Source: Owenia fusiformis (Eukaryota > Annelida > Polychaeta > Sabellida > Oweniidae). From it: 64,000 nucleotides of DNA. The DNA lies in NCBI GenBank assembly GCA_903813345.2, contig CAIIXF020000006.1, forward strand, positions 17,242,348 to 17,306,347, given 5' to 3'. Shown piece after piece: positions 1 to 64,000 of this stretch; the stretch's first letter is position 1; the number at the start of each line of letters is the position of its first letter. The notes under the pieces are model-generated. The model saw only the letters and a program-made list of their open reading frames with translations. It did not search any database and was not told the DNA's origin. A program made the position numbers and the translations under genes.

Positions 1-443
1 GCTTGTTGATCAGTAACACCCTCTGGTATTGGGAAGAGATTCTGAACAGGGAGAGTGAGATACTCCGCATATGTTCCACTTTTGTTCAATATCCCCATGA
101 CAGTTCTCTCTGGGCAGTGATTCCTTTTCCTGGCATTGTCAGTCCCGTTACATAACTCACACTTGTTACACCTCAGGTTAATCTCTCCTGCAACACGCTG
201 ACCAACATTGATTTCATGCCTCTCGGATTCAGATGGGCCATTTAATTTAGCAACGACACCCACAAATTCATGGCCTACTATGCCTTCGTAACCTGCATAT
301 CCTTTGAAAATCTCTAGATCAGTGTTGCATATACCTGCACGAATGACTCGTACAAGGGCCTCTCCTGGACTGGGTTCAGGTATAGGAACATCTTGTAGCT
401 CAGGAGCACCTGTAGCTGCGGTGAATACAACTGCCTGCATCAT
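1..443 (-). CDS. Zinc-type medium-chain alcohol dehydrogenase, N-terminal part (runs off left edge)
   Basis: An open frame on the minus strand starts at the ATG at 443 and runs without an intron to position 1, giving about 147 residues. It begins MMQAVVFTAATGAPELQD and reads as the GroES-like catalytic domain of the MDR superfamily. GICNTDLE carries the expected catalytic-zinc cysteine (about residue 38), and GHEFVG the paired histidine-glutamate. A cluster starting RCNKCELC and ending HCPERTV gives the four cysteines of the structural-zinc lobe, with a longer than usual spacing before the last one. The NAD(P)-binding Rossmann half lies outside the window. Members oxidise alcohols or polyols with a nicotinamide cofactor; the substrate cannot be read from this part. 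A second ATG follows directly, so the start could be at 440. The gene is head to head with the kinesin gene on its right. Confidence 0.88.
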   Translation of the reverse strand, partial: MMQAVVFTAATGAPELQDVPIPEPSPGEALVRVIRAGICNTDLEIFKGYAGYEGIVGHEFVGVVAKLNGPSESERHEINVGQRVAGEINLRCNKCELCNGTDNARKRNHCPERTVMGILNKSGTYAEYLTLPVQNLFPIPEGVTDQQ

Positions 444-1615
444 CTAAGTTGATCTCTGAAATATAGAATTCAGTGTTATAATGACTCGTACTTAGGGCCT
501 CCTCAGAGATCCACACTCCTTGACATCTTAATGTCAAGGATCCTTTGTAGCTGTATACCACTAGATTAGCTTTTGAAAAATAAGTGATACATGGAATTAA
601 CATGTTAAAAAACATGTGCTTCCTGTTTTGGCCATCTTGAAAAGTTCAACTTCACCTTGAAGCATATTATTATGATGTATGAATTCAAAATAAAATCATC
701 TCATCTCCTTATCATCTTACAACTGTGTGCTTAACATAGAGTTTAATCACTCTAACCTCTAAAATCTTCTCTCTTTTTATTTACCAAGCCAACTTATATT
801 TGATTAGGAATGAGATGTAAGCCATAGTGCAGGCCAATATCCTTCCAGACATAGTCAAGTATTGCAGTTTGATTGGGCAGATCCTATAAACGTATTGACT
901 GTGTTTCTAGATATTTACATGAACACAAATAAATGTTGCCCTGTGTACAAAAATTATTCTATACTTACTGGTTATGTAGAAGTATATGTCTGAATTAAAC
1001 TCTTTCTAGCAGCTAGCGGCTAAATACAGTGCTTTGAATGTACAGTGTTCTTCAATTCTTCATCCTCCACTTTATCAGATTTCTGAGCTTTCAATATGTA
1101 GACTTATATTGCCTCCATAAAACTCACTCTATATTATACACAATGCACTGGCTGTGCAGTAATCGAGCTGCATTATATTGTGTATTTGTCTGGCATCTAG
1201 CCACAAACCAATATTCAATACAATTTGACCTTATATTGTACTAAACAAGTTATGAAGGTTCTGTTAGCAGGCTGCTGCCATCTTAGTTCAAATTTTATAA
1301 GGTCACTCATTGGTTTTCTATTTCAATGGTACAGATGGTAACACCTGCCTGCATCTTTTTGAATGTAAAAAGTTTCATGTCAGTCCCTTATACAAACCAA
1401 AAAACATTAAGATTTTGTCATATAGCGTACTAGAAAAATACTCCAGATAAATTGTTTGTTTAGTTTAATTTATTCAATTGTGCCCTTGTAAGGACATATC
1501 AATAAAAAGTTAAGATAGTAGGGAATTACAGACTAGATGCACGTTTTTTAAGGTCATGGTGATTAAATTCTATGTTTATCCATAAAGTGTATCCTGTACA
1601 CAGCCAATATAATTC

Positions 1616-1771
1616 GCCGCCGTTTCGGCATTGAAAAAATTCGGCACTGTTCCAGCACCGTTTCGACACCGTTCCGGCACCGAAACCTTCCGACACAAAA
1701 TTTTACTACCGGACTAGTCAGTCCATTTTGTGCCGAAATTTGGCACCGAAACGGCGTCGAAAATCAGATTG
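1616..1771. repeat. Short GC-rich inverted repeat (MITE-like)
   Basis: The left end reads CCGCCGTTTCGGCATTG and the right end reads GGCACCGAAACGGCG, an imperfect inverted pair. Several CGGCAC/GTGCCG motifs lie between them and make a foldback. The segment is CpG-rich and stands out sharply from its AT-rich surroundings. No target duplication is evident and no protein is encoded. Confidence 0.6.
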
Positions 1772-1794
1772 CATTTTGGGGGTGTAACAGTTAG

Positions 1795-2455
1795 TTATAT
1801 GCCCAGTTTTCATGTGATTGTATGATATAACAAAACGTTTGGTTGAGTATAATATTACAGACAGTTAGGCTTTTGTACAATCAGTAACAATAAATATGTT
1901 ATGTTATGGTATATGATATAGCAAACAACTTGGTATTGGCAAGATATAAAAACAGCTTGGTTATGATATGATATAACACAGCAAAGTTACAGTATAATAT
2001 AAGAAATAGGTATGTTATGGTATGATAAGACAACAATCTATGGTATGGCATTAAATAATATTCAGCTAGGTTATGGTATGATATAATAACAGCTAGGGTA
2101 TGGTATGGTATAACAAAAGGTAAGTTTTTTTTGGTATGACGTAACAAAAAGTAAGGTTGTGGTATGATATAAAAACAGCTAAGTTTTGTATGATTAAACA
2201 AATAGCAATATTATGGTATGATATAACAAACTCTTTTGTTATGGTATGATATAACAAAGAACAAGGCTACTGTATAGTATGAATTCACAAATGGCTTGCT
2301 TATGGTATGATATAAAACAACTAGGATATAGTATGATATAAAAACAGCTAGGATATGGTATGATATAACAAAAATAGCAAGGTTATGGTATGAAGTAACA
2401 AACAGACAGTCAGGTTATGGTATGATATAAAAACAGCTTGGTTATGGTATGATTC
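1795..2455. repeat. Degenerate minisatellite, TATGGTATGATATAA type
   Basis: About 15-20 imperfect tandem copies of a 30-45 base unit are built on GGTTATGGTATGATATAACAA with AACAGCTAG spacers. The array ends about 25 bases before the acceptor of the first visible KIF3B exon, so it lies in that gene's intron. Such an array is a plausible place for an assembly break or a rearrangement. Confidence 0.8.
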
Positions 2456-2480
2456 AATTGTTCATGTTTATGTCCTTCAG

Positions 2481-5400
2481 GAGGAGATCCGAGATCTACT
2501 AGCAAAGGACCAGAATAAACGTCTTGAGCTCAAAGAGAGGCCAGACACTGGCGTTTATGTAAAGGTAAGAGAATATAGATCTAAGGATTCATGGGTGAGG
2601 GGTACCACATATAAATGGTAGCATAAAGCGAAGGCATTTAAAAGATTAGGCCCTTTTCCAAAATAGACCGGGTGCTTTTCTGCAAAAGGTCTCTCTGTAA
2701 AATGTGGTAGGCGTTTAGTGTTAAAAGTGTTCTGACAAGTGTTTCTTATGTAACTTTTTATTCTGAATCCAAAAAACCATGTTGGCAAGCTGAAATATGA
2801 TTATTTAACCCTTAAAATACCATTTTAGTCCCCCTACCCCAAAATTAACCCCTATCAGGGGGAAAAAATTCTTCAACCTAAAATAACTTTGATTTTATGG
2901 TTTTTGTAAGTGAAATACATGAACATTGTATAAAATAAACATTTGAAGTATGAATGATACGGATTACCCTTAAGAAATTTGAATAAAAGCAAAAAGTATG
3001 TACCCCAAGGGGCAAATTTATGACCTATTTTTTTACTTTTCGTGTCATAACTTTTTTATTAGACAATGATGGATGCTAAAAAAATCCATGTAAAAGGCAT
3101 AATACCTGGTCTACTAATCCTGCAAGAATCAAAGTAATTCCTTTGATAATTGCCTTGAAAAAAATTAGTGAATTTAAGAAAAAATGACATTTTAGCTGGG
3201 ACTGATTTTATGTGTGACTATAACTGACCCCTATTGCTTTAACATTTATCCCTCTGTGTTCATATATTTAGCATTTTAGAATAAATCTAAAATATATAAC
3301 TTATTTTAGCAAAGTTTTAGGAAGATTTAAGCTTTTTATCATGTTCAACTATTAAAAATTCATGAAATATGATGTCTAAAATTGATAAGTTATAGGTATA
3401 CCCTTGGAAGACCCTTATAATTTCTTATTTATGAACATATTTGTACCAATATTAGTTTTCTAGCTTAGAGAAATGATATATGATATATCCTGGCTTGGCT
3501 TTCTGGTGGTTTGAACAATCTTTTAAGTGTTATCATTGAAAATTCATTCTTAAATCATAGGTCTGCAATCGATTAAATTCATGTATACCATTAGTATCAT
3601 TCTACTGGTATGAGCATAATTGAACTAGCTATGATTTCATAGATTAGTTGTTTGATGTATGACATATTCCAAGCTGACTTTCTGGTGATTTTAATCATCT
3701 AAGAGGCTTAATCATTGAAAACCATTACAAATAAAGGCCTAAACGGACAGTATTAAGGTAGACTATTAGAACACCCTATTTAATTCCAGGCTTAGAGTAT
3801 ATTGGTACCTACTACTGTCTCATAGCTCGGAGGTTTGATATATGACATATTCTGACTAGTTTTTCTGCAGATTTGAACCACCTAACAGGTCTAATCATTG
3901 AATAAACTTAATATACTAGGTCTAAAATTAGTATTCAATAGAACCCTCTATGATAAATTCAAAAAAGATTCAGAATGACATTAACCTCAACACTGGACCT
4001 GAATCAGAATTACAATTCTTCATAGAGCTGAACTAGGAAGACATGGCTAATTTCATTCTAAGCAGCCTGACAATTGCATGATGTGAGAGCAAAAGTACCA
4101 ATGATTCATACAAATCTTCATTTTATGGAGTTTTCTTCCCTGAACAATGTTAAGTCATATTAAAAAATCCCCCCCCCCCACTGTCCCCATTAACCTTTCT
4201 GTGTTACTCTTGGAGTTAAGGCAGAAATTCTTGACAAATGGCGTATACTCACTTTGACAACATTTTGAATTAGTAGGATGTTTCAGTTAATGAGAGTTTT
4301 TGCAGAGTAGCAATTTTTGAAATTTAAATCCAATAGGACCATATATGGGAAATTCAAAAAAGATTCAGAATGACATTAACCACAACATTGGATCTGGAAA
4401 TCAAATAAAGCAACTGATTGATGTGATCTCGGATGACTCTTGTAAATCAGAATTACAATCCTTCATAGAGCTGAACAAGGAAGACAAGGATTACTTTTCA
4501 TTCTGGTAGTAATACATGGACATGGTCCAAATCTTGATACGCTTCACCATAGCCCAAAGAAAGGGAAATTGGGGGCTTCATCTCAATGTATTTCAATGCA
4601 TGATCCCCTTTTTCATGAGATATGACCACCAAAACTATGCAAGATGGGGCACAGTACACTTCACTGCTGAAGTTTTGCTTCCTTGAAGACTGTAGCCAAA
4701 TCCTCAGATGTAGATGCAATTGATGCTAATTTGTAAGAAGGATCATATATTGGAAATATTACGGTTGGCATTTCAATACCATTTGTTAATCAGTTAAGGA
4801 GTAGAGTACATTTGAGTTGGCTTGAATGTTTCATTCGTCAATGAGAGGGCTATTGGAAAAGACATCAGCTCATGTTTCATGATTTCATTGATGCTTTCAT
4901 GTCTGTGGTTAGCTTCATATGCAGTGATAAGATTCTGCAAAACATTCCTGTCTGCCTTAACAACTTTCTGCTCGTTTATATTGGGATTAGGCATATAGTT
5001 TAAAAAATGTTGGTGCTTGCTCAGTAGATCAAGAAATGTTGTGTCTTTCATTTGACCCTGTTTGTATCAACCTCTAAGACACAAAGACATCCAGTTGTTG
5101 TTGGCCAAACTGTCGAGCCTGTTGATTGTTTCTGTGAGTACATCTTTTGTACATATACTTTGGAGATTAAGTAATGGATCTTCTGAAAACATGCCAAACT
5201 TCAGCAGCATGTCACATATTTTATCTTCTTCCAGAGACTGAATACTCTATCTTTTATGAGTACTAGTATCTACAACTATTTTTGATGTTATGAGTATTGG
5301 CTATCAATTTTTTCAATTTTTCTTCAACATGTATTGTAATGACTTCAGTATGAATGAAATGTCCCTTGGTGTTCTGGTCCTGGATTGTGATATTGGTTCT

Positions 5401-8400
5401 CGATTGGAGGGGGAGGGGGATGTTAGACATTGTTTCTTTCCACGTTAGATTATGGTTTTGGGATATATAGGGTCTACTTTTCTTATGACAGATTTGCACT
5501 TGCGGTTTGCTTTTCTTGTTGGGTTTCTTTAATGTTTTTAGTCACCCTTCCCTTTGGCATTTGTGTTTATATATCCATAGATTCTTGTTTTGATTTGCAA
5601 ATTACCACCCCCCTTCTATGGAATCTCAAAACGCAAGTCCAAACATCATTCTTGTTTGGACTCCCCATGTGTGACCTAAGATTATACCCCGGTGCCCATC
5701 TATTCAATGCAGATATTGTCTTTGTGTTATGCCTTCAATTCTGCCACCCTTCTAACCAATAGCATACTGGCATTGGGGTCTATCAACTTGGTTGATTGAA
5801 TTTGTAGAGCCTTTTACCACATAGTTCAATGCAAGAATCTTCGCTCAACTGCAGCAGGTACTATATTCTAATAGTTAGTGCATTTCCTCTAAGTTTACTG
5901 TGCCACACCTTCCATAATTTTGGTGGTCATGAAATAAGGGATCATGCATTGAAATGCATTGAGATGAAGCTCCTAATTTCCCTTTCTTTGGGCTTGGATG
6001 AAGTATAGCAAGATTTGGACCAGGTCCATGTATCAACACCAGAATGAAGTTAGCCTTGTCTTCCCTGTTCAGCTCTATGAAGGATTTTAATCCTTATTCA
6101 GATCTAATGTTGAGGTTAATGTCATTTTGAATCTTTTTTTGAATTTTCATAGAGGGTTCTATTGAATACTTCAATTTTAGACCTAGTATATGAAGTATAA
6201 CCAATGATTAGACCTGTCATTGGTTCAAATCTGCAGAAAAACTAGTCAGGATATATCATATATTAAACCTCCGAGCTATGAAACAGTAGTAGGTACCAAT
6301 AAACTCTAAACCTGGAAATAATAAGGGTATTCTAATAGTGTACCTTAATACTGTCTGTTTAGACCTTTATTTGTAATGATTTTCAATGATTAAGCCTCTT
6401 AGATGGTTTTAATAAACAGAGAGTCAGCTCGGAATATGTCATACATCAAACTAATCTATGAAATCATATTCAATTTCAATTTGATTATTTTGGTCAATCT
6501 TGCATATTTTGCTTTAATATTTCAGAATTATTTACTTCATTTAATGTGAATTTTGTTGTGAACATTTAATGATAATCTGCTTATAAAGTAAAAAACTACA
6601 GCATTTTACAACACATGCCCCATGTGGCCACCACTCCAGCCAACGAAGCTGTTAATGACTCTCCTACACATACCAACATGGATTGCAAAGCTTCTGATGA
6701 AGCTATCCACTTAAAATTGAAGAACATCTGAGAATTTGTCTGACACTAGTTTTACTTCTCTAGATAGATTTTAGTCACGCCATGGACAATTGAACAACTT
6801 CCTTCGCCAGATTTGATTGTGCATGTAGAGGAGAAGTGGCCACATTGGACATATGTTGTAAAGTGCTGTAGTTTTTGACTCCACAGGCAGATTATCATGA
6901 AACTTTCACAACAAAATTCATATTGAATGAACTGAATAATTCTGAAGTTTTGAGGCAGAATATGCAGGATTGACAAAGTTAATTAACTTTTCTTCGGTCC
7001 TGTTTTTTGGACACCCTGTACCAGTAGAATGATACTAGGCTAATGGTATACTTGAATTTAATCGATTGCAGACCTATGATTTAAGAATGAATTTTCAATG
7101 ATAACACCTAAGATTGTTCAAACCACCAAAAAGCCAAGCCAGGATATATCATACATTATTTGTCTAAGCTAGAAAACTAATATTGGTACAAATATGTTCA
7201 TAAATAAGAAATTATAGGGGTCTTCCAAGGGTATACCTATAACTTATCAATTTTAGACATCATATTTCATGAATTTTTAATATTTGAACATGCTAGAAAG
7301 CTTAAATCTTCCTAAAACTTAGCTAAAATAAGTTTTATATTTTAGATTTATTCTAAAATGCCAAATATATGAACACAGAGGGATAAATGTTAAAGCAATA
7401 GGGGTCAGTTATAGTCACACATAAAATCAGTCCCAGCTAAAATGTCATTTTTTCTTAAATTCACTAATTTTTTTCAAGGCAATTATCAAATGAATTACTT
7501 TGATTCTTGCAGGATTAGTAGACCAGGTATTAAGCCTTTTACATGGATTTTTTTAGCATCCATCATTGTCTAATAAAAAAGTTATGACACGAAAAGTAAA
7601 AAATGGGTCATAAATTTGCCCCCTGGGGTACATACTTTTTGCTTTTATTCAAATTTCTTAAGTGTAATCCGTATCATTCATACTTTTAATGTTTATTTTA
7701 TACAATGTCCATGTATTTCACTTACAAAAACCATAAAATCAAAGTTATTTTAGGTTGACGAATATTTTCCCCCTGATAGGGGTGAATTTTGGGGGTAGGG
7801 GGACTAACATGGTATTTTAAGGGTTAAATAATCATATTTCAGCTTGCCAACATGGTTTTTTGGATTCAGCATAAAAAGTTACGTAAGAAACACTTGTCGG
7901 AACACTTTTAACACTAAACGCCTACCACATTTCCTCTAGATGAAAATGCACCTTGTCTAAAAACTTACCTGTCAACTTTTGAAAATATCACAGCATTTTT
8001 TAAAAGTTTGTTGAAATACATTGTATTAGGAGTACATTTTCTTTCAGGATTTATCATCTTTTGTGACAAAAAGTATAAAAGAAATAGACCATGTTATGAA
8101 TGTAGGAAACCAGAACAGATCTGTGGGGTAAGTTGCCAGGTCCACATCAGCTACAGTCATCTCCCCACTTGAAAATGAGAAAAATCATGAAATATTGGCA
8201 TATTTTGACCAATTTTGGTATGAATTGTGAAAATGAGAATTTAGAAAAAATCCTGTGGAGATCACTGTAATATGATCATAATAATCTCAAATGTAACTAC
8301 TACAGCATTTTATTTTAGGTGCAACACATATTTACAAGTTATACACAATACTATGTACAAAATCTCTCTCATTGTATTAACTTTGCTTGAGCAAAAATAA

Positions 8401-11400
8401 ATTAAATGAAATAGTGCTTAAAAAAATTGTAAAGATTTATTTACATGAACTGTATTTCATTTTCAATAATGTCAAATCATTATAAATAATTTTGTATTAC
8501 AGGGCAACAGCCATGAATGCAGACAGTTCTAGATCTCATGCAATCTTCATTATAACTATAGAATGTAGCTCGGTAAGTAAAACAAATACTAAAACAAGTA
8601 CTCTGATACATTAAATTAATGCTCTGAAATGACACTGAAAATAGGCTTGTCTGAACAACCATTTGCATCCTCTGAAAAAAGAGCGTATTTTGACTAATTT
8701 TGGTCAAAATAGTGAAACTTTGTTTTGAGATGTTGTGACATATTCATGAATGCAGAATTATCAAATGCAAGATATTTCATTGTAATCTTATGTCATAATC
8801 ATTATTCCTTAGTGCAATACTAATTTCTCACTAGAGTTTGATCCCTGATCTTGACACCTCGATCTCTAGCATTTTTAGATCTCTCTAATTAGATCCCAGG
8901 GTTGTAGCATTGGTAATCAGAAGTCTTATAAGCATTTTGAGTAAGTTTTATTGAGTCGGTTTCAAGGTTCCTTGGCATTTTGAGTAGTGTTTAACTTTGA
9001 GTAGTCTTTGACTGAACCTATGAGTGATGGCGCATAGCAGTTTAGTCTTATTAATGAAAGTTCAAATATAAAAACAATTTCAATAAAAAAAATATTCTTC
9101 GTGTCTAACCTAGTATTCACCCAAACAAAACAAATTTCTTAAACAGTGATTAAAGACCTGTAAATGTGTTAATTGGAGATTTAAAAATGGTTAGTTCAGT
9201 TTTAATTCAATGATTTTGTTTCCTTATAGTAGTATTGACTGGTGTATATTTGAAAAGATCGAGTAATAAAGTATACATTGTATATATTATTTCAAATATT
9301 GCTTGTTTGTACCTCCCAAACTTGCAGCAGGTAAGAATGGTCTGATTTTAAATGTACAGTGTATATACACCTTTCATCTGATTTAAGCATACACTGTATA
9401 CAAAACAAAAGCACAAAAGTACAGTATATATCACTTTAAAGGCCTTATACTTGTATTGCATCTTGTGTGCCAATGTGTTTTTATGTCACCACCACAAGTG
9501 GTGACATATTGTTATGGTCTCCAACATTTTGTGGACAGGGTTCGGTGGTTGGTGTCTGTAACAAATGGCAGGTGGTGACATTTTGTACGTTAATGCCTTG
9601 TACTCACCTTTGCTTCACTCATATATTTTTTAACTAGATGATTTTCAGAGACAATAAAGCCATTATTTGATTTACATATAATAATCCATGCCTTGATAAA
9701 AGCTTTTATCTTTCTCTAAACAGTTCAGTAAAAAGATTATCTCATAATTGATTATGATCAAATGATATAATTGGTTTCATTGTGCTGTCATAAAAAACAT
9801 CAAAAGTTTGCTTTTCTTTTCAAATAAAACGATCATTGAATGTGTCACTTTGATAATGGGATTAGGCTAAGCCAAGTGAATGTCAAACCAGGATTAATTG
9901 GCTGCATTATTGTCAAAAAATATCTGTGAAGCTAATTTAATTTGGCGCTTCTTTTATTTTATAAATTAGAACTAAACAAGCTTAACACCTTTTTTTGCAA
10001 ATTGGATTAACTAAAGTATTAACTACTAGAATGTAGATTTTTTCATACATGAGCAATCAACCAAGCTATCAACACTATATTCACCAGCCACTATTTTGAT
10101 ATACTTATTGAAAGAGAGAAGTGTATTAATTGTATTTATTGTATTTACAATGGACAGTCGTGGTAAAATTGACCATTTGGCAGAATTGAAGGAAGCAAGG
10201 AGACTGCAAACGAACAAGCGCCAAAGGGAACGTTATTGGCGTCGTAAGGAGGAAGCTAAGAAAATAAAGCTACAGGATAGTAATGCTGTTTCAGAAAATG
10301 CACCATCACACTGTGCAGATAAAACTGACTCTGCATCAGAAATTGTGCAAATAAAGAAAAGAAATGCCTCACAAGATGAAATATTGCCTTTGACAAATGT
10401 ACCTGCTAATGTTCAACAAAATGGACTAGTACCACAGGCCAATGTTCAACACAATGGAGTATTACCACCTGCCAATGTGCGACAAAATGGACTATTACCA
10501 AAAGCCAATGTTCAACAAAATGGAGTATTACCACCTGCCAATGTGCGACAAAATGGACTATTACCACAGGCCAATGTTCAACAAAATGGAGTATTACCAC
10601 CTGCCAATGTTCGACAAAATGGACTATTACCACAGGCCAATGTTCAACAAAATGGAGTATTACCACCTGCCAATGTGCGACAAAACGGACTATTACCACG
10701 GGCCAATGTTCAACAAAATGGAGTATTACCACTTGCAAATGATCAACAAAATGGACTATTACCACAGGCCAATGTTCAACAAAATGGAGTATTACCACCT
10801 GCCAATGTTCGCCAAAACGGACTTTTACCACAGGTCAATGTACAACAAAATGGAGTATTACCACCAGCCAATGTTCAACAAAATGGACTATTACCACCTG
10901 CCAATGTTCGACAAAATGGACTATTACCACCTGCCAATGTTCGACAAAATGGAGTATTACCACCAGCCAATGTTCAACAAAATGGACTATTACCACCTGC
11001 CAATGTTCGACAAAATGGACTATTACCACCTGCCAATGTTCGACAAAATGGAGTATTACCACCAGCCAATGTTAAACAAAATGGACTATTACCACATGCC
11101 AATGTAAAACCACCCTCATATGTACCACAAAATAAACTAGTGCTTCCAAATGATGTTCAGGAGAATCATATATTGCAGCCCGCCAATATACCCCAGCATG
11201 GACCAGTGCCCAGGAGGCTATCCTATAGGAGATATCACACAAGGTTACCACGGCGATTGCCTTTCACAACAACCAGAAACCACCGGAAACTAAATATCTG
11301 GACTAAATCTACAAACAGAATCTCAAGCCAACGAAGATCAAACATGGAGCATGATATTGAATGGTGCCCATCTGCAATACAGAAGAACGCTTACGTATCT

Positions 11401-14400
11401 GATCCCATGAGTAATCTGCAACGTCGTCATGTTAATACCAGGCTACTAGTTAGACCCCCATCAACAGCATTTACAGAGAACTCAACACACACCTCAGTGC
11501 ATGCATCAAAACAGAATGGCTGGAATAAGAACAGTAACAAGAGATCTGCTCAGACACACACTGCATCTAAACCAGCTGATAATGGACAGAATGCTGTCAA
11601 TGAGGATGCGAACCAAAGAAAGGCACGTGTTGCTGAAATGTCAATAGAACACGAGGATGCGAAAAGAGCTTTGAATGTTGTTTATAAGTTCATGCTAGCC
11701 AGACATGATATGGATGGCCAAAAGATGGTCAGACATGTGTATCGTTATGTCCGGCAACTCATTTCGAAGGACCAGTTTAAAGAACTACAGAATTTATTTG
11801 AACATTTAAAGTAACATCCACATGACTGGAGTTTGTAACCTCAGACATAAAATAAAAGTGATGTCCAATTGTTGTGAATTCACTGTTTTCAGATTCTAAT
11901 ATTCTGTGCTGATCTATATTCCGATATAATGAATTGACAAAATATATGGACAAATGCACATTTATCATGATAATTAATTTTGGTGGACATGGTCATCATT
12001 TTGAAAGAGACATTCTTAAATGTGTTTTGAACTGCCTTTACAGTACATTACAATGCACAGTACATTTATTTTACAGTGCATAGTACATCTATTTCAGTAT
12101 TAGTCATTTTCTTTGTTCTCTTGTTAAATCAAGTTGACAAATTTCAGTGTTAGTCATGTTCCATGTTCTCTTGTTAAATCAAGTTGACAAATTTCAGTGT
12201 TAGTCATGTTCCATGTTCTCTTGTTAAATCAAGTTGACAAATTCAGGAGGAGAAATGAGGAATTTATTCACAGTAGAGAAAAATCAAAAAATAGAACTAT
12301 GTTGTATGTAAATAACTGTTTTCTGATCTGATTATATGAAATATATAATTAATATAACAATCAATAAGGTCTTTATTGTTTTTAATAATGAACTTTTTTT
12401 CGCATCTACATGTACATGGTCATGTTTACACCAATAAGTGTCCTTTCCCATGCTTAGTGCTGTTGTCTAAAGTAATGATCACACCTATAATCATTTCCAA
12501 GAACTTATTACAAGATGGTAACATTTTTATTTTTTCATGTTAATTCTTTGTCTTCAATTATATTCACATGAGAGAGCAGTTTATATTATGACTGATACAC
12601 AACCTAGTCCCGCCCATCATCACTCATTGAACTTATTATGTCACCACCAGAAGTGATGACATATTGTTATAGTGACAGTCTCCAACTGTGGTTGGTCTTT
12701 GGTGGCTGTAATACCATTCAGTGTCTGTAACACTGTTTGGTGTCTGTAACAGTGTTTGGCAGTTGGTCGGCCATCTGTTACAAATGGCCAGTGGTGACAT
12801 TTTGCATATTAATGCCTTGTCTCTCATACATGTAATTGATATAGATCTCTCGTATTTAAAGTCTTCTTTTTAATAGATTTTGGGTGATTTGCATATTGAA
12901 CTACCTATTTTATATTAGAAACAGCTAAATTTACATATTTTGTTCAATCATGTACTAGATATGTTTATTCTTTGTAAAGAAAACTTCTGATTCAACAGTT
13001 AATTCAGAAATGGCATAGATAGCTTAATACCATTGATCATAACTTTGATCAACCCACTGTAAATCTCATCAAATCCTATCTCTCAAACAGAAATTTTTTT
13101 GTTAACGTCAATGGCAATTTATCCGAACCCTCTGAAGATCACTATGTAAATGCAGGGGTTCCTCAAGGTTCTTTATTAGGACCACTTCTTTTTCTCATTT
13201 ATATCAACGATTTGCCAGACTTAGTTAAATCACTGTGTTGTATTTATGCGGATGATACATCCATTTTTCGCGAATTTGATCCAGCAAATCCAAATCACTC
13301 ACTGGCTATTCTTCAAAATGATCTGAATCTGATTTCCAAGTGGTCTGATACATGGAAGTTATTTTTCAAAGCCTCAAAAAGTGCGGATTTGACATTTATT
13401 AAATCTAGGCAAGAAGCTCACGACCTTGCACCCTTATTTCTTGGAAAAGATGAAATTCCAAAGGTTCGATCTCATAAGCATCTTGGTGTTATTTTTGACC
13501 ACAAATTAACTTTTAATGACCATGCTAGACAACTTATGAGCTCTTGGAATAATGTTGATCAATCTTTCTCCAAAATAAAAGAATTCTTGCATTTTAAATA
13601 TCGCCTTAAGAATTCCATTCAGGATGAAAATATATATACATGTATCATTCCAACTACTTAAATGCTTATCTCAAGAAAGAAAGAAATCGCCTTAAATAGA
13701 CTTAGGGTTGATTTATTTCTAAATGCTCACTTCTTTGCTCACAATTTTAATTCAGTCTTATCCCCAGCTTGTTTATGTGGAAATAAAATAGAAGACAGCA
13801 AACATTTCCTTCTCAATTGCACCCTATACAACCCCCAAAGGAACAAACTTTTCGCAGAGCTTGCAAAATTCAATGTATTTGATTATTTCAAGCAAATGAA
13901 TATGACAAACAAAGTTAAATTACTTCTGTTTGGAAATTCTAATAAAATGAATTTCAAAACAAATGAATCTCTGGCACACGCAATTTCAGATTTTATAGAA
14001 TCATCAAACAGAGGTCAGACTTTGTAAACATCCTTTTCATGTCCTAGTGTCACCTTCACCATCATCATTTCATTCTTCATACTCATTCATTTTATCACAT
14101 CTTTTTTAAATTCTTTTTTACATTTATTTTCCAATCAAGTTATTGCCTGGATGTATTTTATCTATTTGTGAATATGTCTGTAATGCCTCAGGGTGATTGA
14201 CATTATTACACTTTGTTAATTGTAATATACTATTCATGCAATAAATACTATTAAAAAAAAAATTGATCATAACTGGCTTCCAAAAAGATTAGTATTGAAG
14301 CACGAGTGATGTAGCCAATACATGAGGTGGCTTATTTTGTGTGAGCTGTCAAGTAAAAAGTACATTGCATGAAATTCATGATATTTCTTGTAAAATGCCA

Positions 14401-17400
14401 AATTCCAAGTTCAACACCTTACCAAAACTAGGCATTGACATTCCATTAATGATTACTGAATTTGATTTTCATCTTAACATTGTTTGTTTGCTTTCAGATA
14501 GGGCCAGATGAAGAGAATCATATACGTGTTGGCAAGTTGAACCTGGTAGATCTGGCGGGGAGTGAGAGACAGGCAAAGACGGGGGCAACAGTAAGTCAAT
14601 GTTTATTTGGGGAAATAAATTAGATGTTTCAATTTGGTTTCATTTGGTCACGTTTGATAAATAGCATTTTTGATACAATATATGAATAAATTTTCTCGAT
14701 TGGATAGGGCTGTATCATCAAACATAAATGTTGCATCATCTGAAACTGAAATATTGTGTTTTCATTAACTAAAATGTTCAGTCATATTCATCTTAGCTTG
14801 ATGCCAGACATTATGTGCAAATATATCACTTCTATCTGTTTTATACATATAACTGAATCAATCCATTTCAGGGTGATAGATTAAAAGAGGCGACTAAGAT
14901 CAACTTGTCTTTATCAGCCTTGGGTAATGTCATATCAGCGTTGGTGGATGGCAAAAGTTCACACATTCCATACAGAGACTCAAAACTTACAAGGTTGTTA
15001 CAAGGTATGGTATCAAAGTTAAACACAACAAACCTGGTACAAGCAGAATTAAGGTTGATCTTAGTAGAATCTCCACTGAAAAACAGGAGTCGATGTTGAA
15101 TTATCAAAACTTAATTCAAGCTTGTCTCTGGCTTAATTTGTTCTTGTGGTTGATTCAGTGTTTAGAAAAGTTTTCTGTTTAAAAAGAGATTTTAGTTATC
15201 TTGATAAGCTGGTGATATTTTTTGGTGAGACGATAGAGGAGATGAGTTGGTTTTTGAGCGAGTTATTTTTACATTGTGTTAAGATATATGAAAATAATAC
15301 ATGTACATATAAATATAAATGTATGTTGTAATATAACTCATCAATGATTGCATGATGGTACCACTAGCTTCCAAAAACCTTTTTGCATTTGGAATACTCA
15401 TTCTTATCCTGATTCTAGATGTGCTTATTTTTCTGCTGATTGCCCATCTGTTTTTGAGAAAATATGTATGAAGTTATATGCTATTCTGTTTGTAGATTCA
15501 TTGGGTGGCAATGCAAAGACTGTAATGGTAGCAAACATTGGTCCAGCAGGCTGGAACTTTGATGAGACAGTCACAACACTAAGGTAATGATTTACAACTA
15601 TGGATTTAATGAAAAGGGATTTTCAAGAATGTTGAGTATCAGTGATCCACTAATGTTCTTATACTCTGTGTTATTGAATATCCCAGTGAAGTTTATATTC
15701 AGAGACTCTAGACCTCTCTATCAGATTGATTATTTTTTGAAATGCAAAAAGAAAATATTTTTAGATTCAAGATTCAAAATTGCAGTTAAAGATGTATGTT
15801 AAATGCAGGTATGCCAACAAAACAAAAAAACATCAAGACTAAAAAGGCAGTAATGGATAATAAAAAGAACACTATACTCATATATTTTTCATGTTCTCAT
15901 AATTTATAGATATGCCAACAGAGCCAAGAATATCAAGAATAAGCCCAAAGTTAATGAAGACCCCAAGGATGCACTACTAAGAGAATTCCAGGAGGAAATA
16001 GCAAGGTAAGAATATTTTGTAAACATACAACTCTTAAATGTCATTAGTATTAGAGCCTTCTGATAAAAATGTGAAAATGTGTAAACTGCAAAGTCAAAAA
16101 CTGATGGATCTTTTGTTAAACAAGCAACACTTAAATGTCATTTGTATTAGAGCCTTCTGATAAAAATGTGAAAATGTGTAAACTACATAGTCAAAAACTG
16201 ATGGATCTTTTGTTAAACAAGCAACACTTAAATGTCATTTGTATTAGAACCTTCTGGTAAAAATGTGAAAATGTGTAAACTACATAGTCAAAAACTGATG
16301 GATCTTTTGTTAAACAAGCAACACTTAAATGTCATTTGTATTAGAATCTTCTGGTAAAAATGTGAAAATGTGTAAACTACATAGTCGAAAATTAATGGAC
16401 CAAATGGTGAAAAAATGTCTGGACCAGGTGGTGAGAGTGTCTTGACCAGCTACTGAAAATGTATGGACCAGATAGGGAAAATGTCTAAACCAGACAATGG
16501 TAGTGGTAGTGAGGCTATCCAAAAGAGGGGAGTTGGGCTCTTTGTACCATTGATTTGATTTACCTATCTCAATTTCAGACTAAAGGCACATCTTGATGGT
16601 AAAGGGGGCCCAAGGAAGAAGAAAGGTAAAAAGAAGAAACGTGAGAGACGCACTGGACCAGATGGAGAGATACTATCTGAAGGTGAGGAGAGTTCAGAAG
16701 AAGAGGGTGAAGGTGACAGTGAAGATGAGGAGGAGTTTAGGAAACAACAACAGGAAAAGCTGGAACAAGAGAAGAAAGCTATCATGGAGAATACGCAGCT
16801 TATTGCAGAGGTGATCACATACTTTATTTTTGATTTTCTGAATAAAAATGATGTAAGATTTATTGAGGTTTTCTTGAAAGTCTTTTCTAAATTAATGTGT
16901 TTTACGAGAAATTAGGCTTTGTATTGGTTGACATGAACTTGAGAATATACATATGGTATAAGACACACTCATTCAAACTTTTTCTTTTCTGGAAGCTTTT
17001 ATGCAAGAAATTTTTTAGATAAAATGAATGTCAGTTTTGTTGTATTTATCAAGTTGGATTGATCAAACATCAGTTTTAGCAGACATATTTTGTTTGTGTA
17101 ATTGATCTTTAGGGTCACACAATGCCTTGTGTATAATAATGTTATATCCATTAATTCAGTACAAAGACCTTGAGCACTACAGGTCACAGTAAACACTTGA
17201 TAAGACATGCATAATAGAGTGGAAATTCTATGTACAGAAAACATGTAACATGTTAGAAATTAACATAAACATTTCACATTACTCTCCAGAATTTCTTTTC
17301 CAAGGCAAGTTAAAATTCAATAAATTTCAGTAATACAATTAAATGTAAATATTTCTGGAAATTTGTTCTGACAAATAACATCTGTATTCCTGGCCACATA

Positions 17401-20400
17401 TATTTGATGAAAATGTTTCCATCCAGGAAAGGGAGAAACTGCTGAATGAGGCAAGGGAGAAGGAAGAAAGATTGGCGAAGGAGCAACAGGCACAGGAGGC
17501 TCTGAATGCTAAGATTAAAGCCATGGAGAGTAAGCTGCTGTGTGGTGGCAAGAACATTGTAGATCACACCAATGAACAACAGAGAGCACTTGAACAGAGG
17601 AGGAAGGAGATCTCAGAACAACAGGTACTATTCAAAAATGTTTCATCTTTATTCAGTGGTCCATAATGCACCATTCAAAAGTTTGCGTGAGACCCCCCAC
17701 GACGGGAGGGTGAGGAATTTGATACACAATATTGCTCCCAGGAATTTGTAAATTACGATCGTACATATAGAGGATATACCCAAGATGTATTTCTCACCTA
17801 TTGATGGTAAACAAAAGTACAACATATATACAGCATATATACAGCATATATATGTACTAGTAGTTTATTTTACTCAGATGTTTCAGTAGTTTTCTCAAAT
17901 GATGAAGATATGTACTCTGAGTAATGTTTTTTTTAATTTTAATGAATAGGAATAGCCATGACTGAATATATATGAAATAACATGTATCATTGGTTTCACC
18001 CACAGAGTTTTTAAAATCTGTATGTCCAATTTTTCTGCTCTCTGTTAAATCAAAAATGAATCAAATCTTAATGCAGAGTGGGAAATTAAGCAAAACGTAT
18101 TTGTCCAATATACAGTGCATTATTTTGCTAATTGGACCAAAAGTTTTGTTTCTCATATCTGTGTTTGAAATTTGAGCTCAAATTCATCTTGATTTGGTCA
18201 TGGTGTTATACCTTGCGTATTTGTATTTTAGCGAAAAGAACGAGAGATTCAACAACAGATGGAGACAGAGGAAGAAAAGATGGGACAGATAGAAGAGGGC
18301 TACACATCATTACAACAAGAAGTTGAGATCAAGACCAAAAAATTAAAAAAGGTAGGGGATCTATATGTATAAGAGTAACATATTTATTTTTGCATGTACA
18401 TGTTCTTCAATTTATATTTATTTATGCAAGTATGTGTCCTTCCAAGGCTTATTATCCAACATTAGAATTTTAAAATAATGTTTCCAAAACAATCACACAT
18501 AAAATAATTGCTCATTTCACTGAAACCATTAACCACATATTGCACAGCCACTTAAGCAGGCTTCCATAATCATCAATGGATAATTGTATATGGTCGCCAG
18601 TGTATTGAATCTTTTGTTGAATGAACATGATTGAATGAGTACATAGTAGAGGCATACCTTGAACTTGTCAGGAAAAGGTATTATACATTCTGAAAAATAG
18701 TAGAAAGGACTAGCCAAAGAGATGGAATGATTTGCAGAATTACATTAACACATACATATATTTCAGTTATTTGGTAAGCTCCAACAGACTCGTCAAGAGA
18801 TTGTTGACCTGCAAGATGAACATGTAAGAGAGAGGCAGGAATTGGAACAAACCCAGAATGAACTCACACGAGAGTTGAAATTAAAGTAAGTCACTTAGGC
18901 TAATTTGTACCTGGAGTTAAGGGAAACAGAAATCAATTATGTTTGAGGGATGAGGTAAATTATAATTTGTTTAGATATAAATGAGCACATATGAGATTTC
19001 AAGTAGAGTTTATTATTTTTAACAGTCACACGTGGGTCTCGTCATAAGTGCACAATAATTGGCATTTTGAGCTTCACCACAGAGTGGTGACATATTATTA
19101 TAGCCACCATGTTCTTGTACCTGGCAGTTGGTTTCTTTAACTAATTGTTATTACTCTTTTGTTAACATTTGCAATTATTTACCATACCAGATTGTGATGT
19201 TTTGTGAATGTAAATGATTTAGTTCAATTTAACATAACTTGATATTTTCCAGGATGTTAATCATTGACAACTTTATTCCTGGAGAAGAGAAGAACAAAGT
19301 TCTGAACAGAGTGGAATATGATGAAGATGAAGATACGTGGGTGGTGAAACCACTAACCAAGCAAGGGTAGGCATAGATTTATTACTAAAAAAATGAATTC
19401 TTGAGATAATGTTAAGTTAAATAAGATAAGTTGTCCTGAGGGATCAATTGAAAGGTTACAATCGTTTCATGCTATGACATATCATGCAAAATCATTCATG
19501 TGATGCAATATGATTGATATTCAATCGTCAGAGTCATATTAACAGGTCTCTGTATTGTGTGTATCAGACTGATAGGTCCCTGTGCCATATTTATCAGATT
19601 GACAGGTTCCTGTATTTATCAGAGTGACAGGCCCCTTTTTAGTATGTTTCAGGTTGATAGGTCCCTATAAATATGTATCAGATTGACAGGTCCCAGTATA
19701 TTGCATTCATATGTCATCATTACATTGTATGTTGTATCTTTGTTTCTAGCCACATGGCTAAGCGTCCAGTTTCAGCTGCAGGGAATAAGAGGCCAGTATC
19801 AGAATATGCTAAACTAGCTGCAGCCATGGGGGGTAACCCAAGGTATAAGGTAAGTGGAATTGTCAATTACCTAAAGCCTCACTCACATTTGCTCTTTGGT
19901 GGTCGTATACCAGCTGTAGCTTCACTAAATCAATATAGAAAATCTACCTGTACTGTGTATCCCTATATTAATGCTGCATATTTCTCTCGATTATGGGAAG
20001 CTATTGAATTGGTTTAAACTCTCTGCATCAGGGAACTTCAGTATCACCCTTTGTAAAAAGAAAAAACAGCATGGTTTGGAAACATTGCAACCTATGCAAC
20101 CTTTAACCTTTGATATCATGAATCAGGCCGATATATCCTGGTAACTTTTGAGTTGCAAAACATGGCAAGATTTATAGTGTAAAACATCTATTTCAATGAG
20201 TCACTGAATGAAACACTTTCAGCCTGATAACATCCTACAAGTTGAGCTAGATATGCCGAATCGTACGACTCGGGACTATGAAGGTCCTGCAGTGGCTCCA
20301 CGTGTCCAAGCAGCCCTTGATACGGCACTCATGGAAGAAGAAGACATTGACGTTGATGGCAGTCCAGCCATCTTCAGCAGTAAAGCTAACAAAAAACGTA

Positions 20401-20801
20401 AAGATAAAGATAAAGCAAATCCTGGCGCAAGGTATGTAGAGGTTTTATTTAATAAGTTCTAATATAACAGTTTGACAGATTACTATGTTTGAAAACCCCA
20501 AAAGTTGCTAATTGGTTAAAAATGTTGTTTATAGGTATCTTGAACATAACTTGAATAATTCTATAATTAAATGTGAATCCATTCAGAAATATATTCCACA
20601 GTGAAAGATATGCATTGCCTCTCTTGGCTTACTCTAAGCTCACTCTGTAATTATTTGCATTGAATCTGATGCTAAAACTATGCTCTGTAATGCATATTGA
20701 TGAATCTATGCATATATTCTTTCAGGGCAAAAACTAAGAAAAATTTACAAATGAACAGTGGACCTCAGTATCCAACAGCTAGGGGCTTAGTGTCAAAATA
20801 G
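2481..20801 (+). CDS. KIF3B: Kinesin-II motor subunit KIF3B/KRP95, 15 exons, N-terminus missing
   Basis: Exons: 2481-2564, 8048-8127, 8503-8572, 14498-14590, 14872-15004, 15496-15583, 15910-16005, 16579-16810, 17427-17624, 18232-18351, 18767-18885, 19253-19366, 19750-19849, 20223-20431, 20726-20801. All have GT/AG borders, phases agree, and 1812 nt give 603 residues plus TAG. The first exon reads [11 protein letters not shown] and RPDTGVYVK. Switch I is SSRSH (visible residues 63-67), switch II DLAGSER (96-102), and the motor ends [13 protein letters not shown]. Next come a basic stretch ([12 protein letters not shown]), an acidic one ([13 protein letters not shown]), a stalk coiled coil with [13 protein letters not shown], and a tail with [15 protein letters not shown] and the final RGLVSK. 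These match KIF3B rather than KIF3A. By family knowledge KIF3B pairs with KIF3A through the charged neck, binds KAP3, and drives anterograde intraflagellar transport. About 143 residues with the P-loop are not in the window. Confidence 0.95.
4350..4509 (+). pseudogene. C-terminal coding fragment inside the inverted repeat arm
   Basis: Reading plus from 4350, an open stretch ends in a TAG at 4507-4509. It includes [32 protein letters not shown] and a final FSFW. The composition looks protein-like and acidic/helical. A second left-arm copy near 3955-4060 and the right-arm copy near 6040-6190 lack the middle part. I infer a remnant of a protein once carried by the transposon. The family is not recognised. 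Confidence 0.35.
4794..5240 (-). pseudogene. Degraded transposon-type protein in the hairpin loop
   Basis: Two minus-strand open pieces in different frames lie end to end. The first (about 5240-5070) reads [19 protein letters not shown], then [20 protein letters not shown]. The second (5051-4794) reads [17 protein letters not shown], then [18 protein letters not shown] and [21 protein letters not shown] stop and a frameshift separate them. The second piece resembles, from memory, the ADR...L and ELxPxPxxLA...TDG...KT-like region of a large uncharacterised protein family common in invertebrate and fish genomes and suspected to spread with mobile elements. That assignment is tentative. Further minus-strand fragments continue to about 5760. 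Confidence 0.35.
6471..7020. mobile_element. Foldback element with mariner-like end, nested in the right hairpin arm
   Basis: This stretch interrupts the right arm of the long inverted repeat and has no counterpart in the left arm. It has inverted arms of its own: CTACAGCATTTTACAACA near 6597 pairs with its complement near 6855-6872. The right end reads TGTTTTTTGGACACCCTGTA, which in reverse is TACAGGGTGTCC, a terminus typical of Tc1/mariner-type elements with a TA target. The left terminus lacks about 45 bases or has diverged. It must be younger than the arm it interrupts. Confidence 0.65.
8154..8267. mobile_element. Shortened copy of the CAGTGATCTCC MITE family
   Basis: The left end is CAGTCATCTCCCCAC and the right end GTGGAGATCACTG. 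In between is TTGAAAATGAGAAAAATCATG followed by a TTTTGACCAATTTTGG core, shared with the copies at 25373 and 58665. About 90 internal bases are missing. It lies in a KIF3B intron 26 bases after the donor at 8128. Confidence 0.7.
9484..9586 (+). mobile_element. GTCACCAC-type MITE, copy 1
   Basis: It begins TGTCACCACCACAAGTGGTGA and ends TAACAAATGGCAGGTGGTGAC. The ends are partly self-complementary. The family recurs at 12639, 19073, 43902 and 50524. It is non-coding and sits in a KIF3B intron. Confidence 0.7.
10150..11814 (+). CDS. Nested single-exon gene for an 11-residue tandem-repeat protein
   Basis: An uninterrupted frame of 554 residues lies wholly inside a KIF3B intron, on the same strand. 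I chose the ATG at 10150 ([18 protein letters not shown]); an in-frame ATG at 10096 would add 18 mostly hydrophobic residues. Order: a basic N-terminal helix ([16 protein letters not shown]), a short linker, about 21 copies of [11 protein letters not shown]-type 11-mers (roughly residues 82-315), a few degenerate copies, an arginine/serine-rich linker, and a 60-residue helical C-terminus ([20 protein letters not shown] ... [13 protein letters not shown]). An AATAAA follows at 11851. I do not recognise the family. Non-repetitive ends that stay open argue that it is a real gene rather than an open repeat. It could be a retrocopy or a lineage-specific gene. Confidence 0.65.
   Translation: MDSRGKIDHLAELKEARRLQTNKRQRERYWRRKEEAKKIKLQDSNAVSENAPSHCADKTDSASEIVQIKKRNASQDEILPLTNVPANVQQNGLVPQANVQHNGVLPPANVRQNGLLPKANVQQNGVLPPANVRQNGLLPQANVQQNGVLPPANVRQNGLLPQANVQQNGVLPPANVRQNGLLPRANVQQNGVLPLANDQQNGLLPQANVQQNGVLPPANVRQNGLLPQVNVQQNGVLPPANVQQNGLLPPANVRQNGLLPPANVRQNGVLPPANVQQNGLLPPANVRQNGLLPPANVRQNGVLPPANVKQNGLLPHANVKPPSYVPQNKLVLPNDVQENHILQPANIPQHGPVPRRLSYRRYHTRLPRRLPFTTTRNHRKLNIWTKSTNRISSQRRSNMEHDIEWCPSAIQKNAYVSDPMSNLQRRHVNTRLLVRPPSTAFTENSTHTSVHASKQNGWNKNSNKRSAQTHTASKPADNGQNAVNEDANQRKARVAEMSIEHEDAKRALNVVYKFMLARHDMDGQKMVRHVYRYVRQLISKDQFKELQNLFEHLK
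10390..11110 (+). repeat. 33-bp coding minisatellite
   Basis: About 21 well-kept copies of a 33-base unit encode ANVxQNGxLPx. In the first half the units alternate as dimers (QQNGVLPP then RQNGLLPQ). In the last 200 bases they form two 99-base trimers. As 33 is divisible by 3 and the unit lacks stops in other frames, long shadow frames are open on both strands. Confidence 0.95.
11851..11856 (+). terminator. Polyadenylation signal of the nested gene
   Basis: AATAAA lies 37 bases after the stop codon of the nested repeat-protein gene. It is the first such hexamer downstream. Confidence 0.45.
12091..12245. repeat. 50-bp tandem repeat, about 3 copies
   Basis: A 50-base unit starting ATTTCAGTGTTAGTCATGTT and containing TTGTTAAATCAAGTTGACAA is repeated about three times. 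The first copy is diverged and the next two are identical. It is non-coding and intronic. Confidence 0.9.
12639..12805 (+). mobile_element. GTCACCAC-type MITE, copy 2
   Basis: It begins TGTCACCACCAGAAGTGATG and ends CAAATGGCCAGTGGTGACATT. It is longer than copy 1 because GTGTCTGTAACA(C/G)TGTTTG is tandemly repeated inside. Confidence 0.7.
13045..14261 (+). pseudogene. 5'-truncated non-LTR retrotransposon (LINE) with reverse transcriptase remnant
   Basis: The plus strand encodes part of a reverse transcriptase: a [20 protein letters not shown] motif (about 13150-13210), the catalytic YADDTSIF (about 13246-13269) and [10 protein letters not shown] further on. An in-frame TAA stands at 13659-13661. 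Beyond it the same frame resumes with a C-terminal domain ([17 protein letters not shown]) up to a stop at about 14027. The gap between the palm and C-terminal domains looks too short, so an internal deletion is likely. The 3' end is AATAAATACTATT plus a run of A. A 13-base sequence (ATTGATCATAACT) is found just before (13032-13044) and just after (14262-14274), a candidate target-site duplication. It is dead and lies in a KIF3B intron. Confidence 0.88.
16027..16395. repeat. 97-bp tandem repeat, about 3.8 copies
   Basis: The 97-base unit contains GCAACACTTAAATGTCATTTG and AAAACTGATGGATCTTTTG, and recurs at 16124, 16221 and 16318. It fills the intron between the KIF3B exons ending at 16005 and starting at 16579. 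A degenerate GGACCAG...AAAATGTCT array of about 26-base units follows to 16510. Confidence 0.92.
19073..19208 (+). mobile_element. GTCACCAC-type MITE, diverged copy 3
   Basis: The left end TTCACCACAGAGTGGTGACAT and the TGGCAGTTGG core match the family. The right end (AGATTGTGATGTTTTG) is decayed. It lies in a KIF3B intron. Confidence 0.5.
19535..19700. repeat. Degenerate minisatellite, about 38-bp units
   Basis: About four imperfect copies of TATCAGATTGACAGGTCCCTGT lie in the KIF3B intron before the exon at 19750. Confidence 0.75.
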
Positions 20802-23310
20802 CCCCCCACCAAGTTGTGGATGCTATTTTAGTCCAGTATAAATATGGCATGAGACAGAAATAATGGAGAGTGGATCCAATGTTGGATAAACAATGTACTT
20901 GTTTATGCGCTGACAGCGTAGTAGACGAGCACTAGCTCTATAATGGTACTTTTAAAACACAGAAGCAATCCTCCCTTCATTTAGAGGTGTTACCTATGTT
21001 AGTGTGTGGACAAAGCCCAAAGTGGGGTGAAGTAAGAACGCTGAGCTCACTTGCTAGCACACGGGACTATCCTCTGACTAGGGCATTACCTTTTACAAAA
21101 TTACACTAGGATTACAATACTCTTAGATGGACAGATGATTTTACAGTATGACACTCAGCCAGAGAGAACTGCAGATAAGGCTAATATATTTACATATACA
21201 GTCTGTAACTGAGAAGCATCTTAGAGGGACAACAGGGTCTTTTTAGGCTTTGCAATTTTAGAGGTTTATCTGTAATGACCATAATGTGAGGAAATCCTTG
21301 AAAAGGGTCAAATGGATATGAGCTTGCATATAAATAGAAGTCACTTATGAGTCTGGCATCATAGACAAAAAATATCAGAAATTGTTTTTACTTATCTTAC
21401 ATCACTCTAAATCTAAATCTAGATGTATTTTAAACAAATGCAAAACATTTTTTTACTTTATTTTTCGAATTTTACTTATTGTAACAAATGTTGAATAATC
21501 TCATATTTATTTCTCACTTGTAAAGCCATATTATAAGTTATTATAATTTATGTAGAATTAATGATGTTCTTGGATGTAAATTCTAGACAATGTGGCTTGT
21601 GTATATTGTACATAGTACTAAATGTTGAGCATTTTGTGATGATATAGCAGTGTGTGATAACTTCAAACCTGACCATTAGTTCAGTTTTATTTCCTTGATT
21701 AAGGGGTCTCCCTTAATAAAGCTGTTTTCCAATGAAGTGTCTTTAGTGCTATTTTGTCATATCAAGCTTTCTGCTTGTAGCAACATAATAATATACTAGT
21801 TTAAATTCTATTACATCAATCTATATGTACATTCTAATGTATTAAAGATATATAATATGGATTTGAAAAGTGATATGAATGATATTTAAAAAATACAGGA
21901 TTGTCCTATTGTCCTAGAAAAATATTGTGATCATTGGAGGAAAAGTTCAGAGAAAAAGATGTAAAAAATAAATGAATTGAAAGTTGTTTTTCAAATACCT
22001 CCTGGGATCTCCAGACATTAATTTTGTTCTCGTAAAGATCAAGATTATAAGCATAGCAGGTATAAACAGAGGTTTAAATACATGAAATGGTAATCTTGAC
22101 TGTAATAAAAAAAATGAAATAAATATTTCAATTAATTTTTGCTGTTGCACTTTATCAAGATGATATTCCACGAGTACTTCAGGCATTTAAATTATCTCTA
22201 ATTTTGTGAAAAATACCAAGTTTTCAACTCTTAGAAGAATTAATTATTTGTATTATATTCTGATGCATTTCAAATATGTTAATATTGCTTTATTATGAGT
22301 GCATAGTATAATATTATATATCAGTGTACATAATACGACTATCAAGTGTAAATTCCATATATATAAACAGTGTAAAAAGTGTAAATATGCTAAATATATA
22401 ATGTTTTAATTATGCGAGCGAGCTGGATTAATATAGTGGTATATATTAATAGAAAACCGTGTCAAAGATGATTGTTCTATTCAAGTTTAAGTAGTAATGT
22501 GTATTTAATAATGATTACTTTCACTGTAAATATCAACCTCAAGTTTTCAAAAAACAATGAAATACAACAATTGAACATCAGAAACTTTCTTCTCCAGCAA
22601 TCTGAATTTACTATACATACTACAGTGTACTATCATGTAATTTACGTTCAGTATTTATTTTGTTACGTTTGTACCAAAGATTTTCAGTTATTCCGCCCAT
22701 ATGTGTGCAATGCCTGTGTTGCACACCCAGTTTGTGCAATATTTGTTTTGCACACTGCTTGTACCCTCGTTATCTGTGTTTTTGCAACTATGATTTTTAT
22801 ATTATATAATTTAGTATTTACTATTGAAATCCATCCATTTTTGTTTTTTCATTTCTTCTAATGCTGCATTTTGGAAATATACTGAACAGCTATTGTATCA
22901 TGCTGGATTTGAATATGTCAGGGAAGTTAAATAAAGTTGTAAAATGTATAATAGCGAATTTTGAATCCGAGCTGAAAAAGTAGTCAAAATTGATTAAAAA
23001 TAGCCTGTTTATTAATAATCTTAGTGATAAGATGCATGGACTTTATAAAGGCTGTTCAAAGCAAAGGATATTTATATTTTTACCTGGAAATTTGGGAATT
23101 TCATCTTTAGAATTTGGAGTGATACTTTGATGATGACCTCTAATACATATGAGATATTAGAATATGTACTATTTTTATTCTAATGTTCAGTCAGAACTGT
23201 ATGTTTTGGTTTTGTATGGATATGAAAAATGCAGTATATACACCTTTAAATAGAAATGTAAGAAATGTACAATATGTCTACATTGTCTAGTAAACAATAA
23301 ACCTGGATCT
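20802..23310 (+). other. KIF3B 3' untranslated and downstream region
   Basis: No open frame of interest follows the TAG at 20799-20801. Candidate polyadenylation hexamers AATAAA lie at 21715, 22930 and 23296, so the 3' UTR could be about 0.9, 2.1 or 2.5 kb. The longest frame here (22472-22861) is hydrophobic and AT-driven and was not accepted as a gene. Confidence 0.5.
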
Positions 23311-23644
23311 AACTTACAATTTCATATTTTTGTTCTTTTATGATTAAATATACATTCTTGTTGTAAACGAACATCCTGTATGTTTGGCATCTGTATTTCA
23401 AAATGTTGGTGTCACTTATTTTAGGCTAAGATGGTCTGGAATCGCCCCCTTTTCTGTCTGTCCAACATCAACTTTTGTACATATGAAAACTGCCATTTGT
23501 CTGAATTAACGTACACATCCATATTATGGAGTTATTACCAATTTTCTCCATTGGTCCCTACTATTGCCTCATTTTGGAGGATTAGGAGTTAAAATTATAT
23601 TTGATATGGTAAAGAATACATTTGTAGGTCAATTTTGTAGATAA

Positions 23645-24223
23645 CCCCCCTATCACACCAAACTAGTTCTTACCCGTTCTTGCCAGTCCTACGAAAATGT
23701 CGTAAAACGGGCTCAATCTGGCTGCGGTCGGGATATATGTCTAAAATAATTAGCCACTTCGTTCATAAACAGTCTTCAATACGTCCATCTCATTCGCAGT
23801 TCGTTCAGGTCGCACCACGTCGGTGTGCAACGTAGTATAAACTGTCCCTTAGTCTAGAAGGTCATCATGACCTGATTACAGAACGGTATGGTTGCCATCG
23901 AATTTTGAATCGATTCAAAATTCTAAATCACATACCTGTCCGGGAAAGTCCATGAAGTTCGTAAACAGACCATAGAACGTTGTAGCTACGTTCATTCAGT
24001 TCGCACACAGTTTAAAACCAATTTGGCAAAGTTTTGACGATCACCCGAAAATTTTGAGCATGCTCTAAGTGCTGGAGGACCTACTCGTTCTAGTAGTTTC
24101 ATGAAGTTTGTAAACAGATCCCAAATGGTTCTTAGTGGGTTCTTAGTACGTCAAATCCGTTCGTGCACAGTTTAAGCCCGTTTTCGAGAACATGGTGAGG
24201 ACTAGTTTGGTGTGATAGTAGGG
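23645..24223. mobile_element. 0.58 kb MITE with CTATCACACCAAACTAGT termini
   Basis: The left end CTATCACACCAAACTAGTTC pairs with the right end GGACTAGTTTGGTGTGATAG; homology extends to about 30 bases with mismatches. Inside are diverged direct repeats of about 160 bases around GAAGTTCGTAAACAGA and GTTCGCACACAGTTTA, and a perfect 24-base palindrome centred near 23911. It encodes no protein. No target duplication is certain. Confidence 0.82.
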
Positions 24224-27031
24224 TACTTTGCAATTTTGTCACCCCCTTCTTCGTAATTCTGCCTCAAAACCATTCAAAAACAAGTAAGAGTTATTCTGTT
24301 TGTCTACGAGTGAATTTATTTCATGGCTTACATGGCTACATCATTATGTATGGTTTGCTTTGCTAAAGTGGATGCTACATACATGAGAAGCTTTATTTGG
24401 AATCATTGTACCCTAACCTTAATGCATATATCTGTAATACTAAAAGTATAATACAGCACAGCAACTTAAAGCACTACATTACAGCACAGAAGAATACAGT
24501 ACTATACAGTACAGTATAGACCATTAAGTACAGTACTTTCTTCTTTGAAATATGAACAGAGCAAGCTGCAGTTACCCTAAATAAAAACGACCCTACATCT
24601 ATGGTATACTTCAGATAATATTTATACATATTTAATCGAAATTATATAAATTCAGTAAGGATCATGATTACTTGGAAGAAAATATTGTAGCACCAACATA
24701 TCTTAAGATTTTGTAAATTCTAACAAAAGGAGATTGAAATTTACTACATTAGGATTTACAATGCAAGATTTTTCAGAATATGATACATGTTTATATATGT
24801 TTAGACATTAAATGTATTTTAAGCACATACAATTTACTATTTACATAAGCAGTATTTACATCAATAAAACAAAAATAACATGTTTACAAAATTGGAGGCC
24901 ACAACACCATTACATCCTTATGACTGACCTCATCTTTTATAAAATCTAAATTAATCAAGTGCTGGGAAAACAAAGAACACACAAGCAACAGTGAATCTTT
25001 TATTGATTAAATGTTGATTGAATGTGCTAAAAATTATAGTGACTACCATAATTAGGCATGAAAAAGTAAAAAAACAAATCACCAAAAGTCGTTAAGGAAA
25101 TTTTGTCAACCCAAACGACTGTATGCGTCATTTTAATCAAAACCAGAATTGACCTGTATTAATAATAGGCCTTCATAGCTTATAAGGGACCTGTTATTTT
25201 GTGCTAAATGTACTAATAAAAAACCCCTAACTTAGCACAAACCTTTACTTGTTTCAAATAAGATACAGTGTTATGTTTGTTTGAATGACTTTTCTTCCAT
25301 TTTGTCATGATTTCCATTCCAATTGTACTGTTCACAGATCAGATTACAATTTGTGTCTAAAACCATGCATACCAGTGATCTCCCCAGGATTTTTTCTCAA
25401 GTGGGTGCAAAATTCTCATTTTCACAATTCAGACCAAAATTGGTCAACAAATGCCAATTTTTCATGATTTTTCTCATTTTCAAGTGGGTACAAATGAAAT
25501 TCCAGGTGGGTGTAAGTCTATTTTCAAAATTTCAGGTGGGTACTCTGCCCACTTGCTTAAATGCTGGGGAGATCACTGCATACATTTTCACTAACTTGTA
25601 ATAATCTATCCTACTTCTCATTTCTTACTTCTTACGGTCAGTTATACAGAATAACAATTAAATGACAAATTAAATACCAAAAAAGTTCTATATGTCTTGT
25701 TGAACATGTTTTATAAATATTTAAAATGTTGAAAGCACAGTAAGCACATTTGTTTCATGAACAAAGCACATTTAAACTTGCATAGATGAGTTTTTGAGCA
25801 CCAGTTGTATCCTGAAGTAATAAAAATGGCTGAAATGTACAATGCCTTGTCAAGGTTTCATCTCTCTTGTACATTTATGTAATATGTTTTTTAACATGAT
25901 GGCCTCACTTTGATCAATAGCATTCCAAACATAGGTGAGGCTAATTTAAACAGGTGAGGCAAACCAAATAGGAGATTTCACTACTATTGCATATCATTTT
26001 CACAGTTTCAGGAAAATATGACAGAATATAAAATCTTAGTGGGGCAATTGCCTCATCTAGCTACGCCTATGAGCCTCGTTCAATGCACATATATTCATTG
26101 ATGATTTATAATTGGTTTGTCACCAGTTTAAACAAGCATATATGATATATTGACATGCTCCCTGAAAAGCATTTACACTCCCATTAAAAGTATGGCAACT
26201 GGAAGTCCCATCCTGACCACATGTTAAGCCAGTTTATGCTTTAACACACTATCCAAGGGGACTTCCACTTGCCGAACTTATGGATTGGGGTGTAACATGT
26301 ATAATTGTTGGAGTGAATGGTGTTGGAAGACCAAATGCGAAGAATATTATTGAACAAAGCACTCATATTCACTCATGTTCAAATGGCACGAAGGTGGGCT
26401 ATCTGATAATTAATAAAGCATCTCCTATTGTGCTACTTCTCAACAATTACAAAGTGGCATCATGCCAGAAGGATTCTAGCAAGATGGGCACGTCAACTTA
26501 GTCAGTATGTATTATTCCTGGAGCTTATCTTTAGTAACATTCCATAGATGTCTCGTGACTTAATTGGGACGCCATATTTTGAAGTTTAGCATCAATATCA
26601 TTCCTGATTTATTCTGGCACATTTTTTATTTACAATGTAACTCTCATTGCATTTTAAAAACTATTTACAATTTATGTGTGTAATGCATGGGTACAATGTA
26701 CATAAATACATAATGTAAAATGTACATGAATACATATGTATATTTACTACATGTATATATGTGACGTAGACTGTATGTAAAGTAATCACTCATTCTTTCA
26801 CTCGCTCATTCACTCACTCATTTTGAAGCTGATATAAAATCCAATATTTCTTTGCGAGAAAACTCCTATTTACACTTCTCAAACTAAATCCTTTATGTGT
26901 ATTGTCTCTGGTACACTCCAATGTCACACTCATTCTAAAATGTTGCATTTCTAGCTGTATGTACAGTAAAGTAATTGTTAAAACACCAACTGGAAGACTT
27001 CCTCAGTTTGCATATACAGTAGTTGTGACTG
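24224..27031. other. Tail-to-tail intergenic region and KIFC1 3' flank
   Basis: This is AT-rich DNA between the KIF3B element cluster and the KIFC1 stop codon. It holds one MITE (25373-25578) and a short CACTCATTC microsatellite near 26790. A minus-strand AATAAA (TTTATT at 26608-26613) could end the KIFC1 mRNA. I see no further gene. Confidence 0.5.
25373..25578. mobile_element. CAGTGATCTCCCCAG MITE, 206 bp
   Basis: The ends are perfect inverted repeats: CAGTGATCTCCCCAG at the left and CTGGGGAGATCACTG at the right. The 5-base direct repeat CATAC flanks both sides (25368-25372 and 25579-25583). The interior (AAGTGGGTGCAAAATTCTCA, TTTTTCATGATTTTTCTC) matches the copy at 58665 in opposite orientation. 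It is non-coding. Confidence 0.9.
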
Positions 27032-30000
27032 TTATTTCACCTTCTTAGTGGCTGTTCCGATCTGGCACTGGTTGACCTGGAATATATGGAAAATATTTTT
27101 GAATGGCAAAAATATCAGCTATTTCTGACCAAAATAATATAAAATTTCACCACCTGGCTTCAATTATAAAAGTGTAACCACTTGTTACAGACACAGAATG
27201 TGCAATGTGGAACACATGTCACATAAAGGACTGGTGGGTATAACAATAATAAAACTTGGCCCTTTTTAAAGGGAAACAATTAAAAAACTATGTTTCAAAA
27301 TAGATAGAGCCTGATCCCTTGCTTTATTATATTATTCATATATACGTATATTGGTGTCTGTGTGAAGAATGTTTGAGTTAATTAACAATCCAAGAATACA
27401 ACTAGTGTCCATTACATATTCAGGTATTTATCCCTTCCAGTAAACAACCTATGCTGCCTTTAACTTTAACATACAATGCTGTACATAGAAAAATACATAT
27501 TATCAATTCATTAAATCCATTTAAAATACATTTTTATATAAACTTTTCAAAAGTGCGATATCACAACATTTATTATACAGACTTCTCAAAGCAGAACACT
27601 GGTCTAATCAGAAATCAACCGCCAGATATTCCCTAAAACCCCACAAGATTTGTATAGAAATAATTGTCATATAAACCTACCTTTGTTGCAAATCTCAATG
27701 AGCACAATGTCTCATTGAAACACTCTTCTTTAGGTGACACATTAACAAACATGAGTGTCTTGCTGTTTCCACCAAGGGAGTTCTGTAGTAGATAAGTCAG
27801 CTTACTGTTTCTGTATGGTATATGGGGCTCCTGTAATAATAATAGACATTTTGTTAATAAGATCATCATTTAACAATACATGTATATCATAGAGGTAGAT
27901 GATTCTGACCTACAAGGGTCCTGAAATGACAAAATTGCATCTAATTTTTTTTATATACCATAGAAAATACAGTAAACTCTGTAAATCTGAACCCCTCTCT
28001 AATCTTAAAACACCTCCCTAAACACCTTTTTAATCTTCTGTAGACTCCAATGTTAAAAATCTGTGCAATGTGAACACTTGAAAATCTGACCACTCTTGGC
28101 CAGTACTAGTGCCTTATACAGGCATTACAAACAAGAACGGCCTAATTTTAATATATGAGTCACAGGGGATTTCATAAAGATATTTATTACCTTATTGGCA
28201 AGAGCCATGATGACATTGCCAAGGTTACTGAGACTCTTGTTAATAGCCTGAGTCTCCTTTAGCCTTGCTCCCTCAGATTTTGATTCCTTTAGTCTCTCAC
28301 TACCAGCAAGGTCAATCAGATTCAATGTACCTACAAGATATAGTGAAGATTCAAAGCTGGAGATAAATTACATGTACTCTTTTGAAAGAAAATAGATGCT
28401 ACACATTTTTTAACTTAACAACTGGGTGCACTGGTACCACTCAGTTGTTTTGATGCTCGGGAGCAGATCGTCTTTCAATAAACTTCTTTTTTCGCACACA
28501 GTTGGGAATCATTGACTCAAAATTTCTTTAACTAAATGATGTGAATGCACTTAATATCATCTTGATTAAAGAAAAACCAAGCGTAATGCCTTAGTTTCAG
28601 TAATCATCTTACCAATTGATCCCTCAGATGTGATAGTGTTGGTGCCTGTAAGTTTAAGTCTGAACACACTGTGGCTTCTGCTTGATCTCTCATTACACTT
28701 GGTCTCTGCTACAGCACGGTTCTGTGCTGCCTTGCTCAACAAATTGCTCACCTAAACATAAAACATAAATCTATACATTATGGCTTCTGCTTGATCTCTC
28801 ATTACGCCTGGTCTCTGCATCATTGATGCATTTACCCATTTACACTCCCCCAAAAAATTGTAACTTGGTCTCTGCTACAGCACGGTTCTGTGCTGCCTTG
28901 CTCAACAAATTGCTCACCTAAACATAAAACATAAATCTATACATTATGGCTTCTGCTTGATCTCTCATTACGCCTGGTCTCTGCTACAGCACGGTTCTGT
29001 GCTGCCTTGCTCAACAAATTGCTCACCTAAACAATTCATATAATCTGAATACATTGTGACTTCAAAGAAGTTGGAAGAGTCATAACTTTAGGTTTACATT
29101 AACACAAGTTTTAAAATGAATATCCATGTTGAATATTGATATAAAATTTGATTTAATTCAAATTTATTTGGGTCAATGTCTAAAATATATTAAAAGGTAG
29201 TGACGAAATTTAAAAAATCAAGAAATGTTTTATAATTACAATTTTTTGGGGGAGTGTAAATGGGTAAATGCATCAATGATGTTGAATATTGATGTTGCTA
29301 CTTACCTGTTTTGGTGAATTAACATTGATGTAAGTAAGATTGGTGACATTGACATCATTCACATTAGGCACCATCTTGATTTCATGCTTCAGATCTTCTT
29401 TTCCTGACCCTAGTAGATCCCGGATTGTCTCGTTGTAGATCTCGAGGAAGGACGCCTGCATCTCATACTACGTGACAAACAATGGACTTGTAAATATTTC
29501 AAGACAACAAAGAATATATAAAATTGGTTTGTAACTGGATAAAGAAAAGAAACTGATGGTTTTTGTCGAGCATATACACTGTAAGTACGGAAAAAATGGA
29601 CAAAAGTTTCAACAATATCGTAATAATTTCAATAAATAGGATCAATGTAAAACTCATTTAGTATGTAACTAGATGATTTTGTTGATGCAAATTTCCCTTT
29701 ATCATTGTGGTCAAATTTTTAAGATACAAACATACATACACCTGTGTAACAAAGCCTCTATAAATACTTTCTTTATGTGAAACATCTTATATAAATAATG
29801 CTATCAATTTTGCAACATCCAGCTAATATCAAATGTTTCTACCATACCTTCCAGCCTTTATCCTCCAAATCACTTGCATTCTTAAATATCTGCTCAACTG
29901 CCCTGGGGATCATTCCTGCATTCTCTGGCTCATTCTCTCCTCTGCCCTCCATAGTAAATGTCTTACCAGAACCTGTCTGTCCATATGCGAATATACATAC

Positions 30001-33000
30001 ATTGTATCCATCTAAGGCACTCTGAAACAATACAGTGTTTAGAATGATATGAAGGGCAACCAGATATTTCCAGTATTCCTGAACTAAATATAAACTCTCT
30101 AATATACAAGAGTTTAACTTGACAATTGAATTAAATATAAACTCGATGAATCACATATTGTTCTATTATTTTGACAAATCATGTGAAATTTACCTTAAGT
30201 TCACAAAATTCATTAAAGGGTTCCGATAAGCATCCCGTATAAAAACAATATGGCGGCTCCAGGCGAATCAACTGGATCAGTCCATTTTTAAGAAATAAGG
30301 GGAGTTCTGTAAAATCCAGTTTATTGAAATTGTCTTTGAGATAAAGTAATCCGTTTATAATGATTTTGAAAACGTTATCCAAAGAGTGATTGTGTTCAAA
30401 GAATACATGTACAACAGCCAATATAAATCCTGCTTTGTTTCATTTGTAGGATATTTCATATGCCAAGCTGTGTGCTATTACGTTATGGGGAAATTTAGAT
30501 GCCAATTTTTCCTTATTATACACAAATAGAAGATCCTGAAACTTCACCCATAAATGTGGAATTGATTTGTCAAAATAAAAATCACCCTTTTATAAATGTG
30601 TGACGATCTATAATATACTTATGCTATATAACAGTTAGAGGTGTTGACACAACGACCTCGAACCTGTGAACCCTTGAGTATTATTCCGGGATCGGGCCTT
30701 TTATACTAAACGGTGAGCAACACCAGAAACGAGCGTTCGATTTGCTAAACGATATGCGTCACCCTTTAAACTTATCAAACTGGCAAGGTGCTCAATGCAA
30801 CGTCAGGCTCATAGATCATATTGAGAAAAGACAAGGGGCAATATAAAGAGAACACAAATTAGCCCAAAACCCTATAACCAATGCACAATTTTAGTATCAT
30901 ACCTGTACCAACTGTGAAATCTCCTCAAAAACACAACTTTGTTTGCTATCTGGCTCGAACACTCTGTCAAATTGGAAGTCGTAGTGTGTAGTCTGACTGG
31001 CACTAGCCTTTCTTGATACTGTACTCTGAAGAACAAAGTTGTGAATAAATATACCATCATGTCTGTAAAGAACATTTCCTACTGAAATAAAGCTTATCAT
31101 CTTTTGATAGTGGATATAAATCCAGAAGTTAAGAGATTGACAGAAATAAAGTTGAAAAAAGTTTTCTATAAAAGTTTCTTTGTGTGTTGAGAGGTAAGAG
31201 ATTTCTAAAATTATGAGTAGAGACCAGCTGCTTTTGACATCAAAAATTTATTTGAACAATAACACTCATTTTGACTGACCAAACATTTAAAGTTACAAAA
31301 GGGCTATAAAGTGTTATAAAAGCAATCCATACTAAGCTTCCATATTTTCTCATTAAAACATTGATATTAAGTAGGATGGGTTATGCCACTACAGGCAGTT
31401 CTACATTATTTCAATCCTAAAAATCCAGATAAATTCGGGTTTTGTACAAGCATTGCTTCAAAGCAAACCATTTATATTAGTTATTGGACAATTACAGTGA
31501 TGTTATTAATTAGTAAATCTGTGATATTGTTAAATGTGATTTGCACTATTCAAAGATTTAGTCAAAGCCAAAATGGTTAATTGTTTCAACTTCTCAATGA
31601 GGCCTTTAACAATTGTAAAATAAGCCATATTAAACAATTTTAACATCCCCTAGACCGCATCTTTCAACATGCTGAAGCTCATAGTGATGTAATCCTGAGT
31701 AAAACAGCATACATACTTGAGGTTCATAGCCAGTCTAATTGTATTTGTACATCACAAAATAGAATACAGGATTTTAACATTATAATATGAAATTCCTGAT
31801 AAATGCTTTACTAAATGTAGATGGCCTTTTAAATTTCTTTTAAATATTCTATTGCATTTTCATACAAGTCTGGATTTAGTTTGTCTGTCCATACTGATTT
31901 TGACAAATATGTTCATGTTCTATTAGTTATATTTTTAACATACCGTATTCTCTGTAATTAGCGCCCAGGGCGTTTAGAAAATTGAAAATACATTATTTAG
32001 ACCATTCTAATAAGCGCCCATGTATGAAAGAAATCAGAAATCCCGAGGAATTTCATGTATGGCAATTTTTCTTGACAAGAATGCATTTTCTTCAACATAT
32101 TTTTATAATAATATGACAAGTGCTGTTATTGGAGAGAATACGGTAAAGATCGCTTAGACAATATTGACAGTGGTTGAAGACCCGTCTATGTCTAATTTAT
32201 TTCCGGCACGCCCACTTTGTCATTATCGCCGATTACCTTCAATATTTCTACTAGAGACTGCTGGATATCGATCTAAAGTTATACATTATTTCTAATTTGA
32301 TGAGAGATCATCATTATTCGTGCAAAAGTCGTGTAAAAGTCGAGAAACATTAAAAAGAAACCAGAAAGTTCACGACCTTGACATGCGCAGAACATCTGCG
32401 CAGTAGCTTTTGAAATTTCTGAATGCCGATAAAGAACAATTCCTTCATTCATTATGGACTATTTGGAGACAATATTAGCATGGTATGGTGTGGGAAGCAC
32501 CCATCGATAGATATGTATCGAGAGGATGCATAGAATTACAAAACGCGTCGTGTTTACAGCAGTTTTAGGGTAAGTACTCTATTATCGCCCGCTCCTGGAT
32601 TTTGAGAAATATTTTTTTCCTGATATATTCTTCAATTCTTGTTGATTCCTCGATGTTTCTTGAACTTTGTGAAGCAGGGTGGGCGCTTATTAGAGAGTGG
32701 GCGGTAATTACAGAGAATACGGTAATCAAAATCTAGGTACAAAAATCAGGATTATATGTTAGTTTCATCATCGTATGGGTAGTTAAGTTTCAATGTCAAT
32801 GTAAACTTTTCCAAAGAGGGAAAATGCTTTCTTAACAAAGGGATATATTTTGTCAATTGTATTCAATGGCATTTCTTTTGCATCATTTATCAAATAGTCT
32901 CAAATAGTTTCTCCCAATCTCTATGTATTAATACATTACGATACCAAGTGTTTAAAATTTGACAAATTGTTTAGTAGTCTGTTAATGTTACTGCAATTGT

Positions 33001-35803
33001 AAATTTGATGGTAGTAGTAGCAAAAAAAAGAGTTTAAATTGTCTTACCTCATTTAAAGTTGAATCGCCAGTTTTATCTAGTTCCAAAACTTTATGATCGG
33101 GATCAGGGAATGTCATGTGTTGAATCTCTCCATCATTTCCTAGAAGTTCATCTCCTAATAGAGGGCGCACTCGACAGAACACACGGATGTTTCCCTAGAC
33201 AAAAATCAATTAATCATTGACTTATCAACTATTTTCTGTAAGGTGTCTCACCTTCAAATATATGTACATATAGTTTTTACATAAAACAATTTTAAACAAT
33301 CAAGATGATGATCTGATAAGTAAATAATATATTTTGACAAAATTAAACTTGTATTTCAAAATTGAAAAAGAACTTACAAATTGCTAATTCTCTAAGAAAA
33401 TCTTCTGGAAATCATATCATACCAAATCGATGCATTTTCAAAAAATGATGATCTGCACATTTTCTGACCTCTCTCAATGACATGCTTGTTTATTCCATTC
33501 CTTGCTTTCCACTTTATTTTTATTTAACATCAAACAACCATGATGCATTTGTTTCATACCTTCAGTTCCTGTATTGTGTTATGAAGAATGCGTCTCCTGG
33601 TTTCATGTTCTCGTATTTGGCTCTCTTGGTCACCTATTGTTGCTTCATGGTTGGCAATAATCCCTCTCAGCTCAGATATGGTTTCATCCTTTATTCTCCC
33701 TGCTTGGAGAGCTTGGTCAAGATTTAGCTGGAAATTGCAGAAATCAAAGACTTTGTTAAAAATGGAAGTGTCCAACATATATCTTGTATGACTGTATACA
33801 TGTACCTCTAAGGGCATAATGGGATACTGTGTTTTCCATGCCGTATTAGGCTCTGATCAAAATCAATGTGTAAATTCATTATAGGTTATAACCTACTTCA
33901 TAAACACTGGTGATTGAATGTAGTTTCGTATCTAAGTTACTCCTAGCTCTGAATTTAATTAATGTTCAAATAGTTTCATACTTTAGTGGCCCCTAGCTCT
34001 GCATTCAATCCAGCTTGAGCAGACGACAAGGATGCTACAGTGGATTTCAGTCCAGAACATTCCTGTTTGGATGCACTCAATTCCCCATCTAGAGTATCTC
34101 TCTGCCTCTCTAGTGTGGATTTAATAAATTTCAGATCCTCTATCTCATGATTGAACCTCCGTACAGAATCATCCAATTCATCACGACTCTCTCTGAAGTC
34201 AGAAGTTGTATATTCTTATAATATTAAATCTATGTATATATAAAAAATATATGTTTATTTATTTATTATTTTAAAATACATTAAAAAATTAAAATTAAAT
34301 TAAAATTAAAATACATAAATTCTGCATAAAAAGTATAATTATCAGATTATTTTGAGTGATATCATTTTTATCGACGTTGATATCAAATATCAACAAGAGT
34401 GAGCAAAGCAAATGAGTGTTGATATTTGATATATCTATGAGGTGATAAAATGATAACACTAGAAATGATCTGATATTGGTTTTATACCATGATTACAATC
34501 AGAAATTAAAAAACTCAAATTCATTTATCACACTGATAGGTGGGTGATAAACGATATCAACCACATATCAGGTTGATAGATGATTTTCTAAAAGATATGA
34601 CACAGATTTCAATAATATCAGAAATATCACAAGCTGTTATTATATACTGTAGATATCACATTAATTGTGGGATAAAAAGATATACAAAACACCCCTCTGA
34701 ATCTTTGACAACCAATAATGAAATCCCACCTGAGTTTTTTCTCCAATGCGGAAATCTCCTCCTGTCCCCGAGTGTTCAATACTTCTTTCTGCTGTACAGT
34801 ACCCTCCAGCTGGGCATTGATGGCTTCAAGTTGTGCTAGCCTAGAATTGTTGGAGTCCATTTGTCCCTGCAACTCAGAATTGCCAGACATGGCCTCCCTA
34901 AACATGGTTTCCATGTCTTCCAGACGGCCTTTGACATCCCAAGCTGGTCTCTTGCCCCCTAGAATCAAATGCACAATGTAAAAAGAAAGTTCTCCCCAAC
35001 CTCGATGCAAGTAGAAATAATCTTGATATATGTCATTATATATTCAAATCTTAGCCAAAGTGATATCATTTTGAAATCTACATGTAAAATTACATCTGAA
35101 TATATGGTTTTAAAAATTGTTTATCAACTTTTAATCTAAATTTTCTTCGAAAATATGACTTCTTGATCAGGTAGATTCACATAGACCCTATGTGGGTGAT
35201 TGAGCCTATTATTGAAAGGGGCAACAAAAACTAGAAATATGTTGTAATTTTTTAGCGTTGACCATCATTTAAATGATTACATATACATTTTCAGTGGTGC
35301 CATCTTTAAATACAATTTAAGTTTGGGACTTATTTTTTTTAATGAATTCGATTCTTAAATGAAGATGAGAAGGCCCAACATTAAAAATATGAAAATATGT
35401 CCCTTTTAATTTAAAGCTTTGTACAGAATGAAAAGAATAAGATTGAATAGATCAAAATAAAGTCTGGGGAGTATGCCACCACTTTTTCAGACATAATCCC
35501 ATTCAGAATGAATTACATGTTCACGGTAATATATTGGATGTACAATACAAATAACTTGTATAAGTAGACCAAATGAGAGGAATGGGTGGAATAAACAATA
35601 ATTATAACATTATAATTTTCTTCTACTGGAAATCATTGAATGTTAGTTGAAATACTCAATTTATGAAACCATGAATTTTTTGTGAAATGAAATATCAAGG
35701 CAGGTTTTCTACAATTCTACCAAAACATATTATCAGACAAAATGCTCACCTGGTTTTGACACATTATTGGTGGTAGACCTGGCTGTACTGGACAATGGAG
35801 CAC
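27032..35803 (-). CDS. KIFC1: Kinesin-14 KIFC1/HSET/Ncd: stalk and C-terminal motor, 12 exons
   Basis: Exons in transcript order: 35750-35803, 34730-34958, 33982-34192, 33560-33727, 33048-33194, 30903-31025, 29848-30021, 29306-29467, 28613-28751, 28191-28330, 27681-27830, 27032-27076. All borders are GT/AG and phases agree. [12 protein letters not shown] marks the conserved start of the stalk, followed by about 200 residues of coiled coil. The neck-motor junction is [14 protein letters not shown]. The P-loop is GQTGSGKT, switch I NERSSRSH and switch II DLAGSE; the motor closes with [15 protein letters not shown] and a short basic end. A motor at the C-terminus with this neck defines kinesin-14. 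By family knowledge it is a minus-end-directed motor that crosslinks spindle microtubules and focuses poles. The 54-nt first exon listed needs an upstream exon, probably 44213-45209. The 3.0 kb motor intron holds a TTAA-flanked element. Confidence 0.95.
28767..29034 (-). repeat. Partial tandem duplications of the KIFC1 switch I exon
   Basis: Just upstream (in gene sense) of exon 28613-28751 lie two further partial copies of that exon and its acceptor intron. Both copy [17 protein letters not shown], with RR in place of KC before NERSSRSH, and stop before the donor. The copy nearer the exon is broken by about 45 bases that are the reverse complement of 29236-29280. Without a donor they could not act as complete alternative exons. 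Confidence 0.88.
30213..30769. mobile_element. TTAA-flanked non-autonomous element, copy 1
   Basis: The 557-base segment starts TTAAAGGGTTCCGATAAGC and ends GCGTCACCCTTTAA. TTAA at both borders and AGGGT-type inverted ends recall piggyBac-like insertion. A second copy in the opposite orientation lies at 50629-51198. It is inside a KIFC1 intron and has no sustained coding frame. Confidence 0.8.
31941..32724. mobile_element. MITE with CCGTATTCTCTGTAATTA termini
   Basis: The left end TACCGTATTCTCTGTAATTAG pairs with the right end TAATTACAGAGAATACGGTA, with GCGCCC/GGGCG just inside. TA flanks both ends. A further internal GAGAATACGGTA at about 32138-32149 suggests either a short derivative (31941-32149) nested in or fused to a longer one. 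It is in a KIFC1 intron and is non-coding. Confidence 0.8.
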
Positions 35804-36120
35804 CTGAAAATATAGAAAATGAGAACAATTTTATTAATCATATATAAAGATTTGGTTGTACTGGACATTAGGGCACCTGGAAATATAGGAAGGGAGAACA
35901 TTTTTATTAATCATATATAAAGAATTGGTTGTACTGGACATTAGGGCACCTGGAAATATAGGAAGGGAGAACATTTTTATTAATCATATATAAAGATTTG
36001 GTTGTACTGGACATTAGGGCACCTGGAAATATAGAAAGGGAGAACATTTTTATTAATCATATATAAAGATTTGGTTGTACTGGACATCTGGGCACCTTGA
36101 AATATAGGAAGGGAGAAATG
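35781..36120. repeat. 73-bp tandem repeat grown from a KIFC1 splice acceptor
   Basis: About 4.5 copies of a 73-base unit (TTGGTTGTACTGGACATTAG, GGGAGAACATTTTTATTAATC) continue from the real exon 35750-35803. The exon's first bases and acceptor (GCTGTACTGGACAATGGAGC) are the founding copy. Later copies keep a decayed exon start and acceptor. Confidence 0.88.
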
Positions 36121-36344
36121 ATTTATTAATCATTGTGTAACAATATCAATGTCCACAGATTCTATGTAGGGATGGCACCAAAGTCCATTGGTCTCTTTAG
36201 GGAGATACTATATCCTAAAGGAGAATTGACCTACTTAGTAATAACTAATGTACATCTACTTTGGATCCAAAATCAAGCCTATAATGAGGCAAATGCAGAT
36301 TACCTCCTCCCCCTCAAATGCTAACATTTGCACACCATATCTTA

Positions 36345-36712
36345 AAGACCAAATGAGTGGAATAAATAGGCCAAATGAGTGGAATAGGTAGACCAAATGA
36401 GTGGAATAAATAGACCAAATGAGTGGAATAGGTAGACCAAATGAGTGGAATAAATAGACCAAATGAGTGGAATAGGTAGACCAAATGAGTGGAATAAGTA
36501 GACCAAATGAGTGGAATAAGTAGACCAAATGAGTGGAATAGGTAGACCAAATGAGTGGAATAGGTAGACCAAATGAGTGGAATAGGTAGACCAAATGAGT
36601 GGAATAGGTAGACCAAATGAGTGGAATAAGTAGACCAAATGAATGAAATAAATAGGCCAAATGAGTGGAATAGGTAGACCAAATGAGTGGAATAAGTAGG
36701 CCAAACTAGATG
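36345..36712. repeat. 22-bp minisatellite
   Basis: About 17 copies of a 22-base unit GACCAAATGAGTGGAATAGGTA, with G/A variants, are present. Outlying units stand at 35565-35590 and 37947-38010, so the array once extended further and was split by the element at 36737. Because 22 is not divisible by 3, the minus strand is open in all three frames with a 22-residue periodicity (YLFHSFGLPIPLIW). I regard these frames as non-coding. Confidence 0.95.
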
Positions 36713-36736
36713 ATGGCAACTCCGAGGAGTAGCAAA

Positions 36737-37945
36737 TCCCAACGAACAAAATATCAATTACCGAATTCCAATCAATTATACTCATTACTTTGGTTAAAAT
36801 TGAAAAATTTAGATTTTAGAATTGCGAATTCCTGCAAAGCAGCCATTTTGAATTTTCTGAGGTACAAATCTGAAAAATAATACCATAATTGTGATCTACT
36901 CAAAAATTCCTTCAATTTGAGTATTATATAGCCATACGTTGAAGGGATCGAAAAATTATTGCGAAATCGTACATTAGACGGCCATTTTGAATTTTACGAG
37001 GCTCGAATCAGAAAAAAGATACAATATTTGCAATCTACTCTTAATTGCCTTTGATTTGAGTATAATAAAGCTATACTTCAGAAAGATCTACAAATTAGCG
37101 AAAATTTCTGTTTTCCTGACCCCCCATACACGGCCCCTGGGGGTCAGGATGAAAAACACTGAATATATGTGGAATAGATAGATGTTGCGAATATACTACC
37201 AAAATTTCAAACAATAATATTAATTACTTTGGTTTAGAATGAAAAATTTATGATTTTTGCGAAAAAGTCCCGCCATTTTTAAAGCGGCGGCCATCTTGAA
37301 AAAATCCATTTTGAATTTTCTGAGGTACAAATCTGAAAAATATTACCATAATTGTGATCTACTCCAAAATTCCTTCAATTTGAGTATTATATAGCCATAC
37401 TTTGAAGGGATCGAAAAATTATTGTGAAATCGTACATTAGACGGCCATTTTGAATTTTACGAGGCTCGAATCAGAAAAAAGATACAATATTTGCAATCTA
37501 CTCTTAATTGCCTTTTATTTGAGTATAATAAAGCTATACTTCAGAAAGATCTAAAAATTAGCGAAAATTTCTGTTTTCCTGACCCCCCATACACGGCCCC
37601 TGGGGGTCAGGATGAAAAACACGGAATATATGTGAAATACATAGATGTTGCAAATATACTACCAAAATTTCAAACAATAATATTAATTACTTTGGTTTAG
37701 AATGAAAAATTTATGATTTTTGCGAAAAAGTCCCGTCATTTTTAAAGCGGCGGCCATCTTGAAAAATTTTTTTTTGCGTAAAACTGTTTATCAATATACA
37801 TCTTTCCACCAAATATGAAGAAAATCCGTCAACTAATATTTGAGTTATCTTCCGGACGGACAGACGGACGGACGGACGGACTGACGGACTGACGGACGGA
37901 CGGAGGGCTTCACTATATCCCTACCGAACTTCGTTCGTTGGGATA
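36737..37945. mobile_element. Element with TCCCAACGAAC termini, internal duplication and GACG tract
   Basis: The left end TCCCAACGAAC and right end GTTCGTTGGGA are inverted. A stretch of about 466 bases is tandemly duplicated inside (36843-37306 and 37309-37775, starting CCATTTTGAATTTTCTGAGG). Both copies share CCTGACCCCCCATACACGGC and GCGGCGGCCATCTTGAAAAA. Near the right end is a (GACG)n tract at 37856-37907. It interrupts the 22-bp minisatellite in the large KIFC1 intron. It encodes no protein. Confidence 0.8.
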
Positions 37946-40213
37946 ATGAGTGGAATAAGTAGGCCAAATGAGTGAAAAAGGTGGACCCAATGAGTAGAAT
38001 AAGTAGCAGTGGAATAAAATGAGGCTAAACGAAACAATATAACATTAAAACCAAAATGTTTGAGTCATGTTCTGACTATTTCTTCAAGACCAAAGTGACA
38101 CTGTGGTTCACTGATTAATTTATTCATGGATTGGGAAGTAAACATTTAGTGGGTGAAAAAATATATTTAGTGTTTGCATATGAATGTGTTAGATTTACTC
38201 CACCTTAAAGATGTTAGCCCTATATGATGTGATTGAGCATAGAATGAAAATGCTTTTCTGAAGATAAAATTCACCCTGAAAGCTTTATGAAGTCATGAAA
38301 ATATACCTTTTATGCTGTTATAGGCTTACAAATTAAGAAAAATCAGAATCCTTCTTGTTATTGTTCAACATCATTTACAAATTGAATGAAACAAGATCAA
38401 CTGTGCTTTATATATGCCCTTTGAAACCAAATTCAGCACAACACAACACATGTATGGTTTTCTTTACTGAAGAATCAGGTGCTATTTGCTTCTTTGTAAG
38501 TTTCCCCAAAGAATGAACCCCCTATTTATATGAATTTGTTCCCAAATTGAACAACAAGGATGTGTGACACATTTGAGGGCACACAGTTCTTTAACATTTT
38601 AAACACTTTAGAGCTTTAGTTTTTTCAAAGTTCATAACATTTCCTTTAAAATTCATCAATAAAAAGCTGACAGAGCAACCATGAAACAGGATCTCTTTTA
38701 GTCTACTGAAAAAAAATATGTGATTGTTTTTTCATAACTAAGGTGGCTTTGACCTGAGGTTATGATCTCATACAACATTCCCACATGAAGCAACTTTGCC
38801 CCAAGACTGACATTTGCACCTGTGGTCAATTGTGAGTCTCATTCCAAATATCATTTTATCATGTTATTAATTATGATACCACAAGAGTGGAATAATGTAT
38901 TTTGGAAACCTCAAAGGTGGAAAAACATCATTCAGAAATAGTTTCCCATTCCTTCATTCCGCATCACTCATATATAATCAGGCCAAGCAAGGCATACACA
39001 AAAGGATAAGTATTTTACATTTGTTTTAAGTATGGCATTTGAGGTACAATTATGTTGTAATATAAGCGAACCACTGTCCACGACATTGTTGCTGAAGCAC
39101 AGGATCCTTATAAGGCAGTTAACCTCAATGGTCACCCATAAGAGCTTTGATTGATCAAGGAAATCAGATAAAGTTTATCCAAACTCTAAATAATTCAAAA
39201 AAAAATATTGCAATTCATGCTTGTTTAAACTCACTAGATATAATAAATTTTTCGGATCAGAGTAATAGGTAGGGAAACATTATAGAAATTCTGAATAATT
39301 ATATTTACTTGGGGTATTCAATAGATCACTTTAAAAATGACTTCGCAAATTTCAACGTCAGCATAAAATCTTGGTAATAAATCGTTTAAACTGTTTTATG
39401 CCTTTTCTCTTTTCATATCTTGGGCGTTTCATCATAAAAGTACTTTTGACCAGTCTTATCTTAAAGGCAACGTTTACTTCTAACAAACTTATTTGGTGGT
39501 CACTTTAATTTATTACCACTAGTGACAGATCAGTAACCTTTGCCTTGAGTTAATTAAATGATACACAATTAAAAGTACTAGTTAATGCTAAAAATGTTAA
39601 CATCATCACGATTACATAAATGATTTAAATCCAACAGGTTTCTTTTTTTGCTTATATTTTATAGATTTTAGTTGAGGGACTTTATCCACATCTATTCAAT
39701 TAGATTGTTCTTTTTGTTCCTCCCCCTACCTTTGACATATAACTGCAAGGAAATATTATTTCATTGATAGGTAGGTATGTGGCTGTAAATGTTAAATGAA
39801 TAAGATATAATTACAGGTGTATACATATGTTAAAATCTCAAGATGACCAACTTGAAAATAAAATACATGTTCGTACAACAAATCAAGTTTAATTCACCAA
39901 CCGATGATCATATTCTTTTAATATTTATAACAATGAATTTCACTTGATGATTGAAAAGCAAAGCTTTATCATTCTAATTTTGTCACATTAAAAACTTCCA
40001 TGAGATAAAGCACACATTGTATAAGTTAGTTCCAAAGGTAAATGAGAAAAGAGGAATCAATATAAATTATTTATGACATCCTTTCAATGCTATTGATTGC
40101 TGATTTATGGTAGATACTATAGCTCAGAAACCCAGTAATGAGTATTACAACATTGCCCATATCTGGAATAATAGGCACTTCACAAAATCTGTTCATTTTC
40201 AAACTGTAACAAT

Positions 40214-40570
40214 CACTGGTACTCACCTAGTTACGCTGAGGAAACGTCAGCGTAACAAGATGGAAGAACTTCTGGGCTTCGTTTTTGGATATTGTCACAT
40301 TCATGCAATATTGATGAAGATCATCAATGAAACAAAAGCGAGGGACTAAATATGTGAATTGCGTCTTCGTTAATATACCAAACATAGAACCGCCTGCATA
40401 TTCTCAAACTAGACTATCTTCCTTAACTTTGAGCCAAATTATTGTCCACAACTTGACTTATAAGTGGTGTAGAATCGAGAAACAAAAATATCTTACCGAA
40501 AACGAAGCTCGGAAGTTCTTCCATCTTGTTACGCTGACATATCGTCAGTGTAACTAGGTGATTACCAGTG
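40214..40570. mobile_element. Foldback MITE with 5-bp target duplication
   Basis: Inverted ends of about 75 bases run from CACTGGTACTCACCTAGTTA to its counterpart ending CCAGTG at 40570. Each end carries a subterminal mini-hairpin (TTACGCTGA...TCAGCGTAA) and ACAAGATGGAAGAACTTC. ACAAT is found directly on both sides (40209-40213 and 40571-40575). It is non-coding; matching open frames on both strands come from the inverted ends. Confidence 0.88.
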
Positions 40571-41400
40571 ACAATTACAAAATGTTTAATATATAAGAGT
40601 GGACAAAAATAATAGTTTTCTAATGTCCAATAAAGAAAGTTATTGATGAATTCCGATAGATTTTTTCCTAAGAAATGAAAAATCATATGTTAAGAGAGGA
40701 AAGGAGAATGATCCATTTTTCGCATAACTTGGGCAAAGAGAAATAACTATGGATCAAAGCTTTGAGCACTTGTGTCATTTCCCTACAAAGAATCTATATG
40801 CTGAGGGAGAAAAGATGTATGCTGAGGGAGATAAAGGAAGAAGGGGGGGGGGGGGTTAAACATATAAGCTAACCATGGGGCCTGCCACTAAATACAAGTA
40901 TATTGGTAACAAAAACATGTATTCAAATAAATCAAACTTTTTGAATAGATTCTAAACTTGTCTAAGTACGTCACTTATGAATAGAATGTTTATGTTGGGT
41001 AGTAAGATGACTTTGGAATAGGCCCTTCATTTCTTAACTGCTCTTACGTTTAACTCATTGCTAACCTATAAACATCTTAACTTAAAGTTTCACATCTATC
41101 AATGATATATATCTGATATTGACGCTTGAAATATATTATCTTTTTGTGAGAAGTTTCATAAGTCACTTTCTAAAGTACTAACTATTTTGGCTATTATCTT
41201 GTAGCTTGCTTTTATCTTGATCTTCTGTGGTGTTCTTAGTTCTAAACTAATGCCAAGGCAAATGGGAGTACATATTGCCACTATTGGGCAGAATATATGA
41301 AATACTTTATTTGTTGATGAGGTCAAGGGGCAACTGCCTCAAGAGGCTCATCCTAGTTACAGAAGTGATCCTGCCTCAAGTCAATTTTACTAACTACATG

Positions 41401-41579
41401 TACAGTAAAACTTGTCTTAGTGAATAGCTCTTTAGTGAGCACCTGTGTTTAGTGAACACCACTTCAAGAAACATTTTACATTGACTCATGTATAAAAACC
41501 CTCCCTGTAGTGAACACCTACCTACAGTGAACACTTTTTGTAGCTCCATAGGTGTTCACTATATCCAGGTTTTACTGTA
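41401..41579. mobile_element. MITE with TACAGTAAAAC termini
   Basis: The left end TACAGTAAAACTTG and right end AGGTTTTACTGTA are inverted, with repeated TTAGTGAACACC/GGTGTTCACT motifs inside. TA-type borders fit a Tc1/mariner-like or related non-autonomous element. It is 179 bases long and non-coding. Confidence 0.75.
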
Positions 41580-43901
41580 TTTCTACCTGGGTATATGGCC
41601 CACATTTCTCTATAAATACAAGTTGGAGGTATAACAGTGGAGTAATCATGGGCGAACAGTAGTGATTTTTCCTTTCATATCAAGTAATGTTACTTACTTT
41701 CAATGAAAATATGAGTCACTAAAATAAATGCATGCCACCTTTAACTCCTCTGCAATTCATTTTTCTAATCAAAATCAAGAGTTCTAATTTTAAATTATTT
41801 TCTAATTTTCAGTGAGGTCTACTTTTTTATTTTTTCAAGTGGATTTTCAATTAATGAGAATTATTCTTATTTACATTGTTCAGAATGCCAAATCTCTAAA
41901 TCCTGCTTTCCATTTATATCCTTAGAACCTCGGAATGTTTTTGATTACTGTATTTACATCTCTCATTGTTACAGCTACAACATAACAAGATGGTTGAACT
42001 TGTAACTTGAGCACATCTTCAATTCAAGTATGGCAACTCTAAGAACTCTGCTGAAGATTTCATGTAGAGCTCCAAAAATGAAGTACATGTTAGACATTCA
42101 TTCAATTCAATAACATGTGGCAATATCTAAATTACTTTGGGAAATCAAATGGAAAACACTTTTGTTAGTTACTTTAATTATAGTCTAGATTGTTTCACAG
42201 AGTGACTGGCATTAACCATTGGAGACCTTGGCTTTTACAGAAAAAATCTTCTGGGTCTGAATATTAAATATACCCTTTATGAGGAGTTTGACTTCATATC
42301 TTTGAAAGAGTGTCTTGTCTATATAGAGGATAGAATTTTATTACAGACCTCTGGTGTCAGGGTAGAATATAAGAGATACATTATTCTACTCTGAAATGTG
42401 GTTAATCAGAATTTTCTTTTTCATATACTCTATCATTATCCATAGATGATTTGGAAAAGGTATTCTAGCTAAAGGTAAAAAGGTTAGCTTTTCAAAGATC
42501 TAAGTGTCCCTAACCAATATTTAACTAAGATGGGTTTTACAGTTCCATAAAAACTGTAGGTTTATTGCTTTCAGCCCAATGTCTACTGTATTATAAGACC
42601 ATGTAAGGAAAATTGAATAGCAATTCATTCAAGGATATGTCATCTTTTATCTTTTTAAATTTCAACTACTACCATTGAATTCTTAATTCAGAAACTATAT
42701 GCGTCCCTCTTTATATTCCAACTGTCTGATCCTGAACTTAAGTATTTCGTGAAGCTGAAAAGTATATACAAACAACTGAATTTTTAACAAAGTCCCATTT
42801 ATAAAATGTATATATATTCAATTTGTTTCATTTATAGGTTTCTACTGTTGAATTAACTCTTCTATTATTGATGTTTAGGTTTTTACATTTCTTAATGGCT
42901 GTCAAAACTGTTGAAATGCTTTTATGGAACCTATAAATTAACTTTTCAAAATGAGTTCAAAACAAAATGAATTTAAAAAAGCTAATTCATAGTTAATTCT
43001 TAAGGACATGCCATTCACATCACTTTCATATTTATTCTTATAGACCAAAAATAGCTTATCAAAGTTTATCTATTTATTAAAATTCAATCACTTGCGTGAC
43101 AAAAAATAACATTGAATAAACCGATTCAACAAATGCATTCAAATACAAAATAAGAAGACTATAATATGATATCTTTTATAACTTAATTAATTCTTTTATA
43201 CTGAGATAAACTGACACAAAGGTCAGGATAACCTCCTTATATAAATAGATAGATAAAATTACCAGGCCTCCAGAGAGTACAATACAGTTGTTGTTATATG
43301 TATATGGGGCCATGATGCCACAATGCAGGAGTCATGGCAACTATATATACCTATGTCTCCTGAGGGAGAAACCTGATACGATAAGTCTTGTGCAAGTATG
43401 TGTTTTTTATGTATATGAATAAATAAATAACGGGTACTTTGGAGCCATTTTTGGGGGGCTCTCCATTAGACTGTACTGTAAAAATTGCAGAACATACTTA
43501 GATTTTAGATTAGGTATGTTTTTTCTGAGCCAGCTGGCAATGCGCAAACTAATACCGTATAATCAAGTTATGTGGTATATATACGCTAATACACATACTG
43601 TACTATCATGTAATATGTTGACTGACTTTATATGATTAACATGGAATGTTATGATCTGATGATATGATGTAATACCATAAGATGTACATTTTTGTACAAC
43701 ATTTTTTTTATCATACTTCATTGAGAGATGTACATGTACTGTACTCTCAACACATTTCCCCACCCACTTTTTCCTCAATAATTTACAATCAATTAAGTAT
43801 ATGTCATCCTAACTATGAAAGGACCATCCTTCCAACCCTCTAACTACTGCTATTATTTTCAAAATATTGATTCACAAACAATATAAGAAGGCATAAACAT
43901 G

Positions 43902-44040
43902 CAAAATGTCACAACCTGCCATTTGTTACATATGCTGAACATTGAACACTAATCGCTAAATGCTGTCTGCTGATTGCAAACACCATCCACAAAGAAGTTG
44001 GAGCCTATATTACAATTTGTCACCATTTCTGGTGGTGTCA
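43902..44040 (-). mobile_element. GTCACCAC-type MITE, copy 4, reversed
   Basis: ATGTCACAACCTGCCATTTG at the left and TTTCTGGTGGTGTCA at the right match the family in reverse orientation. It lies about 170 bases downstream (in gene sense) of the donor of the 44213-45209 exon. Confidence 0.6.
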
Positions 44041-44212
44041 AAAAAGTGGTTACTTCTGAGAAAAAATTATGACAACCAAATATTTTGTTGTGTAATTTCT
44101 AAAAACATGCTCCTTTAATAACCTATTTTCTAAAGTCATTGTATCCCTGCTTCTTTTACATTAGATGACACACAAAATGAATAAAAAGAAACTGGAAGTA
44201 AAAGCAACCCAC

Positions 44213-45209
44213 CTTGTTCATGTGATGTAGGAGTGGAAGTGGGTATTCTAGAGATGAAGTTGTTTTTGTTGTAATCCTCTTCATCCTCATGACTAGCTGA
44301 GCTATGCTCATAGTTGGAACATTCTGAGTTCTCTAATCTACATTTATGGCTACTACATCTGTTACTATGGCCACCATTTTGGTTGCTATGGTGTTCAGTT
44401 TCTAGGTTGTCATACCGACAGTTACATGGGAGATTTTCTGATTCTGATAAGGCACCGTTTTCTAGACTAGAGTTCAATGAAAAGGAAATATTACAGTTTG
44501 TTGAATGTTTGGAACCGGAGCATTTACAATGCACGCCTGGTTTAGATTTTAAACGTGATATCTGGAAGAACTTCTGGTACTGACGATGCATATTCTGATA
44601 AACTTTCTCCAGCTCTTTATCGATTTCACCATATTCCTGTATGTCTTCAAGACAGCCGTTGCCCATTATTGGGGCAGAGGCGACACTTTCTGGAAGACTT
44701 TCACAGTCAGTGTCATCATCACCATTACGTTTTGGCGTTGAAGTATACATCCCATTAACAACGCCATTGTGTAATCCAGCGGCAGGGTCAAAGTCAGATG
44801 ATTCCGTGCCAGGTAAGCTACTTGTATCGCTACTGCCATCTTCTGACCACGAAGGTCGCCGCTCGTGAGCAGAGTGCGTTCTATCATATCCTGGAGTAGC
44901 TGATAATTTAGGTATCCCAGATTGCCTTCTTTTTTCACGTTTTGTAAACCCGGATATTTTCAAGGCATGTTGTGGATTCGCATATGGTGATTCATATGTG
45001 CCATCGAATGATGCGCTACGTGCCACACCACCTTTAAATCCAAAGTCATTGTAATGTCCCGTATTTCGTCTGGGCATGATGTCAGATTCCTTTATGATAG
45101 TAGTACCGAGGCCACCCCAAAGACTCTTCTCGTTGGAGATCTGCCGACGCACCCGCTGAATAATGCTACTCCCACTGGCTGGCTGTAACCCCATGGTAGA
45201 TGATGGCAT
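44213..45209 (-). CDS. Large first coding exon, probably the KIFC1 tail
   Basis: The minus-strand ATG at 45209 (MPSSTMGLQPASGSS) has an in-frame TAA 30 bases upstream, so it is a credible start. The frame stays open for 332 residues to a donor (CAAG then GTGGGT) at 44213 and ends in phase 1. The exon at 35803 begins with the matching phase, and the joined model is 2739 nt, exactly 912 codons plus stop. The peptide is serine-rich, with a basic patch (REKRRQSGIPKLS), a helical piece (EIDKELEKVYQNMHRQYQKF) and a Cys/His-rich C-terminal part (CKCSGSKHS, CNCRYD, RCSSHKCRL). Kinesin-14 tails are basic and bind microtubules, but this one is about twice the length of the vertebrate tail and I see no sequence match. 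It could instead belong to a separate gene whose later exons I did not find. Confidence 0.6.
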
Positions 45210-48200
45210 AATTATACAAATCGGTAGAAATGAAATGACTTATTTCTTACCAATATTCAATCACCAATAAGTCAATATATCATCCCCATCATGCAGGTTT
45301 TAATCATTCATTCCCAGCATGCCATGTCATTCTCAGTCAAATGTTACTCTAGTCTTAAGTACACACAATTTGCCAAAATGCTTTTTCTAGTTTATCAATC
45401 CTCTGGGAGTACTCCAATTATTGAAAACAGTAGCCAATAGGTCTATGTGTCTCATCCAGTAATTAGATTGTATATTGGAGCTGAGGTAGTATTTGTAAAT
45501 GTTTCCAGATAGTCATATCACCATGCATATAACTCTTAAAAATCCTTATGGAAAAACACTGTCAAAACTTATGATCTCAGTAAAAATTCAACAGGATTTG
45601 ATTCCCATAAGTTTTATATATCCGAATAGTTGTGACAGAATGAAGTTAGAAAGTCTATAAAAAATTAAAAACAGACAAATATATTATCCGGCTGTGTTTT
45701 ATGCATGCCAAAATTGCTCATGATCTTCCCTCTATATGGCATTACACCCTGTGGTTGTAGTCCTATATAGAAAAAGATTGGCACCAGCTTTTTAATTGAA
45801 ATCATTAGTCCTATGGTTCACCATTGAAGAATGATCTCAAATGGATACTTAATACCTACTAACACTCAACTGAAGTGATGTAGTATAGTCTAACATATAT
45901 TGATGTATTGTTTCAATCCTTTTGTTTTATTCATACATATGCTGTAAACTTCAGTTACTCTGCATCGCAATTATCATCTGTATGCAGCATTTGTGCTTTA
46001 TCACCTGACTGTATAGTATTTCTCAAAACAAGTCCCTCACTTGTGATATAACCTTATCTAGAAAATGTATTTTCTCGAAATTCAGTTCCGATTCTATATT
46101 TAGACTTCAGGACTATTCCGAATATAAGATTTTGTCTTATAAAGAATGTTGTTTCCCCCAGAGGTTGAGATGTTGAGACTTAGGTTAAAGTAACCACTAG
46201 GTTGCATATAGTAACATTAAACTCCAGTTTCCTTTCTGACGTTTGAGTTATCAGTTTTCAAACAGCCGGCGAATTCAAATCTGAACCTCTGTTTTGAAAA
46301 TATGTTTTACCGACTATAACACTATTAATAATGTTACAGGCTCACTGAATTTGCATCATGATATAAACGTCCCCTAAATGTATTAATTTAACGTATCACC
46401 TGGCGTTTGGCCATCAGGCCAAAGGAACTGACGACATTAACAACATATTTGTGTCATTTGTATTCTCTGTTTGCTGGAGCTTCCAATTAACTCCTCCGTA
46501 AATATTCTAACCGTGTATCAGCAATCTCTTTGTTTCAGTTCTCCCTCAGTGGTTATTGGAAAGTATCCTATAAGTTCACGCTAACTCAGGTAGCTTTATA
46601 ACATTGAATTAATCTTTAATCTATTCTGATTATTTATTATTCATAGAGTTAATAGCCCATCGTTGGAGTAAAAGTCACATTTCTTTTCTTTTTATTGATC
46701 AATTTATTTTAAAATATCCAAGTGAAAGAGTCATAAGGGCTGTTTTCCGTTGCCTAAATGCCTACTCAATCTCAATCCGAATTACGTGATAAAATGTACC
46801 AAATATTCTCCAAGTGTTTGAGTCAATAACATTTTGTCTGTTTTTAAGTTTTTTCAAAAAAAAATGACGGTTGAATTTAGTGTGCCTTCAGTATTTTTTT
46901 CAATGCCTCCACCTACCCTTATTATTTCTTGCTCCTACAAGACATCCATATTTTTGGCGTCTTCTATTGTAAGTACACAATGATATTTACAAAATCAAGA
47001 TCACTCATAATCGACACATTAAAGCAACTGGCTACCTCACCCTGATGGAAATAACATGCCACACTAAAGAAAATCTTTTTTCACCCTGACAAAAGCTTGA
47101 AATATTGAGACTATTTGTCCAAAATAGATAAAATTAGGATTTAAACCTAGTTGAGAAAAACCTTGGGAGATCACTGAAGATTGTGGCAGAGGGAATAAAA
47201 TTCTACTTGCTGGATACCCAGATGTATCTGGAAAGTAAAAATACCTCTATGATTACATTCCGTATCCAGGAAATAGCTTAAAAGCAGCTTTTATTATGTC
47301 AAGAGGATTGTGTACAAAAATAGAAGACCACCAAAATTCACTTTTTAACTTGAATAAAATCATCTCCATGTATATGTATCCCTGCAGGTAATATCAATTA
47401 ACTATATGTATAAATTATATATTTGATTAATTAATCAAGCAGCCTTATCAATTTCTAAAGGTGAACTTCAAAAAAGACACACCAAGGCAACGTTGATATA
47501 AAACCAAGCATAAAATAGCATAAAACACATTCGGTTTCTAAATTATAACATTTTTCGAGAGCAATGAGTACATAGTTCATGTGTATGACCACCCGTTCAA
47601 TACTTCTAAATTATCATTAAATACATTGTAATCTCAGTTAATCCTTCTTAAAACACGACCCTGTATTATACAAAGCATTACTCAAGATGTAAAAGTTTAA
47701 CCTTTGTTGAATCATCAAGCAAACTTAAAATATTTATCAATTTAAAAATGAACTTTTTGAAAAGAATATGATTTATTACTGAAGTAGGAGGATCAATTGT
47801 ATTCTGGTGATTAGGATTAAATGATTGATTCTTTTGCTGTTTTTTTCTAATTTAGTTTCTTAATTTCCATTAGTTCTCTTAGTCTGTAATTTCTAATAAT
47901 TGTTTTCAAAATTTCTTAAAGTTAAAAATTCAACATTTTGGAACATATAAATAAATGGTTTAAAAAAATAGAATGAAAATATAATAAAATCATCCTGGCC
48001 CTACATTCATAAGATTAGGCACCTTAATAAGAGGACGAACCGTGTACCAATCATGCAGGAATATACCCATCATGCACTTTAACCTAAAGGAGGATGAATT
48101 ATATAACCATCATTAAGGATCACTTGCGATTGAAGAATATAGATGTTAAAGACATTTATTTACTGATGCAATTCTTAGACTATATTTAAATTTCTTTATC

Positions 48201-50523
48201 TTAACCTTAATCACAAAGTGCATATTCCCATATATATTTTCTAATGTACAGTGTACATGATTTAATACAAGTACAATCATAAAAGTGAATCATACAGACA
48301 CTGGATCCTGCATGTAATCCAGATGACATCTACTATCTCCAACAAAACCACAAATATGGGGAACAGTACATTGCAAAGCCACTAAATATGGCTCTGGCCA
48401 GACAAATAATAACAAGTTGTAAATGCCGACCTGGGACTTAAAGCAAGCGACAGCATAATACACCCCCTTCATCAGTTTGGAAACCAGTTAAGTCCCAATT
48501 AGTTGGTGTGTCAAATGAATTTGTTCCTCAGTTTCAATAGATTGGATTTGATGTTATAGTTGAAATTAACAAACGGTAAACGGCTTTAATAATATTCATA
48601 ATCTGAAATGGAACTACCAGTTGCTTAACTTTTGAAGGGGAATGTATTTATCATGTTATAAGTTGGGAAATATTTCACCTGAAAACATTGAACAGTCTTA
48701 CCTTATTTCTACATGTCATTTACATAAGGATCAATGCCTACTCAATCACAAATACATATACAAATCCTAAATCATCTTTCTAAAATAGCATCCGAAATCA
48801 TTAAGATCCTCATATAAATGGTCTCCAATCTCTGCCTCAATATAAACATGAATCCAATAATGTCTCCTCTGTATATGTACATGTATGTTAATATTTGTTG
48901 TAACTTCAGCTATACCCCTTTGTTTCATTACATCCGTAATTAAAATAATTAACAATTGTAATTACTGAATGACAATTTAAACAAGAGTTAAACTGTATTT
49001 TGCATACAGCTATTCGTATATATGCTCAAATGTACATTTTCACAATTAAAATTGGGTCCTTTTTTCCGAAGAGAAAATCTCACAGAGTATTTAATGATGA
49101 CATAACCAAGATGTGGAAATTAGGGTCATAACATGAATGGTTTAATTGCTACATTTAATGAGTATTGTGTTGACTGTTAAGGTGATCCTCATTAGAAAAA
49201 ATAGGCCAGGAAATATTAGAAATATTATAAATATTAGGCAAGCAAGTGGTATGTACAAATTGATGATCGAGTAATGCTTTTGATAATTCTAGGGCAATTT
49301 ATACATCAGGGAAGTATTTTAGCGTTTCTTCTGACAAATTGATTTCTTTGTGTAAATATAGTATTTTTGGTGTTTGCTACTTGAATGTTAAATAAGAATT
49401 TTAAACTGTCTGAATAGTTATTACTCATTGATAGACAGCATAAAACAGTTGTTACAAACCTTCAATAATAAATAAATAATAAATAAATAACTACTACTCA
49501 ACATTGACTACTAGACTTATTTCTGCGGAACAAATTGAAATTATAGAAACATAAAACACGACTGAAAACATATCTGTAATTGGTATAGCCTTAGTAATTA
49601 AAATTAGGTTTCAAGGTGTCACAATGTTTTACCCTACAACATTTCAGTCCTGTATGTAACAGCTGGTCAGTAAAATATATTTCACATTTATCTCCACATT
49701 TCACAGAAATTATTCACCTAATTATAGAGAATGCTTCAACTCACATTTTTGAAAGGATTTTAATGACGAGCCAAATGCAGAAAAATCGCAAAAACACGAC
49801 TGAAGATGAGTTTCTTTGTGTTTTTGTTTAGCAATGTCACTAATGAAGTTAGCTTGACCTATCTTAGCTACATATTTCCCGTGAATATGCATGCATAAAG
49901 TGCATGCAATTTGGCTGATTTACTTGTCTTTATTCTTAGCATATAATTCTTTTGATGAATCTGTCTTAATTTGCTCTAAGTCAAAAATACGACAAGGAAA
50001 TTGAGTTGTCAAATTATATGAATTATATCATTTCAAAAATGCAAATGATGTCAAAAGGTTGAATTCATGTAACAAAGGTGAAACTTGCCCATAAACTAAA
50101 ATCATGACATCTAGGTTTTAAACATGAAATAAAATAAACAAACTTCCACTACCGTGAAAAAAATATCTAAATATAAAATATACACTCTGAATTGTACAGA
50201 AATGTCATAAGAGCAGGGACTTCAGAGAAATAAGAGGGAAAGATATGATTTAAGAATGAACGAGGTAATATTTTAGACATGTCAATATGGCCGCTGGTAT
50301 TAGCTCTAACCTCAACATATGTTAAAAATTGCACATGACAAAATATGGTTGTGTGTGAGAAGAATACAAAATGATTGATTTTAAAGTTTGCAAAATCTTG
50401 GCATCTTTTTTCGATAAAATTCTGGAATAAATGTTCAACTTCCAAACTTTGCATGCAGCTTTTGAAATATTATCAACTGGCTATGAACAAACAAGTAATA
50501 AACAAAGAATTAACATGCTAAAT
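45210..50523. other. 5' flank of the minus-strand gene and gene-poor region
   Basis: AT-rich DNA with no accepted gene. The promoter of the 45209 start should lie in the first kilobase; no clear motif stands out. A TGGGAGATCACTG at about 47164-47176 looks like an orphan right end of the CAGTGATCTCC family. An AATAAATAATAAATA microsatellite lies near 49470. Confidence 0.5.
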
Positions 50524-50628
50524 CTCACTACCTACCATTTGTTACAGACAACAACTGCCAAACACCAATCACCAAAACCAACCATCAAACACCGTCCAGA
50601 AAAGTTGGTAACCATAACAGTGTTGTCA
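50524..50628 (-). mobile_element. GTCACCAC-type MITE, copy 5, reversed and truncated
   Basis: CTACCTACCATTTGTTACAG through GTCCAGAAAAGTTGG to TAACAGTGTTGTCA follows the family in reverse. It stops exactly where the TTAA-flanked element begins, and the terminal GTGGTGAC is missing on the far side of that element. Confidence 0.55.
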
Positions 50629-51198
50629 TTAAAGGGTGACGCATATCGTTTAGCAAATCGAACGCTCGTTTCTGGTGTTGCTCACCGTTTAGTATAAAAG
50701 GCCCGATCCCGGAATAATACTCAAGGGTTCACAGGTTCGATGTCGTTGTGTCAACACCTCTAACTGTTATATAGCATAAGTATATTATGGATCGTCACAC
50801 ATTTATAAAAGGGTGATTTTTATTTTGACAAATCAATTCCAAATTTATGGGTGAAGTTTCAGGATCTTCTATTTGTGTATAATAAGGAAAAATTGGCATC
50901 TAAATTTCCCCATAACGTAATAGCACACAGCTTGGCATATGAAATATCCTACAAATGAAACAAAGCAGTTCTAATACAAAGATTTATATTGGCTGTTGTA
51001 CATGTACTGTTTGAACGCAATCACTCTATGGATAACGTTTTCAAAATCATTATAAACGGAATTACTTTATCTCAAAGACAATTTCAATAAACTGGATTTT
51101 ACAGAACTCCCCTTATTTCTTAAAAATGGACTGATCCAGTTGATTCGCCTGGAGCCGCCATATTGTTTTTATACGGGATGCTTATCGGAACCCTTTAA
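50629..51198. mobile_element. TTAA-flanked non-autonomous element, copy 2, inverted
   Basis: It starts TTAAAGGGTGACGCATATCG and ends TCGGAACCCTTTAA, the reverse complement of the element at 30213-30769 with only scattered differences. TTAA flanks both ends. Shared internal marks include GGATCGGGCCTTTTATAC (reversed here) and the AATATGGCGGCTCC box. Confidence 0.82.
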
Positions 51199-53739
51199 GG
51201 AGCAAAAACAGCCTGGTCAAACGGACCTGTTCCCCATCAAAATTAGGTGGTCCGTAACAGGATGTGCTGGTCAAAATGACCAGTATTTCAAAAAAGGTGC
51301 TGGTCCATATAAAGTCTCACTGGTCAATAAATTCATGATTGTTTTAAGCACTTAACACTGTTTCAACATCTCTATTGTAGGATTTATAATTGTAACACTA
51401 AGAAAATCAAAATTTGAGAATAAACATAGTTAGTTTATTTTTTGTACTCAAACGGTACATGTTTAGCGAACCCTCCCCCTCAAACAGCTCATAAAAAAGC
51501 TAGGCGTTCGGTAATTGTATGTAATACTCGGTTTAGCGAATCGATTCTAGCGAGAATTAAATGTTCTACTTCCTCCGTGAAAAAGGAAGTTTTGAAAAAT
51601 GAACCAGATATCTGCTGGATACGCTCGTGTCAAGGTAAATATCGATCAAGACGACCACAAACAATAGAGTAAACCTGCGGACACATATTCTAGAGGTATG
51701 TAGGTATCATAAAAACAAGCTGGTCCAAAGGTCCAGCACCTGTGCAACGTTTGCCGGACCGGAGGACAATCAACTGGTCCCTGACCGCCGGTCCGCTCGT
51801 TAATGTTAACACTGAACCATAACAATATAAAAAAATGATATCTGACATTCATATCTGTATTATTGGCAGTTGAAATCTGTGATGAACTCCAATCAGATTG
51901 CAACTTCAGAATCAGGTAATTCTAAACTGATTATCACAGGGTGGGGAGAAGAAAGTTATTTCTGGATCTTAAAACATTACAGTTAAAGTGTGTTGCCTTG
52001 TAATTGGAATCTCTCTATTTTGTTAGTACTTTCTAATTCAGACACATTTAATAATACTTTTGAAGTTGTGCTTAATCATCTACAATAAATTAAACAATTC
52101 AGCTACATATACTATAACTACTAATCAAATCCAAATAAAATCAAATTAATAAGCCTCTCAATCATGTAATGTATGAATCAGTTTTGAATACAATACATAT
52201 ACATGAACAGTTTACATGTACATACTGTACTTGCAAATGTCATGATGGTGCCATGCATTTAAGCTTCAACAAATTGAATTGAAATAAAATTGGTTGCATA
52301 TAAAAAAATAAATGGAACAATCACTGATTCAAGCTAGAATGTTGTGGACAGAGAAAAAAGTATTCAAATAGGGACAATTCCACAGAAAAATGCTCTAATG
52401 CAATCCAATGGGAAAACATTAAAATCTTTGGATTGATTATGAAAAAACAAGGATTTTTGGTACATAACCCCGTATACCATGGGATAGCTCCATATGTCCC
52501 CTTTCAAATCAAAAACAAATTTGCATAGATCACCCATTGAGAAAAAAGGATATGACCGCTTTTTCCGCCATCTATCCAAATTTTCAAAAAAATTTCAAAC
52601 TCAAGACCACCATCACAAAAAGTCAAATTATATAGAATATAAAATCTGTACATCTTCACTGGTGATTGCACTGAAAAATCTTGATTTCAATCAACTATCA
52701 TCCCAATAGAATTTTTGTCTTCTACCTTTTCACTAGCACCCTCTGTGGCGTTATCCCATCATGAGGTGTTTGGAATGAACTATGTCATAAGGTGTAGCAA
52801 CAGTCTAAAATTAACTCATTAAAATGTGTAGTGTAGTGACATCTTTTTATCACAGGAACACTATTTTGCACAAACATGTTCTCTTGTGGGGTTTTGTAGA
52901 TACCTGGCCCAATGGTTTGCATTTAAATATTGCTGTATCAAAGCCTTTTTTGTGTGATATTTTGCAAAACATCAAGCTCATCATATTTTTCCTCACCAAT
53001 AGAGGGCATTAAAATAAAAAAAGTTGATTATTCCATCCATATTATCCTTGGCCTATGACTGCTTGTATACTGTAGAAGTGGTAATTTTGCCTAATCATTT
53101 AATTTGCCTATTGCCTAATTTTTGCCAGGCTCGGAAAATTAAATGTTGGAAATATTGTCTTCATAATGTTATCCAATGGGAAGTTTCTTGTCATAAGGAA
53201 AATTAAAATTAAGAAATTGATAAAATTTGACCATTCGGCAAATTAACCACTCGGATTCTTATACAGTATCCTGGGGTTTTCTAAATATTACACTGCACGA
53301 AAATGTACATGTACTAGCCTCATTTTAAGATTATATTCGAAATAAAAACACATAAAGAAAACTTCAATACTATAAGTTATTGAATGATTTGAAGTGCAAT
53401 AAAGGATATATTCTGTCTCGATATTCTGTATTGGCACTCGACGAACAATCTCAGTAGCAATACAGATTGGTACAGCACAAGAACTGACCAATCAGAGGGC
53501 TTCATTTTACAGATCATACGATAAAAAATTATCTTAAATCTACAGATCTTTCACCTTTAGCAGGTATATTTCAATGACCCAACTGTTTGCAAAGCAAATA
53601 CATGTATATCAAAAAGAAACTAATGACTCACATCTTACACAACTAAGATATACCTGCTCATGTTAAAAGATTCACTTCCTCATTTACTACGCAGTTCAGT
53701 TTGTAAAGATTCTAGCATAAAAAAATATTTGGAAACAAT
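51199..53739. other. Gene-poor region with a GGTCC-rich patch
   Basis: Positions 51210-51320 and 51715-51800 are relatively GC-rich and repeat CTGGTC and GGTCCG in both orientations, possibly a decayed foldback element whose ends I cannot define. The rest is AT-rich with no accepted gene. Confidence 0.4.
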
Positions 53740-54556
53740 ATGCTGCCAAAGATTGTAACAACATTATTGGAGCAAAATAACATTGATATATTAAGTCACA
53801 TCAATGGAACATCAATGAATACAACACTAACAATGAAATCCACAAACAAGCATATTGGGGCAAACAAAGTGAATAGAGCCAATATCAAGGATCTCATTAA
53901 TTTGATTCTACAAGAACAAGAATTTGTAGAGTACAATTTCAACAATGAAACATGCAGAATACAACTGAAGTTTGCGAAGAGTTGTGATGCAAGTATGCAG
54001 GATGGGGGCTCCAACGGCAGAGAAAAAATAAGGAAGATTAAAATGAATAATAAAAACTATAACAGATTGATGTCTTCAGGAAGCAATATAAGGGGTAATA
54101 ATTAATGTCAAATAATCCATTATCTTTATGCATTGCATATATATGGCATACTTTTAAAATTTCTTGAATATTCCCAGAATAATAGTATGTAAGCAATAGA
54201 TGGCAGTCCAAGTCTTGCATCAAGTCCTACAGGTAAAAATAATAATACAATGTATTTCAAAAAAAATATATTTTTCAGCAACCTTTATTACACAATTCTG
54301 TTATTTTGGGTGGTAAAATATGATAATACATGCACTTCCATACCCAATACCCATACTTTCTACAAATTGTGGGATTGAGATTTGATGCAAGACTGTTAGC
54401 ACACTAAAATGTATAAATTCAATGAAAAACAATACATAATTTTGATGACATAACTAATGCTATTTTTTCTTTGTTTTTGATATGTTCCCAAAAGGTACTG
54501 GACCTATCTATAGTCAATGGACAACCAGTTTTTATGTGGAGTGGGGACAACGATGA
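53740..54556 (+). CDS. Tentative multi-exon gene of unknown function
   Basis: The ATG at 53740 follows an in-frame TAG and opens 118 codons (MLPKIVTTLLEQNNIDILSH ... LINLILQEQEFVEYNFNNE ... GREKIRKIKMNN) up to a possible donor GGTAAT at 54095 (phase 1). A small exon 54200-54232 (DGSPSLASSPT) fits in phase, with a weak acceptor. The next could be 54495-54556, ending in TGA, or the phase-compatible exon at 62837. Composition looks protein-like rather than random AT-rich translation, but I recognise no family and the splice model is weak. It could be chance. Confidence 0.3.
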
Positions 54557-57500
54557 CTTATAATCCAGAGAGAGAATTGTCATTATTCACTGAAGAAAAC
54601 CTTTGAAGCAAGTTTGGACTGTATTCAAAATAAAATAAGGAGGGATCTACATAACAGTTGAAGTCTATAAATACGACAAAGGAGAAGGAAATACAAGTCC
54701 AGACAATAGAACCCCAAAAACTGGAATGAACAATGGCCTGGATTTTAGCTCTATCAAATTGGTTATCCCCAGGTCTTATGTGGTTTATCGAGTGGGTGAC
54801 ACAAATAAATCTTTTTTTCATATTTACTTTATCATACAAGGTCAAAAGTTTCTCTCGAGGGCTGATTTCAAGTTAAAGATTTTATTATCAGTTTTGTTGT
54901 TATTAATATACTATTACGGGTGTATTGACTCATACTCAAATGACTGATTTTGGACCAATCATCATTAGACATTTTAAATTGCATAGTAGTGTTACCGGAA
55001 CCACTTATTGGTAAAAATTATCAAATCATTTATTATTGTGAAAATGGTTTTTGTTATCAGCTAAATTGTATATGGTCTGGATTATGAAATAAATATGATT
55101 TGTTTCTCTGTAACATTTATACAGGTACATTAATGGGTGTGAATAAATTATTCCGAAAATGTTGTATAAAGGAATGTTTATATGGGATAACTGGTATTGG
55201 TATAAAGGTATCTACATGGTTGTGTAATTGTGTCTGTCATGAAAAATTAGGAATAAATATTTCATTTCATACAATTTGGGAATACCTAGACCATGTCATA
55301 CCATGAGCTTGCTTGTGGTATCAAATCTAATTTTGGGGACTACATGTATATGCGAGTGAACATTTAGTGTACACATCACTACATTTAGTGTAACCTGATG
55401 GTCGAAAATGCATTTTACAAATAACAGGCTACCAAGATATCTTAATCCGCATTGGGACAAACAAACAATGAGAGCATAAAAGTGTTGTAGAAAAGGAATA
55501 TAAGGTAGCCAGAAAGCAGGGCTTTCAGAGCAAGATGAATTAACTCCAGTTAAAATGTGTGTCTCAAGTTATGATATGAAGGTTGATAAGATGACTAGAG
55601 GAAGGCAAAATATTCAATGCCAACACGTTAGAGGAGTATATGAGGAAAAGAAAAAGTAGAAGTCAAGAATGTAGGAAGAAATAGATATAATTTGCTTCCG
55701 ATATAATTTTACCTAGTTAGAAATATCATGTGTTAACTTCCATATCAAAATTATGCAATACCCTGTATTTCATGTTTTATTTCAAGAACTTTTGAAGAAT
55801 TAGTAGGTAGGAGCAATTTTCCCCAAATCCTCTTTTGACCATGTAAATCTCTCTTTGAGAAATCTTGAAGACAAGTAACTTCTATTTTGAGGAAAGGCCT
55901 CATTTTAGTTGTCATAAATGCAGCCAATTGAAAGTGAAAGCATCCTTGATAAAATTCAGTTGAGGAAAGTAAGTTAATGAAACCTTTTATCATCTTGTCT
56001 CTCAATTTAATACACTTTCCACTTGACAACCATCCCCAAAAATTATCATTAAATTGTTATGAAGCCTTGACCAGTATCAGTATTAGATAATTGTTCTGAA
56101 GTTGATATGTATTAGTATAATAGCCTGTTTAGCAAATCTTTAGAGAAAGAGAGTACTGCCATGTATATTCACTTTAGGTAGTATTATAAAAAAAGGATTA
56201 ATTCAACCAGTATTTGCATTTTAAGGGTACAAAACATATAAACAAAAAGATACTAAAGTTATGATTCATTTTGTAATCTAGTTGATCAGAAAAGAAAAAT
56301 TTCCACATATTCCCATTTTGTAATCTAATTGATCAGAAAAGAAAAATTTCCACATATTCCCATTTTGTAATTCTCTCCTGTTTGTTTTAGAAGAAAATTT
56401 CAGGTAAATTGTTGATTTTTATTCGCAAAAGATGGCGAGGCGTAAATAGATAAGAATGTTAAACATTAGTGAGAGATCAAAAACTAAAACGTTGCAGCTT
56501 AAAAACAGATTAAGGATGCATCATTAAAAAAATATATAGACTATATAATATGGGATGGTTGATAAGAATAGAATTCTAAAAGAATAGGCGTGAAGGACAA
56601 CAAAAGTAGACATTGGAAAGTGTACTTAGGATATAGGAATAGGATATGACTAGAAATACGCTGAGACAATTGTCCTCTACCATGAACAACACATGCAGGT
56701 TACAGCTGAAATTAGTTGGTTAAATATGCCTCTAAAATATTTACAGATTATTGCACAAAACATTATTATAGCACCTTTAATTAATACACTTTGTATTTTT
56801 TTCAGATTAGGCAGAATGATATTATGATATTATAATGCTGCATTCATTGTACTGCATAACAGAAAGTGGTAGCAAATGATAGAGAGTGTAATGTTCAAAG
56901 CATTGTTTATAAAGTACATCCCTATGTTTGCCTCTTTACCAAAATATAGAAGAACTTAAAGATTTGGATGCAAAATAGTCAACATTTCAATCGCCATTCA
57001 AATGTGCTGCCAAATAAACTTAAAATGCAAAAGCATTGATATGAAATCTTTTGCATTTTTGAAAAATAGGCAAGACACAACAGGGAATTTTAACATTAAA
57101 AATATCATAAAATTTCGATAGTGCTCAATTCATCTCTATCTTTTGTTGCTTCTTTAGTCTAAAACACTTAAGTTTAATTCATTTTTAGAAAACTAAATTA
57201 GTAGTTATTGAGGTTTGTATATATTATTTTAATATTCCTAAATAAGGTTAGAACTTAAGGGCTCAATAGGCAGCATTGTAATTTAAGTTGGTAAGGTAGT
57301 CTAAGTGTCCAAGGTTTCCATGTTTCAAAAAGTTGTGAACCTTTCTCTGACCAAGCATCTTGGAATTCCAAGGTATAGTGTGTTCACCATGTTGATTGAA
57401 AATCAAACTGGGAAACGAGTATGCTGACCAAGCTCTTTTTCTCAAACTATGATAAATAGAATAAATGTGGATATTTCAGTTCATTTTACATCCTTGAAAT

Positions 57501-57890
57501 TAATTTATTCTGAGGAAAATTACAATACACTTGTAGCATTATTATTTCAAATATGACAGTAAGCAGATGCAACCAGACTTGGCACTTTTAGGAGTTGAAA
57601 CGAGATTTAATTTTGTGAAAAACCAACAGGTCAAAATGTAGACATGCGACATCTAGCAAAAAGATGACAATCTATGATTTACTGACTTCTAAAACTATAC
57701 CATTTTAAATCGACCGTTTTATGCCTCCTCAAGAACATATTTAAAACATTTGAAATACTTCATACTAGTTAAAATCTGCTAAATTTGTTTTAAAAGTTTG
57801 TTTTAAAATAAACAAAATTTTGCAGCACTAAAATGAAAGAAATTTCATGAATAATCTACAATCATGCACATACAAAAACATTGATGTGTA
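54557..57890. other. AT-rich region with possible isolated open stretches
   Basis: A plus-strand stretch open from about 54640 to 54947 reads GGIYITVEVYKYDKGEGNTS and ends in a hydrophobic segment (ILLSVLLLLIYYYG). Another follows a good acceptor (ATTTATACAG) at about 55125. Neither can be tied to a gene. A 55-base direct duplication lies at about 56262-56365 (AATCTAGTTGATCAGAAAAG). Nothing else is seen. Confidence 0.35.
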
Positions 57891-58664
57891 CTATAAGGGG
57901 AAATAAGTAGAAAATTATGAGGCAAAATTATATATAGAGGTAAAAGTATTCAGTGGTAAAAAACATTGAGGTAAAACTATAAAGAGGTAAAACCATAAAC
58001 ATATTGAGGTAAACAATGAAAAATATTGATGGGAAATTATGAAAAAGTAAAAAATGATGAGGCAGCATTATTAGGCAGCAAGGCAGATGTTCTCCAACAT
58101 TTAGATGATGTTACATTTGGTATTACATTTGGTTACTATTTTGTGTAGATATTATTCTTACATTATCATAATATCTTCTATGTTGTATAAATTAACTGTA
58201 TTGTAAATATTAAATGTTTGTTGCTCCGATTGATTTTCAGGAATAAAAGAAACAATAACAATATAAAAGGTAAAAATTATAGAGTGAATTTTATGAATCA
58301 AAAATGTGAAAACTAATAAAGTTAACAATAAAACAAATAGTATGTTGTAAAACTATTGATGTGAAACAACAAAGCAGTAAATAAGAATAAAGTAGAAAAA
58401 CAACAAAGTGGCAAAAATATTGAGGTAAAATAGTGCTAATAATGTACAAAAAATATTGAGGTGAAACAATGAAGTTGTAAAAATAAAAAAGTGGTAAAAA
58501 CAATAAAGTGCGTAACATATTGAGGCAAAATAATGATGTACAAAAAATATTGAAGGGAAAAGATAAAGTGGTAAAAATAATCAAATGGAAAACAATGATG
58601 TGGTAAAATATTAAGGTAACATTATGGAGTAAAAAAACGTTGAGGTGAAACAATAAAAATATAT

Positions 58665-58880
58665 CAGTGATCTCCCCAGCATTAAAGCAAGTGGGCGCAG
58701 CACCCACCTGAGATTTTGAAAATAGGTTTGCACCCACCTGAAAATCCATTTGCAGTATTTTGCACCCACTTGAAAATGAGAAAAATCATGAAAAATTGGC
58801 ATATTTTGACCAATTTTGATCTGAATTGTGAAAATGAGAATTTTGCACCCACCTGAGACAAAATTCTGGGGAGATCAGTG
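58665..58880. mobile_element. CAGTGATCTCCCCAG MITE, 216 bp
   Basis: CAGTGATCTCCCCAGCATT at the left and CTGGGGAGATCAGTG at the right form the terminal inverted repeat. TATAT flanks both sides as a 5-base direct repeat. The interior repeats GCACCCACCTGA and matches the element at 25373 in the other orientation. Confidence 0.9.
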
Positions 58881-58970
58881 TATATGGTGAAATTATGTTG
58901 TAAAATTACTGAGGTGAAACAAAGAAGTGGTAAAAATAATGAGGTAAAATAATTATGTAAAAAAATATTG

Positions 58971-59165
58971 AAGTTATAGTTATAGTTATAGTTTATTTCA
59001 TAATATAACAATGTAAAGTACAAAACGTGTGCACTCGACACCCTTAGTAATTGGGCGTATCAGTGCTTATTTCAAAATGTGTTGCAGAGCAACCAAAATT
59101 ACATATAATATAACATGTAACAATACAGATACAATTAATAGATACAATACAGAAACTTTGAAGTC
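58971..59165 (-). mobile_element. Probable 3' end of a non-LTR retrotransposon
   Basis: Read on the minus strand, this segment passes through CGAGTGCACACGTTTTGTAC and ends in AATAAACTATAACTATAAC, a short tandem tail typical of LINE 3' ends. No coding part is kept. Confidence 0.45.
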
Positions 59166-59608
59166 TTGAGAGAAATAATTAAATAAACAAAATGTGAAGT
59201 GAAACTATAAAGTATTGAAAACAATGATGTGGTAAAATTTTATGGTAACATTATGGAGTAAAAAAACATTGAGGTGAAACAATAAAAAATATTAAGGTGA
59301 CATTATAGAGGTGAAACAACAGAGTCATAAAAACTAATTTAACTCACTTTAATTGGTAAAAATACAAAGGTGAACAAAAGAGATTCTATAAAACATTAAA
59401 TGCAGATATGAAAATAGCCAGTATGAAGTATTTCAAATCTAAAAAGGTGTACATCACATAGTAATTCTATCAGTGAGAGATAACAAGGTATGACAAGGTA
59501 TATGGTATGGTAAATGATTCAAGACATTTTTGACCATGAGTTCTGACCATAAATACACTACACGTATTTTTCATTATAATATTTATGTTTTCTTTGAAAT
59601 AAAGTAAT

Positions 59609-59979
59609 CAGGGGCCCGTTTTTGTACCGTTCGTAGTAACGAATATTGGTAAGTTGATTGTTTAATTTGTGAATTTCAAAAATATGAATGACGGCATGGC
59701 TGCTTTTGTTCATAGATTTTATAGCACCTCTAACCCTTTCATAACTTTGTGAACGGCTTCTTACTTATTCATTTATATTGTGATTTGGGACGTTTGGTCA
59801 TTCTCATTAGAGAACACAAAAGGGAACAGAAATCTAAACAATCAAAACAATTGAAAGAGCTTGAATGACTTAGATTTATGAATTTGTTACTCATTCGTAA
59901 CTTTTTAAACATTAATTTTACAAATTGCAAATGTCCTTCCTTACCCTGTACCTACGAACAGTACAAAAGTGGGCTCCAG
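59609..59979. mobile_element. hAT-like MITE with CAGGGGCCCG ends
   Basis: CAGGGGCCCGTTTTTGTACCG at the left pairs with GTACAAAAGTGGGCTCC at the right, continued inward by GTTCGTAG/CTACGAAC. The CAGGGGCCCG start is common in non-autonomous hAT-type elements. A clear 8-base target duplication was not seen. Length is about 370 bases. Confidence 0.75.
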
Positions 59980-60779
59980 GATAATAAAAATATAAATCCA
60001 ACTCTTTACAAAAATCAAATTAACTTTAAATTAACTTTATTAATCACATCATGGGCTTTTAAGAGACTTGAAAGCCCATGATCACATAGAACGAAGACTC
60101 TTTTGGATCATTATATGGTACAGAGAATTTGACAAATTGGCAAGGGCATGTTTGGTGAATTTTTGATCAATGCAGTACCATTTTCAATATATATCAATGA
60201 TGCATCGCTACAAACGGAAAAAGGAACTACTACTGGTGGATGGCTTCATAGGAAAATTAAGTGATCATCCTACTGTCCTTCACTGCATCATCAGCAGGTG
60301 TCTCAGATCGTCACATTTCACCTATTAGGCTGTATGCACAATCTGAGTAGGGCAGCAATGGTTTGGTCTTATACATCACTCACTGAAGGACACCACTTGT
60401 CATTCCTCTAATATAGGAGATACAGTTTCTCACACAACATGCAGCTATAATCAGTAAGACTCTGTATGTACATGTACAAGCAATCTACCCTACCACGCGA
60501 CCACATTTAAATGGGGTACAGGCTAAAGAGCTTTTGTGGTAATAATACAGTGCAAACTGTTTGATGAATCTATTAAATATATAGCAGAATACTTGGAAGA
60601 TATGTAAAATCTAGTTTACTCTCAGAAATATGGAAATAAACAAACATCCTCCATTTGCAACTTCACTTTAGCCTGTATCCTTTTAAACATGATCATGTGG
60701 TAGGGTCAGATATCAATATGTTCCCATATCAATCCGTCAAATTTCAAGTGTGTTCCCATACCAACCAAAATAACGCCTT

Positions 60780-61150
60780 AAAGCCATACCAAATGTCCAA
60801 AAGTATGACCAATGCCATACCAAATATCCAGATATAAGACCAATGCCATACTAATGTCTAAATATAGGACCAATGCCATACCAAATGTCAAAAGTAGAAA
60901 AAAGCTAATATTCAAACAGAAGAAGGCCCTGAGAAGAAGGCAGATCTATGAGGGGATAACAATCCAAAACAACCTCAAATTAAGGATATGCGTAACTACT
61001 AGACCAATACCATACCATAAGTGTGAGGTAACATATTTTCCATGACCATACTCATACCAGAAAGTAGAAAAATCTGACCATTACCATACCTCAAAAGTCA
61101 TAATTTGGGAGGTATTCTCATACCAGATCCTAAAATTTGGGTCCATTGCC
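60780..61150. repeat. Degenerate CCATACCAAATGTC minisatellite
   Basis: About four to five clear units near 60800-60890 (GACCAATGCCATACCAAATG), then weaker ones to 61150 (CATACCAGA, CATTACCATACC). The motif is loosely like the complement of the TATGGTATG array at 1795, but I cannot show common origin. Confidence 0.6.
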
Positions 61151-62836
61151 ATATACCAAATGTAAAAAAAGGTAACCCATGTGCTCCGAGGATCCGAGAA
61201 CCCCAGGATTTATACCTTCTCCCTCACCATTTAGGAGCCATTATCAGAATCCAAGACTACAATATTTGTTGAATAATAATTTGAAATTGATGACAAATAG
61301 AAGTCATAACATCAAAAACGGTCTTGGATATTATATCTAGTACATGTATTCAAAAAAGACAGTCTCAAATGATGTGGAAGTTATTCATGAATGTATTTTA
61401 GCAGTTAAAACTTTATTTTATCATGAAGATTTTAAAAAGTCTGGAAATAGTGATTTTGGTTCCTGAAAGTTTATCACCAAACATGCCTTTGTATAATTTC
61501 ACTTAGACAATTTAACAATCAGCATCCAACTCATATACACCCTATGCAGACTATCTTAAATGTTTTCGATTCTTTGAAAATTTACACAGAAAGTTTATCA
61601 CTTTCAAAATGCAAAAATAATTAAAATGAATAGGTCATCTCGATAACCAATACTGAATAAAGTCTATAAACGGTGTATTAAGGCTGCAATTTTACATTCT
61701 TTGCTATGGAGAAAGGATGAATGCTTAGAGCATCACTAAAGAATGAAGTACAAAACTAGAGAAAAAATTCCATTTTTTAGGTATCATCTTCAAATTGGTG
61801 AATATAATTCAGTACCCAACATGCCTTAGTTTATCAAATATCACAAATTCAAATTCAAAAATGACCATTATACACGTCTTTAATACATTCTAAAAGTTCA
61901 AAGCATTTTCAGATTTTCCAGTTTCTAATTAAACGTCTATACATACACAAAATATGTTGCAATCTGTTCATTTGACCCATGACGCCATTATTATCAGTGA
62001 TGAACACAATGGATACACAATCAAGTAACAGATATTCAAGAACTTTCACAAATGATTGACTACGGACCGACAAGCCAATGACATAATAATTCCATGTACA
62101 AACTGGATTTGTTGACATGAACAATTAATTGTAATTTTAATAAGGTAAAATCATAGATTTCTAAAAACGGTGGAAGATTTGGCAATTTTCTAGGGTTTTC
62201 CATTAGTAGAGTGAAATCTGGAAATGCAGTTTTTTTTTAGATTTTTCCTTGGGAAATAATCATGGTACACATTTTCTACAAGATGTTACTTAATTTTGTT
62301 TATGCTTTGTTCAACCCATGGATTTTGGTAATGAAGTTAAAATCAAATCACTTGAGATGACTTTCGCTCACCTAAACAACCAACTTGTGATGTGTCTAGT
62401 TCGATGAAAGCTTTGGTCCAATCGGTCTCTATTATGCTGGATGGTTTGGAAACATGGATGAAAATTCTAACAATTAACAGTTTGACTGAAAACCCATTGC
62501 TTGACAAGTGAAAAGGTGAATGTTTTTAACTATTGTTTAAATATATTATACATATTTGACTATTTGTATGTGGCAACTAATTAAACTACATGTATATATA
62601 AACTTTTTCTGTATAGTCATGTTATATATAGCATACTCGCCCCTCTGAATGTATACAAATGTTAACCCACTGGTTACTAATGAACCCAAATATTGATTGT
62701 TTTTTATTTGAATGATCAACAATGTTGATTATTTACAGCCTTTGAAAAAGAAACATTGCATGGGTTCATAGGGGTTGTTACTAGAATGTGTAATCAAATA
62801 CCACAAGTGTTGCCATGTCAATGTCATCATTTTCAG
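61151..62836. other. AT-rich region without recognised features
   Basis: No accepted gene or repeat. It ends at the TTTTCAG acceptor of the next exon. Confidence 0.45.
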
Positions 62837-63432
62837 CTTTTGATAAAGTTGCAGTTGAGGAAAGCAGAGCTGAAGTGATCAAAGATGAGCAAGGAGTGAT
62901 GTATGAGAATAAGAGGGTAAGAAAAAGGAACACAAAATATCAATAACAACAGAGGTCACTGACTAAAGTTATGCATGATGTGTTGTACATATCAAGAGCA
63001 CTTCCATGTTCTGTAAGTACTCAGTACAGAGTAAGTTGTAGAAAGTATCAGATGGAGTTTGGGAGCACAATTACCTATGTTTAAAATCAAATGAGAAACA
63101 AGATTACGTAAACCCATATTTGCAAGAATGAAATTATTCACTTATATAGCATATGAACTGTGAAAAATAAACATTAAATTTATCTTTTTCTTGTAATTTT
63201 ATTTTGAATCCCCACACAGCATGCCAAAATTAAAGTAATAAAAATGAGCAATTTAAATTTCAGTCAATTGAGAAAAGAAAAAGAAATAAAAGAAAAAGAA
63301 AAATTGATATTGGGAAGAAAAGACAAGATGGTGAAACGAATAAGAGATACAAATGTGATACAGAAGAAAAGGCAGAAGAACCCTGGAAACTCCTAGAAGA
63401 AATAAAACTTGAGGACATGGAAATAAAAAACG
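62837..63432 (+). CDS. Two internal exons encoding a lysine/arginine-rich segment
   Basis: Exon 62837-62916 (acceptor CATCATTTTCAG, donor AGGGTAAGA) reads FDKVAVEESRAEVIKDEQG and MYENKR. Exon 63264-63432 (acceptor TTTAAATTTCAG, donor ACGGTAATT) follows in phase 0 and reads SIEKRKRNKRKRKIDIGKKR, then a mixed acidic part ending LEEIKLEDMEIKN. Good splice sites, agreeing phases and codon-like composition support a gene. The basic run could act as a nuclear localisation signal or bind nucleic acid. The 5' end is unknown; phase permits a link to the exons at 53740-54232. The gene continues past 63432, possibly out of the window. The family is not recognised. Confidence 0.45.
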
Positions 63433-64000
63433 GTAATTCAAGTCACTATAATTTGTTTAGCGAGATCAAATTGTTTATAAATCAGAAATTCCAAGGTATG
63501 GAGGGGTATAATATCACAAGAAGGCCCACCACAGCCTGAAAGGTACTGTGACCCAAAATAGAACAATATACAAATATTTTATATACCTTTGCATCTCATC
63601 ACCAGTTATCTAATTTGATTTCATGAAATATATTATGACTGCTCATGCTCAGTGTTCGCAGTGATCAAAAAGTGACGAAATGTTGACACCGCTACGAGAG
63701 TTGATCACGATCGCACTGTATGAAATTATGCCTTCAGATGCAGTTTATCTATCTAATAATAATGTAACCACTAAACATCCATGGAGAAAGCTGGAGTCAT
63801 TTATTTGGAGAATGTGCATGGCTGTACTTATACGTCCCCGCGATTGTAAAAGTCAAATTCTTTTAATGTACTTTCCAGTTTGGTATTTATAAAATGTACG
63901 ATTTGACATCTGATTTTTTATAGTCATATTTTCACCTTGGGACAACTTATTTCATTTATAAATGAATATAAATCGAAAGCACATATTCAAAAACTAGGAA
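63433..64000. other. Right edge, presumed intron
   Basis: No further exon with convincing borders was found. The short open frame at 63680-63892 has no supporting signal. Confidence 0.35.

Follow-up and report, generated by a model that had tools for sequence, protein, structure and literature searches.

Within the 64,000-nucleotide stretch of Owenia fusiformis DNA analysed here (the window), the sense strand of an intron of KIF3B carries an intronless reading frame which, judged from its sequence, would be an independent protein-coding gene nested in its host, a reading to which we give a probability of roughly 0.6. The frame lies on the + strand, runs from an ATG at 10150 through a TAA ending at 11814, counts 554 codons (554 aa) and holds a tandem repeat between two unique ends. 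That an intronless frame of this size sat within KIF3B, and on the same strand, had been claimed in an earlier note on this DNA, and both points were recovered; the feature is real and its earlier description accurate. The host intron, 5,925 bp long and of phase 0, spans 8573-14497 on the + strand and is bounded by the splice borders gtaagt and ttgctttcag. Thirteen + strand pieces were read as kinesin-2 exons, and a 190-residue piece hand-joined from six exon pieces on both sides of the intron matched human KIF3B (3b6u) with an E-value of 4.1e-96, ranking first among six PDB sequences at E ≤ 1e-50, with KIF3C behind at 4.2e-75. The intron borders together with the flanking KIF3B exons thus place the frame on the sense strand inside the KIF3B intron, and the same-strand nesting of this intronless, predicted coding frame is well supported by the sequence.

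The stop-to-stop span of the frame opens at 10030, the first in-frame ATG is that at 10150, where the start context (ACAATGG) is good, and in the stretch 9332-10152 no ATG lies upstream of this start after position 10049. Neither a stop nor a frameshift interrupts the 554 codons. The openness of the repeat proves nothing, as a stop-free unit of 33 bp trivially keeps several frames open, and other forward frames are also open over long repeat stretches, e.g., the second frame for 225 codons; the weight is therefore carried by the unique ends, which the earlier note had described as remaining open. Among sequences simulated with a first-order Markov model of their own composition, an open N-terminal end (83 codons) came up 1,050 times in 200,000 trials, and an open C-terminal end (204 codons, 11200-11811) not once in 200,000. 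A codon model was trained on only 868 codons from the window, namely 521 from KIF3B exon pieces and 347 from a long, unassigned minus-strand ORF (44160-45200). Under this model, frame 1 came top of the six frames for both ends, with 0.419 bits per codon for the N-terminal end vs a maximum of 0.170 over 1,626 window-frames, and 0.149 bits per codon for the C-terminal end vs a maximum of 0.024 over 1,518 window-frames, a comparison which is somewhat generous because part of the null windows doubled as background. The GC content is 0.39-0.44 in 300-base windows over 10250-11749 vs 0.26-0.36 in windows over 8000-10099. The ends are thus open as had been described, lie above all sampled codon-model windows and, on these sequence measures, do not look like chance but appear coding-like. 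A recently dead gene would pass these tests as well. The frame is quite probably a real, translated gene.

Between these ends lie 21 units of exactly 33 bp, in register and devoid of any indel, from 10405 to 11097 (+ strand), in agreement with the some 21 repeats of 11 residues previously claimed. The consensus of the unit is ANV[Q/R]QNG[L/V]LPx, where residues 2, 6, 7, and 10 (N, N, G, and P) are constant in all 21 units, residues 1, 3, 5, and 9 each depart in one unit of the 21, and the variation is concentrated at residues 4, 8, and 11. In Tandem Repeats Finder, a 66-bp unit scores higher than the 33-bp unit (1151 and 1039, respectively) because QQ..V and RQ..L units alternate, while the last seven units read as a three-unit order. 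Beyond the array, three decayed 11-residue units, i.e., 33 residues, could be aligned by eye at 11116-11214. When the nucleotide variants of 20 of these units are compared, 8/19 distinct ones prove synonymous where 25% would be expected (P = 0.08), the same count giving 1/19 and 5/19 in the two other frames of the repeat; this synonymous excess is suggestive without being significant. Codons 1-10 of the unit show 14 distinct variant letters, eight of them at third positions. Four words taken from the repeat sequence were absent from all papers searched.

The predicted protein has a mass of 61.9 kDa, a pI of 10.83, 71 Lys and Arg vs 34 Asp and Glu, and two Cys. Its unique N-terminal end (residues 1-85, 10150-10404) has a pI of 9.61, a composition that upholds the basic N-terminus put forward beforehand, and reads like an NLS-like or nucleic-acid-binding helix. 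A second, strongly basic stretch with 13 Lys and Arg and no Asp or Glu covers residues 351-395 (11200-11334). As for the compact helical C-terminus also put forward, the C-terminal 84 residues were modelled as four helices (11599-11808) by single-sequence AlphaFold2, at medium confidence (mean pLDDT 68.5), and none of 47 Foldseek PDB fold matches of this model reached E ≤ 0.001. By eye, no hydrophobic leader is evident at the start of the protein. From composition, a function as a nuclear, nucleic-acid-associated spacer protein may be put forward, albeit as a doubtful assignment.

Searches in Pfam, NCBIfam, PHROGs, PDB, IMG/VR, and the GTDB species genomes, a set including no eukaryotic genome collection, returned no confirmed relative. 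In Pfam, TCTP and DUF5412, as well as MshEN, WTF, and MF_alpha_N for the repeat, were rejected as falling under the curated cut-off; in NCBIfam, the whole protein drew CsgB, CsgA, DivIVA, and ATP synthase B, all of them likewise under the cut-off, and neither the N-terminal nor the C-terminal end alone gave a match. PHROGs yielded weak matches of unknown function (best E of 0.0038, with the N-terminal end). A PDB sequence search gave two matches for the N-terminal end, with E-values of 0.3 and 0.53, and none for the C-terminal end. The IMG/VR scans returned one, four, and zero pattern matches for the C-terminal end, the N-terminal end, and the repeat, respectively, and the GTDB species genomes, scanned with the repeat only, 14 pattern matches, none of either being confirmed by tblastn. 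Eight phage records obtained by tblastn, matched by the repeat only at 21.4-24.5% identity and E of 0.02 or worse, were judged to reflect composition; five of the eight fell under tape-measure genes. The earlier view that the family is unknown rests on these libraries, which include no eukaryotic genomes, so that the protein may belong to a known family in relatives of its organism and is at most a putative orphan. The best reading of the sequence is that the gene would be lineage-restricted.

The one named likeness concerns the repeat, which could be viewed as a curlin-type beta-arch solenoid, that is, an amyloid-like polymerising protein arisen by convergence. In NCBIfam, the repeat scores 88.7 bits with CsgB and 52.6 bits with CsgA (88.8 and 40.4 for the whole protein), and a phmmer search of PDB with the repeat matched the CsgA R15.5 structure 8c50 at E of 7e-12, with one further match at E of 1.5. 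The curlin kernel, as described in PMC10192328, consists of Asn followed by psi-x-psi-x-Q, an X-G-X-X arc, and a QX10Q spacing; the unit carries psi-x-psi-x-Q, X-G-X-X, and QX10Q as worded there, with residues 1, 3, and 5 each off in one unit of the array and the Gly in none of the 21. In the best AlphaFold2 model of the repeat, a three-residue strand appears in 20 units. On the other hand, the kernel Asn is replaced by Pro (codon 10) in 21/21 units, the kernel without Asn turns up in 1.7-3.4% of shuffled units, the NCBIfam scores lie far below the cut-offs of 165 (CsgB) and 160 (CsgA), and no Pfam curlin model was matched at E ≤ 10. The AlphaFold2 models of the repeat had mean pLDDT of 63.3, 61.2, 52.8, 40.6, and 39.6; the best of them found no PDB fold match at E ≤ 0.001 (best E of 2.9e-3), and 8c50 ranked only tenth by fold, with an E of 0.09 and a TM of 0.14.

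Rearranged sequences give the scale for these scores. Nine controls were run against NCBIfam, seven with the unit permuted in a fixed manner, one with the array reversed, and one fully shuffled; they reached at most 18.8 bits to CsgB, which was listed for three of the nine, but one control obtained 60.7 bits to another, unrelated family. In PDB, three permutations and the reverse had best E-values of 3e-4, 1.3, 2.5e-5, and 3.7e-10, respectively, the value for the reverse being due to a Rab-family protein, presumably one bearing leucine-rich repeats. The real repeat gave 7e-12, with a query of 241 aa that included short flanks, against 231 for the controls. Scores of this sort are thus inflated by strict periodicity and, as rearranged controls also score high to other families, curlin homology by descent was rejected and the likeness taken as convergence or chance. 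Set beside the bacterial curli proteins CsgA and CsgB, the repeat shares the 11-residue spacing, psi-x-psi-x-Q-x-G, and QX10Q, and differs in the Pro for the kernel Asn, in scores under the cut-offs and not clearly above controls, in the absence of a Pfam curlin match, and in its basic unique ends. It does not amount to evidence that the repeat belongs to the curlin family, but offers a lead to follow at the bench, and the solenoid reading is very unlikely. So is its full form, in which an independently evolved curlin-type 11-residue beta-arch, with Pro for the capping Asn, would sit between nucleic-acid-binding ends in an intracellular, possibly nuclear, polymerising protein, varying in length between individuals via 33/66-bp exchange and expressed inside the KIF3B intron.

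As an independent gene, the frame would require its own transcript, for which the sequence around it offers candidate signals. Downstream, an AATAAA lies at 11851-11856 (+ strand), 36 nt behind the stop codon, where a poly(A) signal had been claimed; by itself it says little because this word occurs 1.9 times per kb on the + strand of the AT-rich window. Upstream, a strong donor, CAG|GTAAGA, is found at 9328-9336 (+ strand) with a putative exon end at 9330. The pattern [AC]AGGTAAG[AT] has five + strand matches in the window, of which three are KIF3B exon ends (2562, 16003, and 19847) and the other two, 2117 and 9328, are not. As TTGCAG directly precedes the donor at 9328, the site may close a 5'-UTR exon or, alternatively, act as a recursive splice site. 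An acceptor-like stretch with 8/12 pyrimidines and ending in CAG occupies 10068-10087 (+ strand); its use would leave a 62-nt leader without ATG. The 9330/10087 pair could possibly form the borders of a 5'-UTR intron, and a TATAAA word is present at 9960. In such a scheme, the nested gene would be driven by its own promoter, somewhere within about 8.6-10.1 kb, a 5'-UTR intron might be removed from 9331 to 10087, the transcript would end near 11870, and normal KIF3B splicing would remove the nested gene along with the intron. As for the product, the N-terminal basic helix and the basic stretch 351-395 may serve nuclear entry and the holding of nucleic acid, the C-terminal helices may contact a binding partner, and the 21-24 repeats would keep the ends apart as a spacer that grows or shrinks by unequal exchange of 33/66-bp units.

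Other accounts of the same frame were weighed. It could be a recently dead or mobile-element-derived, unexpressed frame, i.e., a retrocopy or a captured element gene, in which the repeat is still expanding by slippage. Consistent with this are the lack of a family match, a reverse-transcriptase fragment in the KIF3B intron (13023-14024), and copies of an interspersed repeat on either side of the frame (9478-9601 and 12631-12820), the hairpin heads of which (9482-9508 and 12637-12663) form a 27-nt inverted pair, 81% complementary. However, this interspersed repeat occurs four times within the window, in either orientation and with a self-complementary head, so that the inverted pair need not be the end of an element, and a composite transposon made of the two flanking copies was set aside for that number and those orientations. 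Besides, the poly(A) signal is not followed by the genomic A-tract that a retrocopy would have, direct repeats shared by the two flanks examined do not exceed 10 bp (three such pairs), neither Pfam nor NCBIfam shows an element domain in the frame, and the 554 codons are intact; altogether, this origin is unlikely. Chance opening around an expanding, non-coding 33-bp satellite would draw on the stop-free unit, which keeps frames open trivially, but is scarcely credible given the C-terminal end, never open in the 200,000 trials, and the coding-like character of both ends.

The question raised in the earlier note of use as an alternative terminal exon involves read-through of KIF3B to the internal poly(A) site, yielding a truncated motor with a repeat tail. 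The frame does share the strand of KIF3B, the donor at 8572/8573 is of phase 0, the frame is open from 10030, an in-frame acceptor candidate at 10053 has 9/12 pyrimidines, and a poly(A) signal lies within the intron. Yet this candidate, the only one with an acceptor-like tract, is GAG, and GAG acceptors form a poor class; the other in-frame AGs (10065 and 10116) have only five and six of 12 pyrimidines. The frame moreover has an ATG of its own in good context, and the motor domain itself would be cut short, ahead of an exon marked by a ten-residue stretch, leaving a broken motor. The terminal-exon use is weakly disfavoured by these points, and is overall quite unlikely.

Taken as an independent nested gene, the frame finds counterparts in known arrangements. 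Nested genes amount to about 10% of Drosophila genes and about 1% of human genes, two thirds of them on the opposite strand, according to the review PMC4394429. Like other intron-nested genes of animals, the present frame forms a complete coding unit inside a single intron of an unrelated host, whereas it differs by its same-strand orientation (the minority class), its long near-perfect tandem repeat, and its lack of a recognised family. In lineage-restricted tandem-repeat proteins, a homogenised core with decayed units at the edge is expected from unequal crossing-over. Such core and edge units are present here, while the ends score as ordinary coding sequence, the C-terminal end is modelled as helices, and no named protein was matched. 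The nested arrangement is thus ordinary in kind, with a modest structural lead, namely the curlin-kernel likeness of the repeat, which is cheap to test. If not expressed, the frame would be one among many lineage-restricted repeat proteins; if expressed, it would constitute a same-strand nested gene in a ciliary motor gene and a clean case for sense-strand interference and repeat-length variation.

Within the KIF3B intron, on either side of the frame (the intronless open reading frame of 554 codons built on tandem 33-bp units), several other elements were encountered. At 9320-9336, an acceptor and a donor lie side by side, CAG|GTAAGA standing immediately 3' of TTGCAG; a pair of this kind could mark either the end of a 5'-UTR exon or a site of recursive splicing. 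The same intron carries on the plus strand, at 13023-14024, a truncated reverse-transcriptase fragment (RVT_1 match, E 5.6e-14), which consists of two open stretches with a stop between them. An interspersed repeat, MITE- or SINE-like, is present in four copies in the window (9478-9601, 12631-12820, 43888-44047, and 50502-50619), with both orientations represented; its hairpin head, GTCACCACC...GTGGTGAC, was seen in the copies at 9478-9601 and 12631-12820.

Tandem repetition also occurs 3' of the frame, at 12091-12243 (50-bp unit, 3.1 copies, 96% matches), and in a later KIF3B intron, where four open stretches at 16038-16442, with starts spaced by 97 bp and near-identical peptides, are a tandem repeat. 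A further tandem repeat, at 36256-36815 on the minus strand, is open in all three minus-strand frames and is probably non-coding.

Also on the minus strand, the open frame of 367 codons at 44136-45239, for which no Pfam match was obtained at E <= 0.1, is probably a large exon belonging to another gene. Motor-domain motifs at 27700-30000, on the minus strand and thus opposite to KIF3B, mark a second kinesin, in the region of which SSRSH occurs in three pieces (28685-28960, minus strand) suggestive of local duplication of an exon.
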